From positions 24,856,810 to 24,920,809 of the forward strand of contig NC_034014.1 in the NCBI RefSeq assembly GCF_000346465.2: a stretch of DNA of 64,000 nt. The letters are read 5' to 3'. Below, piece by piece: positions 1-64,000 of this stretch (its first letter is position 1; every line of letters begins with the position of its first letter). The position numbers and the translations under genes are program-made. The notes beneath the pieces are model-generated. The model did not search any database, was not told the DNA's origin, and worked only from the letters and a program-made list of their open reading frames with translations. Origin of the DNA: Prunus persica. Its lineage: Eukaryota; Streptophyta; Magnoliopsida; Rosales; Rosaceae.

Positions 1-120
1 TGATCTTCAATTTGCATGATTTTTTTGTAAGGATGATCTATGAATAAAGACTTAAAAAATATATGGTTTGGATTGTTGATTTTTTTTTTTTTTTTTATAG
101 AGGACCGGTACCCTATCTCA
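1..120. repeat. Copy of the 3' flank of the split F-box gene
   Basis: The stretch with gtaaggatgatctatgaat, then gacttaaaaaat and tttggattgttga, recurs with few changes at about 43270-43345, just downstream of the split F-box gene. It may mean another F-box copy lies left of the window, or that both places hold the same dispersed repeat. Confidence 0.55.
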
Positions 121-202
121 AATAAAATTATAGTTTCAATAGAAATGTTGATTACATTGTGGTTATCAAATAATTTGCGTTACAATTTCCACCCCGTTAC
201 AG

Positions 203-1365
203 GAGGAGTTTAAAAGACCACGAGTGCCCACCACTCCGGCTGGTGATATTTTTGTGGACTACAACCTTCCAGAAGATCTCACTCTGGATGGCTTACCCCT
301 TGAGGAGGTAACTTCACTACACAACCAGTTAATTATTTGCGACTTTAAAACTTGCATAATGTACTATTTGTATTAGTGTGAATTAAGGAACTCATATATA
401 TAGTGGGTTTGTGGATGGCTACAGTTGGTACCCAGGGAGGAGACGTTTGGTGCCAGTTCTAGTCAAAGGCCACCACGCCAATTCTCTTTGGCGCAGAGGC
501 TCGAGGGCTGGAAGATCCAGCGTAAACAGAGACGCACAGGAAGATGTGATCTGGTAATACTTTGATTAATTGGTTTCTTGTTTGGATCTGATTCAACTCT
601 CTCCTATGGAAAATATGTTGACAAGATATACTTTCTAAAAATGAATTGATCTGTTTCCTGCAGTACTTCATACACCAGGGATCTAATACGCTTCTGAGAT
701 CGTATGTTGAAATGGTAAACTTCATACTTTATGAAGTATATCCCCCGAAGCCGACACCGAAAAGAAAGTTACTAGAGAGTTATGAACCGGTGAGTTATAT
801 ATCACACAAAAATCTTTTACATATAAAGATTACAACTCATATATATTTTTAGTTCATTTTTGTTCACTATATATGTGCAATGTTTGTTCTGATCCATTTC
901 AGGCTTACAAGTCTTGTCGAATCATCAGGGAGTCTTATCACATCACTGAAGAACAAGTGCGGGAATTTTTGAGGTCGTCCTATGAGAACCTACTGAATTA
1001 TAAAGAGGGTAATTAATTAAACTTTCATTTTCGGGTGCTACAAGTTCATAATAATTAATTTACTAATAGTTAATCAAATATCTTGTTGTGGTTTAGTCTC
1101 TTTTGATTCTATTGGGGACCCATCTCCTTCAACTGATGCTCCACCCACTACTACTTCTAACCCTCTGGAAGAACACGCAGAAAACCCTGATGCCAACACT
1201 CCTGTGGACAATGAACTTATTGCGCCTGGTCTGCAAATTGACTTGAATCAGCCTTCAGGAGAAGCCAAGGGTGGAGAGAAGGAGGCACCGGCAGAAGAAG
1301 CCGAGGGTGGAGCGGAGGAGGCTCCGGCAGAAGAAGCCGAGGGTGGAGAGGAGGCGGAGTACTAA
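203..1365 (+). CDS. MBD-like (methyl-CpG-binding-domain-like) protein, upstream copy, 5' incomplete
   Basis: Five exons can be joined in frame: 203-307, 425-553, 664-789, 903-1008, 1097-1365 (stop TAA). All have GT-AG borders and match the exon plan of the copy at 2774-5276. Exons 425-553 and 664-789 together encode an MBD-like core with a GW motif, a C-D-x-Y-F step and LLRSYVEMVNFILYE, which resembles the GW...D-x-Y-Y...F-RS-x-x-EV pattern of plant MBD proteins. The tail is acidic, with AEEAEGG repeats. Counterparts of exons 1-2 of the downstream copy are not visible in 1-202, so the gene either starts left of the window or has lost its 5' end. The last exon uses an acceptor 31 bp upstream of the downstream copy's site, which here reads GGGG instead of GAAG. 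DNA binding is inferred only. An unrelated plant-specific nuclear protein is the alternative. Confidence 0.6.
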
Positions 1366-2330
1366 TCAAGCATAGAGTTAACCAAGAGGACGTCTAGAAG
1401 GACTAGGGCTGTTGCCAAATGGAAATGGGCGATTTGTAAATTAATTACTATGGTTGCTGTAAATTTAGATACAGTTCTTTTCTGTTTTTCCTTTGTTTTT
1501 TCTTGGGTTTTAAATTTGGACACCAATTTTATCTGTAACCTTGTTGCATGCATCGATCCCATTTGGTGTGCCTAGACGGCTAGACAACACCAATTAAACA
1601 GCTTCCTATGCAAACTCAACAATTTTCTCTTCTCTTTTATTTAAATTTTAATGATTTTTATATGCACTCCAACATTTATTTGCAATTTTAATTAGTTCGA
1701 CCAATGCCTATGTAGATGTATTAATCCCTTGTTATAATGATATTGGAAATTCTCCCATAAATATTTTATGTTCAAGCATGAAATTGAAAGTTTTAATTGT
1801 TCGGGATGCAAACATGTATATATATAGCTCATATGTTTATCTTTAACCATCACACATTACTGTTTGTTGACTCAAACTTGGGGTGTTAATAGAGCAACTT
1901 ATTAGCGCAAATGGATTTAATTTGGGCCCCAGGGAAACCAAACTTAAGGCTACAAAATGATATTAAGTTTATTGGATTCACATGCCATAAATGCATAAAA
2001 GGAAAAATAATTATGGTTTGAGGTATGTAGAATTTTAAATTTCAAATCACACATAACATGTGAAGATAAGGTAAGGGCCACTAACCCTATATGCATAATG
2101 CATGCCATTTTTGATAATTTCAAGGTTTCCAGGATTGGAAACATCCAAAGGTTGTTGTGGAAGTCCAGTAAGAATAAGACAGTGTATAAGTTGTGGAGCA
2201 AAACTTATCATACTTGGATTTTGGGACATTGAACATAAACATGGAATTTGAAAATCTAAAAATCAGATATTGTCTGGCACTTTTCTTAAATTTTTTGCAC
2301 ATCAACTTTCCTAATAGGCATTTTCACACA
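1366..2330. other. Intergenic, partly duplicated
   Basis: No gene seen. Parts (around 1660-1700 and 1890-1960) resemble sequence downstream of the second MBD-like gene (5780-5930), which shows that the duplication unit included 3' flanking DNA. Confidence 0.5.
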
Positions 2331-2331
2331 A

Positions 2332-2529
2332 GAACATTTTTGCTCATCACTTTAATTCAAGGTGTATGCTCATCATTTTTTTCAATACTTGATATGTATC
2401 TATAAGCATAACCATGATTACATAAATCAAAGTAAAAAGTTAATCATGGTTATACATATTGACACGTGTCAAATATTAAAAAGGATGATAAGCATACAGC
2501 CAAGGTTAAAGTGGTGAGCAAAAATATTT
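2332..2529. mobile_element. Foldback MITE with arms of about 90 bp
   Basis: The left arm begins gaacatttttgctcatcac and continues through gtatgctcatcat to ataaccatgatta near 2419. The right arm is its imperfect reverse complement, from taatcatggttat near 2440 to gagcaaaaatatttc at 2529. An approximately 18-bp direct repeat (caactttcctaataggca) lies just outside at about 2301 and 2546 and may be a long target duplication or part of the element. It lies about 250 bp upstream of the ATG of the second MBD-like gene, so it could affect that promoter. Confidence 0.65.
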
Positions 2530-2773
2530 CTTTTTTCACACAACAACTTTCCTAATAGGCAAAAAAATTCTTCAAATGAAGGCTCTCATTTAATGATTTT
2601 CCCAAGACACCTTCTTGCTCAAATCTATATGACTTTCAAACAGGTTTTCTGTCTGTTTCACTAAATCTAGAGAGCCTCCTTTTTCTCAACCCAATTGTGT
2701 GCTTGTCTCCTTTTGTGTTCTTGCTGCCTCTATTCTCAGCATATATTGCATATACTACTCTCTCTCTCTCAAA

Positions 2774-5276
2774 ATGTCTTCCCCATCTCAGAACAGGAGG
2801 TCATCAGCCACCACAGCAGAAATGGGGAAGTCAGAAGAAACATACGACCCTCAGTCTCTGGAAACCGTTCCCCATAATTCACAGTCACCCACATTTGATG
2901 GTGACCAAAGGAATTTACAACTGAAAAATGATCTAGCTCTAGTTTGCATTCCACAAGCTAGAGCTGATGAGGGCTCTAGTTCTTCTCATCACCCAAATGA
3001 ATACAACGTGCATCTCCGACTCAAGCGAACCTTGAGCTATATTATCTCAGTAAGTCACCATGGCTCTTAATTCGTCTCCCATTGATTTATAAACCTGCTT
3101 GAGTTTTGCATCTATAAATTATATATGTGAATAACTTGAGAATTAATTTGACAGTCTGAAAATTTTCATTTTACACAGACATATAGTACAGAGATGAGAT
3201 CCACGCAAGCTGCAGGGCAAATGGTCATAAAAGCAGAACCCATATCTTGCGTTCGGAGTGTTCAAGAGGTTTCACTTGCTTAATTCATCTCTAAAGATCT
3301 ATCTATACATGATGGGTTTTAACTTGTACACTATCTGATTAATGTAAATAAAAATAGTCTCAAAATTAAACCAGAAATACTTGTACTTTGCAAATCAATT
3401 AGTGATCTCGCATAATTTGCTTTGCATTTCATGTTACAGGAAAATTTGAAAAGAAAACGAGTAGCCACCACTTCGGTTGGTGAGATGGTTGTCGAATCAT
3501 TCATACTTCCCCAATATTTAAGCCTCGATTGTCTAGACCTGGAGAATGTAAAGCACTTCACTACATAAACAGTGCATGATATCCTCACATGCATTTTTTT
3601 CTTTTTCATTTAACTATTAATTGTGTGTACTGTCGTGAAGGGACTCATTATTTGTTTGTGGAATATGGCTACAGTTACTTCCGATGGATAAGGAGCTCTA
3701 TGCAAGTATTGTGCATAGAACACGAAAATATTCTTTTGCTCAAAGGCTCCGTGGCTGGAAACTTGAGCGCAGACAAAGATCCACATTAATGTGTGACATG
3801 GTAGTGTGCTCAATTTGGTTTCTTCTTTAGATGACATCTCGAACTCTCTTATATGGAAAGTGTTGAAGATCTAATGACACTACACCAGATAATTAAAGCT
3901 ACTCTGTGCGATTGTAAAAACCCTAATTTTTTTCTATAAACCCCCTAAATATACAAGTAGTTTGGTAGATCGAGAAACCCTAAAGTTATTAAATGTGACT
4001 ATGGAAACCTGAATTCTTTGGTTTTTTCTTTTAAAAACTCTAGATTTATCACTTGTTCAAACCTTTAAAATCTAGACAAGTAAAAAAAAAAAAAGAGTTA
4101 TATGACTAGATATACATTTTCTAACAATTAATGTTTCTTGCAGTACTACAGGCACCAGGAATCCAATATGTTTTTCAGATCAAATACTGAAGTTGTAAAC
4201 TTCATACTTTATGAAGCAAAACCACAAGATAAGCGAACAACAAAACGAAAGGCGCAAAGGATTGCTGATTCAGTGAGTTAGATCATTCAGATCTTTTATA
4301 TTTTTAAATGAAATTCATTTGCTCACTATATATGTGCAATCTTTTTGTTCCCTTTCAGGCTGAGACCTCTGAGCAGGGGAGGAGGAAAAGATTAACGACG
4401 CCAACAACGCGGAAGGGGCGACGAGAGGCTGATCATTGTGAAAGCAGCCATGGGGGGAATGAATATTCCGTTGGATCTGTAGTACAAGCAGCGGTGGCGT
4501 TGCTTCAGTTGTCCTTGGATGAACAAATCCATACCGGTAATTAAACTTCATTTTTTATCCTCTAATCATTGTGCTATGTATACAAGTTTATGTTATTACA
4601 AATTTCCTATCCATTTTTTCACTAATTAGATATCTTGTTGGTTAATTTGCTCTCTTTGAATTCTATTGAAGGTCCATCTGCTCCCCCAACTGCTGTTTCA
4701 CATGAACCTGCAAGAGAATGGAACCAAGCAACTATCATCCCTCTGGATGGCCATGCCAACAACAACCCTGATGTGAGCCATCCGGTGGATGCCGAGCCGA
4801 ACCCTAGCCCTGATCAGCAGGAAGACCAACCCGAAAACCAGAACGTCAACCCTCCTGTGGAAAGTACTGAACCAAACCCTAAGGCGCCTGTTGATGGCCT
4901 GAATGCTAGTGATCAAGCAGAACCCAATGGTGGAGATGAGGAAGGAGTTAGGAAGGTCGAGGCAAACGACACTACAACCGTTGATGAGGATGAGAACCTG
5001 TTCGAGGGACTAGAACCCTTAGATTGGAACATGATTCATTTACCAGACAAGCCAGAAATCCCGGATCTCAACTCTCATGTCGACAGTACTGAGCCAAACC
5101 CCGGGGCGCCTGTTGATGGCCTGAATGCTGGTGATCAAGCAGAACCCAATGGTGGAGATGAGGAAGGAATTGACCAGGCCGAGGCAAACGACCCTACAAC
5201 CGTTGATGAGGATGAGAACCTGTTCGAGGAACTAGGACCGTTAGATGGCAGAATTTTTTATTTACCTGAACTTTAG
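2774..5276 (+). CDS. MBD-like (methyl-CpG-binding-domain-like) protein, complete copy
   Basis: Seven exons: 2774-3049, 3179-3268, 3440-3547, 3675-3800, 4144-4272, 4359-4536, 4672-5276. All borders are GT-AG and the reading frame holds throughout, giving 503 residues. The start at 2774 (MSSPSQNRR) is the ATG just after a CT-rich leader. Residues about 180-230 form an MBD-like core: GWKLERRQRS, then CDMYY, then FFRSNTEVVNFILYE. Basic stretches (KRKR near 125, RRKR near 250) could be nuclear signals. The C-terminal 200 residues are acidic and hold a tandem repeat of about 57 residues (4859-5029 and 5081-5251) around PVDGLNAxDQAEPNGGDEEG. Family knowledge suggests binding to methylated or unmethylated DNA, but the key CpG-contact residues cannot be confirmed by eye. 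It is the tandem paralogue of the gene at 203-1365. Confidence 0.65.
4859..5251 (+). repeat. Intragenic tandem repeat coding for acidic modules
   Basis: Two in-frame units, about 4859-5029 and 5081-5251, share long runs such as gcgcctgttgatggcctga and gaacccaatggtggagatg. Each encodes an acidic Asp/Glu-rich module ending in TTVDEDENLFE. The spacer between them encodes WNMIHLPDKPEIPDLNSHV. Confidence 0.85.
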
Positions 5277-5950
5277 TAGACAGTTTTCTTTTTTCTTTTT
5301 TTGTTGTCGTCTGTTTTTGGACTTGGAGACCTTTTCTTATGGGTCTGGACAATACCTAACAGCATTTTGTACAATTTAATAAATGATTTAAAAGTTCACT
5401 TCAAATCTTAAATTGTCTAATTAGTACAAACAATTAAATCTTTCCTCTTTCGGTTGGAGTGGAAGGAAAAAGAATGTTATTACAGTCTATTTTAAACGTA
5501 ATATCACGGATGTCACTCTTGAATAGTAAATGTCACTGTGGGACAAGTTGTCTGTGACACAAAAGTAAATAAAAAAACTCTATTATAATTAGAGACCAAT
5601 CATTTTAACAACAAAAATGCACCCATGGTCAATGTCAATGTCATTATAAGAGAATGACATGGTCATAATAGCTAGACCGGCTTGTTCTTATTTGAAGGTG
5701 CTTGACCATTTTATCTTCGTGTCTTTCTATTTGTGCGTATATGATAAAACCCTTTTTTTATATGAAGCTTAAATTTTAATGGTGTATATATATGCACTCC
5801 AACATCGATTTTCAATAGTTACAGGTGTATTTCTTTGTTATATATATCATCAGTTGACTTGCCGAAATGGACGATATGGGCCTCCAGGCAACTCATGCAC
5901 AGGATGATTATAAAAACCCGAAGGTAATTTTTTTTTTCTTATTTTTTATT
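5277..5950. other. Intergenic, 3' flank of the MBD-like gene
   Basis: No gene seen. Around 5780-5930 it resembles the flank of the upstream MBD copy. Confidence 0.5.
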
Positions 5951-6300
5951 GAGATATTTAGTGATATACCCATTTCTAGCACTAATATTATAAATAAATC
6001 CTACACAATTGAATTCCTATAAACAAACCCAAAAAAAACCCAAAAAATGATAGCTGGCCTTATTGAATTTAATATTAATTATTAAATTACTTTGATGCCC
6101 TATTGAGTGCTTTGGGTATTTTTATGAGATTTTGGGGTTGGGCTTGTTTTAAGAAATTGATGGCAGTTTTGTAATTTATAAGAAGTTAAAAGCTTTTTTG
6201 TTATGTTGTAAATGGGCTTTGGGTGTGTTTCTAAAGTCCATTTTATATAGGGTATTTTTATAATTTTGGCCCCCATATTGGGTATAATAGTGAATCTCCC
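5951..6300. mobile_element. Mutator-like MITE, about 350 bp
   Basis: The left end gagatatttagtgatataccc and the reverse complement of the right end (gggagattcactattatacc) form imperfect terminal inverted repeats of about 24 bp. Both sides are flanked by ttttttatt (5942-5950 and 6301-6309), a 9-bp direct repeat of the size made by Mutator-like elements. The duplication is T-rich, so chance cannot be fully excluded. No coding capacity. Confidence 0.6.
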
Positions 6301-6309
6301 TTTTTTATT

Positions 6310-7999
6310 TTGTTAGGGGTTAATTTGATTTTTATTTTGTTATTTTTCATGAAATGTGACTGCTGAAAGGAGATTCAAATGGTTGGCATCATCTTGTGAG
6401 ACTCCAATATTTCTCTTCACGGTTTGTTCACATATATCGGCATGGAACAGAATATGGATGCTGCCAAAGGGATGGAAGTTCCGCTGTGGAACAAAGGCCA
6501 CGAACCTCTCTCAGACTTGGTTAACTCTGTCATTATTAATTTGATTGGTTTGAGTTACAATTATTTTTGTAATTATATTTTGTTTTAGAGCTTAAGGATT
6601 CATCAAGGCAATTGATCCACATATTAAGTCTAGCTATGCTAGGTAACCTAAACGATTGATGGTGGTTGATTTGGAAAAGATGGACTGCGTCTCTTCTTTT
6701 GTAATCTCTCACATTCTACAGTTGAAACACACATCGCAGCCAAAATTAGTTTCTTGTTTGAATAATAATGCGTTTTACGTACACGAGAACATTAAGGTGA
6801 GACTGAGATCTCTATAATTAGATTTTCTCATACAAAATTACATATCACACAACGTTGAATTCCTATTTTTCATGCAGAATTACGTACGTAGCACGCAAAG
6901 TTTGATCCTCATTGCCCAAGCACTGCGATTATCGCACCATATGTGTGATGTGATTAATTTCATCCATAATTAGGAGCACAAGTACTTAACCTAATGGATA
7001 CCATATTGATCATCCAGGTCCAGCCTTTGGCTACTTGCAGTACATACATCTTTTTATTAAGTTAGTGCTTCAGTAGAAAAATACGAGTACTGTTCTTACA
7101 TCCTGTTTGAAGTTCAATAATAAAACTCGAAAAGAGGGACTACTTCATAATCATTGATCGTCTAACCCACACGCAACTTAAATTAGAAACCAAAGATTGG
7201 GATTTAAAATTCATTTCTGTGACCCTTACAAGAAAGCGACTCCAATCACTCAAGGCGGCCGAGAGGTGCATTACAATTTAAGTAACTGAAATCAGGCAAG
7301 AACTGAGGCATTACAAGGTGGTGGGGATTCTTCTTTCTATGGTCAATTTAGGAAGAGTACTGGTGATTGCCATATGTTAATGTATGTGAAACATATTAAG
7401 GGATCGCGTGAACAACTGTCGTTAACATTCCTCAATCGATGAACGACTGTCGTTAACATTCCTCAAGTGATGTGTCATTTGATGCTATTGTCTGTTCATG
7501 CAGGGAACAAGAAGACTCCAGGCTTCGCGACAGTTCCAAACCACATAGACATAACATGGGTCCTCACAGATGCTGAGGCCTGAGAGTGATGAGTGGAGCC
7601 CCAATGACCACATGTTATCATGAGTCCTAATAAAGGTGATGAATTATTGGGCCCAAACCTCTGCATTTGTAATGGATTGGACTTGTCTGTTGATTCTCCA
7701 GAAACCAATTCTAAAACAATGAGTTGCATCATATCTCTCGTCTATTTGAAATGTGGAAACATAAGTTTTCCCTGAAAACAGTTAAAATACAATTGTAATA
7801 TAGCTGCTGAAATGATAATGCAATGCCACCTTAGAGTCATTCGGTCCAGGCCAATAGGCACAGTATAAGTAATTAGACACCCTATAACAGCATTTGATCA
7901 GAGGATGCACACAAGACCGAAAGAGAAATGATAAACAAAACAGAAAACCGAAATTCGGACCTCATACGATCTAAACTGACCATGTATAACAGATATCTC
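6310..7999. other. Intergenic, includes the probable 3' UTR of the AS1-like gene
   Basis: No convincing gene. A short direct repeat (actgtcgttaacattcctca) occurs at about 7416 and 7447. The stretch next to 8000 should hold the 3' UTR of the MYB gene on the minus strand. Confidence 0.4.
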
Positions 8000-9064
8000 T
8001 CACCGGCCATTAGGCTCAGCCAGCCTTGGCCTGCCACCCATCTGGTCAAGAAACTTGGAGAGACGCAAATGCTTTGCAACCCATTGCTCGGTCAACTTCT
8101 GTTCCTTTGCTTCGGCATCTCTCCTTAGCCCTGCTAATTGTTCCCTGTATTCTGCTTCAATCCTATCCAGAGCAGCCTTCTGCTCTTCCCTTAGAGCTTT
8201 CACCTTCGCCTCAATCTCTTCCATCTTCTCCCTCCTCCGACAAGCCTTCTCCGATTCCAGTTGCAATTCTACTCTCCTTAACCTCCAGGATGCTTCCTTT
8301 TTATGCGCTGCCCAAGCACGGTGCACTTCCTCCAACTCTCTTGAGCACTCTACCAACTCAGATATTACAAGGTTCTCTCCACAAACAGGAACTGAGCCAT
8401 GATGTGGCATATTGCCCAAAACAATACTATTATCTGATCCTCTATCAGGCTGCAGCCAAGGGATTGGAGGAGAGGGTGCAACTGTTGGAGACAGACTCAG
8501 GGTAACAGACGGAGATGGTGGCCTGACATTGGAGGTCACATTGGAATTAGAAAGCCAAGGAGGAAGCATCGTAGGCGCAGGAGAAGATGTTTCAGTATGA
8601 AGATAGGACCCATTTGAAGTAGCCATGAGATATGAGGGGGCAGCACGCTCCTGCACTAGCTTCTCAGCAAAAGTTTCAAGAATTCTATCGTATTTACCCT
8701 CGTCAACAGGGTCAACTGTCTTATTGTTTTTCTGTTCTCTCTGCTGCTTCTCTTTGAACACTTCCCACCACTTACCCAATCTCTTAGCAGTACGTCCAGG
8801 GACTTCAGCCGCAATTTTCTTCCATTTATTACCGTGTTTGGCTTGAAGGCAAATGACAAGGCGCTGCTCCTCTTCAGTAAGTGATCCCTTCTTGATGCCG
8901 GGCTTGAGATAATTCTTCCACCTTTCTAAGCAAGATTTGGCATCCCTGTTTAGGGGCGTATTCATGCGCTGTGATACAAGGTTCCACTCCCTTGGTCCAT
9001 ATTGCTGCACATACGCACGTAACAAAGCGTCCTCTTCAGCTCTCCAACGTTGTCTCTCCTTCAT
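8000..9064 (-). CDS. AS1: AS1/PHANTASTICA/ROUGH SHEATH2 (ARP) class MYB transcription factor
   Basis: A single coding exon of 354 residues from MKERQRW, the conserved start of ARP proteins; in-frame ATGs at 9070 and 9082 lie just upstream. Two MYB repeats occupy residues about 1-105: [21 protein letters not shown]..., then [41 protein letters not shown] (split here for length). The middle is Pro/Ser-rich with the VTLSLSP and PPIPWLQ blocks of ARP proteins. Residues about 240-345 form the long C-terminal helical region ending near [12 protein letters not shown]. In Arabidopsis, AS1 pairs with the LOB-domain protein AS2 to repress class I KNOX genes and pattern leaf polarity. Length and motif order match the family, and an intron-less coding region behind a 5'UTR intron is also typical. 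No breaks seen. Confidence 0.96.
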
Positions 9065-9852
9065 TTCCATGACCAAATACAACTGCCCATTGCTTCAAAC
9101 CGAAACGCTTCATAATGTATCTGGAATCCAGAAATCACCATGTTAGTCCATCTTCCACTGTGATATGAATCATGATGATATGTTACCAATGTCAAAAATG
9201 AACTGAATAGTGAGATAGAAAGGGACTAAACTCTAGGCTATGAAGAAAAGCTGATAAGGCAACAAGCTGATAGAATTAATAAAGGATGGACCAACTAGTT
9301 GAATGTTCTGTTTGAAACCACGATAGCAATTTCATCATCCATTCATGCTTTTAATACAAGAAAACAAAGGAAATACTGTAATGCTCAGTGCCTTCCCCTT
9401 TTCACTTCAATTGCTAACAGCCAAATACAGAAAGCAGAACAGAACAACTCCTAGTAAGAAACCCTTTCCTTATTAACATAGTAAATTGTAGACAGGAACA
9501 GGACACTAGCAAACTATAAGAACAGGATATATTTCATATTAGTAAAATGATGGATAATTAAAAATTTTGCGCATATATTTCATATTGTCTTTTGGTAATT
9601 AGTAATTTATAATTAATAGGTCTTACTATTTATCGAAACCTACACTTATATAATCCTTATTCATAGTATATATACTCAGTATAACATACTGATGTTAATT
9701 ATATAGTGAACTATAAGATATCTTTATGACAATTAAGGTTCAAAATTTTAACTTTAAACAATAAACAACAGGTAAAGAAATTAGATAAAGGTACCCAAAC
9801 TTGATTACACACTAACACTAACAATGAACAAAAACAAAAACGGACAAATTAC

Positions 9853-10137
9853 TAAGGGCTTGTTCGGTAACGTTTTAAGAGGTTGTTTTCATTTTCAGAG
9901 AACAAAAATTAGGTAAAAACACGTTCGGTAGCCCAAAACAAAAAACACTGAGAATGTTTTCATTTTATGAAAACAAGTTCATGTGTACTACTTGTAGAAA
10001 ACAGAAAAAAGTTGTTTTCATTCTCATAGGAAACGTTTTCATAAAAATAACTCACGTATTATTATTTCAAATTGTACTGCCAGACACGTTTTCATTGTTT
10101 TTGTTTTCTGAAGATATTTTCTACCAGACGGGCTCTA
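9853..10137. mobile_element. hAT-like MITE inside the AS1 leader intron
   Basis: The left end taagggcttgttcggta and the reverse complement of the right end (tagagcccgtctggta) form imperfect inverted repeats of about 16 bp, in the GGGC-TGTTxGGTA style of plant hAT MITEs. Flanks share aaatt at about the expected place, a weak trace of an 8-bp duplication. Internal arms repeat gaaaac/gttttc motifs. Confidence 0.55.
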
Positions 10138-10822
10138 AAATTTCGAAAAATATGCTCCAATATTCAGCTAAATACCCCAACACTACATTAGATGCAAAAC
10201 CCAAAATGCCAAAATTGAGAACAAAAATAATCAACCACTGAAGAAAAACAAAACTAAGAGTGAAAACCCCCACTGATTTTATCCCAGTACATGGCGCTGG
10301 AAATTGTCCTGCTGACTGGGTTGGGGACTGGGGATGTGATGAGATATTTTCCACAGGAGAGAAATTTGTTTTCTTCTCTGTGTTTCTTAAAAAATTATCT
10401 GTGAGAACTACCCACACCTACTTCATCCAGACCATCAAATTCATTCACCAAACAGAAGTACAACAATTACTTCGAGAAATGAGACAATACAGAAGTAGCC
10501 ATCACCAACTATGCAAAGCATTGTTACTAAATCACTCTATCACTAACTTTTCGCATCATTTTAAAAATAAAACAGAGAGTGAGGTTGCAGATAAAACTAA
10601 GAACAACCCCAAGAAACTTGTTTTGAAAAGAGAGAAAAAAAAAAAAACTTTCTTACGAACCAAAACGACATCCCCATAACCCAACAAAGCAAATTGCAGA
10701 GTAAAAGAAAACTAGAAACTTTTTCAACAATCAATGACAGGAAGCAGGTACTCGTTTATAAGTTGGGAACTTTATCTCTCTTTATCTTTCAATGCTTTGC
10801 ATAATGAGATGAAATGCGGAAA

Positions 10823-10825
<3 letters not shown>

Positions 10826-10866
<41 letters not shown>
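10826..10866. repeat. (GA)n microsatellite
   Basis: About 20 GA units directly inside the predicted 5' splice donor of the AS1 leader intron; in the transcript it reads as a CU-rich tract. Confidence 0.9.
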
Positions 10867-10868
<2 letters not shown>

Positions 10869-10873
10869 CTTAC

Positions 10874-13800
10874 ATGTCTGCTTAACTGCACCAAAGAACC
10901 AAGCTTGGTCTTCGACGCATCTCCTCCAACCAAACTGCTAATAATAATAATAATACGACTGTTGTTGGGATGAGGAAACAGAGAAAGATAAAATTTTGTT
11001 TTTGCTAAAGAGAGGGAGAATGAAAAAGGGTGGAGACTCAAACTCCAAAACAACCCTAGAGGGAGAAAAAATCCCAGGCTAGAGAGAGAGAGAGAAAAAA
11101 AAAAGGACAGAAGAGACTAGACTTATGTGAAGAGAGAGAGAGGGAGGAGAGAGATCTGACAGAGAGCGTAAAAGGAGGGCACGCGAATGGAGCGCCAAGG
11201 AGGCAAATGCAGACCACAGCCCAGCCGATGACGTCGTTTTAAGGGGAATTTGCAATATCATCAAGCCACAAAACAAAATAAAAAATAAATAAAACAAACA
11301 AGAAAAGAAAAGCTAAGGTCTACTCTACTGCTCCAGTACTGTGTTGTGTGTCATCTTCACCAACCATGGCCCCTGCCTCAACGACTCAACGACAATTCAA
11401 TACTCACACACATAAAAACATAAAAACATAAAAATCAAAATGAAAACTAAAAAGGCTGCAAACTTTTGCTAGAGAGAGACAGAGAGAGAGACGCGTACGC
11501 TCGATTTCAGCGCATATATCTCCTCCTTTGTGTCATTTGGCGTCGTTGGGTGGATCATAATATTTCATCAGTGTTTCGCGGGAGTAAGCAAAGCTACTAC
11601 GATTACGTGCAATTATTATCATAATAATACAGCTAACGAGACGCAGAGAGGTCTTTGGGCCCATGGGTCGGGCATTGGGTACGTGGGCCTTGCCCGTGTT
11701 TCATGATTCGGGTGATTCATTCACATTTGATGCCACCTGCGACAGGGAGGGTGGCAAACGTACTATGGAGGATAGGACCGCATTTTTCACATTATTGGGT
11801 TGCGGGCCATATGATTGCACGTGTCTCGTTTAAGCACCTTTAGGTCACATTTGATGGGTTTGACTATTTTGTTTAAAATTATAAGAGTATTGACTGTTAG
11901 TTAACGAGGTCTAATCTAGTGGTAAATAGTTGTAATTAGCAGATAAGTGGTTTTAGATTTAAAATTTTATAGCATCTTGGTAGTGTATACGTGAGAAACC
12001 CTTATCCTTTTTAGTTTAGACTATCCTTCTATTTGGTGTGTTGAGACTGTACTTCTTCAATTAAACATCCGTCCAACAAAGCATGTGTCTCATCTAAGCT
12101 ACTTAACAACACATTTAATTGTTTAATGTGTACAAGAATCATGACTATTGTTTAATATATTGATACTAAACGTATGAAATTAAATAGCAGTCCAACATAT
12201 TATGTCTTACAAATCTTAAATAGAAAAATAAAAATCATACTGATTGGTTTCAACTCAACTTCAATCCAATATAAGCCCGACCATTAAACAAGACAAGACC
12301 CTTCGCAACTTTCCAACAAAATCAAGCTTAAAGTTGTAATCGGTCAAATTATAATGCATGAATTTAGTAATGTCACACACAATAATTTTTCATTATTTGT
12401 TGTTATTTTGTATGATATGAAGGGTACAATTATGAGCATGGAACCCCCATGCACGCTGTGAGATCTGACCGTCGGTTGAAGAAGGGGGAAAAGATGAGAA
12501 TGACTGAATTCCAATTCCATTACGTCAGGATGCTCACAGAAGAGACAGGGGTTGCTTGGGTTCCTCTAGGTAAGCTCGCACCGTCTTATTCAGCACCCCA
12601 TCGTCCATCGCTCTGCTAAACAAAGACCTCCTACGATCCTAGGGTCAACAGCGTAGATGATAGAGTAGGAGAGCAGGGCAGGGAAGCAGGCGCAGCAGGG
12701 GATTAAAAAGGAGAAAAGAGAGAAAAAGCCATCATTAGGATGGGGTGGGCCCCAGACGAGGTGTGGTGGGGGGGACTGTAGTCCGGGTTTCACGGCACAA
12801 GGAGACGAGTCTGATTGAGACGCGACCTTCTGATCCTGCTCAGAACCCCCCCCCTCAGTTGTCAGTGATACGTTACGTCCCTTTTTTTTTTTTCCCCCTA
12901 TTTTCCTAATTTTAATAATTTTTTAAATAAATAAAAAATGCCCCTTTCTATCTCTCTCTTTGTGTCTCTGTCTTTTTACTCTTTTCTGGGTCTTTTATTT
13001 TGGGGTTGACAGCGCCAGTGAGAAAAAAACCCAACCAGACCACCACTTGCCCATCTCACATTCTTTTTCTTAATCTCCCCCCCTGCCATCACCAACCCAC
13101 CCTCCATTTACTCAACTTACCCCCCCCCTCCCCTCGTCCTCATCACTGATAAGATTCCCCTCTGCGTCCTCCTCATTATTTCTACATTACACAACATATA
13201 TTTGTGGCAAATGGAAAACCAAGCAAAACAATTGATCATTTGGTCTTGCATTGCATTGCATTGTCTCAAGGCCGTAATTCTTCTCTTGTCTTTATATAAA
13301 ATGAGAATTAAATATAGTGCCAAAGTCTTTTTGTTTACTGCTTGTTGACTTGGATAAAGTTTAGGGGCTTTCGTCAATGGGTTATATATTAATAATACAC
13401 CAAAAACTATATGCTAAAAACTACAATAAGATTGAAAGTGACACCAAATAATAATAATAATAAATAGTTGAACTTAGAAAACCAAGAGCTAGCGCTTGAA
13501 GGAATTTTAGAAAAGAGGACTGCTTAGGTTTTAAAGGTGTGGAGAATGTACCTTTGATGATGGTCCCATATCACATGGATCTTCCCGGCAATATTGATCA
13601 ATGCTCCTACTTTAAGGCAACACTCACCTCCCTTACTATAAAGTTATTGGAAAATCACGACATGATTTGGAAGTCATTTCTACCTATGAACTTTTTGTGA
13701 GTGATTTAGAGTTTAAGTGGTTAAGAATATTTATTTGTGCACTCGAAATTTTATGTTCGATTCTCTTTTTTTTTAATATCGCTTGTATAAAAAGGTAAAA

Positions 13801-14790
13801 AATCTATGAACATTATAATATCTCAAAATACCGCGACATAATTTGAGACCGAACGGAACGATACTATACCCTTATAATAATTAAGTTTGTTCTTCACACA
13901 TCAGAGAATTGAATGAGTATGTGATTCCTTTCTTCTGTCACTTTCCAAGTTGAAATCAATGATAATTTCAAATGAGACCTTTTTTATCCTGTTGGAGATT
14001 GGGTTAATTAATTTTTTTTTACTGTAGATGTGAGATACGACCTGAAGAATCACTGTTGCAGAAAGTCGCTGATTTCCTTGTCGTTTTTGCTAGAGTAGTA
14101 GCAGTTTTGCAGTGCAGAGAGAGCAGAGGGGTGGGTTTTGATGAGACAAGTACAGCAGCAGCTACAGAAGGGCAACCTTGGAATTTTACAAAAAATTCCT
14201 GAAATGACACATCAAAGCATCAAACATAACATTTATATATATTTGTATAAAATTGAGGGGAGATCCTCCCCTATAAAATCTCCCTCTCTGAGCCCCCTGA
14301 CCCTACCCTCTGCATTTTCTCTGAAAAGCTACTTCTTCTTTTTGTGGTAGGAAATGACTCATATATCATTTATCGCAGTAAAAAAAATAAAAATACAAAA
14401 ATGAGTAAAGTGTGCAAAGTAGAAGGTGCATTTAGTATAGGGATTGGTGTGAAGGGGAAAGAGAGAGGTTACAAAAGAAAGGCTGTGTGTGATTGAGTGA
14501 GTGAGTCTCCATTTAACCTGAGTTGTTGCTGTGACTCTGGTTTTAGGCTTTTTCCCCAACTTGGTTGGGTGAAAGGGAAACATCTCAGATCCCTTTCAAC
14601 AAATTCCATACTTTCTTTATGTAAAACCCAACTTGCTTCACTTGTCCTCACATTCATGTTGATTTTGTTAGTACTGTTTGCTACCTTCAAAGCCCAAGAG
14701 AAATAGTTCACACCAATTGGGCCAAGCCCAAACTTGTATCCAGATTAATTAAAAGGTGTTTTCCTCATTTTTTAATATATATATATATAA
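10874..14790. other. AS1 5' exon and promoter, then gene-free DNA
   Basis: The first part (10874 to roughly 11100-11500, minus strand) should hold the 5' exon and promoter of the AS1-like gene and is rich in GA/CT tracts. 12450-13130 has C-rich and G-rich blocks but no gene. No coding sequence was recognised anywhere in this stretch. Confidence 0.4.
13690..13795 (+). repeat. Possible tRNA-derived SINE fragment
   Basis: A stretch with an A-box-like part (gtttaagtggttaaga), a B-box-like atgttcgattctc and a following T-rich tail resembles plant tRNA-derived SINEs. No target duplication was recognised. Confidence 0.25.
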
Positions 14791-15243
14791 GAGTATTTCC
14801 ACTGGGAAGCCCCAGCCCGAGCAAGAGGCCCCCCTAGGCCCCCAAATATGTTTCCAGCACCCAATTCTAATCAGGGTAAAAGCTGGTCTCCACCAACTTG
14901 GGCAAGCTCAAAGGCACGACTTGCATGGGCTGCTACCTGGGCAAGCTGACTTAATACTAACGTCATTGTGACGTCAGTAGCCAATTTAAATAACATAAAA
15001 AATTGAAAAACCAAAACCAAAATTTTCAGAATTTTTTTGTTTATAAATACCTAGTCATATTCTTCACTTCTCACACCAAAACTCTATACAAATTCATCTC
15101 CTCATATCTCATGTAAATAGTGGTTGTCATGGCAATGGGTGAAAAACCAACAAAAAAATTGTTAGAGCAAGCACTATTCATGTGAATAATAACAGCCTTT
15201 ATCTCCCGTTTCCTTTTGTCATGACAAATAGGAGGAAATGCTC
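14791..15243. mobile_element. PIF/Harbinger-type MITE, 453 bp (family H)
   Basis: The ends gagtatttcc and ggaaatgctc are inverted repeats and the element is flanked on both sides by TAA (14788-14790, 15244-15246), the target duplication of PIF/Harbinger elements. The interior (cctgggcaagc, gacgtcag, cactattcatgtgaata) matches the element at 48648-49343, so the two are the same family. Confidence 0.8.
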
Positions 15244-16168
15244 TAAGAGAATTGTGAAAGCAAACTAACTCCAACAAGGTTTGTCAATGATCATTTTATC
15301 AAGTGATACACTATTTTTGTTTTATTTCAGACGCTCTTGAGTTTGAATTTTATTGACGATATTTGTTGTATCAAGTTAAAAACAAATAAGCTGAGTTCAA
15401 ACCTTAGTGGCGTACGAACGCAGTGACTCATATTACGTGTCGAGTACAAGCACGAGCCCAACCCTGTCTAGGTAGGGGTGAAGCCCGACCCAAATTCTTG
15501 TAAACCTTCCTTAGCATATATAGCCCAGCCCAGCTTCTTTAAAAAAATAAATATAAAAATAATAGCCCAGCTTATATCCTATATACCCAATCCGATTTTA
15601 TCCCATAACAGCCTTCTTCTCTCTCCAACCAAGAGCCAAAACGTGTGACATTGTCTGCTCATCTCCACCACTTCTCCTGTGCGTGCTCACTTCTTTTTCT
15701 TTTTTTCTTTTTTTGTCTTTTTCTTTCTCCTGTTTTCCTTCTTCTTGCACACTACTTTTTCTTGTGATTTAATTATAAGACTATTTCAAAATTTTGATTT
15801 AGTGATCTAGAATACTGTTTTTTTATTTTTTTGCAATTGATGTGTAATATATAAATTTATATGTGTTACTCTGTAGGAAGTTTTTACTTATTTATGAAAG
15901 TTGTATTTTTTTTCTTATCAATGAAATTCACTCGTATCGTTGAGTTCTATTTGATGTATAATTGGGAAAGTTTTTGAGAATGTAATTGAAGATGTAGGAG
16001 TAAATAATACAAGTGTTTATTGTGTTATATACAAATTAGAAAATATCATTTAAAAATAAAATAGACTATCGAAATTTGAATAAAAATTTTCCGATTGGAA
16101 AATTGGCCTAAAAGTTAACCCTAGTTATTTTTAAATCCTGAATCCGTACCTGATTGAGTATGGTTGAA
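15244..16168. other. Intergenic
   Basis: No gene seen; pyrimidine-rich tracts around 15680-15750. Confidence 0.4.
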
Positions 16169-16449
16169 TCTATATATATAAAGCAAAAGGCAGATAATGG
16201 TGAAACATTCCAAATATCAGAAAATGCCCTTGATTAATGCAAACATTAAGAATTCAAATTATTAATTAAATGAGGATAATACGGTAAATTCACACTTTTT
16301 CATATTTTAAAAAAGAAAAAGAAAAAGAAAAAGCAGATAATGAATCATATTTTTATGGAACACAACTACCCATTATGTTTTTTTAATTCTAAAATAAATT
16401 TAAATTTTTTTAAAAAAAAGTCTCTCGCAAGCGCGTGCGGAAAGACTAG
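16169..16449 (+). mobile_element. Short non-autonomous Helitron, 281 bp
   Basis: It begins with TC (tctatatatataaagc) and ends with CTAG preceded, after a short spacer, by a GC-rich palindrome (cgcaagcgcgtgcg). It sits between A and T, the usual Helitron target. There are no terminal inverted repeats and no target duplication. Helicase/Rep coding sequence is absent. Confidence 0.8.
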
Positions 16450-18289
16450 TATTTACTAATACTGTACTCTAAAGTAGAAAGTGACATCCATTCATATGAT
16501 GATATAACAATACACAAACGTCTTATACCAAGTGACCATGTTTCAATACCACCTGATAATTTTTCATATGCATCCACCTTTTACGTCAATAGTTTGGACA
16601 ACCGTCGTGAATTTTCTCCGACATCATTCAAACATTGATACCGTAGAACATAAAAATAAAAAGCTAACGTGGGGACCTTACTTTGGCCTAATTAGAAGGG
16701 ACAATGAGACGTGATTGCTTTTTATTACTATTTTCATTTATTTATTAGGTGAGAAACTAAGAAATAAATTGATTTTCTCGCGTCAGTTTTGAAGCCACAC
16801 CATGTTTTTTTGTTCAAATTTCTGTGAAATTGGTGCAATAATAAAAGTAAGAAAATAATTTCCAATTTTTTTTTAAAAAAAGAGTAAGAAATAAGTTTGG
16901 AGAACCCATCAACTTATTAATTTTAAATTCTTAATAAATTCCAGCAAGGTCACCTTTATTAGTCTAATCTACATATCTAGAAGGAGATCCAAATTTCAAA
17001 AAAAGAAGCTTCCCAGCAACCCCAACACTGACTTATTCCTCCAAACGTGCACGTTATGGATAGGCCATCGAACTCAGATTAATTCAAGAAATGGTCAGAA
17101 ATTGATTAATTAGGTGTAATTAAATAAGTAAATAAACACGCAATTTGACTAATAATCATTGAGTAGATGCCATTACAGAAACAAGGGAATGGTCTGAAAA
17201 TTGATTAACAATGAATGAGAATCTACAAAAGCACACCGACAACTCCAACCAGCATATTATTCATGCCTCCGCGTGACAAGTTTAACAAAAACATGCGGCA
17301 AACACAATAAGCATCAGCCCTCCATCACAACCATCCGAACATCATAACTAGTTATCAAGTAGCTGATTAATTAGAGAAAAAAAGAGGGAAACGATTGTGT
17401 TGTCGCCACTAACTTATCCATTTCGGATTTATGTGAGTGAGTAATTCTTTTACATGATTGTTATATTGCCGTGTGTCATGACACTGTGATAGTTGCGTAT
17501 TAGAATTTTTTCATATAAAAAGAGAAATAAAGATAGAATTGCAAGTGAACCCGAAAAAAAAAGGAATTTTTCCCCAACATTTTAACAAAATCACATCAGA
17601 ATATCATTTTAAGAAATTTTATATGACTATTGATTCTGATTTCCAACTGTGTAACATAACTGAATCCCTTAACAGAACATCATTATTAATAAATCTAATC
17701 TACTCAGTAAATTTTTTTAATGAAAATTAGCACACAAAGAAACAAAATGTAAAGAAAATTAATATTCCTCATTTAAAATGCCAATAAATGTGTTAGTTGC
17801 AGTAGAAGACAGAGAATCTAAAAAGCAAGTCAACCGTCTATTGCTCTGTGCTTCCCGAAGGTCTACAAAGGCAACACAGAAGCTCCAATGGCAAAGGCTC
17901 AAAGGACCCTCTCTATTTTCTTCCTCGTTTTTTGTTAGCTTCTCCTCCGAAAACAAAACCAAAAGAAGCAAAAGGAACCCAATAGCATCAATTATCTATA
18001 CTAGCAGCTATAGCTAGGATATCTGTAAAAGAAAAAAGTGTGATCTTTTTCGTGTCTGAATTGAACTTGGGTTCAGTATACATGTCTTTTTCTGGGGAGA
18101 GGGTAAAAAGCTTGTTGGGAGATTGTACCCAGAAAAGAAAATATCAGTCTGGCACAAAATCTCTGTTTTCTCACGAGCCTTCATATTGAGTTTGGTTGAG
18201 GTTCTCTGCATTTCAAGACTTTGTTTTGTTTTGCTTGTTGAATTTGTTTGAAAGCTGGGGAGATAGAGATTTGGGAAACATTTGTTTGG
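16450..18289. other. Intergenic and 5' region of the kinase gene
   Basis: No gene recognised. The last few hundred bases should hold the promoter and 5' UTR of the kinase gene starting at 18290. Confidence 0.4.
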
Positions 18290-20865
18290 ATGGGGGTTTG
18301 CTGGAGCAACAAAATCAAGGCTGAAACTCCTTCTCATACAGGTATTGCTATTCTTTCTTGGAAAATGAACTCTGTTACTACTTTCATCAGAGAATATGAA
18401 AATTATGATTTCCTGAATGTCTTCTTTTTGTTTGGTTAGATGGGTTTGTTATTTTGAGGTAGTTTTATAGGATTTTAATTGAAGCTATAAGTTTTTGTTG
18501 CTAGGACTTTGTAAGCTTACCAAGGATTTTGATAATGCTTAAGAACATTTTCCTCTATGCTATAAGCTAGAAAGTGCTTTTAGGGAACTATCGAATTGGT
18601 GGCACCATGACTGTGTACAGTATGTTTTCACTTTTCACCTCTGCCTATTGAAGTGAACATTTGGTAACATAGGTCCATTGGATTACTTTCTCTGTAGGAT
18701 TCAATTCTAAAAATGGGAGTGCTTCAAATAGCAAGGCGTCATCAGGTTCCATGCCTGTCACTCCTCGGAGTGAGGGTGAGATCTTACAATCTACTAAATT
18801 GAAGAGTATCGGCTTCAGTGAGCTCAAAAATGCCACAAGAAACTTCCGTCCTGACAGTGTACTAGGAGATGGCGGTTTTGGTTCTGTTTTCAAAGGTTGG
18901 ATTGATGAAAGTTCTTTCATAGCTACCAAGGCCGGTACTGGCATGGTGATTGCCGTGAAGAGGCTCAACCAAGATGGAATCCAGGGTCACAAGGAATGGT
19001 TGGTGAGTGCAGTCATCTCCTTTTCATCTTTATGAGTTTTGATGGTCTGGTTTATTTACTTGTGTGCATTGTACGCTTAAAACTTCATGTCATAGTAGTT
19101 TATGGCTCTTTAAATTAGGAGAAACTTGCAATAAGAAGTTCTCCATATCACCTAACTGTAACTCTTCTATGCCTTGCAATTCTTGGCTAGAGTATTGATT
19201 GTCAATTTGGCATGATTTTTGGAGCATTTCTCAAATAGCAGAGTAATGAACACTACATTTTGGACCTGCAGACAGAAATCAACTATCTTGGGGAGCTGCA
19301 TCACCCTAATCTTGTGAAATTAATTGGTTATTGCTTAGAGGATGATCATCGGCTCTTAGTTTACGAGTTCATGCCTAAGGGTAGCATGGAAAATCATCTA
19401 TTCAGGAGTGAGTTTCTTACATCTTCAATAGTGGCATTCATTTTGAACCTCTCTCTCTCCCCCTCCTTTTTTCTCCTTAGAGATAGCACACAGCAAGTTG
19501 CCTATAATAACTTGTTACTGAAGCATTAGCTACTGCTGCAACAGGAAGTTCTCACTTTCAGCCACTATCTTGGAGCCTTAGAATGAAAATCGCCCTTGGT
19601 GCTGCAAGGGGACTTGCTTTTCTCCACAATGCTGAAACACAAGTCATACATCGTGACTTCAAGTCGGCTAACATTTTGCTCGACTCGGTACGTAACTCAA
19701 TAGCATACTTTAATCAGATTCAGTATGGCTGATCGTTTGCCTCCGTACTGACTCATTATTACAATTTCAGAACTACAATGCAAAGCTGTCTGATTTTGGA
19801 TTAGCCAGGGATGGCCCAACTGGTGACAAGAGCCATGTCTCTACTAGGGTCATTGGAACTCAAGGATATGCTGCTCCTGAGTATTTAGCCACAGGTACTA
19901 CTTTCATATTCATTTCTTCTCTAAAATCCTTGACCTGTATGGAACCTCTTTGGCTTCTAGAAACCAAGCACCACTCCAAGTTTCATGCTTTAGATGACAT
20001 TTCAATTTTCTGAGATGCACTTTTGCAGAGCTAAAACTGTTTGTCCAAAATAATTTAAAATTTGTTATTCATAAAGCATTTGCCAAGTAAGGTTATACCT
20101 ACTGTTGAAGAAGTACGAATATGTGTAGCTTATCAACCTTAGTTGACAATAGTTCTGCATTCATGAAGTTAGTCTATTAACGTTACCCTCAGAAAATATC
20201 TGCCCTGTAAATCTTAAAAGAGGATAGGGGTGGGACAAGTTCCGTTAGTTAATTCCATGAAGTACACCAATTCCCAGTAACTTCTCCAACATCAAAAGCC
20301 CAAAAATAATCTGTCAAATAACCTACGTTCAATTGTTGACCACTGATGGAATGTGGGTGCAATTGCCAAAGCTTGGTATTATAGAGCCAAAGTACAGTTA
20401 GTGCTTACAATTAATTGCATGTTTTCTTCGGCAGGTCATCTTACTGCCAAGAGTGACATATACAGTTTTGGAGTTGTTCTACTAGAAATGTTATCCGGAC
20501 GACGAGCTATAGATAAGAACAGACCAACTGGAGAACACAACCTGGTGGAGTGGGCAAAACCATACCTGAGAAACAAACGCCGGGTTTTTCGTGTTATTGA
20601 TTCTCGACTTGAAGGCCAGTACTCACTCAATCGGGCCCAAAAGGCTGCCAACCTTGCACTTCAATGTCTTTCTATAGATCCTAAGTACAGACCCGACGTG
20701 AACGAAGTGGTAACAACACTGGAGGAGCTTCAGGAGACAAAGGACATGCAGAAAAGTACTCAGAAAGAGAACCATGTAACTAGTCATGGCCATTCTAACG
20801 GTGCTCCTAATGCTTCCAGAGTGACTGCTTATCCCAGGCCTTCTGCATCCCCACTTTTTGCTTGA
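18290..20865 (+). CDS. Receptor-like cytoplasmic kinase, RLCK-VII (APK1/PBL9-11 type)
   Basis: Six exons: 18290-18341, 18698-19002, 19272-19407, 19545-19687, 19771-19894, 20435-20865. Frame holds throughout for 396 residues. The N-terminus MGVCWS offers Gly2 for myristoylation and Cys4 for palmitoylation, so plasma-membrane anchoring is expected. The Ser/Thr kinase domain shows the P-loop [11 protein letters not shown] (74-84), VIK-type lysine K105, catalytic HRD (D202), DFG (D220) and activation segment [14 protein letters not shown]. The C-terminus [11 protein letters not shown] is the signature tail of APK1-type kinases. The family relays immune and growth signals from receptor kinases. 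All catalytic residues are present. The catalytic loop reads VIHRDFK where Arabidopsis APK1 has a tyrosine in place of the histidine. Closest match by eye is APK1A/PBL10-11; the exact orthologue is uncertain. Confidence 0.93.
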
Positions 20866-21500
20866 GAGAAATTTTTCATGCTGCCCAAGATACTAGGGAA
20901 GGTGTTGAGTGAAGTCATGAGAGTTCAAATTTGTACATAGGCAAGATTGTTCTTGTTGAGTATGAAGTGGTTGTGTATAAATATGTATTTGAGCCTATAC
21001 TGTCCAAATATTTTCTGGTTATTTTCTCACAGAACCATTGAAGGTACATGCATAGTTCTGTTCAGGATTGTGTGTGAAGTCTGATTGAGCTCATTGAGTA
21101 TTTTTGGTTCCTTTAGAAATTATGTGACCTTGTTAAAATCCTCCATGAAGGCATAGTCTGGATATTGGATTTTTTTTTTCTTCACTTTTTTTTTATTGCG
21201 GATAGATGGTTGAGGATATTGAAGGTAATTATCTTCTCAAATTCGAATGGATCAAAATTGTAACAACCATTCCTCTTTCCCGCAAAATGTACCTCCTAGT
21301 TATGCTTTACTGGGACTCGAACCCAAGCTAATAACCAGAGACTTCAGTCCTAGCCAAAATCGACTGGGCTCACTGTTTTTTAGTTATTTGTTGGTTTTAT
21401 TGTGCTTATACAATGTACTTAATTGTTAAAATTGAGATCACAGCGGCAAACATGCCTTACGATTGAAATCACAGGGTACCAAACTCAAATTGAACTCTTT
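20866..21500. other. 3' UTR of the kinase gene and intergenic DNA
   Basis: No further gene seen. T-rich tracts occur around 21170-21195. Confidence 0.4.
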
Positions 21501-21595
21501 TTAATTATGAAGTTGACGTCTAACCATGACAAAAGAAGAGGAGGAAAGTCGTTCTCTTACGAAGAGTTACCAAAACTTGTAATGAAAACAAGAGA

Positions 21596-22025
21596 CTATT
21601 TACTTGAATAAAAGATGGTCAAGTAACATCCTTGAGAGCAATAAAGTGTAATTTGAATAAGATAGCCATGGACTACTATAGGCAAAGATAAACCAATAAA
21701 GCCAAGTGAGAGAAGTATGGAAGCAGTGTTGTGATACCACTGCATACTAGATCTTGGGATCGGGGTCTCTGAAATCTTTATTGGGTTGCTGACAAGTAAG
21801 TCCACCTTCTTCAAACCTCTGATGCAGTTCATTTGCTACAGCCTCTGAGATATTGGTGTTAATTCTTCTTCCTTAGTTTTATTGAGGTTTCTATCCTATA
21901 GGCCAACATTAGTAAGCATGATGAACACAAGAGCAAGATATATCTTACTCTTGTGTTCATCTCGGAAAACATTGCAAAAATTGAACTATCAACATCATTG
22001 TTTTCGGTGTTTCTGAGAGACAGTG
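21596..22025 (-). pseudogene. Relic of the 3' end of the SRF-like LRR gene
   Basis: The minus strand resembles the last exon of the gene at 49852-53069: agcagtgttgtgata and gatcggg near 21722-21765, then the membrane-segment region near 21930-21950 (HKSKIYLALVF-like reading) and aaaacaatgat near 22000. The middle of the exon is deleted and there are stops, so it is not functional. It lacks the poly-A insertion seen in the 50.2-kb copy, which gives a reference for that frameshift. Confidence 0.6.
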
Positions 22026-24180
22026 ATGGTAGTTTCCTTTTTCAAGTTTTATTGAGGATACTAGCCTTCACAAAATTAAAAAAAACCAAATGAAAATAAG
22101 GTTGTGCCGGAAAGCGGAAGTCAAATAAACCCTGGAGCCCTGAAGATGAGGACCAAACCAAAATCTTTGTTGGAGCAAATCTCAACACCGACAAGAAATC
22201 GTCATCCCAAAAAATCGACATTGTTGGTTCACTGAATGAATGATTGGTGCGGCACGATTTTGATTTTTGAGGGGATAGAGTCGAGGCGGCGAGGAAGAAG
22301 AAAGATAATAAAAAAATGAAGATGAGAGATAATGAGAAGGGAAAGATAGTCACGAAGAGGAGAGAGAAGAAACGACTACAAAGGAAAGAAAAGCTTTTCT
22401 TTCTCGCAAATGTGGTGGTTGCACCCTCAAAATAAGGATAAGATGACTTTATAGCTATACCAAGCAAGAAATAAGAATAAGATGACTTTATAACTATGCC
22501 AAGCAGGAAATAAATGACTAAAACAAAACATAAACTCACGCAAATACACCCAATGGACATGTGAAATCGGTGATGACATGCGTATGTGTAATACACTATG
22601 CCACTAAGCAAGAAAAGTGGATGTGGAAAGAAATTTGTGATCCCAAAATTAAAAGGTCTATGGCAAGGGAAAAAAATTGAGCAAGATAAGCGGCGAGAAG
22701 AGTGTATGTTAGTAAAGTGATTGAATTGATATGTAGGGGTATTTTAGGATAAACGACCTTATTATTATCAAAAAAATTTCGCGAGTGAGAACACTGGCGG
22801 GAACTAGCAACAACCTTCAAAAAATAATAATAATGTGATTGACCTCCATTTTGCTCATAATATTTATTTTACTTTTATTTAATTATTTATATATCTGCTT
22901 CTAGTATGAATATTATGAAGATATCCAAATTCATCTAATTTGGATTTAAAAGAACCCAAAATTAGCTATATGTCATTTATTTAATTATATTATTTTATAT
23001 GAAATCCCTTTTTTTTTATTAGCCTTTTGGATGAATTTGATAGACAAAGAGCCCAAATCTGCCAGCTAGGTTAAATTTAGAGGGAAAAGACCATCAACTG
23101 GGTAGATTTAGACAAAAAACAGCTGCTTGGTTTTTGAGTTATCGACTTGTCTATAGACAGCGCATTTTGATGTCATGTACGGTCATGGCCCTAGAATTAA
23201 CACAAAAGAAAAAGAAAATGGGAGCCTGAGTAAATTCCTAATATTCAGAAAAAGGTAGCTTGAGAATGGTAAGAGAGATTGGGAGTGAGAAATTTTGGCA
23301 ATAAATTTTCAAATCTTCACTGTAATTCTCAATCTCTCTTCAATCTATATCTCTCTCTAATCTTTGCTCTATAATATCTCTCTTTTTCTCTCTATCAATC
23401 TTCTCTGTAATTCGGTTGGAACGCTAGGGTTTTGGTTGAGCTTTGTACTTCAAATCTTGAATTTTCAGTTTGATCCGTACCCAAAATGTCAACAATGTAA
23501 GCGTCAAACGGGTCATGTCGGGCTGAGCCGACCTATTTTGAGTTTGTCAATTGAATAAATGAGTCCTGCCGGGCCCATGCATTTATGAAAATCATCAATC
23601 TAAGCATGAGCCCCCAGCCTTAGCCCATATGGGATCGGGTCGTGCTCGTGACGAGCCTTTAAACAGGCCAATATGGGACCATGCCAAATTTGACTTATGT
23701 ATTGCTTCTTCTTTTTTATAATTTAGTTTTTCCAATTTCATTTTTATATATTTTATAATTACGTATATACTAACAAGATTTATTATTTGTTGAAAAAAGA
23801 GGCCAATAACTTTATTTAAAGTATATTTAAATAGAAAATGACTAGAATATTGTTTGAGTTTTAAAAAATTGAAACTTGAAAAAAAACATCATTATTTTAT
23901 ATATAAAGAAACCATTAATTTTAATATATATATATATATAAATTATTAAAGAAAAGAGATATTATTGAATTTAAGATATAAATATAATAATATTATGTAT
24001 TACTTTTTTTCTAAAACAAATATAATTTAATAAATGGGCTTTAAACACGAACCTTGACCATGACAGTTGAAGCGGGCCGTGCTTGTGTCATTGGCGATCA
24101 AAGATTTGAAAATTCTTTCCTTGATTTAGGTGCTTCTTTTAATCTAATGCCTTATTCGTTTATTCATGTTGTGTTTGTGT
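22026..24180. other. Intergenic, repeat-like, AT-rich
   Basis: No gene. A bit of sequence at about 22500-22570 resembles intron/exon sequence near 50430-50530 of the SRF-like gene but in rearranged order. A (TA)n run lies near 23920-23941. Confidence 0.4.
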
Positions 24181-24198
24181 CAAAACGTTTTTCTTAAC

Positions 24199-24840
24199 AG
24201 GTTGACACGACACGACACGTTAAGAAAACAGGTAAAAAATATCAAACACAAACAACACCTGTTGCAATTCACGAATCACACGACACAACCGTTTCACCCG
24301 TTAAGAATTAAAAATTAAATTAAAAAATAATATAAACAATTAAACAATTAAAAAAAATCTACTAGCACAGTGCGTTGTCGTCCAAACCCTCATCACCACC
24401 GTCATCACACTCTCTTCTCTCATACTCCCGAAATTTCTTCATCATCTGAATCGTGTCGTCATTCGTGAGCCAAAGTTGTGCCCTTGCTGTAGCCAGGAGC
24501 TGCCGAGTTGGCGCCGCTAGCCACCTAATGAGTTGTAGTTGTGCTTCTGGAAGGCCTTTACCAACCCAACACAATAGCTCCCAAGCTTTGGGCCACGATG
24601 TAAGCCGCATTTCTAATCAATTTGGGGGAGGGGGAGGAGAGAGAAAAAGACAAAAAGAAATATATGAAATTACAAAAATATTCATATCCTTAATGGGTTA
24701 ACGGGTGATTCGTGAATTACACTGATATGACCTGTTAGCTTAACGGATGGCTAATAGATCAACCAATTATCAACACAACCTGTTAATTCAAACCCGAATA
24801 CTAAATTTTTCGTGCGAATTCGTGTCGTGTACAATGTTGT
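24199..24840. mobile_element. Candidate foldback element
   Basis: The left part (aacaggttgacacgacacga, then aattcacgaatcacacg, then cccgttaag near 24300) recurs in inverted orientation at about 24680-24835. The arms are imperfect and the ends were not fixed, so the class is open. The open frame inside (24362-24610) is not recognisable. Confidence 0.4.
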
Positions 24841-24876
24841 CACGTCTAGAAATTAGGTGATCTTAAAACAACTTAT

Positions 24877-26360
24877 ATGAGCATGCAATTGGCAGATCAT
24901 TCCATAAGGTATCTAAGAGGAATCCTAGAAGATGTGCTTGTGCAAATGAATGATCTTATCTTACCCGCTGATTTCTTAATTCTAGAAATAGAAGAAGCTT
25001 CTATTCCAGCTATGGATCTTCCAACCGCATGTACCAAAATTGATGTTCAAACAGGAACCTTGACCAAGAAAGTTCAAGGGGAACCATAGCCTTCAAGGTT
25101 TGATGCTTTGAAACTCCTAATGAAGAGCATGAAAGTTTTTGTATTGATACATTACATCAAATTGTACAGAGTAATTTCAATAAAGCTCATGGTACGGATT
25201 CATTAGAGAGGGTTTTACACAAAATTGTCAAGCCTCCGACATTGATGAAGATGAGATACATGAGGTTGTGCAATTCCTCAGCGCATTACCAACCGTGTCA
25301 TGTAAGTATCCTCCTACCTTTGAGCCCTTACCTGTCAATACTGAAAAGCTTATTCCTTCTCTTGTCAGAGCACCAGAATTAGAGCTCAAACCATTACCAT
25401 CACACCTTAAGTATGTTTACTTAGGTGAATCAAAGACATTGTCCGTGATTTTGCTTGCAACTTCAGTGAGCAAGATGAGGAGTATTGCGGACATCAAGGA
25501 GATAAGCCCCACAAAACGCATGCACATATTGGAAGATGATTCCAAACCCACCATAGATGCTCAACTCAGGTTAAATTCAATCATAATCGAGGTGGTGCGC
25601 AAGGAAGTTCTTAAACGATTGGATGTGGGTATCATTTATCCTATTTTCTATAGTAAGTGGGTAAGCCCGGTCCAAGTAGTTTCGAAAAAGTCGGGCGTCA
25701 CTGTTGTGAAAAATGAGGGAAATGAACTTTTTCCTTCTCGTGTTCAAATGGGATGGTGTGTTTGCATTGATTACATGAAGTTAAATATCGCTACTGGTAA
25801 GGATCATTTTTCATTGCCATTTATTGATCAAATGCTTGAACGTCTTGCATGTCACAATTATTATTGTTTTTTGGTTGAATATTCAGGATACAACCAAATC
25901 GTTATAGCTCCAGAAGACCATAACAAGACAACATTCACATGTCCTTATGACACATTCACTTACTGGCGTATAGTATACCCTTTGAATTATGCAATACATC
26001 AGCCATATTCAAACGATGCATGATTAGTACTTTCTCTGATATGGTAGAAAAGTTGATCAAAGTATTTTTAGTTGACTTCATTTGATTCATGCCTTAACAG
26101 TTTGTCTCTATTTTTGAAAAGATGCCAGGAATGCAACTTAATTCTTAATTGCGAGGAGTGCCATTTTATAGTACAACAAGGAATTGTTTTTGGGTATGTG
26201 ATTTCAAGTAAGGACATTGAGGTTGACAAGCCCAAAGTTGATGTGATACGTAGCTTGCCACCTCCATCATCAGTGAGAGATCCAATCCTTCCTAGGATAT
26301 GGAAAGTTTTCTAGAAGATTCATCACCGAAGCACTGGCAGAACTACTCCAATGGCTTAGG
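24877..26360 (+). pseudogene. Decayed Ty3/gypsy retrotransposon polyprotein fragment
   Basis: The first part (24877-25089) resembles the protease-adjacent region of plant Ty3/gypsy elements (QLADHSIRYLRGILEDVLV) but the LGRPF block is gone. 25268-26023 carries the linker and start of reverse transcriptase (PELELKPLPSHLKYVYLGES, WVSPVQVVSKKSG, CIDYMKLN, FLVEYSGYNQIVIAPED). 26040-26314 continues with the end of the palm region (ECHFIVQQGIVFGYVIS). Several frameshifts and stops interrupt it, and the catalytic acidic pair is altered (FLVDF where a Y-x-DD-type box is expected). RNase H and integrase were not seen, nor LTRs. Confidence 0.85.
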
Positions 26361-27470
26361 TGGGCTGTAGAACAGTTAAATTTTTGGGGGAAAAAAATGA
26401 AGCCTATAATTGAGTTGCTTTAAATATAGCACAGTATTTATTAGCCTATTAAAATTCAAAAAAGTCAAATTCTTTATCAATTTAGTATAGGGCAACAATA
26501 AAAATAACTTATCGTTTGACAACCCTCTCCCCCTACAGAGACCACGACTTTTTGTTTTCTCTACCCCAACAAACACTTCGACTGAAGGGTAAAGTCCTTA
26601 ACCTTATCTCTCCAACTCGTTAAAACAACTCTTAGCAACAAAATGAAGAACGAGTTTCTAAAATATATATTTATTGATTCGAATGTAATAACAAAAAATT
26701 TCAATTCTCTCAATGATTGCATGACACAATTTGAATAGATACACTTTTAATTATGTTGTTGAAGTGTTTTTTGGTCGCATTTAATATATTTTTGTTTTAT
26801 GATAAAGTTTATTGAAAATTAGTCAATAAAAATAGGAACTAGTGTGGTTTATACGATTTAATGTATATTTGTATTTATAAAGCGATTATAAAAACGATAA
26901 GTAAAAAAAAATTAATCATTAAATTTTAAGCTAACTTTAGATAATCCACTTATTAAAAAATTATTTGTTCCGCACTTGCACCGAAGTGCATGCACTGAAG
27001 GATTTATTGCGTGAGCATTAACTTTAGGGAAAATGAAAAGAAGAATTTCTCCAACAACAACAAAAAAACAAGAAACGAAGAAGAAAAAAAGAAGGTTGAC
27101 ATAGTTTCAGAGGGTTAATCCCAATAATAATACAAAATGGGCTCGTGTTGCATCAATTGTTTGTGGGAAAGGAAAAAATTGGAGGAAGAAATCGAAAGTG
27201 ACGACCACTTCTCCGGGTTTGTTAAAACTCGGCCACCCTAAAAAATAAAAAATATTAATAAATTAAATTAAAAGGTTTCCAACGCATGCTGATGTGGAAA
27301 TCTATTATTAATCTAATCAGGAAGCTAATATACTAGTAGACTAGGGATTCCATTTCCTTTTCTAATCCATATTCATATTCCTATAGGGTAAATAATTCTA
27401 AACAAAATTACTGGTCCCAGTAGCCAGTAGGGTTTTTATTCATGTTCTTGTTGAAATAGGACTTTGCCTT
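26361..27470. other. Intergenic, upstream of the split F-box gene
   Basis: No gene. Around 27260-27410 it is paralogous to the upstream region of the second F-box gene (aaaggtttccaacgc, attcctatagggtaaataa). It contains the unoccupied version of the site filled by the PIF element at 44989-46477. Confidence 0.6.
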
Positions 27471-27477
27471 TATATAT
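27471..27477 (+). promoter_or_regulatory. TATA box of the split F-box gene
   Basis: tatatat follows actttgcctt, 69 bases before the ATG. The same motif and context precede the paralogous gene at 46772. Confidence 0.6.
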
Positions 27478-27545
27478 CCCCTTGGTTCTCCCTACGGTTT
27501 CTATCGATCGATCTGTTACAAATCTGCTGCGTGTTCTGAGTCAGA

Positions 27546-27887
27546 ATGGATGACGAATCGAGTGGTACGGTGGTGAAGCTGCTAGTTCGTGGTCGAAAAC
27601 GATATCGAATAAAGTCATATACTTCAGAGCCAGAAAAGAAGAAAATTAGGAAGGTATTACATGAAGGCGTCCTGGTAGAAATTCTCTCAAAACTGCCTGC
27701 CAAGTCTGTACTCAGGTTTAGACGCGTCTCAAAAGAGTGGTATGCTCTCACCAAAACTTCTTATTTCATTGCTAGACATGACCTTCATCGTCGCTCTCGC
27801 TCCGCTCAGAATCATGGTCTTCTCCTTGTCGCGAAATATCTCACCAATGAAAAATCTGAGAGACTTCTAATGATGTCATTGCATCCT
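27546..27887 (+). pseudogene. F-box gene, 5' part, interrupted by a CACTA transposon
   Basis: The N-terminal 114 codons of an F-box protein, closely similar to residues 1-about 110 of the intact paralogue at 46772. It contains MDDESSG, the basic block RGRKRYRIKSYTSEP and the F-box itself (VLVEILSKLPAKSVLRFRRVSKEWY, residues about 40-65). The reading is cut exactly after the CCT codon at 27885-27887, where the CACTA element begins, and terminates 5 codons into the transposon. The remainder lies at 41968-43023. Apart from the insertion no stop or frameshift was seen, so disruption looks recent. The F-box would bind SKP1 in an SCF ubiquitin ligase. Confidence 0.93.
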
Positions 27888-28669
27888 CACTACTACAAAA
27901 AGTGAAAAAGACGACCAGAAAACAACGACGGTCTAAGTGAAAACCGTCGTGGTTTATAAAAAGACGACGGTTCTAAAAACACCGTCGTGTAATACAACCT
28001 TAGACAACTAAAAAATGGAGTTTCAAATGGCTGTTCAAAAACAACGACGTACATAATTAAACAACCGACGTCTATTTGAAACAGATTTCCTCAGTGTAAA
28101 ATCAATGCCAACAAAGAACGGCAGAAGTTATGAATCGACCGACGTAGAAAGTAAAGACGACGATTTCAATAAAAACTGCCGTTTTTACTCATAAAATAAC
28201 ACGACGAGGTTTTCGTATAAGACGCCGTATAATTACAAACAAATCCACGGCTTTAAAATACAAAATATCGCCGTATTAAATTAATTTACAACGACGGAAA
28301 ATATAAATATATCGACGTCATTCTCGTATAGTTCTACTACGTTATCTTTAAATCGTACAATAAAATTTATCGTCGTATTTATTCATTTTATACGTCGTAC
28401 CTTTAATTTTAACGGTCGTCTTAATAAGAATTTTTGTTAACAATTTTTTTCTTTGATTTTCTTATCCTACGTCGGTAGATCTACTTAATGACAAGAATTG
28501 AAATAACCACGACGGTTTATATAGAACACCGCCGACATAATCAGTTTTGTCTGAGATCCCAAGGGTTACGAAATCTTACCAGATGGAACTCTGTTCCACA
28601 TCATAATCTTAACAGATGACACAGATTTGCAAATATTGCGTCGTGTTAGTTTACAAATTCTAGAACATT

Positions 28670-28800
28670 AATTTCCCTCATTTTAAATTTCCTCGGGAAA
28701 GAAAAATCTATTTATCACGCTTTGGAATTGAAAACTAAAACTGAAAGAATACGGGAAAAAAAACTCCATTTATAATTTAAAATTAAAATCCACGTCGGTT
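28670..28800 (+). repeat. Direct repeat left of the RPN6 fragment
   Basis: attaatttccctcattttaa through aaaatccacgtcggtt recurs with small changes at about 29888-30026. The two copies bracket the captured RPN6 fragment. Confidence 0.8.
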
Positions 28801-28948
28801 GTAGTACACTTAACGACGTTTAACAAAATAATCTACGTCGGTAATTATAAATCTACCGCCATCGTAACTTAATATAGACGACGAGAAAAGACGACGGTAG
28901 AACAGAAAACCGCCGTTGTTTCAGTTTCTTTAACATATCTTTCTGCAG

Positions 28949-29420
28949 GACTTGTGTAGTTCAAAGCATTGACAATGTCTTCATCATATCTCCCAGAAAC
29001 TACTGATTCAATTGCTCATGCTTTAGAGGCCATCTGAAGCCATTTCTATTCTTTATCGCATTCTTGAAACCCATCTTCTTCTTCTGAAGCTCTACGGATA
29101 AAGGAAGAGGCTATCACAATAAATCCGACGGATCTTCTTAGGCAAGAAAATCAAGCAGAGGATCAGGCACATCTGATCTTCAGATTTCCCTGAGAAGCGA
29201 ACTTTCCTTCGACAGCGAGTGGAGGCCAGGCTTGCATCTCTTTTGATGGAAAGCAAGGAGTATTCAGAAGCACTAAGTGTCCTATCAGGCTTGATCAAGG
29301 AAGTGAGAAGGCTAGTTGACAAGCTTCTTCTTGTGGACATATATTTGATGCGAGTAAGCTCAATTTCTCTTTGAGAAAACATCCAAATTATTATCTTTGA
29401 GACATGAGAGACTGAGAGAG
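28949..29420 (+). pseudogene. RPN6: Captured fragment of RPN6 (26S proteasome lid subunit, PSMD11)
   Basis: Starting at the ATG at 28975 the plus strand reads MSSSYLPETTDSIAHALEA, then pieces matching SISILYRILE-NPSSSSEALRIKEEAI and TDLLRQENQAED in shifting frames. After an internal deletion comes KRTFLRQRVEARLASLLMES, KEYSEALSVLSGLIKEVRRL and LLLVDIYL. These match the N-terminal region of plant RPN6. A splice-acceptor-like ctgcag and leader-like bases (28949-28974) precede the ATG, so leader sequence came along. Stops and frameshifts exclude a working subunit. It lies inside the CACTA element, between two direct repeats, so it is a transduplicated host fragment. The long antisense frame here (29092-29496) is its shadow. 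Confidence 0.88.
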
Positions 29421-29887
29421 GAAGAACTTGGAACCTTAAATGTAAACCGAAAATGAATGAAAGCGACAAATTTATAGAATAAATTTTTAAAACCAACGGC
29501 GGTCCTTACAAACAAACCGCCGTTTAAATTGTAAAATCAACGTCGGTATGATCGACGTATATTACAGAAATCCACGTCGGTAAATTAATAAAAACGACGT
29601 GTTAAATAATATACCATGACGCGAGTTATTACTTATGTACTTTAATTTTTGAGTTTACTACGACGGTACCTACAAACTACTGTCGTATTTATTTACCACG
29701 TCCGAAGTTAAATGTACCGTCGTATTTTGTAATTTATACGTCGTAGTTATATGTAACCGCCATATTATTTTTTTGAAATGGTTTTATATGTAAGCAACTT
29801 TTCGTCTACTTGACTTACACATTTGTTGTTTTTATATTCTTATTTTATTTAAATCTGTCATCCAAAAAAGAAACTTTACATATTGCA

Positions 29888-30026
29888 GAATATTAATTTC
29901 CTTCGTTTTAAATTTCCTCCGGAAAAAAAACTCTATTTATAACGCACTGTAATTGAAAAATAAACTGAAAGGTCACGGGAAAAAAAATTCTATTCATAAT
30001 TTAAAAATTAAAATCCACGTCGGTTA
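29888..30026 (+). repeat. Direct repeat right of the RPN6 fragment
   Basis: The second copy of the segment at 28670-28800 (attaatttccttcgttttaa to aaaatccacgtcggtt). A further repeat pair lies beside it: aaatggttttatatgtaagc at about 29777 and 30138. Confidence 0.8.
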
Positions 30027-30179
30027 TATTAAACCTAACGACGTTAAATGAAATGATTCCACGTCGAATGAAAAATATTGCGTCGTTTTAGTTAAAAACG
30101 ACGTAGTTAAATGTAACCGCCGTATTATTTTTTTGAAATGGTTTTATATGTAAGCAACTTTTCGACTTACACATGCACT

Positions 30180-30942
30180 GTTTCCAAACCCGATTAAAAA
30201 TTTCAATCTCCCAGAGAAACCTTTTCGTCTTTTTTCCTTGTCAGAGCATTGTCAGAGTTTCTCATCGTCTTCCTCTCGTCTTCTTCGTCGTCTCTGAACT
30301 TAAACATCGATCATCTTCCTCTTGCTTTCATTGCACGCAAAAGGTAAGCTTTCATTTTCACTATTTTGGTTACTGTTTTGCATGCTCATACGTTTTTTGT
30401 TTGAAAAATCTTTTTACCTTTTTTCTGGCCAAAATCATTTTACTTCTTTCCAAGTTTGATAAAATATACAGACAAAGAGAGAAAGTTTCCAACTTTGAAG
30501 ACAACTACATCAACTAAATAAGACGACGGTAGACCACGACGGTTCGTCAGTTGTTCTAGCGTCGTCTGAAAATTGACAAAGTTGTTTTTAAAATAATAGT
30601 CTTTTTTTATATGCTTGTTTAATTGCAGGTTTGATTTCGCTGAACAATGGTTTTTGTTTTTCCCTTATTTGATAAAATATAAAGAAAAAGAAACTAGGGT
30701 TGGTATCTAATATAGACGATAAAATATAAATAATAGTTTACCACGACGGTGTATTACTATTGACGTCGTGTGAACATATATACCACGACGTTATATAAAT
30801 AATGGTTTTAAACATTTATTACGTCTGAGATTATTTCATTGCGTCGTCTAAAATCATATCATACGTCGTATTTTTTTAATACCGTCGTTTGTGTTCTTAA
30901 TGTTTTCCTGAAATATTTTCACTTGCAGTTTTGTCTGTTAAA
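30180..30942 (+). other. 5' UTR region of the Transposase_24/Ulp1 gene
   Basis: A leader exon free of the CG motif array (about 30180-30341) ends with a good donor (aaaag, then gtaagc). Possible acceptors lie at ttgcag (about 30629) and cttgcag (about 30928), leading to the ATG at 30943. Splicing order is inferred. Confidence 0.45.
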
Positions 30943-33900
30943 ATGGTTTCTCAACAACAAACTAAGGATTCTGGCTCCAAGAAGCTTGGAATGGTAGCTC
31001 CTCAAGATAAGTCTTCGAAGGAGATGAAGTCTTCGAAGAAGATGAAGTTTGCTTCATCATCTGCTGAGACAGAACAAACCAGCCAGACAACAATCTCAGA
31101 TGATTCAAAGACTGGTCGAGGTATGAGCACAATGCCTCGTGTTGTGAAGAGAAAGCTTCAGAAACTGAGGCCAATTGTTGAGTACAATAAAAGGGGGAAA
31201 GGTGTTGGCCAAGCACATATTGAGATGCAGTCGTATATTGGTGTGTTGGCACGCTCCAGGATCCCACTTGTGGACAAGAAATGGTCCCAAATCCCCAAGG
31301 ATATAAAGGAGCAGATTTGGGAAGCAGTTGACATGGCTTTTGTCGTAGGCCAAGGGGGCAAGACCTCTGTTTTAGCTTCTGCTTCCAAGAAATGGAAGGA
31401 TTTCAAGTCTACACTAACGAGGCATTATATCCTTCCATACACCAATGACAGGGAGAAATTAAGCCAACCCCCTGAAACATATAAATTCATAGAGAAAGCA
31501 CAATGGGATGCCTTTGTAGCTTCAAGGCTATCCAAAGATTTTGAGTCTGTGCATTCTCAACATGCACAGATTAGGGAGAAACTCGAGTACAATCATCGAT
31601 TGTCTCGAAAAGGATATGCTGGATTGGAGGATCAATTGGAGGAAACCATGCCTGGGGTAGAAATTGATCGATCTACCTTATGGAAGAGAGCTAGACAGGA
31701 CAAACATGGTAACATCCCTGATCCAAAGGTGGCAGAGAAAGCAAAATTAATTGTAAGCCTACTATCACTCTGTTTTAAATTTTTATTAAACTGTGAATTA
31801 TTCTTATTACGTCGTATGTTATATTTTTCGTCGTGTGAATGATATTACCACGTCGAAAAGTTTTTAAAAACGTCGTTAAAGGTCTAAATAGGAATCACTA
31901 CTATGTTTTCTGTAATTACAGCATAAGACGTCGGTGGTTCATTTTCGCGTCGTGTGAATGATATTACCACGTCGAAAATTTTTTAAAAACGTCGTTAACG
32001 GTCTAAATAGGAATCACTACTCTGTTATCTTTAATTATAGCATAAGACGTCGGTTGTTTATTCATTTCGTCGTTTTAAATAAATAACCACGTCGGTATAA
32101 CTACCGTCGTGATAAGTTATAATAACGTCGGTTTATACGTTATTGCGTCGTGTGAAATTATATAATACGTCGTTTGTACATAAATAACCGTCGTGTGTTT
32201 TTTTGTTTATCTTTTTTTAGGATGAATTGCAGAAACAAGTCTCGGAAGGCAAAGTCAGAGTAGATGGCAGCAATGATGTGCTGACCATGGCTTTGGGCCC
32301 CGAGCATCCAGGCAGACTGAGGGGAGTTGGTGCTGGTGTTTCCCCAAGGCAATATTTCAATTTGCCCAAACCACAGAGGGTGAGCTTTGACGACCGTTTG
32401 AAGGACAGTTTAAGAGTTCTCCTTCAAGAAGAGACTAAAAAGATGGAGGCTAAGGCAAGGGAAGAGGCCTTAAGGATGGAGGCTAGGACAAAACAATTGG
32501 TAGAGGCTGAGAGGGAGCATTTCCTGAGTCAGCTTTCCCAATTAATTCCCAATTTTGATCCAAGCATGCTTAAACCAAGAATTAGCCAAAGCCCCAAAAA
32601 TTCAATGTCTGACAAAGCTAGCTGCTCTGGAGGTGATGTGAGATCCCTACATTTGGAGGATGATACTGCCAAAATGGGGAAACATCAGCCAGATGAAGAG
32701 AAGGAAGAAGAAAAAAGAGATGAAGAGAAGGAAGAAGAAAAGGAGAAAGAAGATGAAGAAAAGCATGACGACAAGGTATGTTCACATAACTTTGCCTTTT
32801 TTATTTGTTTTTCAAAATTTCAGACGTCGATATTTTTATTTAATCCGTCGTTTGTTTAAAACTTAGACGGCGGAATTTTTTTAAGACGTAATAAAATATT
32901 TAAACGACGGTTTTTGCACCGTCGTTTAAATGGTTTCAGACGACGCTTTATTCATAAAACCGTCGTCTTTATTGAATTACCACGACAGTTTTTTCACCGT
33001 CGTTTAAATACTTTTAAGACGACGTTTTATTACTTAAACCGTCGTCTTTATTGAATTACCACGTCATTTTTTTTATTTCTTTAAACAGGTTATTGAAGTT
33101 GGTGCTTATTCAAATATGGAGGCGCCATCTTCTTTAAAAACCCTTTGTCGTTTTGTGGAAACGACACTCCTGCCTGAGGATAAGACACTCCAATTTACAA
33201 TTGATAAGGAGGTGTTTGGTGGTGAGCGCGATACCTTCCTCCTGCCTGAAGATATTACACAATTTGCAGGCATGGAAGAAATTGGAGCTACTGTATTGGC
33301 TGTATATATGAGGTTTGTACTTCTAAAATAATACCTCGTTGGTTTATATATTGCGTCGTCTTAACTAACTACCACGTCGTCTTAACTAACTACCGTCGTG
33401 ATAAATATATTATAACGTCCTCATCTATTTCAGTACGTCGTGTGAAATATTATAATACGTCGTTTTTTTATACATAACCGTCGTGTTTGTTTGTGCTGAC
33501 TTGTTTATATTATTTTATTTGTTTAGGTACTTACACGATGTTTTGAAAAAAGCCAATATGTGCAGTATGGTTGGCTTTATCGACCCTGCTACAGTTAGTG
33601 CCAACTCTGGCACAATAACTGAAAGATCACGACTCGTAGCAGCTCGACTTCAGAAGACAGACGGTGAACAGATTTTCATGATGCCTTACAATCCAGGGTT
33701 AGTCTCCTTAGGATTTTGTTTTTATGATTTTCAATAAATGACAGCTTATAAACTAACCACGTCGGTGTTTTATTTTATTTAGTCGTTTGAAACTACTAAC
33801 CACGTCGGTATTTATTTATCGTCGTGATAAATATATAATGTCGTCGTTAGCTACTTTACTTCGTCGTGTGAAATACTATAATACGTCGTTTTTGTAAATA

Positions 33901-34486
33901 ACCGTCGTTTTTATATTAATTTTGTGCAGCCGTCATTGGATTTTGCTGATTGTAAGAGCAAAGAGAGAAACCGTCTATTTTCTGGATCCTCTGCCAGGAA
34001 ATCGTGTGGTCGATGAAGAGGCCAAAAACATCGTGAACAGTGCTTTAAAAATATATAATACCCACATAGCCCGAGCAGGACGTAAAAATGTAATTTGGAA
34101 AACTCTCTCAGGCACACCAAAGCAACCCAGCAATGTCGAATGCGGGTATTATGTAATGCGCTTCATGAGGGACATCATCATGGATCCTTCCTTGGGGTTT
34201 GAGAATAAGGTAAGAAGAAATTACCTTCATACATTTCACGTCGTTTTTTGTATTATCAACGACGGTCGTGTAAAATTAACGTCGTTGAATGGATATACTA
34301 CGTCGGTTATGAAAAATATCGTCGTCTGTGATTGAATTTCTTTTTATTTATAAACCCTAATAGTCATTGTTTATGCAGTATGCCAAGGGAAACCAGGAAG
34401 CTTCATACCCCCAAGAAGCCATTGATGAAGTCCGGAATGAATGGGCAGAGTTTGTTTTCCAAATTATTAAACAGGGCAATTATTGA
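30943..34486 (+). CDS. CACTA ORF1: Transposase_24-like region fused to a Ulp1 (C48) protease
   Basis: Six coding exons: 30943-31752, 32221-32775, 33089-33312, 33527-33697, 33930-34209, 34379-34486, giving 715 residues in one frame. Residues about 60-270 match the plant Ptta/En/Spm Transposase_24 pattern (VEYNKRGKGVGQ, LARSRIPLV...W, SKKWKDFKSTLTRHYILPY, AQWDAFVASRL). Residues about 320-455 are charged and probably coiled, ending in a Glu/Lys block (about 420-455). Residues about 455-700 form a Ulp1-like domain with RHWILLIV (His589), YFLDPLPG (Asp606), PKQPSNVECGYYVMRF (Gln652, Cys658). All catalytic residues of SUMO-type proteases are present. Related proteins occur in plant CACTA elements; whether this acts on SUMO, binds the CG motifs or both is unknown. 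Introns carry the CG motif array. Confidence 0.85.
31815..32110 (+). repeat. Tandem repeat of about 119 bp within ORF1 intron 1
   Basis: The block cgtcgtgtgaatgatattac to gcataagacgtcggt is present twice, starting near 31829 and 31948, with a partial third start near 32067. Units carry several CG motifs. Confidence 0.75.
32915..33066 (+). repeat. Tandem repeat of about 75 bp within ORF1 intron 2
   Basis: caccgtcgtttaaat ... aaaccgtcgtctttattgaa ... taccacg is present twice, near 32918 and 32994. It shows how the motif array can grow by local duplication. Confidence 0.75.
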
Positions 34487-34839
34487 ACACTTGATATTTA
34501 TGTATAATGTACCAATTTTCTCTATAATATGTAATGTAAAAATTTGTTGAGGTTTTCTTAAATTAAAAAAAAAACAAACATACAAATTGCTTAACCGACG
34601 TGTAATACTTTTCCAACGACCTAATAAAGTCAATAACCGTCGTATTTTGTTGTTGCGTGTTTTAAACAAATACGACGTAAAAAAATAGTTAGACGACGTT
34701 CTTTGAACAATTGAGTCGTTAATGGTTTACAATATCTTCAATTTCTTAAGGGTTCAGGGTATAATCGACGACGTTTATGTAACGACTGCGGTTAAGTCGT
34801 AAAATATATATTTTACGTCGTATAGTTAAATAGCCGCCA

Positions 34840-36083
34840 TGGTTTCTCATTTTAACGACTTAGTAGTCTATTACAATTTACAACGTCTACAATTTATTAA
34901 CACCGACGTGGTTTGTTGTTGTGGTAAGAATATTTTATTATTTTTATATCAAAATATTCAAAATAAATTTAAAATAAATCAGAAAATTGAAAAGTCAACT
35001 CCTATGAAGTCATTGATATATTTTCTTCCACATAAACCTTGAAAAAATTCATTTTGAATAACAAAAATTTAAAATGACCATCCAAAACAAAATTGTTTTG
35101 ATGAGTCATAAAATCACTTCTAGTTTTATGGTTTAGGGTTTAGAGTCTAGGGTTTAGAGATTAGGGTTGTTATTTATTGGGGTTTATTTTTAAAGTATAA
35201 TTTTTGGGTAGTCTATGTTATATGTTAGGCTTTAAAACCATAAAACCTTTTATAAACTTAATTTTTTAAATTGTATAATTTAATTTTATGGGTTTAGTGT
35301 ATTAATTTTTAACGACGGTGGTTGGGTCGTGGAATACATATTTTACGTCGTACAGTAAAACATACGACATGGTTTACGCTTTAAACGACGTCATTTTAAT
35401 ATGTAAGTCGGTTTATATAATTTACAACGTTTTTAATTTCTTAACACCGACGTGGTTTCTCATTTTAACGACGTCATTTTAACGACTTAGTAGTCTATTA
35501 CAATTTACAACGTCTACAATTTATTTAACACCGACGTGGTTTGTTGTATGGTAAGAATATTTTATTATTTTTATATCAAAATATTCAAAATAAATATAAA
35601 ATAAATCAGAAAATTGAAAAGTCAACTCCTATGAAGTCATTGATATATTTTCTTCCACATAAACCTTGAAAAAATTCATTTTGAATAACAAAAATTTAAA
35701 ATGACCATCCAAAACAAAATTGTTTTGATGAGTCATAAAATCACTTCTAGTTTAATGGTTTAGGGTTTAGAGTCTAGGGTTTAGAGATTAGTGTTGTTAT
35801 TTATTGGGGTTTATTTTTAAAGTATAATTTTTGGGTAGTCTATGTTATATGTTAGGCTTTAAAACCATAAAACCTTTTATAAACTTAATTTTTTAAATTG
35901 TATAATTTAATTTTATGGGTTTAGTGTATTAATTTTTAACGACGGTGGTTGGGTCGTGGAATACATATTTTACGTCGTACAGTAAAACATACGACATGGT
36001 TTACGCTTTAAACGACGTTATTTTAATATGTAAGTCGGTTTATATAATTTACAACGTCTTTAATTTCTTAACACCGACGTGGT
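34840..36083 (+). repeat. 627-bp tandem duplication inside the CACTA element
   Basis: Copy 1 runs from about 34840 to 35456 and copy 2 from about 35457 to 36083; tagtctattacaatttacaa occurs at 34864 and 35491, an offset of 627. Copies are nearly identical. Each holds a telomere-like cluster (ggtttagggtttagagtcta, then gggtttagag; near 35131 and 35757) and flanking CG motifs. No coding sequence. Confidence 0.92.
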
Positions 36084-36379
36084 TTTTCAGTCGTCGTTAT
36101 ATAAAAAATTCAAAATAAATTTAAAATTAATCCGAAAAATGAACGGCCTTACGTTCTTAATCCGAAAAATGAAGTTTCCGTCGTGGAATATTAAATTTAC
36201 GTCGGTACTTGTAGAACTTTCGCCTTGGTTTTTCTTTCGACGTTTTATAACGCGCGCGCTCTAAAAATTTTCGCGCGACCTAAATTTTTTTAGATTTGGC
36301 TCTTAGTCTTATACTTTGATCCCTGAAACCTAAAATTTCAGATTTCACGCGACATAACATTTCGCTCTCTCACTTCTGC

Positions 36380-37252
36380 TCTAATTAAAAGTTGCACTCT
36401 CCAGGCTCGTCGAATCTGTGAGCTCGTCCAACCTGTAAGTACAAACCCTATCTTCCCCTTGTAAATTCATTGAATGATATTAGGTTGTTTTGTTAAAGGG
36501 TTTTAGGTATATGCTTTGCGATCTGTTAATAATGTGCTTATAGGTATGGGTTCATGGATTTTCTGTTTAATGGGTTCATGACAAGATCAAATAAAGGTGT
36601 ACTTTTGCTGGAAATCAACACAAAAAGACACATCACCAACTTCCAAATGATTTCCAGCAAAAGGACACCTTTATTTGATCTTGTCATTTTCCGCTCTGGA
36701 GAAGGTGCAAAGTGCACCAATGCTTATAGGTATGGGTTCATGGATTTTCTGTTTAATGGGTTCATGGATTACATTATCTGTTATGTTGAATTGGGAATGG
36801 ATTTAATTTTGTCGTATCTTTTAATCACCCTATGTTATGTTGAATTGGGAATGGATTTATTGTTTTCATGCTTGGTTTCATGTATATGTTGGTTTCTTGC
36901 TTGGTTTCATATATATGTTGTGTTCTTAATGGGTTTTGTGTTCTTGAAAATAAACTGAGACACGACGAATTTTAAGGCGTACGACGACGATTACACGACG
37001 GTGTTTTTAAACTACCGTCGTTGTATTACTTATACACGACGGTTTTTTCATAAACCGTCGTTTGTATTACGTATAATAGACGACGTCTGTTGAAAATCCG
37101 TCGTCTATATATGCCAAATACGTCTGTTTTTGATTAAAACCCGTCGTCTCTGTTGTTTATTACTTGCGATTAGATCATTGTATAATCTGCTATAGTGATG
37201 GTCATTGCCTGTATTTTCACTTTATTATAGATAATAGGTTATAGTGTCGGAG
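36380..37252 (+). other. 5' UTR exon and intron of the TNPD transposase
   Basis: A motif-free, CT-rich stretch (36360-36434) ends at a donor (acct, then gtaagt, 36435). A possible acceptor (tttattatag) ends at 37230, just before the ATG at 37253. The intron would hold the hairpin at 36578-36687, a 44-bp direct repeat (ataggtatgggttcatggat, at 36540 and 36726) and a motif array at 36960-37160. Confidence 0.5.
36578..36687 (+). ncRNA. Candidate small-RNA hairpin (40-bp stem, 30-nt loop)
   Basis: The arm 36578-36617 (atgacaagatcaaataaagg..., ending ctggaaatca) pairs with 36648-36687 with one mismatch. The loop is 36618-36647. It is framed by direct repeats at 36540-36580 and 36726-36769. Size and pairing resemble a TE-derived MIRNA precursor or a small foldback. 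Expression is unknown. Confidence 0.5.
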
Positions 37253-40200
37253 ATGGATAAGTCATGGATGCACTCGGATAGAAGATCGAAGGCATATGAG
37301 TTTGGGGTGGAAGCATTTTTGAACTTTGCTGTAGAAAATCTTCTAACTACAACACATATCCGTTGTCCATGTGTTAAATGTGTTAATTTGAAGTTGTTTG
37401 GGGTTGGAATTATAAGGGATCACTTATACTTTAATGGAATTGACCAAAGCTATAAGAATTGGACATTTCACGGAGAACCTTGGGAAGCAACTACTAATGC
37501 TAGCAGAAATGTTGAAGAAGATGATGGCCATAGTAGGTACAGTTTTGTGTCTGAAGAAATTGATATGGATGATAATGATTTTGGTGATTTTGGTTCGGAT
37601 CCGTATGAGTTTGCCAATGTGATTGGGGATGGAGATCAACCAGTGTACCCTGGTTGTAGAAAGTACACGAAGTTATCGGCATTAGTGAAGTTGTATAATT
37701 TGAAGGCAAAACATGGGATGAGTGATGTCTGTTTTACAGAATTATTGATACTTCAAGGCGATTTGCTTCCAGAAGGAAATACAATACCAACCTCCATGTA
37801 TGAGGCTAAAAAGACTTTGTGTGCATTGGGGCTGAGTTATGAGAAAATGCACGCATGCCCCAATGATTGCATCTTGTATAGGAAGGAGTATGAGGATTCA
37901 ACTAATTGTCCTACTTGTGGTATCTCAAGGTGGAAGGAAGGCAAAGATGCAATCTTGAAAGAGGGTGTGCCAGCGAAGGTGGTGTGGTATTTTCCCCCAA
38001 TTCCAAGGTTTAAAAGGATGTTTCAATCACATGAGACAGCTAAGAGTTTGACTTGGTGGCATGTTGCTAGAAAATCAATTGACGGTCAGATGTCTCATCC
38101 GGCGGATTCCCCGTCTTGGAAACTTCTTGATGATAAATGGCCTGAGTTTGGTAATGAGCCGAGAAACTTGAGATTGGCTCTTTCATCTGATGGATTCAAT
38201 CCCCACAGTTCTCTAAGTAGCAGATATAGTTGTTGGCCGGTTATCTTAGTTACATATAATCTCCCTCCATGGCTGTGCATGAAACGAAAGTTCATGATGT
38301 TAACCTTATTGATTTCCGGTCCTAAACAACCCGGAAATGATATAGACGTCTACTTGGAGCCTTTGATTGATGATTTAAAATCCTTGTGGGTTGGGATTAG
38401 AGGAGTGTATGATGCACATAATGGAGAATACTTTACACTCAGAGCTGCATTAATGTGGACAATTAATGATTTCCCCGCCTATGGAAACTTATCTGGTTGT
38501 GTTGTTAAAGGATATAAAGCTTGTCCAATATGCGGCGATGATACACCTAGTCACAGGTTGAAAAATGGCCACAAAATTTGTTACATTGGGCATAGAAAAT
38601 GGTTACCAATCAATCATCCATATAGGAGGCAACGTGCAGCTTTTAATGGGAAACCTGAATATGGCATACCTCCAGAGCCATTAACCGGAGAAGAAGTGCT
38701 GCATATGGTTGAAAATGGTGACAGAGTTTGTTGGAAGAAGAAATCAATATTCTTTGATCTCGAGTATTGGAAATACCTTCCTGTGAGGCATGCCCTAGAT
38801 GTTATGCACATTGAGAAGAATGTTTGCGATAGTATCATTGGTACATTGCTGGAGATCCCTGGAAAAAATAAAGATGGGATTGCTGCTCGATTAGATTTAT
38901 TGAACATGGGGGTCAAAACTGATTTGCAACCCGAGTATGGAGAAAGACGTACTCGTTTGCCTCCTGGGCCTTGGAATTTGTCAAGAGCAGAGAAGAGAGA
39001 GGTTTGCAATTCTTTCTATGGTATGAAGGTCCCTGAAGGTTATTCTTCAAATATTAAAAATCTTGTATCTGTACAAGATTCAAGACTTCTTGGCCTTAAA
39101 TCACATGATTGTCATACCTTAATGCAACAATTGCTCCCTGTGGCAATTCGTTCTGTTTTGGAGAAGCCTGCAAGGTATGCAATAACTCGTTTGTGCTTCT
39201 TCTTCAATGCTATATGTGCAAAGACTGTTGATGTTTCCAAGCTAGATAAGTTGGAAGAAGATGTAGTAGTTACTCTGTGTTTGCTTGAGAAGTACTTTCC
39301 CCCTTCATTCTTTGATATCATGGTTCATCTAGTAGTACATCTTGTCAGAGAAGTTCGTCTATGTGGGCCAGTATATTTTAGGTGGATGTATCCGTTTGAA
39401 AGATATATGAAAGTGCTGAAGGGGTATGTTCAGAATCGTACTCGTCCCGAAGGTTGCATTGCTGAGCGGTATATAGCTGAAGAAGCGGTAGAGTTTTGTA
39501 CTCAGCATTTATCTGATGTTAGTACAGTTGGAGTGCCTTCAAGCCAAAAGATGGGAGTTTCAAAGCCATTATCAGGTTGCACAGTGAGCGTAGTTGATCA
39601 GGACCTGTTGAATCAATCACATCTATATGTCTTGGAGAATACGGAGGAAGTCCTACCTTATATCGAGTACGTATGAGTTTTATTCTTTAAGTTTCCATTT
39701 AAAATTATTTCTTATGTTTATCTTATATATTTGGGACCGTAATGCTTGAATTTTTCGTGTCATGTAGGCAACATATGATCCACATCAAGACTGCTTATCC
39801 AAAATTTAGAAAGAGAACAAAGTGGCTGCAGGATAAGCACAATAGCACTTTCATTCAATGGCTACGCTTCAAGGTATATGTTGTTGAATAACGTATTTCT
39901 CTTTTAATTTTCTTCTTATTTATATGTTAGGATGAATTAAGATATGATTAATTTGCAGGTTCAAAGTGAAGTTGAGGAAGACAATCATGGCGTATCAGAA
40001 AATTTAAGGTGGCTAGCAGCTGGTCCAAACATGTCAGTGCCATTATATAGGAGCTATCTTATTAAAGGTATTAAATTCAATATCAAGGCACAAGATGATG
40101 TGCGGACAACTCAAAATAGTGGAGTTTATTTACTTGCACATACCATGCAAGTTGCTAGTGCCAAGGATAAAAACCCAATTCTCTCAAATATGGGTTTCTA

Positions 40201-40603
40201 TGGTGTCATTCAAGAAATTTGGGACCTTGACTACCAAAAGTTTACAATCCCAGTCTTTAGGTGTGATTGGATAGATAGTTCTGGTCTTGTAGTCGACGAA
40301 CTTGGATTTACCCTTGTAGATTTGAGTAAAATTGGACATAGGAATGACCAATTTGTTTTGGCTTCTCAAGTCAAACAAATATTTTTTGTTGACGACCCGA
40401 TGCATCGTGGTTGGTCGGTAGTGTTATCAATGCCTAGTAGAGAATATAATGATGTTATTGGTGATGAAGTATTAGGTGATGTGATAATTGAGTGTGAGCC
40501 ATTTACTAGAGGGATGCCAAATGTTGACACATTTGATGAACTGGTAGGTGAGTTAGGCGGTCAAAATATTCGAGATGGGTGTGAAGATATATGGATTGAA
40601 TGA
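37253..40603 (+). CDS. CACTA TNPD/TNP2-type transposase
   Basis: Three exons, 37253-39666, 39768-39873 and 39959-40603, join in frame to 1054 residues with no stop. The ATG at 37253 (MDKSWMHSDRR) fits the family start. Domain order as known for TNP2: Transpos_assoc (residues about 2-75, with CPCVKC), zinc-ribbon-like CPNDC...CPTCG (about 200-225), Transposase_21 (about 240-480, with PRFKRMF, SLTWW, DGFNPH and CPICGDD), DUF4218 (about 620-770, with SHDCHTLMQQLLPVAIR and MYPFERYMKVLKGYV), DUF4216 (about 894-970, with GFYGVIQEIWDLDY). The protein cuts and joins CACTA ends. The frame is whole, consistent with an autonomous element. Catalytic acidic residues were not assigned by eye. Confidence 0.95.
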
Positions 40604-41964
40604 TGCTTATGTAATTGGCAGTGTATGACATTAATTTTGTAATATATTGTAATGTGATTTCTTCACTTTCTACGTTCAAATAAAACACGACGTTATTGTG
40701 AATCAGTTATTCAGCATATTTACCGACGTCTTAAAGCAACGTAACAATGAAGAACCACGACGCTATTGTGAAGCAATTATTCAGGATATCACGTCGGTGA
40801 AGGATAAAGAACCGCCATGTAATTCAAAATAACACGACTCCAATCCCATAATACCGACGTCTAAAAAACGAGATATGTAATCTGAACGTTAAAAAATACG
40901 ACGTCATCATACATTTTCCACGTCGCAAGTTCTTTTATAAACGAAGAGGAACGAAATTAATTCCGACGGAAATTCATTATAACCGCCGTCTAATAACAAT
41001 TAAACGACGTTATTTGTAATACGGCTCCCATCATAATCTACGCCGTCTATATGTTCTGTAATACGGCTCTCATTTATTTGGAACCGACGTTGTTTAGACG
41101 TTCAACGTCGTCTATATTATTAAGTGCGTCGTGAGTAATGAATACATATAAATACAACGTCGACTATATAAATGTATACGTCGTAAATAATGACACTGAC
41201 AACTATTTCCACGTCATCTTTTTTAGATAAAATCGAAGTGGAAAATTTATTTCACGACGGTTTTTTGTAAATAAGAGACGTTGTAGAACTTTAGCAGACT
41301 AAACACGTCTGTTTTTATTGTTTTCCGACGTTGTTGTATTTAACAACGTCTAATATTTATGGTCGTTGTTTGTTTCTGAAAATAGGACGTATAAATTTTT
41401 TAATACGACTCTCATATATTTGTAACTGACGTTGTTTAGTTTTTCAACGTCTACTATAGAAACACATACGTCGTAAATAATGACACTGACAACTATTTCC
41501 ACGTCATCTTTTATCAAAAAATCGAAGTGGAAAATTAATTGTACGACGGTTGTGTTTATATGTGCGACGTAGTAGGTATCAATAACGTCGTCTTCTAATG
41601 TATTTAAAGACGTCATATTTTTTATTGTCGTGAAAATTATATTTAACGTCGGCGTATTTTTATTGTCGTCGTTGTATGTCTATCTTGCGGCCTTGTTCTC
41701 TTAATATGTGTCATATTTTCCCTTTTTAACGACGGTCTTTTTAGAGAATTGGTCGTCTATTATCATCATCGATTGCTTTTTTTAGATCTTTTGCAGTACA
41801 AAGACGTCGTTTTGTATTTTTTGATGACGTTGTATTGTTTAACAACGACGGTTATTTAGCGTCGTGGTTTATGAGGGAAAAGATGACGGTGGATTCCACG
41901 ACCATTGAAAAACCAAATACACGACGGTGATTTACCGTCGTCTTTTTGCTTTTTTGTAGTAGTG
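40604..41964. other. Right non-coding end of the CACTA element
   Basis: No gene. Dense CG motif array. A local repeat (gtcgtaaataatgacactga ... tcgaagtggaaaatt) occurs near 41180-41245 and 41468-41535. Ends at the right terminal repeat. Confidence 0.85.
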
Positions 41965-41967
41965 CCT

Positions 41968-43023
41968 GATGATGAAGAATCAAAAATTTTGCCTATTTCT
42001 TTCCTCCCCATCCCAAAACAGACAACCTTAAGCCGCTGGAAACTTTTTGGCTGTGTGGGATCTAGTAATGGTTTAGTTTGTTGTCATCTGCCCATTGAGA
42101 AGGAGAATGAAAAAGAGAATAGTACAACGGCAGAGGTGGAGGAGGAGGAGGAGCGAGATGTAGAAGAAAAGGATGCTGCTCCTGCTCCTGCGCATACTGA
42201 TATATTAGTAGTATGGAACCCGGCAACAGGAGAATTTAGGTATCTCCCGCAACCACCTATTAATCTTTTTGAGAAGGAGGAGGGCATAGGCATAGGCATA
42301 GGCATACAACGGGATCGTCATAGGAATTATGTTTTAGGTTTTGATTTCTTACCAGAGATTAATCAATACAAAGTGGTGAGAATTTTCCCGGCACCTCATC
42401 CCGGTAATGATTACGATTCCGACGATGATGCTGATGGAAAAGTTGCCATTTTCCAAGCCCAAGTGTTGCTCCAAAGTACAAATTCATGGAGAGATGTCAA
42501 AGACATATTAGAGTTTCCATCATTTAAAAGTTTTAAAAGTACTTGTCTGTCATGTGATGCGATTACCTTGAATGGAGTGATGTATTGGTTGGTAGAGCAA
42601 ACGTCGAGAGAGTTCAATCTTGTGTCATTCAATTTACGTGATGAGGTTTTTCATTTGATACCACTACCAATAGAATGGCGTCGTCTTACTGTTCAATATC
42701 ATTTACATCCATGGAATGGTTCAGCTGCAATTTTGACTAGTTATTCAGAAAATGGCGATTGGGAGCGAGTGCTTTGGGTGTTGGTTCAAAATCAAGAATC
42801 TAGGAAGCCAGCTTGGGTTCAACAATTTAGAACCAGATCGAAAGTATTTTTGGAATTACGGTGCGTAGGAGCTTGGAAGGATCAATATATTGTCTCCAAA
42901 CGATCACGAAATAGCTTGTTTGCTTATGACCCTAGAAGCGACACAAAGAAAAAGCTTTTTCCCCACTACCAATTCTGGTTTTTTGGAGGACTGGATTATG
43001 TGGAGAGCCTACTTCCAGTCTAG
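41968..43023 (+). pseudogene. F-box gene, 3' part, downstream of the CACTA insertion
   Basis: This continues the gene begun at 27546, in the same frame once the transposon and one CCT copy are ignored; the whole would be 465 residues against 472 in the paralogue. It encodes the FBA-type C-terminal region: WKLFGCVGSSNGLVCC, VWNPATGEFRYLPQPP, GFDFLPEINQYKVVRIFPAP, LNGVMYWLVEQTSREFNLVS. An acidic stretch and GIGIGIG-type short repeat (ggcata, four copies near 42285-42306) lie in the middle. FBA regions bind the substrate for SCF ligases. It has no start of its own next to a promoter, so it is probably silent unless read from the element's right end. Confidence 0.92.
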
Positions 43024-43069
43024 ACCTAATTGGATTATGTGGAGAGCCTACTTCCAGTCTAGACCTAAT
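42992..43069 (+). repeat. Perfect 39-bp tandem duplication over the F-box stop codon
   Basis: Copy 1 is 42992-43030 and copy 2 is 43031-43069; both read tggattatgtggagagccta onwards to agacctaat. The stop codon (43021-43023) is inside copy 1, so the protein is unchanged. The paralogue at 46772 has one copy. Confidence 0.95.
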
Positions 43070-43392
43070 TAGTTAATTTGTATGTAGCTCTATGTGATCA
43101 AAGTTGTCTCACACGTATACGTGAGTGGACATACGTACGAGGAGATATTTGCATTCATCATGTACATGTATGTATGTAGTAACTTACTCTCAATTAATTC
43201 TAGCTATAGGTTTTTTGAACCACCGTGTTTATTGATTTTGTAGGACACAATTAGATGTCTAACTGGTTTTCGATTTGTCTAATTTTTTGCAAGGATGATC
43301 TATGAATGAAGACCTAAAAAATAAATTGTTTGGATTGTTGAAAAAAAATTTGTAAGGTACCCTAAAGGGCGTCCCTCAATACAATATATATA

Positions 43393-44280
43393 GGCAAAAT
43401 TGTAGCAATGGTCCCTAGACTAAGCCCCCACTTTACTTTTCGTCAGGTAATGGAGAATCCCCATACAATATATATATATAGCAAAATTGTAGCAATGGTA
43501 CTTGGACTATGATCAAATTTTACTTTTTGTCCCTCGTTTTGCTAAATTATTACGATGGTATTTTAATTATGCATCCACTTTTAGAAATCGTCATTTTCGT
43601 CATCTCAGTCAACTTTTTCATTAAAAATGATGACCTGACATGGACAAGTCCTACTTGACATGGGCACACCCGATTCATATATTATTTTGTAAGATTTGAG
43701 TAATCTAAGCGTCATTCCTTTTGGGGATAGGATTTAGTGTTCGATATAAGGGATAGGATCCATCTGCTCTCTCTATTAAAAAAAAAAATGGAGCTTGGAC
43801 CCATTTTCCTCACAAGATTTAATTGACCCAACAAAATCAATGGGACTAGGGACAATATTCGAGGATCCCTCCTCCCCACGCCCAGATTTGTTCTTCCCCC
43901 TCCCGTCAGATAACACACATTAGACCCTACACCCAGATTTGTTCTCCTCCACCCAATTTCTCTCCCCCACACACACATCAGACACCAAATCCTCCAATAA
44001 AATCAAACAACAAAATAATTAAAAATTAAAAAAGCCTAAAAAAGAAAGAAAGCAAAAAAGGAAAGAGAAAAAAAAAAAACCTCAGTGGCGTCTCTGATCA
44101 ATCCAACATATAAAAAGACAAATATGCCCTCATTTTTAATGGAAAAGTTGACTGATATGACATAAAGGACGATTTCTAAAAGTGGAGGCATAATTAAAGT
44201 ACCACCGTAACAATTTAGCAATATAAGGAACGAAAAGTAAAGTTTGGTCTTAGGCCAGGGACCATTGCTACAATTTAGCC
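43393..44280. mobile_element. Long-TIR element, about 890 bp
   Basis: The left part (ggcaaaattgtagcaatggt, continuing through cacttttagaaatcgtc and gtcaactttttcattaaaaa to about 43630) is inverted at about 44125-44280. The arms are about 160-240 bp. The left arm has an internal partial duplication: caaaattgtagcaatggt occurs at 43395 and 43482. No coding sequence recognised; no clear target duplication. Confidence 0.7.
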
Positions 44281-44288
44281 TTAAAAAA

Positions 44289-44490
44289 ATTAAGAAAAAA
44301 CTTACAGTATCTTTAGGTTGAACATATTATAGAGCTAGAAACTAAGATACTCTGAGAGGTTCAGCCCCTAAAGTTTACTACATAAGGTGAGAGGGGAATT
44401 AAGTTTAGTACATAATCCAAGTATAGTTAATATGAGTATGACCAACAACAAAAGAATTATTGTACTAGGAGCATTACATGTGTAATTGTA
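44289..44490 (-). pseudogene. Fragment of the SRF-like LRR gene
   Basis: It matches 52458-52640 of the SRF-like gene: the exon encoding an LRR (LQGLNLSGYLS-like) plus its upstream intron, for example aagtttagtacataatccaa. Only this piece is present, so it is a stray duplicate. Confidence 0.8.
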
Positions 44491-44988
44491 AAGTTTTTTA
44501 ATTACATTATTGTAAAATTAGATACTATATTTTAGTCATTAACCTTATCTAGATTATGTGAAATTGGATTGTCATTTACCACAATAGTAAACTTTCTATT
44601 GATTTTAAACCAAAGCTTATATAAAAAAAAAAAAAAAAAAAGTTAGAATTGTTACTTCATTTAATGATGTGGCATGAACACATCACATGCTACATTGTGT
44701 GAAGGATCAAATGGTATAAAGATGTGTAAAAATGTAGTAAAATTAACATTATTTTAGGATGAATGGATGGTGGAAATAGATAATTATTATTTAAAAAAAT
44801 TTATAGGGAGTGAGAATCTAAGGTGAGTGGGGTAATATAGAACATGGAGGTAGAAACAGTCGTGCTCTAGATTTTCCTTTTTTTTTTTGGGGTTATATCG
44901 ATGGATTCCGGTAGTCACATACCACTTCTCTAGGGGTTTGTTTTATAAAAAAAAAGGCGGCCGCTCTAAAAACTAAACAATAAATTAA
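44491..44988. other. Intergenic
   Basis: No gene seen. A poly-A tract lies at about 44622-44641. Confidence 0.4.
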
Positions 44989-46477
44989 GGGCATGTTTAC
45001 GTATCAGTAATGGAGAAAGTAAGGAATCAGATAATTTAGGAATCGGGGAACTACTGAATCGGTATGGGAAGAATCATTCCCATTAAGCTGTTTACTAAAC
45101 ATACGAAATTAGTAAAGGAATGGGGTTGATTCCCATTGTTATTGTTTACTAATTTTCATGAATCAGAATCCAAATTAATTTGATTACTAAAATGCCCTAC
45201 ACATTTTCACCACATCACATATATAAAATTCACCCAAAACCAAAAGCTATAGGAAAAGGGGTTTTGAATTAATCAGTAAGAGGGAATCCGTTATCAAAGA
45301 AAATTATCAGCAATTTATTCTGAACCAAAAGCTAGACAAGCTAACCTGGCTAAGAAATCTTTGATCAAGTGAGATAAAATTCACAAAAGAAGTCACCTAA
45401 GGGCTAAGCAGTTGCAAAGAGCACATCCAAAACTAACATAAGCAAATAAAATTCACAAAATAAACTCCAATAAATATTTATCTTTCACCTACGTAACTAG
45501 TAAATAATCAAATAATAATAATTTGCATAATCTTCATACGATTAAATACAAAATAGTCAAACTACCAAAAGAAGAGATATATAATCTCCACAAAAGTCAT
45601 TCACCCATTACTCATCAATCGCAATCACTATAAGCCATGCTCCATAAGATTAAATACATAATCTTTTTTTTCTTCATCAGTCATGGTAAAGAAGACCCTC
45701 AGCAAATCGTGCTCTTTGGCTAAAATATTGGTGATACGAAATACTTGCAAAGGAGTTAGGAATTCTATTTTCCTCAATTCACCACCAAGTTTAGCTTGCA
45801 TATCAGCAAGATCCTTCTCCGTTGAAAGAACATTAACCAAACCTGCAAGTTGAGGTGCCATTCCGGCTACGGCTTCAGCCATAAGTCCAAATTTGTTAGA
45901 CATTTCATTCAAAGCATTTACCTTCCTACTAGGATTACTTGGACCACTTCCTACGAGCATTTTCCAAACCCAACGCCATCTCTCTTCATTCGTATACTAC
46001 CAACATGGTTAACTATGACAATATCATCAATTTATTTATCCATGATCATACTTTGTTTTGCGATGAATGTGAAGACAGAAGATAGAAGAAAAAGAAAAAG
46101 GTGGATAGATAGATAGATGGAGTGACTTACATAGTTTCTGCTGCTCCAGGGAGGCTGTGTTGTAACGTTAAGGGTTTGAGTTGTTTGAACTCCTTCTGGC
46201 GTGTATTTTTATTTTTTTTAGGGTTTGAGTTATTTTGGAATTATAGTAAAGTGGTAAGGGTATTTTTTGAAGTTAATAAGAGAAAGCAGGAATGGGAATC
46301 GTATCGACTAGTCCCCCCTAGTCGATCTGATACCTAGTTTTGAGGGAATGTGATTACGGATTTTGAGGTGGGGCCCACTTATTTTTTCATTCCTGATTGC
46401 AAGTAAACGCAGGGGAAGTCAGGAATGGAAATCATTCCCTTTCCTCCCATACCCATTACTGATACGTAAACATGCCC
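44989..46477. mobile_element. PIF/Harbinger element, 1489 bp, non-autonomous
   Basis: Terminal inverted repeats start gggcatgtttacgtatcagt on both ends (about 25 bp perfect). TAA target duplications are at 44986-44988 and 46478-46480. The paralogous F-box upstream region (about 27262-27276) has the same flanks without the element. No transposase seen. Confidence 0.92.
45628..45960 (-). pseudogene. Remnant of the PIF/Harbinger accessory (Myb/SANT-like) gene
   Basis: An open frame of 110 residues inside the PIF element. Its end (FRITNILAKEHDLLRVFFTM, DEEKKDYVFNLMEHGL) resembles the C-terminal tail of the Myb/SANT-like proteins that accompany PIF transposases. The DNA-binding N-terminal part is missing. 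Related host-gene tails are an alternative. Confidence 0.5.
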
Positions 46478-46645
46478 TAAAAGGTTTCCAACGCTTGCAG
46501 GGATTCCACGTTGCATATGGAAATGTCCATTTCCTATTCCTATTCCTATAGGGTAAATAAATTCTTTAAAAATTTAATAAAATAAAAAAAACAGGTACCC
46601 AGTGGGTTTTTATACATGTCCTAGTTGAAATAGGACTTTGCCCTT

Positions 46646-46652
46646 TATATAT
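46646..46652 (+). promoter_or_regulatory. TATA box of the second F-box gene
   Basis: tatatat after gactttgcccttta. Compared with the split paralogue, about 70 bases are inserted between it and the ccccttgg segment, moving the TATA box to 120 bases before the ATG. Confidence 0.5.
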
Positions 46653-46771
46653 TGTTCGAGAAAGGCATGTATGCACATAAATAAGTTACTGCTACAATTC
46701 CTACGAAAAAAAAACTATCCCCTTGGCTCTCCCTACGATTTTGATAACCTTGCTAATTAACAAGAGTCAGA

Positions 46772-48190
46772 ATGGATGATGAATCAAGTGGTGTGGTGAA
46801 GCTGCTAGTTCGTGGTCGAAAACGATATCGAATAAAGTCATATACTTCAGAGCCAAAAAATAAAACTAGGAAGGTATTACAAGAAGACGTCCTGCTGGAA
46901 ATTCTCTCAAAGCTGCCTGCCAAGTCTGTACTCAGGTTTAGATGCGTCTCAAAAGAGTGGTATGGTCTCACCAAATCTTCTTATTTCATTGCTAGACATG
47001 TCCTTCTTCATCGCTCTCGCTCTGCTCAGAATCCCGGTCTTCTCCTTGTCTCGAGAAAAAGGATAAGCGCTAATGAAGAAAGTGTCAAGCTTTCATTGCT
47101 TCGTGAGGAAGAAAAAACACTTCCTGTGCCTTTCTCTTTCCGTCCCCCTAAAAATCCGCAAATCTTTAGCCGCTGGAAATATTTTGCCCTTGTGGGATCT
47201 AGTAATGGTTTAGTTTGTTGTGTTCTGTTCATTCAGAATGAGATAAAAAATGAGAAGTATAATACTAGTACTGCGGAAGTGGAGGTGAAGGAAGCTGCTC
47301 CTGCTCCTTCTGGGCGTACTGAATTAGTAGTAGTATGGAACCCGGCAACAGAACAATTTAGGTATCTCCCACCAATTAATCCTTTTGAGGAGGAGGAGAA
47401 GGAGGAGGGCAAAGGCATCCAAGGGCGTCGTCGAGTACGTAAACGGTGGGATTCTTGTAAGTGTAACTATCCTCTTTTAGGTTTTGATTTCTTACCAGAG
47501 ATTAGTGAATACAAAGTGGTGAGAGTTTTTCCGGCACCTTATGGCGGTAATGACGACGACGAAGAAGACGATGATAGTGAAAAAGTAGTTATATTTCAAG
47601 CCCAAGTGTTCCTCCAAAGTACAAATTCATGGAAAGATGTCGAAGACAAATTAGAGTTTCCATCATTTAAAGTTTGTCTAACAGCTGTTTCGGTTACCGT
47701 GAATGGAGTGATGTATTGGTTGGTAGAGCAAACGTCGGCGGAGTACTATCTTGTGTCATTCAATTTACATGAAGAGGCTTTTTATTTGATGCCACTACCA
47801 ATAGAATGGCGTCGTCTTGGTAGAGAATTTGATTTGGAAGCATGGAATAATAGTTCAGTTGCAATTCTAAGATGTACGAATAATCCAGAAAATGGCGATT
47901 TGGAGCGAGTGCTTTGGGTGCCCACTCATGATCAAGAATCTAAGGAGCCAGTTTGGGTTCAACAATTTAGAATCACATCCGAAGTATTTGCAGGAGTACG
48001 GATCGTAGGAGTTTGGAAGGATCAATATATATTCTCCAAACGATTAGAATATGAAGATGATCCAATTGAGCCGGATGAAAACTTGTTTGGGTATGACCAT
48101 GGAAGCGACACTAAAAAGCTTCTCAATCATGGCCAAACCGACTGGTTTTATGGAGGAGTACATTATGTGGAGAGCCTAGTTCCAGTCTAG
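46772..48190 (+). CDS. F-box protein with FBA-type C-terminus, intact
   Basis: A single exon of 472 residues, start MDDESSG shared with the split paralogue. The basic block RGRKRYRIKSYTSEP is at 12-27 and the F-box VLLEILSKLPAKSVLRFRCV at about 40-60, followed by VSKEWYGLTKSSYFIARH. The FBA-like region runs from WKYFALVGSSNGLVCC (about 133) through VVWNPATEQFRYLPP, GFDFLPEISEYKVVRVFPAP and VNGVMYWLVEQTSAEYYLVS (about 310). An acidic run DDDEEDDDSE separates parts. The protein probably acts as substrate adaptor in an SCF ubiquitin ligase; the target is unknown. It is the working copy of a local pair, the other being split by the CACTA element. Confidence 0.92.
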   Translation: MDDESSGVVKLLVRGRKRYRIKSYTSEPKNKTRKVLQEDVLLEILSKLPAKSVLRFRCVSKEWYGLTKSSYFIARHVLLHRSRSAQNPGLLLVSRKRISANEESVKLSLLREEEKTLPVPFSFRPPKNPQIFSRWKYFALVGSSNGLVCCVLFIQNEIKNEKYNTSTAEVEVKEAAPAPSGRTELVVVWNPATEQFRYLPPINPFEEEEKEEGKGIQGRRRVRKRWDSCKCNYPLLGFDFLPEISEYKVVRVFPAPYGGNDDDEEDDDSEKVVIFQAQVFLQSTNSWKDVEDKLEFPSFKVCLTAVSVTVNGVMYWLVEQTSAEYYLVSFNLHEEAFYLMPLPIEWRRLGREFDLEAWNNSSVAILRCTNNPENGDLERVLWVPTHDQESKEPVWVQQFRITSEVFAGVRIVGVWKDQYIFSKRLEYEDDPIEPDENLFGYDHGSDTKKLLNHGQTDWFYGGVHYVESLVPV

Positions 48191-48647
48191 ATATTTCACC
48201 TAGCTACTCCATCTAAACCTAATTAATAATATGTACGTAGCTAGGTGATCAAAGTTGTCCCATACCTCGGGTGTTGGAACACCTCGTGGTTTTTATCAAA
48301 AAAAGTTGTCCTATACCATATGATATGTGAATTGATATCGATCAAATCTAGTTAGGCTGTGTTTTTTTTTTTTTTTGGCGCATTTCATGTACATGTACGT
48401 ACGTAATTGGTATTGGTACATTTTTGTGAAATCTGATAGATTTAATGCATTAGTTGTTGTAAATATATTAGTGTGGATGAGATATAATTGTCGAGGTACA
48501 TCACTATATTGTAATGCAATCCTTAGTCCATGCTCCCTTTAAGCTTTAATTAGAGCATATCCTCAATGTTGGTGGTCTTTATATTGGGTTTCTATCCACC
48601 ACTTTAGAGACACATTTAAAGATCAAGTAGAATTTTTGGGTCTCTAA
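48191..48647. other. 3' flank of the F-box gene
   Basis: The first part resembles the 3' flank of the split copy (gtgatcaaagttgtc). No gene. Confidence 0.5.
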
Positions 48648-49343
48648 GAGCATGTCCACCGCTGCACCAAACCTGGGCAAAAGGCCCCCCTGGCAGCCCA
48701 TTTCAGCTCCAGCGCTCAACAATGAGCCAAGGCAAATGGTGGGTCCCACCAGCCTGGGCAAGCCCAAGGGCTAATTCTGCCTGGGCTGTTGCCCTCGGGC
48801 TGCTGACGTCAGCATGATGTCAACAGCTGATTTTCAAAAAATTTATTACTGTTGGACCCACCAGCCCACATTGCCCAATAGTTACAAGCCATGTGGCTTC
48901 TCCTGGAGCCTCCGATCAAAAAATATTGCACAATCCAACGATTGTCCAATTTTTGGCTTTAAAAAATTGAACAAAAAATCAAAAAATTTTACAAAAAATA
49001 TCAAAAAATTCTGAAATTTTTTTCTATACATACCTATCAATATTATTCACTTTCCACACCAATTTAATTTCAAAATTTTGTCCGAAAATGTTATCTTGAT
49101 TTTTAGGTGAGGATTTTACGATAAATATTAACACTTGGGAATTGAAAATCTTATCCGAAAAGCTTATCAAAATCAATGGTTTAAGTATAAAAAAAATAAA
49201 ATAAATTTAAGTGAATAGTAATTGCCTTAGACTTATCCCTCATGGATGGAACCACAAATAGTAAGCCTGACACTATTCACGTGAATAGTGGCAGCCCTTA
49301 CTTACCCTTGCCCTAGACTTAGCCCTTGTGGGTGGAGATGCTC
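48648..49343. mobile_element. PIF/Harbinger-type MITE, 696 bp (family H)
   Basis: The ends gagcatgtccacc and ggtggagatgctc are inverted repeats, with TAA duplications at 48645-48647 and 49344-49346. The interior (cctgggcaagccc, ctgacgtcag, cactattcacgtgaatagt) matches the 453-bp element at 14791. Confidence 0.88.
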
Positions 49344-49346
49344 TAA

Positions 49347-49851
49347 GCCATCTCCGGCTCTGAAGACTCAAACCCCTTTTGTTTTTTGTTTTTTGTTTTT
49401 TGTTTTTTTTGGTACAAAGAAATAAATCTAAAAGATAAGGGAGACGGAGAAAACAACTACAGTTATGATTGAGTTAAAATTGTTGGGTTTGATTGTGGGA
49501 AAAATTAGGAGCTTTTGGGCTGATGTGCAGGCCACATGCAAACAAAGGACAAGATAGGCCCCAGCTGACGCATGTGTGTAAGGGGACTTTTGGGCCGCGT
49601 GTGAGGCCTAAATCTTGTGGCAGAGATATTCTACAATCTTTTTTTAATATGAAGTTAACATCTACTCTCCCATCAAACCGATATAATTTTTTTTTTGGAC
49701 TAAATCTAACCATCACAAAGAAGAGAGTGTACTTGAGTAAGATATTCAGGGGCTACTTGAGGAATAAATCCATATTGGAGATTGACCCCAAAAAAAAAAA
49801 AAAAAAAATTCTTGGAAAAGTATGAAAGCAGTGTTGTGATATTAGTGTATA
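49347..49851. other. Downstream of the SRF-like gene
   Basis: No gene; specifically no kinase-domain coding sequence was found here on the minus strand. A (gtttttt)n tract lies at about 49380-49410. Confidence 0.5.
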
Positions 49852-50184
49852 CTAGATATCAGGATCGGGATCTTTGAAATCTTCATCGGGTTGTTGACAA
49901 ATAAGTTGCACTCCTTTCTTCATCGGCGGTGAGGGGCGTTTCTTCCTCCTCTCCAACTTATTCACTTTTTTATTCAGCTCATTCATATCTTTCCCCTCTA
50001 CCACCTGCCACTCCACCAGCTTCATGAATCCACCTTTTTCAAACCTCTCATCCAAGTCTTTTGGTGCATTTGTAAACCTCTGAATCTGAGGTCCTAATTC
50101 TTCTTCGTCAGTAAGTTTCCTTTTCCCCTTATTGAGGTTGCTAGCCAATACTAGGCCAACCCCAATAAACACAGTGAACATAAG

Positions 50185-50205
50185 AGCAAGATATATCTTT
50201 TTTTT
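50185..50205 (-). other. Poly-A frameshift in the SRF-like last exon
   Basis: The plus strand reads atatcttttttttttatctt. The relic at about 21940 reads continuously through the same place without the T/A run. The inserted 13 bases put the membrane segment out of frame with the LRR part. Confidence 0.7.
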
Positions 50206-50869
50206 TTATCTTACTCTTGTGTTCTTCTTGGAAAACATTGGAAAAATTGATCTGATGATCATTGTTTTCGATGTTCCTGTTAAGAATCAAGAAGAAAACC
50301 AGATTTTTTAAATTAAAAAAACAAAAGGAAAACTAATGCTGGCAAAGGGCAGATAGAGTGACGCACAGATTAGTTAGTGGAAGCTCAACTAGATAAGCAA
50401 CTGATCTACTAAATTTGTTGTTCTGCAAGAACCTGCAGGCAGATGCACCCATTGGACATGTGAAATCGCTGACACATAATTCACTATGACAAGCAAGAAA
50501 AAAACTAACTAAAGCAAAACACAAACTCACAATCCAGTGAGGTTTGCCAAGGATTTGAATGAATTGGGATCTCCAGTAAAGTTATTGTATGACAAATCCC
50601 TGCAGAAATCAAAACTCACAAGTAAGAAAGGCATATCATTTTGTATGAAAAATCCCTGCAGAAATCAGTTTTCTCTGCCTTTGTTCAAATTCAATTCATA
50701 TTGTTCTTTACTTTTATGGTCGTGCTCTCTGTCATGACATCTTGCTTTGCGGAATAATTGCATATTTTAAATACAACTTCAGTTTTGGATCAAAGCATGT
50801 TTTAGCATGATTGTAATATCATTCTAGATCAAAGTCTTATTTGTATGGTTGTCTGTTTTTAAATTTCAA

Positions 50870-51850
50870 GTTATGAACACTACAAACATAAACACCATCG
50901 AAACCCTGACTGGTTCCAACTACAAGAAATGGAAAAGGGATCTTGAGATAGCTCCTGGACTTCTGGATATTGATATGGCAATAAGAGGAGCAAGCTCCAG
51001 AAAAACCAGAAGAGTAAGCAATTGCTGAGGAAAAGGCCTATTTTGCCAAATGGGAAAGGGCAATTCAGTTTTGTATGATACCAAGAAAGGTTGCTTAAAT
51101 CTTTAGTCATGACAGTTGTGGGAGGCCTCCAATGTGTTGAACAATAATATTATCAAAGACAGAGAAAGAGAATTGCTTGTTTTATCTCAAAGGGTTTTAT
51201 ATTGAAAAGGGGTACTTGAGAAACTTAAAATGGAAGGTTGCACCGATTATGATGTACCAATATCAGATTGAGATAAATTCAGTGATGAACATGCACTAGA
51301 CAGATTGCATATGCAAGATAAGCCTTAGGCCTCTCAATTGTAGGCAGCTTAATGTGTGTACAGGCCAAGCTTATTATGCAGCAGAAAAGAAAATGTTGAG
51401 ATATTTGCGCATGAGTAAGGAGTACAAATTTTGTTTACAAAAGAGGAGATATAAAACTTCTCAGAAGTTGACATCTGTTTTTATGTCTTGCCTGATGGCG
51501 GTGCAATAACCAGAGAAGATGAGCTGAATCATACTATAATCACGATATTGCAGACTGAGTTCATAGTATACTACGAGGTATGAGATTTTCACAACAAAAG
51601 TTGAGGATATCGAACTTAGTTTAAAGCCCTGTATTGTTATGGATGAGAACAGTGCTATAGTTTAAGGCAACAAGAGGTTGACTGGTTCGGAGTTACGGTA
51701 AAGTGTTCAAAGAAAAGATTCATATATGATTGGAGCAAGTCCTAAAACAGCAGAGCTATTGTCCAAGCAATTGTCAAGTAATATTTACATAGACGTACTT
51801 GTTACTAGCATAATTTAGCTAGACAGTTTGGATGCCCAGGACCAGTGGGA
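50870..51850 (+). mobile_element. Decayed Ty1/copia gag fragment
   Basis: The plus strand from about 50875 reads NTTNINTIETLTGSNYKKW, KRDLEIAPGLLDIDMAIRGA, then after a frameshift ends as FAKWE-like and YDTKKG-like pieces: the gag start of a plant copia element. Stops and shifts follow and the rest is barely recognisable. It lies within intron 6 of the SRF-like gene, in opposite orientation, and explains that intron's length (1.4 kb). Confidence 0.75.
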
Positions 51851-53069
51851 GCATTTTGATGTTCTTTGTTTTGATTGGTTGCTTACAAGAAGGTTGCATA
51901 GAGGGGTCATTTGGAAATTAAATTGTAAGTTATTTTCTCAATAGATTTTTCTTTCTTTGCTAGAAGTTTGCTAAGCATATAGAAAAAATTAAAAGGACTG
52001 TGAAAGGAAGCATACAGTTCTCTTAAATTCTGCAGGCCTGTAAAAACATTGCCAACAGGTCCAGATAACAAATTGTGGCTTAGATTCCTGCAAGAAAGGA
52101 AAAGTTACAACTTATGTTGAATAATCATGAACCAGAGCCAGTAAAGATAAGCAGTATACAACTCACAAATGTCGGAGACTTTTCATGGCAGGTAAAGAAT
52201 GAGGAATAGAGGTCAAAGAGTTGCATGCCAGATTGCTGCACACGTCATTAAGCAATGAGCATAAATATCAAAATTGTAGAACATGTAAAACAAAACCAGT
52301 TGTATGAACGAGGAATCGTACTTACATATGAGTGGCATTTGGGGGTAAGACATATGGAATTTCACCCACAATGTTATTGGAACTAACATCCCTATAAGAA
52401 GAAACCAGATGAAAAGGTTTGCACAAACCATATGTGAAGTAATTTAATTTATAATTTAAAAAAACTTAACAGTGTCTTCAGGTTGAACATATTATGGAGC
52501 TGTGCACTAAGATACCCCGAGAGGTTCAGCCCCTGAAGTTTACTGCATAAGGTGAGAGCGGAATTAAGTTTAGTACATAATCCAAGTATAGTTAATATTG
52601 CCATCAATAAAAGAATTATTGTACTAGTAGCATTACAGGTGTATTACAGATGACCCAGAACATGACACTCCAACCCATGATTCACCACAAGGATCCCCAC
52701 CATCCAATCTCCATCCCTTCAGCTGCGGAGGGCTGTTAAGAGCCTCGTAAAAATCTTGAAGAGCCGTGACTGCAGTGCATAGAGTTAAAGAACAAATATG
52801 ATGGAGATTTATAAAATCAACAAACTCCATAGAATCAAAAAGATTTCACGCAACACAGACAGAAACTTGAATCCAAGAAATGCATAGTTTCGGATTCTTT
52901 CTATTTTTTTCTACTTTCATCAGAGAACATAAAATCCATCAAAAGACCAAAAAAAATAATGATTGTAAGAGTTACCATCACTTGGAGCAGTGAATGCCAC
53001 CGCTTGGAAAGCCAGAATAGCCGACATGAAAGTTAATGTGAAGCACATCCATACGCTCTGTTTTGCCAT

Positions 53070-54169
53070 ACTCACGAAAATCAAATGCAGGCTGCGGAAA
53101 TCAACGAAAATAAAAATCGTTAGAAATGAAACGAAGCTAAACAAAATCAATTTCCTGTTTTGCCATACACAATCAATCGTTAGAAATGCACATTTTTCCT
53201 ATTTTCCTCCATTTTCTCGGAAACCAAACGGAACAGGAAACGCAATCAATAACACATTTCTAAAGCGGAAAATCAAAAGAAGATAAAGAAGAACCTTGGA
53301 GGAAGCGTCGTAGAGAGAGAGAGAGAGAGCGAGAGAGAGATTGTGAAGCAGAGAGAGAGGGTTGCGTGCTGTGTAAGTTGCAGAGAGCTAGAGAGTGTGA
53401 GAGAAAAGAGACTGTAGCAATGTCTTAACCAGCTTGACCTTCGTTGAATAGCTGGACCCCACGTCAACACAAATCAAAACAGCTTCGCACGTGCCACTGG
53501 GCACATTTTCCTTTGGAGATATTAAATTACAGAAACGACGTCGTTGCCGAGGCCTTGGTCCTTGCAGGAGCGAAGGAACCCGGTCTATCTCCGGTCCGTT
53601 GAATAGCTGATTGTCGTTTACTTCTGTTTGTCCTAGCGGCTAATTTGTGCTGTTAGTTATAAATATGGTGGTAATTTTTTTTTGACGGAATTATGGTGGT
53701 AATTTAAAATAGACATTTTCTTGAATTTAACTTGGGATCTATTGTAAGAAAAGATAAATTAGGATTTAACATTTAAAGCCACACCCAGTTATTTGCTCAT
53801 GACACCCTTCCATTTTCCTCATAATATGTATTTCCACTGTCTGTATTTATTTAGTTAAATAATTAAATAACAAAACTTTTTTTTTCCTTTTTCCTTTCCC
53901 ATCAAACGTGGTAAATTTATCCAAAGTGCTTCAAAGAAATTCACAAACCATCAATATCATAATAAGATTCCAAAATCCAAAATAGTAGGTTTATTGCTAG
54001 GTAAGCAGTTTCAAGCCTCGAAGGCTAACCTTAAAACATACACGCACAAAGCATAGCCAGTTTAGGTTTTCTACCCAACAAAACATAATAAAACCTTCAA
54101 AAGGTTCCAAAGTTTTAAGACACAATAATAAGGCATTCATAAGAACTGGAGAACAACAAGGGACCACTT
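53070..54169. other. SRF-like gene promoter and intergenic DNA (duplication copy A)
   Basis: The stretch 53290-53560 (aggaagcgtcg, GA-rich leader, ttgcagagagctagaga, ttcgcacgtgccac, aacgacgtcgttgccgagg) recurs at 54965-55205, and 53690-54000 recurs at 55230-56100 with insertions. gcacgtgc at about 53487 is a G-box-like palindrome kept in both copies. Confidence 0.7.
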
Positions 54170-54645
54170 TTAAAGTGACCAGTGAATCTGCTGACTGCCG
54201 GTGTCGTAGCCCCTGGTGTGTCCAAGTTCCATGTGTTGCTGCCTCCTGCTGCTCCGTTGAGACAACTCAAGCACACCAGAGTACTGAGTACTAAGGGGAG
54301 GCTGCGACATTTGACCGAGACCAAGATCAGGAAGCATCTCGTGTGAGCTGCTACCGGCTTCATTTCCCTTGAAACCCCATGAAGTGGTCGGAAAGTGGTT
54401 GGAGGTCCCAGCATGAGTGATCGGTTGACCCACAGGTGGCCCTTGAGTGTTTATCAAGGTGTTCATCCCAACACCCGATACCTAGAGCCCCATGGTTGAT
54501 TTGACAGAATAGAGAGAGCACAGCTTTGAGTCAGTGACTCCTGTGACGCATTCTCCCGGAGGAATTCCAGGACCAGGATAACTAGTCCCGCCCGCTGAAC
54601 CCTGCAGTTAAAGAGGCCTGATGGAGTAATCTCATAACTTTAGTA
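54170..54645 (-). pseudogene. Truncated duplicate of the SPL9-like 3' exon
   Basis: The minus strand repeats the last part of the SPL9-like exon 3 (56270-56740): [12 protein letters not shown], then a one-base insertion (cagctttgagtc against cagcttgagtc) shifts the frame, followed by [20 protein letters not shown] and an end in HTRGYDTGSQQIHWSL. The SBP domain and promoter are absent. The miR156 complement survives at 54502-54521 with one change. Confidence 0.88.
54502..54521 (-). promoter_or_regulatory. Decayed miR156 site in the SPL pseudogene
   Basis: tgacagaatagagagagcac on the plus strand, one change from the functional site at 56609-56628, near the middle of the pairing. Confidence 0.85.
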
Positions 54646-54849
54646 TTGAAAAATCTTAGGTCAGTATCACATCGGTGTCAAGTTCTTCACCCATGCACTC
54701 TCCTTTTGCAGATCCCTCATAGCTTTTCAGAGGAACACATCTATCGAAGGCAAGCCACTTCTAAGTTGGTCTCCAATTGTGGTCATCCATTTTTTGGCAT
54801 CAACAGGAAAGAAAAATCACTAGTACATAAATTGAAGTAAAAAATGCAT
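54646..54849. other. Unique insert between the duplication copies
   Basis: About 200 bases with no counterpart in copy B and no recognisable feature. Confidence 0.4.
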
Positions 54850-56269
54850 ATTTTTTCAATTTTCCTAAATTTTCTCATTAACCAAACGGAAGAGAAAGTG
54901 TTCAAGAAAGGCTAAGTAAACTGACCGAAACGCAATCAACACCACATTTGTAAAGACGACGAACATTTGGAGGAAGCGTCGGGGAGAGAGAGAGAGATAT
55001 TGAAGCTGAGAGGGTTTGGAATGCGTGTTGTGGTAGTTGCAGAGAGCTAGAGATGCAATGAGAGTGAGTGACTGATAACAATGTCTTAATAAGCTTTGGA
55101 CCGTCATTGAATAAATGAACTCTCACGTCAGCACAAAACTGTTTCGCACGTGCCACTTCTCCGGGGTTTCTTAGAACGAAAAAACGACGTCATTGCCGAG
55201 GCGCCAAGTTGTGCCTTTAGTTATAAAATATGGCGGTAAAATAGACATTTTATTTTATTTTATTTTATTTTATTTTTTGAGGACTTTTTTTTATTGAGAA
55301 TAGCGATAACATATTAAATTCACACACACTACATAAATGCTATAACTAGAACTCAGGACCCTATCTGAAGGAGTAAATACTCATACTACTACACTAGTGG
55401 GTCCTTTGTTTTTATTGAATTTAATTTAGGATCTGTTGTAAGAAAAGATAAATTAGAATTTGACATTTAATGGCACACCCAGTTATTTGCTCATCACACC
55501 CTCCATTTTCATCATAATATTTATTTTTACTGTCTTTATTTATTTAGTTAAATAATTAAATAATGAGGGCAGATCCACAAAAATGATTGAGATTAAACAA
55601 ATTAATTATTTTATTTTATTTATAAATGATATATTGGAATTAATTTTTGTGTTCTTCTGACTCATACTGTACGTAGACTTCCTACTTCTTGAACAATGAC
55701 AATTTTCGGTACCCAACTCACCCAAACGGACTATAGATGATCCCTTCATAATCATACAAGTCATTCTGGGTTTAAAGCTTTATCCCCTTTCTGATTCACT
55801 TCTTTTTCGTGTCCCTACTCATCCCTCATTATCTATAATTAAAATAGAGAAAATACTCAATTCAAATATGCCTCAACCAGATAAAAGAACGGATGCATCA
55901 ACAAAACTTTGAGATTCTTACAGCAAATATGTCCAAGATTATGTTATCAACAAAGCTTTTTTTATTTTTCCTTTCCCCTGAAACGCGTTAAATTTATCCA
56001 AAGTGCTTCAAAGAAATTCACCAACCAGCAATAATCATAATAAGATTCTAAAATCCAAAATAGTAGCTTCATTGCTAGGTAGGCACTTCAAGCCTTGAAT
56101 GCTAACCTTAGATTCTGATCTTCTTAGTCTTAACAAAACATACATACACAAAGCATAGCCAGTTTAAGTTTTCTACCCAACAAAACATAATAAAACCTTC
56201 AAAAGGTTCCAAAGTTTTAAGACACAATAACAAGGCATTCATAAGAACTGGAGAACCAAGGGACCTATT
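54850..56269. other. Second copy of the SRF-promoter/SPL-downstream region (copy B)
   Basis: Paralogous to 53190-54169. It contains SRF-type leader and promoter sequence with no SRF coding exon attached. Two insertions distinguish it from copy A: about 55245-55420, beginning with a (TTTTA)n tract, and about 55565-55955. No gene. Confidence 0.7.
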
Positions 56270-59200
56270 TTAAAGTGACCAGTGAATATGCTGACTGCTG
56301 GTATCATAGCCCCTGGTGTGTCCAAGTTCCATTTGTTGCTGCCTCCTGCTGCTCTGTTGAGACAACTCAAGCACACCAGAGTACTGAGTACTAAGAGGAG
56401 GCTGCGATATTTGACCGAGACCAAGATCAGGAAGCATCTCGTGTGAGCTGCTACCTGCTTCATTTCCCTTGAAACCCCACGAAGTGGTCGGAAAGTGGTT
56501 GGCAGTCCCAGCATGAGTGATCGGTTGACCCACAGGTGGCCCTTGAGTGTTTATCACGGTGTTCATCCCAACACCCGATACTCGGTTTCTAGAGCCCCAT
56601 GGTTGACTTGACAGAAGAGAGAGAGCACAGCTTGAGTCAGTGACTCCTGTGACGCATTCTCCCGGAGGAATTCCAGGACCAGGATAATTACTCCTGCCCG
56701 CTGAACCTTGCAGGTAAAGGCCTGATGGAGTAATCTCAGAGTTGCTCTGCCATGGATGTTGAAGAAACTTCCCCGTGTCATTGGAATTTTGATTTCCAGG
56801 TACCCGCTCAGACGTTCTCGTGGTTGCCCATGCATCCCTCCCAGAAAGCCTTGGGTATGCAGTGAAGTCCATGAGAAAGCTTCCAACTCTGCTGCTGTTT
56901 TCTATCATTTCAAGTAAAACATTTTATTGCAGTTTTATAAGCACGGTCAGAGTAAACTGAAAAATATACACATTTGACAGTTATCGAGTGCAAACAGGTA
57001 TTTTAAAGGGATATTCAAAGGGAATTCAACTAATGTTGAGCTGATGTCTAACCATAGATAGATGAAGAAAGTCGGCCAAAACGCGCAGACAATATGGATC
57101 CAGGTTGTGGCTTTCTGCGGCGCTCATTATGACCAGCCAGGCGTCTACGGCAACTACGTTTTCCTTGGTCAAATTCAGGAAGCTGATGAAATCTGGGAAT
57201 TGTGAGGTAAGTTATTCACCATCAAAGTAGGGCCTGTACTAAAAAGGCTTGAAGAAATTTGTACAATAACAAAAGCAAAAGCAGACATTTAATTATGGGA
57301 ATTGCTTGTTTAGTTTGGCTAACCGGAGGATCTGGATTCTTTTTAAAAAGGGTATACATAGGTTATGCCATAACTGATGAGACCCGAAATTCACTGAATG
57401 GTACCTCAGCAGAAAGAGCAAGACCTATTTTTTAATTAAAAAAAATACTCATAAATATAAATCGAAGAACATCCTAGTTGAAGTACTGAAAGAAACAAAA
57501 CCATTTTTCAACTACCAAACTCAAATATAATAAACTATTATTGATGAACAAAATAAAGCAAAGGGAAGTATCATTAACTTGTGATTGTGAACCTTTTACG
57601 CATACGCTGCTAGTTTGAAAGGGGCATCTTAAGATCTTAAAGAACAAACTATTCAAGACACAATACAGTGTACAAGTTTGCTGTCACTCAACAGAGAGAC
57701 TTCCTGAAGCAAAGTTTACTATTTATATCTAGAAATTCTGTCTCATACTTGTATAGCTCACACCTCATGCCTCGTTTTATAAGACTGTTTGAAACTTGGT
57801 ATAGCAGCATAACTAGGCATGTAATGTTCAATTTTAAAGGCGAACGTACCATCACATAATAGATTGCCAATGAAAAAGAAATCACGTTTTAATGATTTTA
57901 TTCCAAAGTATCAAAAACATTAAAGAGACTAGATGATCTTTAAAATCATCTACTACCACAGGTATATATATTTAATGCTAAATTTTATCTTACACTTGCA
58001 AAGCAAATCAGTTAAGAATGACATGGATTCCATAAAGGTTATCAAATCCAAAAAGACATGGGATTTCAATGAAACAGCATTTGTTATTTGTTTCAACCCA
58101 AGTCTCAAGTCTCATCACTATTGCTGCAAGCTTATTCATTTGGCACACAAGCCTTGAAAGTGAAGCATCAAACTGCAGCATTTCTGACAACTTTAGATCC
58201 TCGGTTTATTCTAGTTTCTCAAATCAATGGCCTTCTAGTGAACTATTGAAATTTACATTTTATCATATGGTCTAAAAGCATCCAACCATGATGAACTTCC
58301 TCATAGAAAATCTCCAAAACAAGACCAATATTCATCTATAAACACTAGGAAATACTTAGTGAGGGATTGTGGAGCCATATTTGAAGTCTGGTCTGGGAGG
58401 CAGATGTTTAGATAGATTAGTGGCAACTGTATGATGCATTGATCAAGTTTTATTAAACTTGTGCATATCCACGGAAAATTCAAATGACAGCTTTCGAGAC
58501 ACCCCACCCACCCGAGCACAACCACCCCACCACCCACCCCCACACCCCCCCGGGTAATACTTTAGTTCAATATGCCACACCACAAGTTAATTGGTTTTGA
58601 GAATCTCAAAAATAGAAATTTGAGGATATGCAATTAACTTATTTCCATTTGTGAAGTCAACAGTCTCATGTTCATTCTGATTTCTAAGGTAGTTTATTGT
58701 TGTAAAACTCAAGAAAACACCTTCATATGTGTTCATTAAATCCCTTAAAAAGGGGGTAGATAAACCTAGTTCTCAGGGCATGATTGTCATAACAATCAAT
58801 CATGAATGACTTTGTCTTGGTTAATCAGTTTTCTAAAATAATGATAAAACTGTAGTAGATCAAATCCTTGAACTAGAAAGAACTCATTCCCTTAGTGCAT
58901 AGCGGAAAGCACATACATCAAGCTTTTTAATTCATTATACTATATTAAACCCTTTTGGATGAAATGCTCCACAACAACAAAAAGGACCCAACAGTTCCTT
59001 AATAGCTTCAAGTTTCAAGTTAATGACTAAAAGCAGCACAAAACATCTAAAATTAGAGAAAAATTTAGGCCATACTCATCCCCCAGTTTTGTACCCAAAA
59101 GATAAGTAAAACACAGTACACACACACAAGCCCCCTACCCATTCATTCTATTAAGGTAACCAACAAGCCCTGCACCAACAAACCAGAACACAATTCAGTA

Positions 59201-60113
59201 ACAGGAACAATTTCACAGAGGACAAGTATTAACCACCAAAGGATTATGCAACCCAAAGAAAGAAAAAAAAAAAAACACAAGAAACTACACCGCCATGCAC
59301 AGCGAAAACGTCCAGACTCATTACCAGAAACAGCAAAGAAGTGAACATTAAAATTCAAAACGACAGATACCCAAGACAACCCCATATGGCATATACCAAC
59401 TCTCCATGTAAACTAAACAAAAACAGCATTAAAGTAGATAACCAGTTAAGACCGAAGGGCTAAATCAAAGTCCAAAAATAGAAACTTGAAAAAAATAGAA
59501 AATTGACAAATTGGAAAGCATAGCTAAATTAAAACAAAAATCATCAACAACTAGAAACAAAAGCTAGAACCCCACCAAGCACCACCAAGAATGCAATTCA
59601 TCACCGAATTGATAAATTTTAAAAGTTGAAACTGCAAATGAGCAAATGTTTCTCTGTGCAAATAATAAAGAAAGAAAACCCCAACCATCATCAAATTTAT
59701 TAACTTTTTTTTTTGTAAAGGGCACAAGTGCTTGCTGACCTGCTACACTGTTGGCAAAACCTCTGTTCAAGACCAGCAACAATGACCATGGGGGTCTTAG
59801 AGTGCAAGCCACAGACTTTGTGCCTGGAATAGTAAGCTTTGGCATCACTCAGATCTACCTGGCAGCCCTCAACCTGACACCTCGGTGGCTGACCCGACTG
59901 AGCCAAATTCACACCCCTTTGCTTCTTGGGCGGTGTAGCCCCAGAGGAAGAAGACCCAGCAGACCCGGATTTATATGCAGCTCCGAGACCCGCATCCTCA
60001 AAGTAGATTTTCCGGCCAAATTTCAAGCCGTTGAGAGACTCGGTGGAGGAGTTAGGTGGGGAAGAGGAGGAGGAGCTCCCTGAATCGGTCATAGAGCTAG
60101 AGCCCATTTCCAT
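56270..60113 (-). CDS. SPL9: SQUAMOSA promoter-binding-like transcription factor, SPL9 type
   Basis: Three exons, 60113-59740, 57192-57053 and 56901-56270, give 381 residues. The start MEMGSSS (60113) matches SPL9; an in-frame ATG exists at 60122. The SBP domain covers residues about 78-154: [50 protein letters not shown], then the basic nuclear signal [17 protein letters not shown]. Both zinc-binding sets appear complete, split by intron 1 after CSR as in the family. [13 protein letters not shown] marks the miR156 site in exon 3, and the protein ends [12 protein letters not shown], similar to SPL9/15. SPL9 promotes vegetative phase change and flowering and sets leaf initiation rate. Intron 1 is long (2.55 kb). 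SPL15 is a close alternative name. Confidence 0.95.
56609..56628 (-). promoter_or_regulatory. miR156 target site in SPL9-like exon 3
   Basis: The plus strand reads tgacagaagagagagagcac, so the mRNA has the complement, GUGCUCUCUCUCUUCUGUCA, the standard miR156/157 site of SPL genes. It encodes the ALSLLS stretch. Confidence 0.95.
58502..58553 (-). promoter_or_regulatory. G-quadruplex-prone tract in SPL9-like intron 1
   Basis: The plus strand has repeated C runs (accccacccacccgagc ... accaccccaccacccaccc ... cacacccccccgggt), so the transcript has at least seven runs of three or more G's with short spacers, enough for an RNA quadruplex. Function is inferred only. Confidence 0.5.
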
Positions 60114-60404
60114 GATTGTCATTTACAGCCCATTCATGAATGTGATTGATGAATGCATAGATTGACAGAGAGGGAGAGAGAGAAGGGTAGTTTCTAAAGT
60201 AATGGTAGTGAGAGAGTGATAAAGGTGGTGAATGTGGAGGGGTAGTGAAAAGCAGACACCTGACAATGGCCCATGCCAGCTCTGAGCCTCTTAGAGAGAG
60301 AAAGAGGGGGGGCCTTGTTGGTGCAAAATGCGTGTGTGTGAGTGAGAGAGTGAGGTACACTGAAAGACTCTGACTGTACAAAAATAATGGAGCAAAACAG
60401 CAGA

Positions 60405-60440
<36 letters not shown>

Positions 60441-60520
60441 GAATGAATGGATGGGTGCTTTATGGAGCTCTCTGTCTCTGAGCCACTCAGCTTTACAAGA
60501 AGCTCCTTTCACTGTAGCTC
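60114..60520 (-). promoter_or_regulatory. 5' UTR and proximal promoter of the SPL9-like gene
   Basis: CT-rich on the coding strand, with a (GA)n tract at about 60407-60440 on the plus strand. GA/CT-rich leaders also occur in the AS1 and SRF-like genes of this window. The transcription start was not located. Confidence 0.4.
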
Positions 60521-62435
60521 TCTCTCACCTGTTTGTTTTTTTTATACACAACTTTCTTCTCTTTTGAAAGATTTTATAAGCTTTTCCCTTTGCTGGTTAT
60601 GGTATGGATATGGGTGCCCATATTCATGATGCATGGTGCCCATCGTTTCGCATTAGCTGGTGCCAAATGTCTAATTTGCCCCGGCTTTCTAGATTATTGT
60701 GTTTACATTATGATTTACCCCAGATATAAGAAGGATAATACATAAGAATGACTAAAATATCTCAAATTTGGTTGATTGTTTTTTAGAGAGGGTCTTTAAA
60801 TGATTATTTAAGAAATAAACATTTGCAATTGTAATATGTGTATAGGGAAATTCAATAATTCCAATGTGGGGTACAAGGAGATACCCAAGTGACAAAAGCA
60901 TTGTCTTTATAAGAAATTCTCTATTATCTTTCGTGTCAATTACGGACTAGTCATTCTCATAATTGATATAGCAATAACTTTATAAACCGCATAATTCAAT
61001 TTCCTAAAATAATCTAAAAATATAATTTCTCTAACATTACTCTTAATTGAGTCAACACAAAAGAATTATTATTTTTTTATTTAGGTAGAAGTACAACAGG
61101 ATTTGGTAGTTGGTTAGTACGAGTTAGTTGGTTAATTAAAAGAAAATAAAAGTGATTGATTGTAGGTTCTATATGCATAGAAGACTGCTGGTCTATATAT
61201 AGCGAAGTTAATGGTGTCCGTACATTAATAAGCTGTATCTATGCTTGTAGTGTTAGTCTTGTTTTGGTCAATGATGTTTGGTTGTTAATAACCTGTTTGT
61301 TTTGGGTGGCACACACTGGTGTTTCTCAAAAGGGTTACAAATTCATTAGATAAAGCTTTGATGTACTTGAGTAGGGCCTTCACTCATATGCCTGCAACTA
61401 TTCAATTAGGTAAAAAACAAAATCACGTACTGCAATGGGTTTTTATTTGAACATTTGAATTTCTAATTAGGGAAGGTAGTTACCAAGGTGGATAAAGGCA
61501 TCTGAGGTGAATGTCCTCACCTTCAATTCACACGCCACCTTTATTAAACGTATAATTTGGTCAGAAAGTATCTAGTTATAAACACTTTTTTGCCTTCAAA
61601 TAACATTATATCTGTGATTCGTAAAGAAGAATACTATACGAGTCACTCAAGCATACACATATAAAATATATCTTTACTTTCAATGTATTATAAATTATGC
61701 GTGCATCAACAATAAGAATTAGTCCACGCGTACGTTGCGACTAGTTCTATAACACTATATCTTATTGTGGGACCGTTTTGTAGATAACCCACTACTTTTC
61801 TAAGATCATGGGGCTTGGATTTCATGTTTGGTTATTTGTAGGAACATTTCAATAGTGCACTTACAAGATAAAAGATCTTCTTGAATTAAGGACATTCTTT
61901 TTGGTCCAATTCTTGGATTAAGGACATGGTTTGAACTAGAAACTCAAATCAATGAAGTCGTGTGTCTAGCCTCCTCTTTTATTGCCGCCAAAAGCCAAAA
62001 ACTCGGCCGCCTCCTACAGAATCTGAATAGCTTGTCGGGACTCGTACTTAATCCAATTTCATACAGCTAACTCATACCTAGCCTAACTCTGTTGGCCATC
62101 AACTCACAACGTTTAGAGAGAAAGCATGGCACTCTTGCCAAGGTCACATATTAGGGTGTGTCTTTGGTGAATATTCTCATTTAGTGAGAGCACAATTCAA
62201 TAAATTGTAATTAATCTATACTATTGTAGAGAAACGTCAACTTGTTCATCTAACGATTACAATTCATTTTTATCAAATACAAAGTGTCGTACGAAAATCT
62301 ACTATTACTATGTCATTCTTCTTATTCTTTGAATGTGTTATTTTTCTGCTTGGATTAATCGTTTTATTAGTTTCTGAATTTAGATTCGATTTGCATTTGA
62401 GTACCTCAATTTCCAAAATGGTTCCCTTGGTCCTT
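60521..62435. other. Intergenic
   Basis: No gene recognised. AT-rich, with scattered short repeats. Confidence 0.4.
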
Positions 62436-62812
62436 TAACTCTAGTTTCGTTAGGACAAATGGTCCTGCCGTCAATTTTGTTAACTTTTCTGTTAAGTGCA
62501 AAGGCAAAATGGTATTTCTGTATCAAAATTGATTAAAATATGAATACAAAATTACAAAAACTACAAAATTAAAGTCAAACTCTCTCTTTCCCCCCTCTAT
62601 CCCGATTTCTAGTAGCCCCAAACTTGATTTTTCTTTTTTTCTTTTTCGTTGGTTTTTCATTTGATTTGATTTTATTGTTATTTTAAAGAAATGATTTTTT
62701 ATTCATTTTTTTATTTTAATATTAAAATGCCATTTTGCCCCTATTTAACAAAAAAAAGTTCACAAAATTGACGGCGGAACCATTTGTCCAAATGAAACTA
62801 AAGTTAACAGTG
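62436..62812. mobile_element. Long-TIR MITE, about 377 bp
   Basis: The left arm (tttaactctagtttcgttag, gacaaatggtcctgccgtca, attttgttaac, then ggcaaaatgg near 62512) is inverted at about 62727-62812 (ccattttgcccc ... gacggcggaaccatttgtcc ... aactaaagttaac). The arms are about 80 bp. No coding sequence. Confidence 0.75.
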
Positions 62813-64000
62813 TGTTTGGATGTGGTAAAATAACTCAGGATTTTAATAAAAGTTGGCATTTGAAGCTTGGAAAATGGAAAGTTCAGCATTTGGCAAAATC
62901 AACTCAGGATTTGCCAAATTACACGCAGAAAATATTGTGGGAATTTCACATCTAAAATCCCGAGTTGAAATTCCATAGTACTCAGCGGAATTGTACAATT
63001 CCCAACAGAGAGGGAATTTTCATCTTCTGCCCTCCAAATCTCCTCGATAACCTATCTTTTGCCCCCCAAAATTTTCATGTTCTGTTTGCCAAAATTTTAG
63101 GAATAACCTATTCTTCAAAGAGAACAAGCCTGTGCCATGGGTATTAGTTTGATGGTGTTCTGCTGAGTTTTGCTGGTGAGTTTCAGTTTTCAATTTCTTT
63201 CCTTGTCGTTGGCCTTTTTTTTGTCTATTATACTGATTGTTTTCATCTGTGGAACCAGGGTTTATCCTATATGCCTTATCTCCACTTTTATTTTATTTCT
63301 CCTCTCTACCTTTCAATCTAACAAGAATATTTGCTCTTCCAATCAAGGTAAGAGTCTCAACTATCCAGACTCATCTTTCTATGTTCTTCCCAGACTCATC
63401 TTTCTCTGCTCTTCCCATGGTTGTACTTGCTAATTTTCAGTTATCTATTTTTCCTTTTTCAGTTAATTGAATTTTGTTTACAGGATAATAATTCTCTGTT
63501 GTTCTACTTGTGCTTGCCCATGCTATGTGCTTGGTTGTGCTTTATGTGTTATATTTGTATTTGTAGTGATCGTATTGTTGATTAGTTGGGATTGAAATTG
63601 TGGTCTAAGTGCATTTTGGAGCTTACAATATGTGATTTTTCCTTTTTCTTTTTGTTTTTTAGTTGTTATTGACGCTATTGAATCTGGAGGACCCATTTAG
63701 CTCTCTGTTTTTTTAGTTGTTATTGACGCTATTCCTTTTCTAAAGTTAGCTCTCTTTTTTTTCCTTTTTCTTTTTGTCTGTTTACAAGTACATTTGTAAT
63801 TGTTTTATTTTAGTTTGTAGGTGGTGAAAAATAGGCTGGATTTATATGTTATATGAGAGTTGGTTTTCTGTTTCAATATCATAAAGAAGGTAGGGAAGTG
63901 TTAAAATTAGGATAAACTTTGTTTTCAATCACTTTGCATATTGGTCTCAGAGTACTTCGCTTTTTAAATGCAGACTTTCGACTTTGTTTTGTTCCTTTGG
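62813..64000. other. Intergenic, possible 5' region of a gene to the right
   Basis: No protein gene recognised. The stretch 63000-64000 is T-rich with many short pyrimidine tracts and could hold leader exons of a gene beyond the window, but this is not supported by any coding match. Confidence 0.3.

Follow-up and report, generated by a model that had tools for sequence, protein, structure and literature searches.

We identified a complete CACTA element in the window (the whole 64,000-nucleotide stretch of Prunus persica DNA that was analysed, whose numbering we use throughout). It carries two genes, ORF1 and ORF2, both open and spliced, and a short motif with the core CGWCG that recurs through most of its non-coding DNA on a lattice of about 20 bp. 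The features are the following, with cores counted as exact CGWCG sites:

27885..27887: left copy of the target-site duplication, CCT
27888..41964, forward strand: complete CACTA element, 14,077 bp, with inverted ends, a target-site duplication and a host reading frame that is open across the joined flanks
27888..27901, forward strand: left terminal inverted repeat, CACTACTACAAAAA
27888..30942: CGWCG lattice of the 5′ non-coding region, 44 exact cores
30943..31752, forward strand: ORF1 exon 1, Transposase_24 and a weak, sub-threshold Myb/SANT-like match
31753..32220: CGWCG lattice, ORF1 intron 1, 16 cores (34/kb)
32221..32775, forward strand: ORF1 exon 2
32776..33088: CGWCG lattice, ORF1 intron 2, 9 cores
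33089..33312, forward strand: ORF1 exon 3
33313..33526: CGWCG lattice, ORF1 intron 3, 6 cores
33527..33697, forward strand: ORF1 exon 4
33698..33929: CGWCG lattice, ORF1 intron 4, 7 cores
33930..34209, forward strand: ORF1 exon 5, Ulp1/C48 protease core
34210..34378: CGWCG lattice, ORF1 intron 5, 5 cores
34379..34486, forward strand: ORF1 exon 6 and stop
34487..37252: CGWCG lattice, inter-gene spacer, 33 cores, holding a tandem duplication of ~620 bp
34847-35462 and 35474-36089: the two copies of the ~620-bp tandem duplication
37253..39666, forward strand: ORF2 exon 1, Transpos_assoc, Transposase_21 (tnp2) and DUF4218; no CGWCG
39667-39767 (101 bp) and 39874-39958 (85 bp): ORF2 introns, no CGWCG
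39768..39873, forward strand: ORF2 exon 2
39959..40603, forward strand: ORF2 exon 3, DUF4216; 1 CGWCG
40604..41964: CGWCG lattice of the 3′ non-coding region, 28 cores
41951..41964, reverse strand: right terminal inverted repeat
41965..41967: right copy of the target-site duplication, CCT

The limits proposed by an earlier sequence-only reading are borne out by the inverted ends and the joined flanks, as are the CACTACTACAAAAA termini and a 3-bp duplication (CCT); the terminus is present at both ends of the element, and among 10 other copies read by eye, 8 have a 3-bp duplication and two (L036 and L038) do not. The element belongs to the CACTA (En/Spm) superfamily, since the inverted termini, the 3-bp duplication, a tnp2 gene and a TnpA-like second gene are all present; its variant feature is that the repeats extend beyond the subterminal few hundred bp, with sites in five of the seven introns, the spacer and the ends. 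The DNA flanking the element in the window has no match to it at E 1e-5. It is part of a large young burst in peach, where 624 exact 29-bp ends occur and all 40 scored left ends are 100% identical. In young copies C>T changes are not in excess at CpG sites (counts are small, 7 C>T), and in old copies the excess is 2.7-fold; the absent CpG decay in young copies is consistent with a putative anti-silencing activity, without proving it.

ORF2 encodes the tnp2 transposase (PF02992, E 4.4e-96). ORF1 is a second gene in which Transposase_24 (PF03004, above the family cut-off) and Peptidase_C48 (Ulp1-type) are fused in one protein, classed as TnpA-like on the former domain. In exon 5, H, D, Q, and C align with SENP1, and we take them to be the catalytic residues of a Ulp1-type protease. 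The Myb/SANT-like match in exon 1 is sub-threshold (E 0.057), and an AlphaFold model of this exon, built on an alignment of 28 sequences, 27 of them Prunus proteins and the other the exon itself, reached a pLDDT of 39, too poor for use. An alternative donor of exon 1, at 31728, keeps the frame as well. ORF1 homologues come from Prunus only among the matches listed (best 120 of 487). DUF1985 and DUF287 were not found: the stop-to-stop frames that contain exons 1-5 of ORF1 match neither at E up to 0.001, exon 1 matches neither when E is allowed up to 1, and both are missing from the best 25 of 27 families for the 28 aligned ORF1 proteins.

The motif is mostly ACGWCGK, with two CpGs per core. With refined splice limits, 148 CGWCG cores lie in 8,764 bp of non-coding DNA, versus one in 5,313 bp of exon. 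With preliminary exon limits, non-coding element DNA holds 146 CGACG/CGTCG sites (shuffle mean 21.1, max 30), an enrichment of about 7-fold over dinucleotide shuffles that is confined to this DNA; the exons hold 3 (mean 1.1, max 5), and the window flanks 25 (mean 8.2, max 17). The shuffled-sequence count of ACGACGG/CCGTCGT-type motifs, by which the earlier reading proposed to judge its array, likewise came out far above expectation in non-coding DNA: 41 sites against a mean of 1.4 (max 5) in 100 dinucleotide shuffles, with none in exons and one in 49.9 kb of flanks (preliminary exon limits).

The same reading had the motif filling every intron and spacer and sparing the exons, at one per 15-40 bp, and these points stand in part. 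The motif is found in five of seven introns, the spacer and the ends, but both ORF2 introns lack it (the chance of this is P about 0.04); exons are unenriched, but not depleted below their own composition; and neighbouring cores less than 400 bp apart have a median spacing of 22 bp, but there is on average one exact core per 59 bp. Density is highest in the five ORF1 introns (28-34/kb), followed by the 3′ part (21/kb), the 5′ region (14/kb) and the spacer (12/kb), and three 250-bp bins of non-coding DNA (starts at 29138, 35638, and 36638) have no exact core. The cores point in both directions (63 and 85), in mixed order.

The main feature of the array, absent from the earlier description, is its lattice of ~20 bp. 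Pairs of CGWCG cores at 18-23 bp number 66, versus a mean of 17.5 (max 35) in 2,000 jitters; there is a dip at 24-38 bp (20 pairs versus 43.7 expected by jitter) and a second peak at 39-45 bp (45 versus 20.3). After removal of internal repeats (2,029 bp, holding 45 of the 149 cores), 5,000 jitters gave 41 pairs versus 10.0 (max 22) at 18-23 bp, 24 versus 11.7 (max 26) at 39-45 bp, and 20 versus 14.5 (max 29) at 58-66 bp; since the second and third peaks then lie within the jitter range, only the first step of the lattice is secure there. Among the five-base classes that have 40 sites or more, 49 in all, CGACG/CGTCG is the most periodic (z 14.8), and the best word without CG is AAAAT (z 4.6). 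In addition, one-mismatch variants occupy 7.7% of positions at 18-23 bp, versus 1.2% at 27-35 bp. A test of 4-mer periodicity that made no use of the motif (AT-only words excluded) gave a weak signal in the 5′ region (22.0 at lags 19-22 versus 14.7, sd 4.6) and none in old copy 1 or in the distant CACTA family discussed below. The step is about two turns of B-DNA, so successive sites would lie on the same face of the helix.

An old subfamily retains both motif and spacing. Its two copies contain 41 and 31 CGWCG cores, versus 4.3 (max 12) and 2.7 (max 8) in 200 shuffles. When CpG-decay variants are included, on which the strong lattice signal in old copies depends, pairs at the lattice step number 60 and 49, versus 18.9 (max 33) and 17.6 (max 31) in 2,000 jitters; exact sites by themselves give a modest lattice (7 versus 2.5, P 0.0055; 8 versus 2.4, P 0.002). 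Exon DNA of the element aligns to the old copies over 3,973 and 3,258 of 4,972 bp, whereas only 547 and 410 of 7,403 bp of its non-coding DNA do so (7% and 6%). Some common descent of the non-coding DNA is still visible, since at a lax threshold (E 1) old copy 1 matches 1,599 bp of it and a reversed control 126 bp. Between the two old copies, 4,399 of 4,870 bp of a mostly non-coding stretch can be aligned, and they therefore count as one old lineage. Retention of motif and spacing in DNA that is mostly unalignable suggests a putative landing strip for a protein encoded by the element itself.

Several other explanations of the array have to be weighed. The sites could be ordinary subterminal TnpA sites that spread inwards and serve excision and transposition only, the interior copies being by-products of duplication with no anti-silencing role. 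Repeats cluster at the ends of soybean Tgmt* and Chenopodium Jozin elements, in the parts of those reports available to us; each terminal 500 bp of the peach element holds 12 cores (24/kb); its left 400 bp folds better than any of 100 shuffled versions (z -4.5); and internal duplications exist and contain cores, as given above. However, the ORF1 introns are denser than the ends, and the 18-23 bp step both outlasts removal of the internal repeats and is kept in the old copies, so that we consider this explanation unlikely. A ~20-bp tandem repeat that expanded and diverged, leaving its periodicity as a functionless fossil, would account for the regular spacing and for the local tandem repeats of the element (periods from 7 to 119 bp, plus ~620 bp). 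Pairs near 20 bp nevertheless occur in all four orientation combinations, and the flanks of adjacent units are hardly more alike than any others (identity 0.378 in 65 pairs, versus 0.354 overall; in the column-shuffle control the mean is fixed by construction, which leaves the number of pairs that are 80% or more alike as its informative result), which argues against a decayed tandem repeat, as do full ORF1 introns between core-free exons and the recurrence of motif and lattice in mostly unaligned old-subfamily DNA. We rejected the decayed-satellite reading for its mixed orientations at one spacing and its dissimilar adjacent units, and regard it as very improbable.

Equally doubtful, in our judgement, is that the cores are sites of host transcription factors driving expression of the element. 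We take CGWCG-type cores to be similar to the ACGT boxes of bZIP factors and to ACCGAC, the DRE of AP2/ERF proteins, and the non-coding DNA does contain 74 ACGTCG, 27 ACCGAC, and 23 CACGTC sites (both strands counted); but enhancers would hardly need ~150 phased sites over 10 kb, also 3′ of both genes, and in 7 kb of a distant CACTA family from this genome the motif does not occur at all. Least credible to us is nucleosome positioning, or hairpin (small-RNA) structure, in place of protein recognition. A period of 20 bp approximates two helical turns and the left end forms significant hairpins, but periodicity is strongest for one defined core, and we rejected the hairpin reading on the weaker folding of two other 400-bp stretches (z -2.6 and -1.6).

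We therefore favour, as modestly probable, the explanation that the non-coding DNA is a two-helical-turn candidate binding platform for the element's own TnpA-like/Ulp1 protein, which would block stable silencing and aid transposition. The lattice and its retention in the old subfamily support the earlier proposal of an element-wide platform, sequence-specific and non-coding; the ORF2 introns and some non-coding bins, which have no sites, count against it. Protein binding, ORF1 as the ligand, and the effect of binding are what we infer as the best explanation. ACGWCGK sites ~20 bp apart would put successive ligands on the same helical face. The most likely ligand would be the ORF1 protein (a TnpA-like second gene product with Transposase_24 and a Ulp1-type protease), which is plausible from its Transposase_24 match and the sub-threshold Myb/SANT-like match; a family name and one such match are the evidence for its putative DNA-binding domain. 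Binding side by side along the ORF1 introns, the spacer and both ends, this protein would coat the element, and the coat may prevent stable silencing by blocking methylation or by delivering a SUMO protease to silencing complexes. At the element ends, it may assist the ORF2 transposase, like TnpA in Spm. A bolder and rather unlikely extension is that the lattice seeds a same-face filament of a DNA-binding SUMO-protease, an anti-silencing coat for which selection keeps motif and phase as the intervening letters turn over, and which aided the burst in peach.

If the favoured explanation is right, CACTA elements would join the Mu-like elements, where the principle was worked out, in encoding their own sequence-specific anti-silencing, by way of another protein and another grammar (phased, independent of orientation and with CpG in the sites). 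With the lattice one can test whether a transposable element shields itself with a filament formed along its non-coding DNA, and why Ulp1 domains occur in the second genes of CACTA elements. Phased at 20 bp and containing CpG, such a site might also be of use for methylation-dependent placement of proteins on DNA.

In the open-access titles and beginnings of abstracts that we examined, none reports a motif lattice running through a whole CACTA element, which is weak evidence of absence. The comparisons below refer to the parts of the cited papers available to us, which also include PMC2613891, PMC8978399, PMC13359793, and PMC11790086. The grapevine Cactavine CACTA-ULP element (PMC2528002) likewise encodes a Ulp1-type protease domain; the parts compared mention no motif lattice, and in the peach element the second gene joins Ulp1 to Transposase_24. 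Maize Spm/En with its TnpA sites, soybean Tgmt* and Chenopodium Jozin are CACTA elements with tnp2, a TnpA-like gene and short end repeats in both orientations, and TnpA activity in Spm correlates with DNA demethylation (PMC10398659). The Tgmt* repeats (4 in 159 bp and 24 in 732 bp) and those of Jozin (a 12-bp motif, 19-23 copies) sit at the ends, whereas the peach element has ~150 sites throughout, on a lattice. Closest in distribution is Arabidopsis VANDAL21 with VANC21 (PMC5735166, PMC10398659), a Mu-like element (MULE) and thus of another superfamily, in which a short motif specific to the element family is dense in the introns and in the non-coding DNA between genes and at the ends, mainly outside coding sequence; the peach array, too, lies in non-coding DNA outside the exons. 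In VANDAL21 the target regions diverge fast and the transposase is more conserved, VANA being stated to be much more conserved than VANC; this is echoed in peach, where amino-acid identity to the old copies is 38-64% for ORF1 (piecewise) versus 74-89% for ORF2 exon 1. The two systems differ in that VANC carries DUF1985 and DUF287, whereas the peach protein carries Transposase_24 and Peptidase_C48, and in that the VANDAL motifs are same-orientation tandem repeats, whereas the peach cores, with two CpGs each, lie in both orientations on a ~20-bp lattice among dissimilar neighbours and, local repeats aside, not mainly in tandem repeats. In our best reading, the lattice would work like the targets of VANC or TnpA, with a different build.

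The CACTA element and its two genes are set out below; exon limits of both genes are predictions from splice signals and reading frame, and an alternative donor at 31728 in ORF1 exon 1 likewise preserves the frame.

27888-41964, CACTA element, CACTACTACAAAAA ends, target-site duplication CCT
30943-34486, ORF1 (TnpA-like/Ulp1 gene), six exons, 715 aa, Transposase_24 and Peptidase_C48; spliced frame open
37253-40603, ORF2 (tnp2 transposase gene), three exons, Transpos_assoc, Transposase_21, DUF4218 and DUF4216; spliced frame open

The element splits an exon of an F-box gene, with the F-box upstream (27540-27887) and the FBA domain downstream (41968-43023). Joined across the element, these flanks form one uninterrupted reading frame, which makes it probable that the insertion happened recently and that it disables the gene.

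The motif array in this element is real, and stronger than the sequence-only reading had described, because its sites form a lattice and the lattice has been retained. That reading had motifs filling the non-coding DNA, every intron included, and sparing the exons, and proposed a count against shuffled sequence. With preliminary exon limits and 100 dinucleotide shuffles, we counted 146 CGACG/CGTCG (CGWCG) cores in non-coding DNA (shuffle mean 21.1, max 30), three in exons (shuffles 1.1 on average, at most 5) and 25 across 49.9 kb of flanking DNA (8.2 on average, at most 17); refined limits give 148 cores in 8,764 bp of non-coding DNA and one in 5,313 bp of exon. Exons lack the enrichment but are not depleted relative to their own composition. 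ACGWCG is present in at least one orientation at 144 of the 149 element cores, the commonest 7-mers being ACGACGG (41), ACGACGT (39) and ACGTCGG (27). The claim for every intron holds for ORF1, whose introns have the highest core density (28-34 per kb), but not for ORF2, where an exact CGWCG count found zero cores in both introns. Within the inter-gene spacer, 36533-36958 has few lattice sites and contains a 40-bp inverted repeat (36578-36617/36648-36687, 98%) and short tandem repeats; it is perhaps a nested or captured sequence. A 137-codon open frame (29092-29505, minus strand) in the 5′ region overlaps a lattice-free bin and has no Pfam match.

Distances between successive cores are concentrated at 19-22 bp, with more pair-distance peaks at ∼41-43 and ∼61-63 bp. 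As a control we jittered every site by up to 40 bp (2,000 rounds for all sites; 5,000 with repeats removed). Core pairs 18-23 bp apart number 66 (jitter 17.5; max 35 in 2,000), those 24-38 bp apart 20 (43.7), and those 39-45 bp apart 45 (20.3; max 35). When 2,029 bp of internal repeats were dropped, leaving 104 sites, there were still 41 pairs at 18-23 bp (10.0; max 22 in 5,000) and 10 at 24-38 bp (24.9; min 9); in this reduced set the second and third peaks fall inside the jitter range (24 vs. 11.7, max 26; 20 vs. 14.5, max 29). The ∼20-bp pairs occur in all four orientation combinations, minus-minus most commonly. The lattice extends to one-mismatch variants, which occupy 7.7% of positions at 18-23 bp vs. 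1.2% at 27-35; when exact and one-mismatch sites are counted together, 64% of the 148 cores have a neighbor 18-23 bp downstream (exact: 44%), compared with 10% at 28-33. When the 49 five-base classes represented by 40 or more sites are ranked by periodicity, CGACG/CGTCG comes first (z 14.8), followed by ACGAC (8.7) and ACGTC (5.4), both overlapping it, and AAAAT (4.6). Flanks are at least 80% alike in 23 of 10,878 site pairs (1.8 expected from column shuffles), as local duplications would lead one to expect, and mean flank identity is 0.378 for adjacent units vs. 0.354 for all pairs. In all 10 further young copies examined, pairs at 18-23 bp outnumber those at 24-38 bp, these copies being near-identical, not independent, and some with N runs. 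The inter-gene spacer also carries a ∼620-bp tandem duplication (34847-35462/35474-36089, 98.5% identity); BLAST pieces in other copies suggest that its copy number varies between them.

Using a degenerate transposase pattern built to exclude the young codon, we found 23 places: two young-like (L012, 99.7%; L017, about 99%), one of a distant family (L030, 31-47% amino acid identity), one matching over 176 bp (L025), and 19 with 84-93% identity across aligned exon parts. Stretches were extended at three: old copy 1 (L052 with L019), old copy 2 (L054 with L023) and the distant family (L053 with L030); the old stretches end short of the element's left limit, so that part of its 5′ region lacks a counterpart for alignment. 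Exons align to the window element over 3,973 of 4,972 bp (old copy 1) and 3,258 bp (the shorter old copy 2), but at E 1e-5 very little of the 7,403 bp of non-coding DNA does (547 and 410 bp). Loosening the search to E 1 and 7-base words raises the non-coding total to 1,599 and 1,192 bp (reversed control, 126 bp), so some relation persists; between the two old copies, 4,399 of 4,870 bp of a mostly non-coding stretch can be aligned. Cores are still enriched in the old stretches, which take in ORF1 exons as well as non-coding DNA (41 vs. 4.3 and 31 vs. 2.7 in shuffles), and the lattice is present with CpG-decay variants counted (60 vs. 18.9 and 49 vs. 17.6 in jitter) and, more modestly, when the count is limited to exact sites (7 vs. 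2.5 and 8 vs. 2.4). In 7 kb of the distant family CGWCG does not occur (shuffles 1.4 on average, at most 6). Since ORF1 is less like its old counterparts (38-64% amino acid identity, piece by piece) than ORF2 exon 1 (74-89%), either rapid evolution has affected ORF1 and the non-coding DNA jointly or lineages have swapped the left part. Under either scenario, a lattice common to young and old copies would need constraint. Among the listed places, two of the exact 29-bp left ends lie upstream of an old-type transposase, at a distance of ∼10 kb (C1:15788425, L009; C1:18862621, L011; compared by eye).

The young copies represent a recent burst in peach: the element's first 500 bp match at 100% in 40 of 40 scored places (1,064 candidates), 624 exact copies of the 29-bp left end are present (control 0), and a 27-bp transposase tag occurs 521 times. 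Among 11 full-length young copies (L042 and L044 poorly aligned; substitutions adjoining mismatches filtered), C>T changes affect 7 of 10,761 CpG sites × copies and 32 of 38,863 at other C (ratio 0.79, P 0.70). The 18 old exon copies taken from the 23 places (L012, L017, L018, L025 and L030 excluded; reference, their own majority) give 188 of 1,464 and 620 of 13,019 (ratio 2.7). At the old ratio ∼24 young CpG changes would be expected against the 7 observed (Poisson P 5e-5), in a comparison of mostly non-coding young sequence with old exons. The pattern is consistent with weak methylation of the young copies; it also fits a burst too recent for decay to register, or copies that differ by source and not by decay. 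Among the ORF1 homologues listed (P0001-P0120), many almond proteins bear names such as “Non-ATPase subunit 9”, and a single cluster can represent up to 99 members; this hints that almond underwent a similar burst.

The best reading of the array, which we rate as slightly more likely than not, is a binding platform, most likely for the element's own ORF1 protein. Two turns of B-DNA measure ∼20 bp, and a protein on every site would thus lie on the same helix face, an arrangement suited to side-by-side cooperative binding. ORF1 is the natural candidate binder: DNA binding is suggested by the name of its Pfam family (Plant transposase, Ptta/En/Spm family) and by a sub-threshold Myb/SANT-like match (E 0.057) to residues 98-158, obtained for one of 28 proteins. 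The protease part of ORF1 (PF02902, E 8.5e-13) lines up with SENP1 (E 0.025) in such a way that the H, D, Q and C that are catalytic in Ulp1-class proteases are all present. Sites at the element ends may have a second role, in transposition. Published accounts describe Spm as activated by TnpA with loss of methylation (PMC10398659), and VANC proteins as working from motif arrays in non-coding DNA (PMC10398659, PMC5735166); by analogy with Spm TnpA and VANC, the lattice could be an anti-silencing platform.
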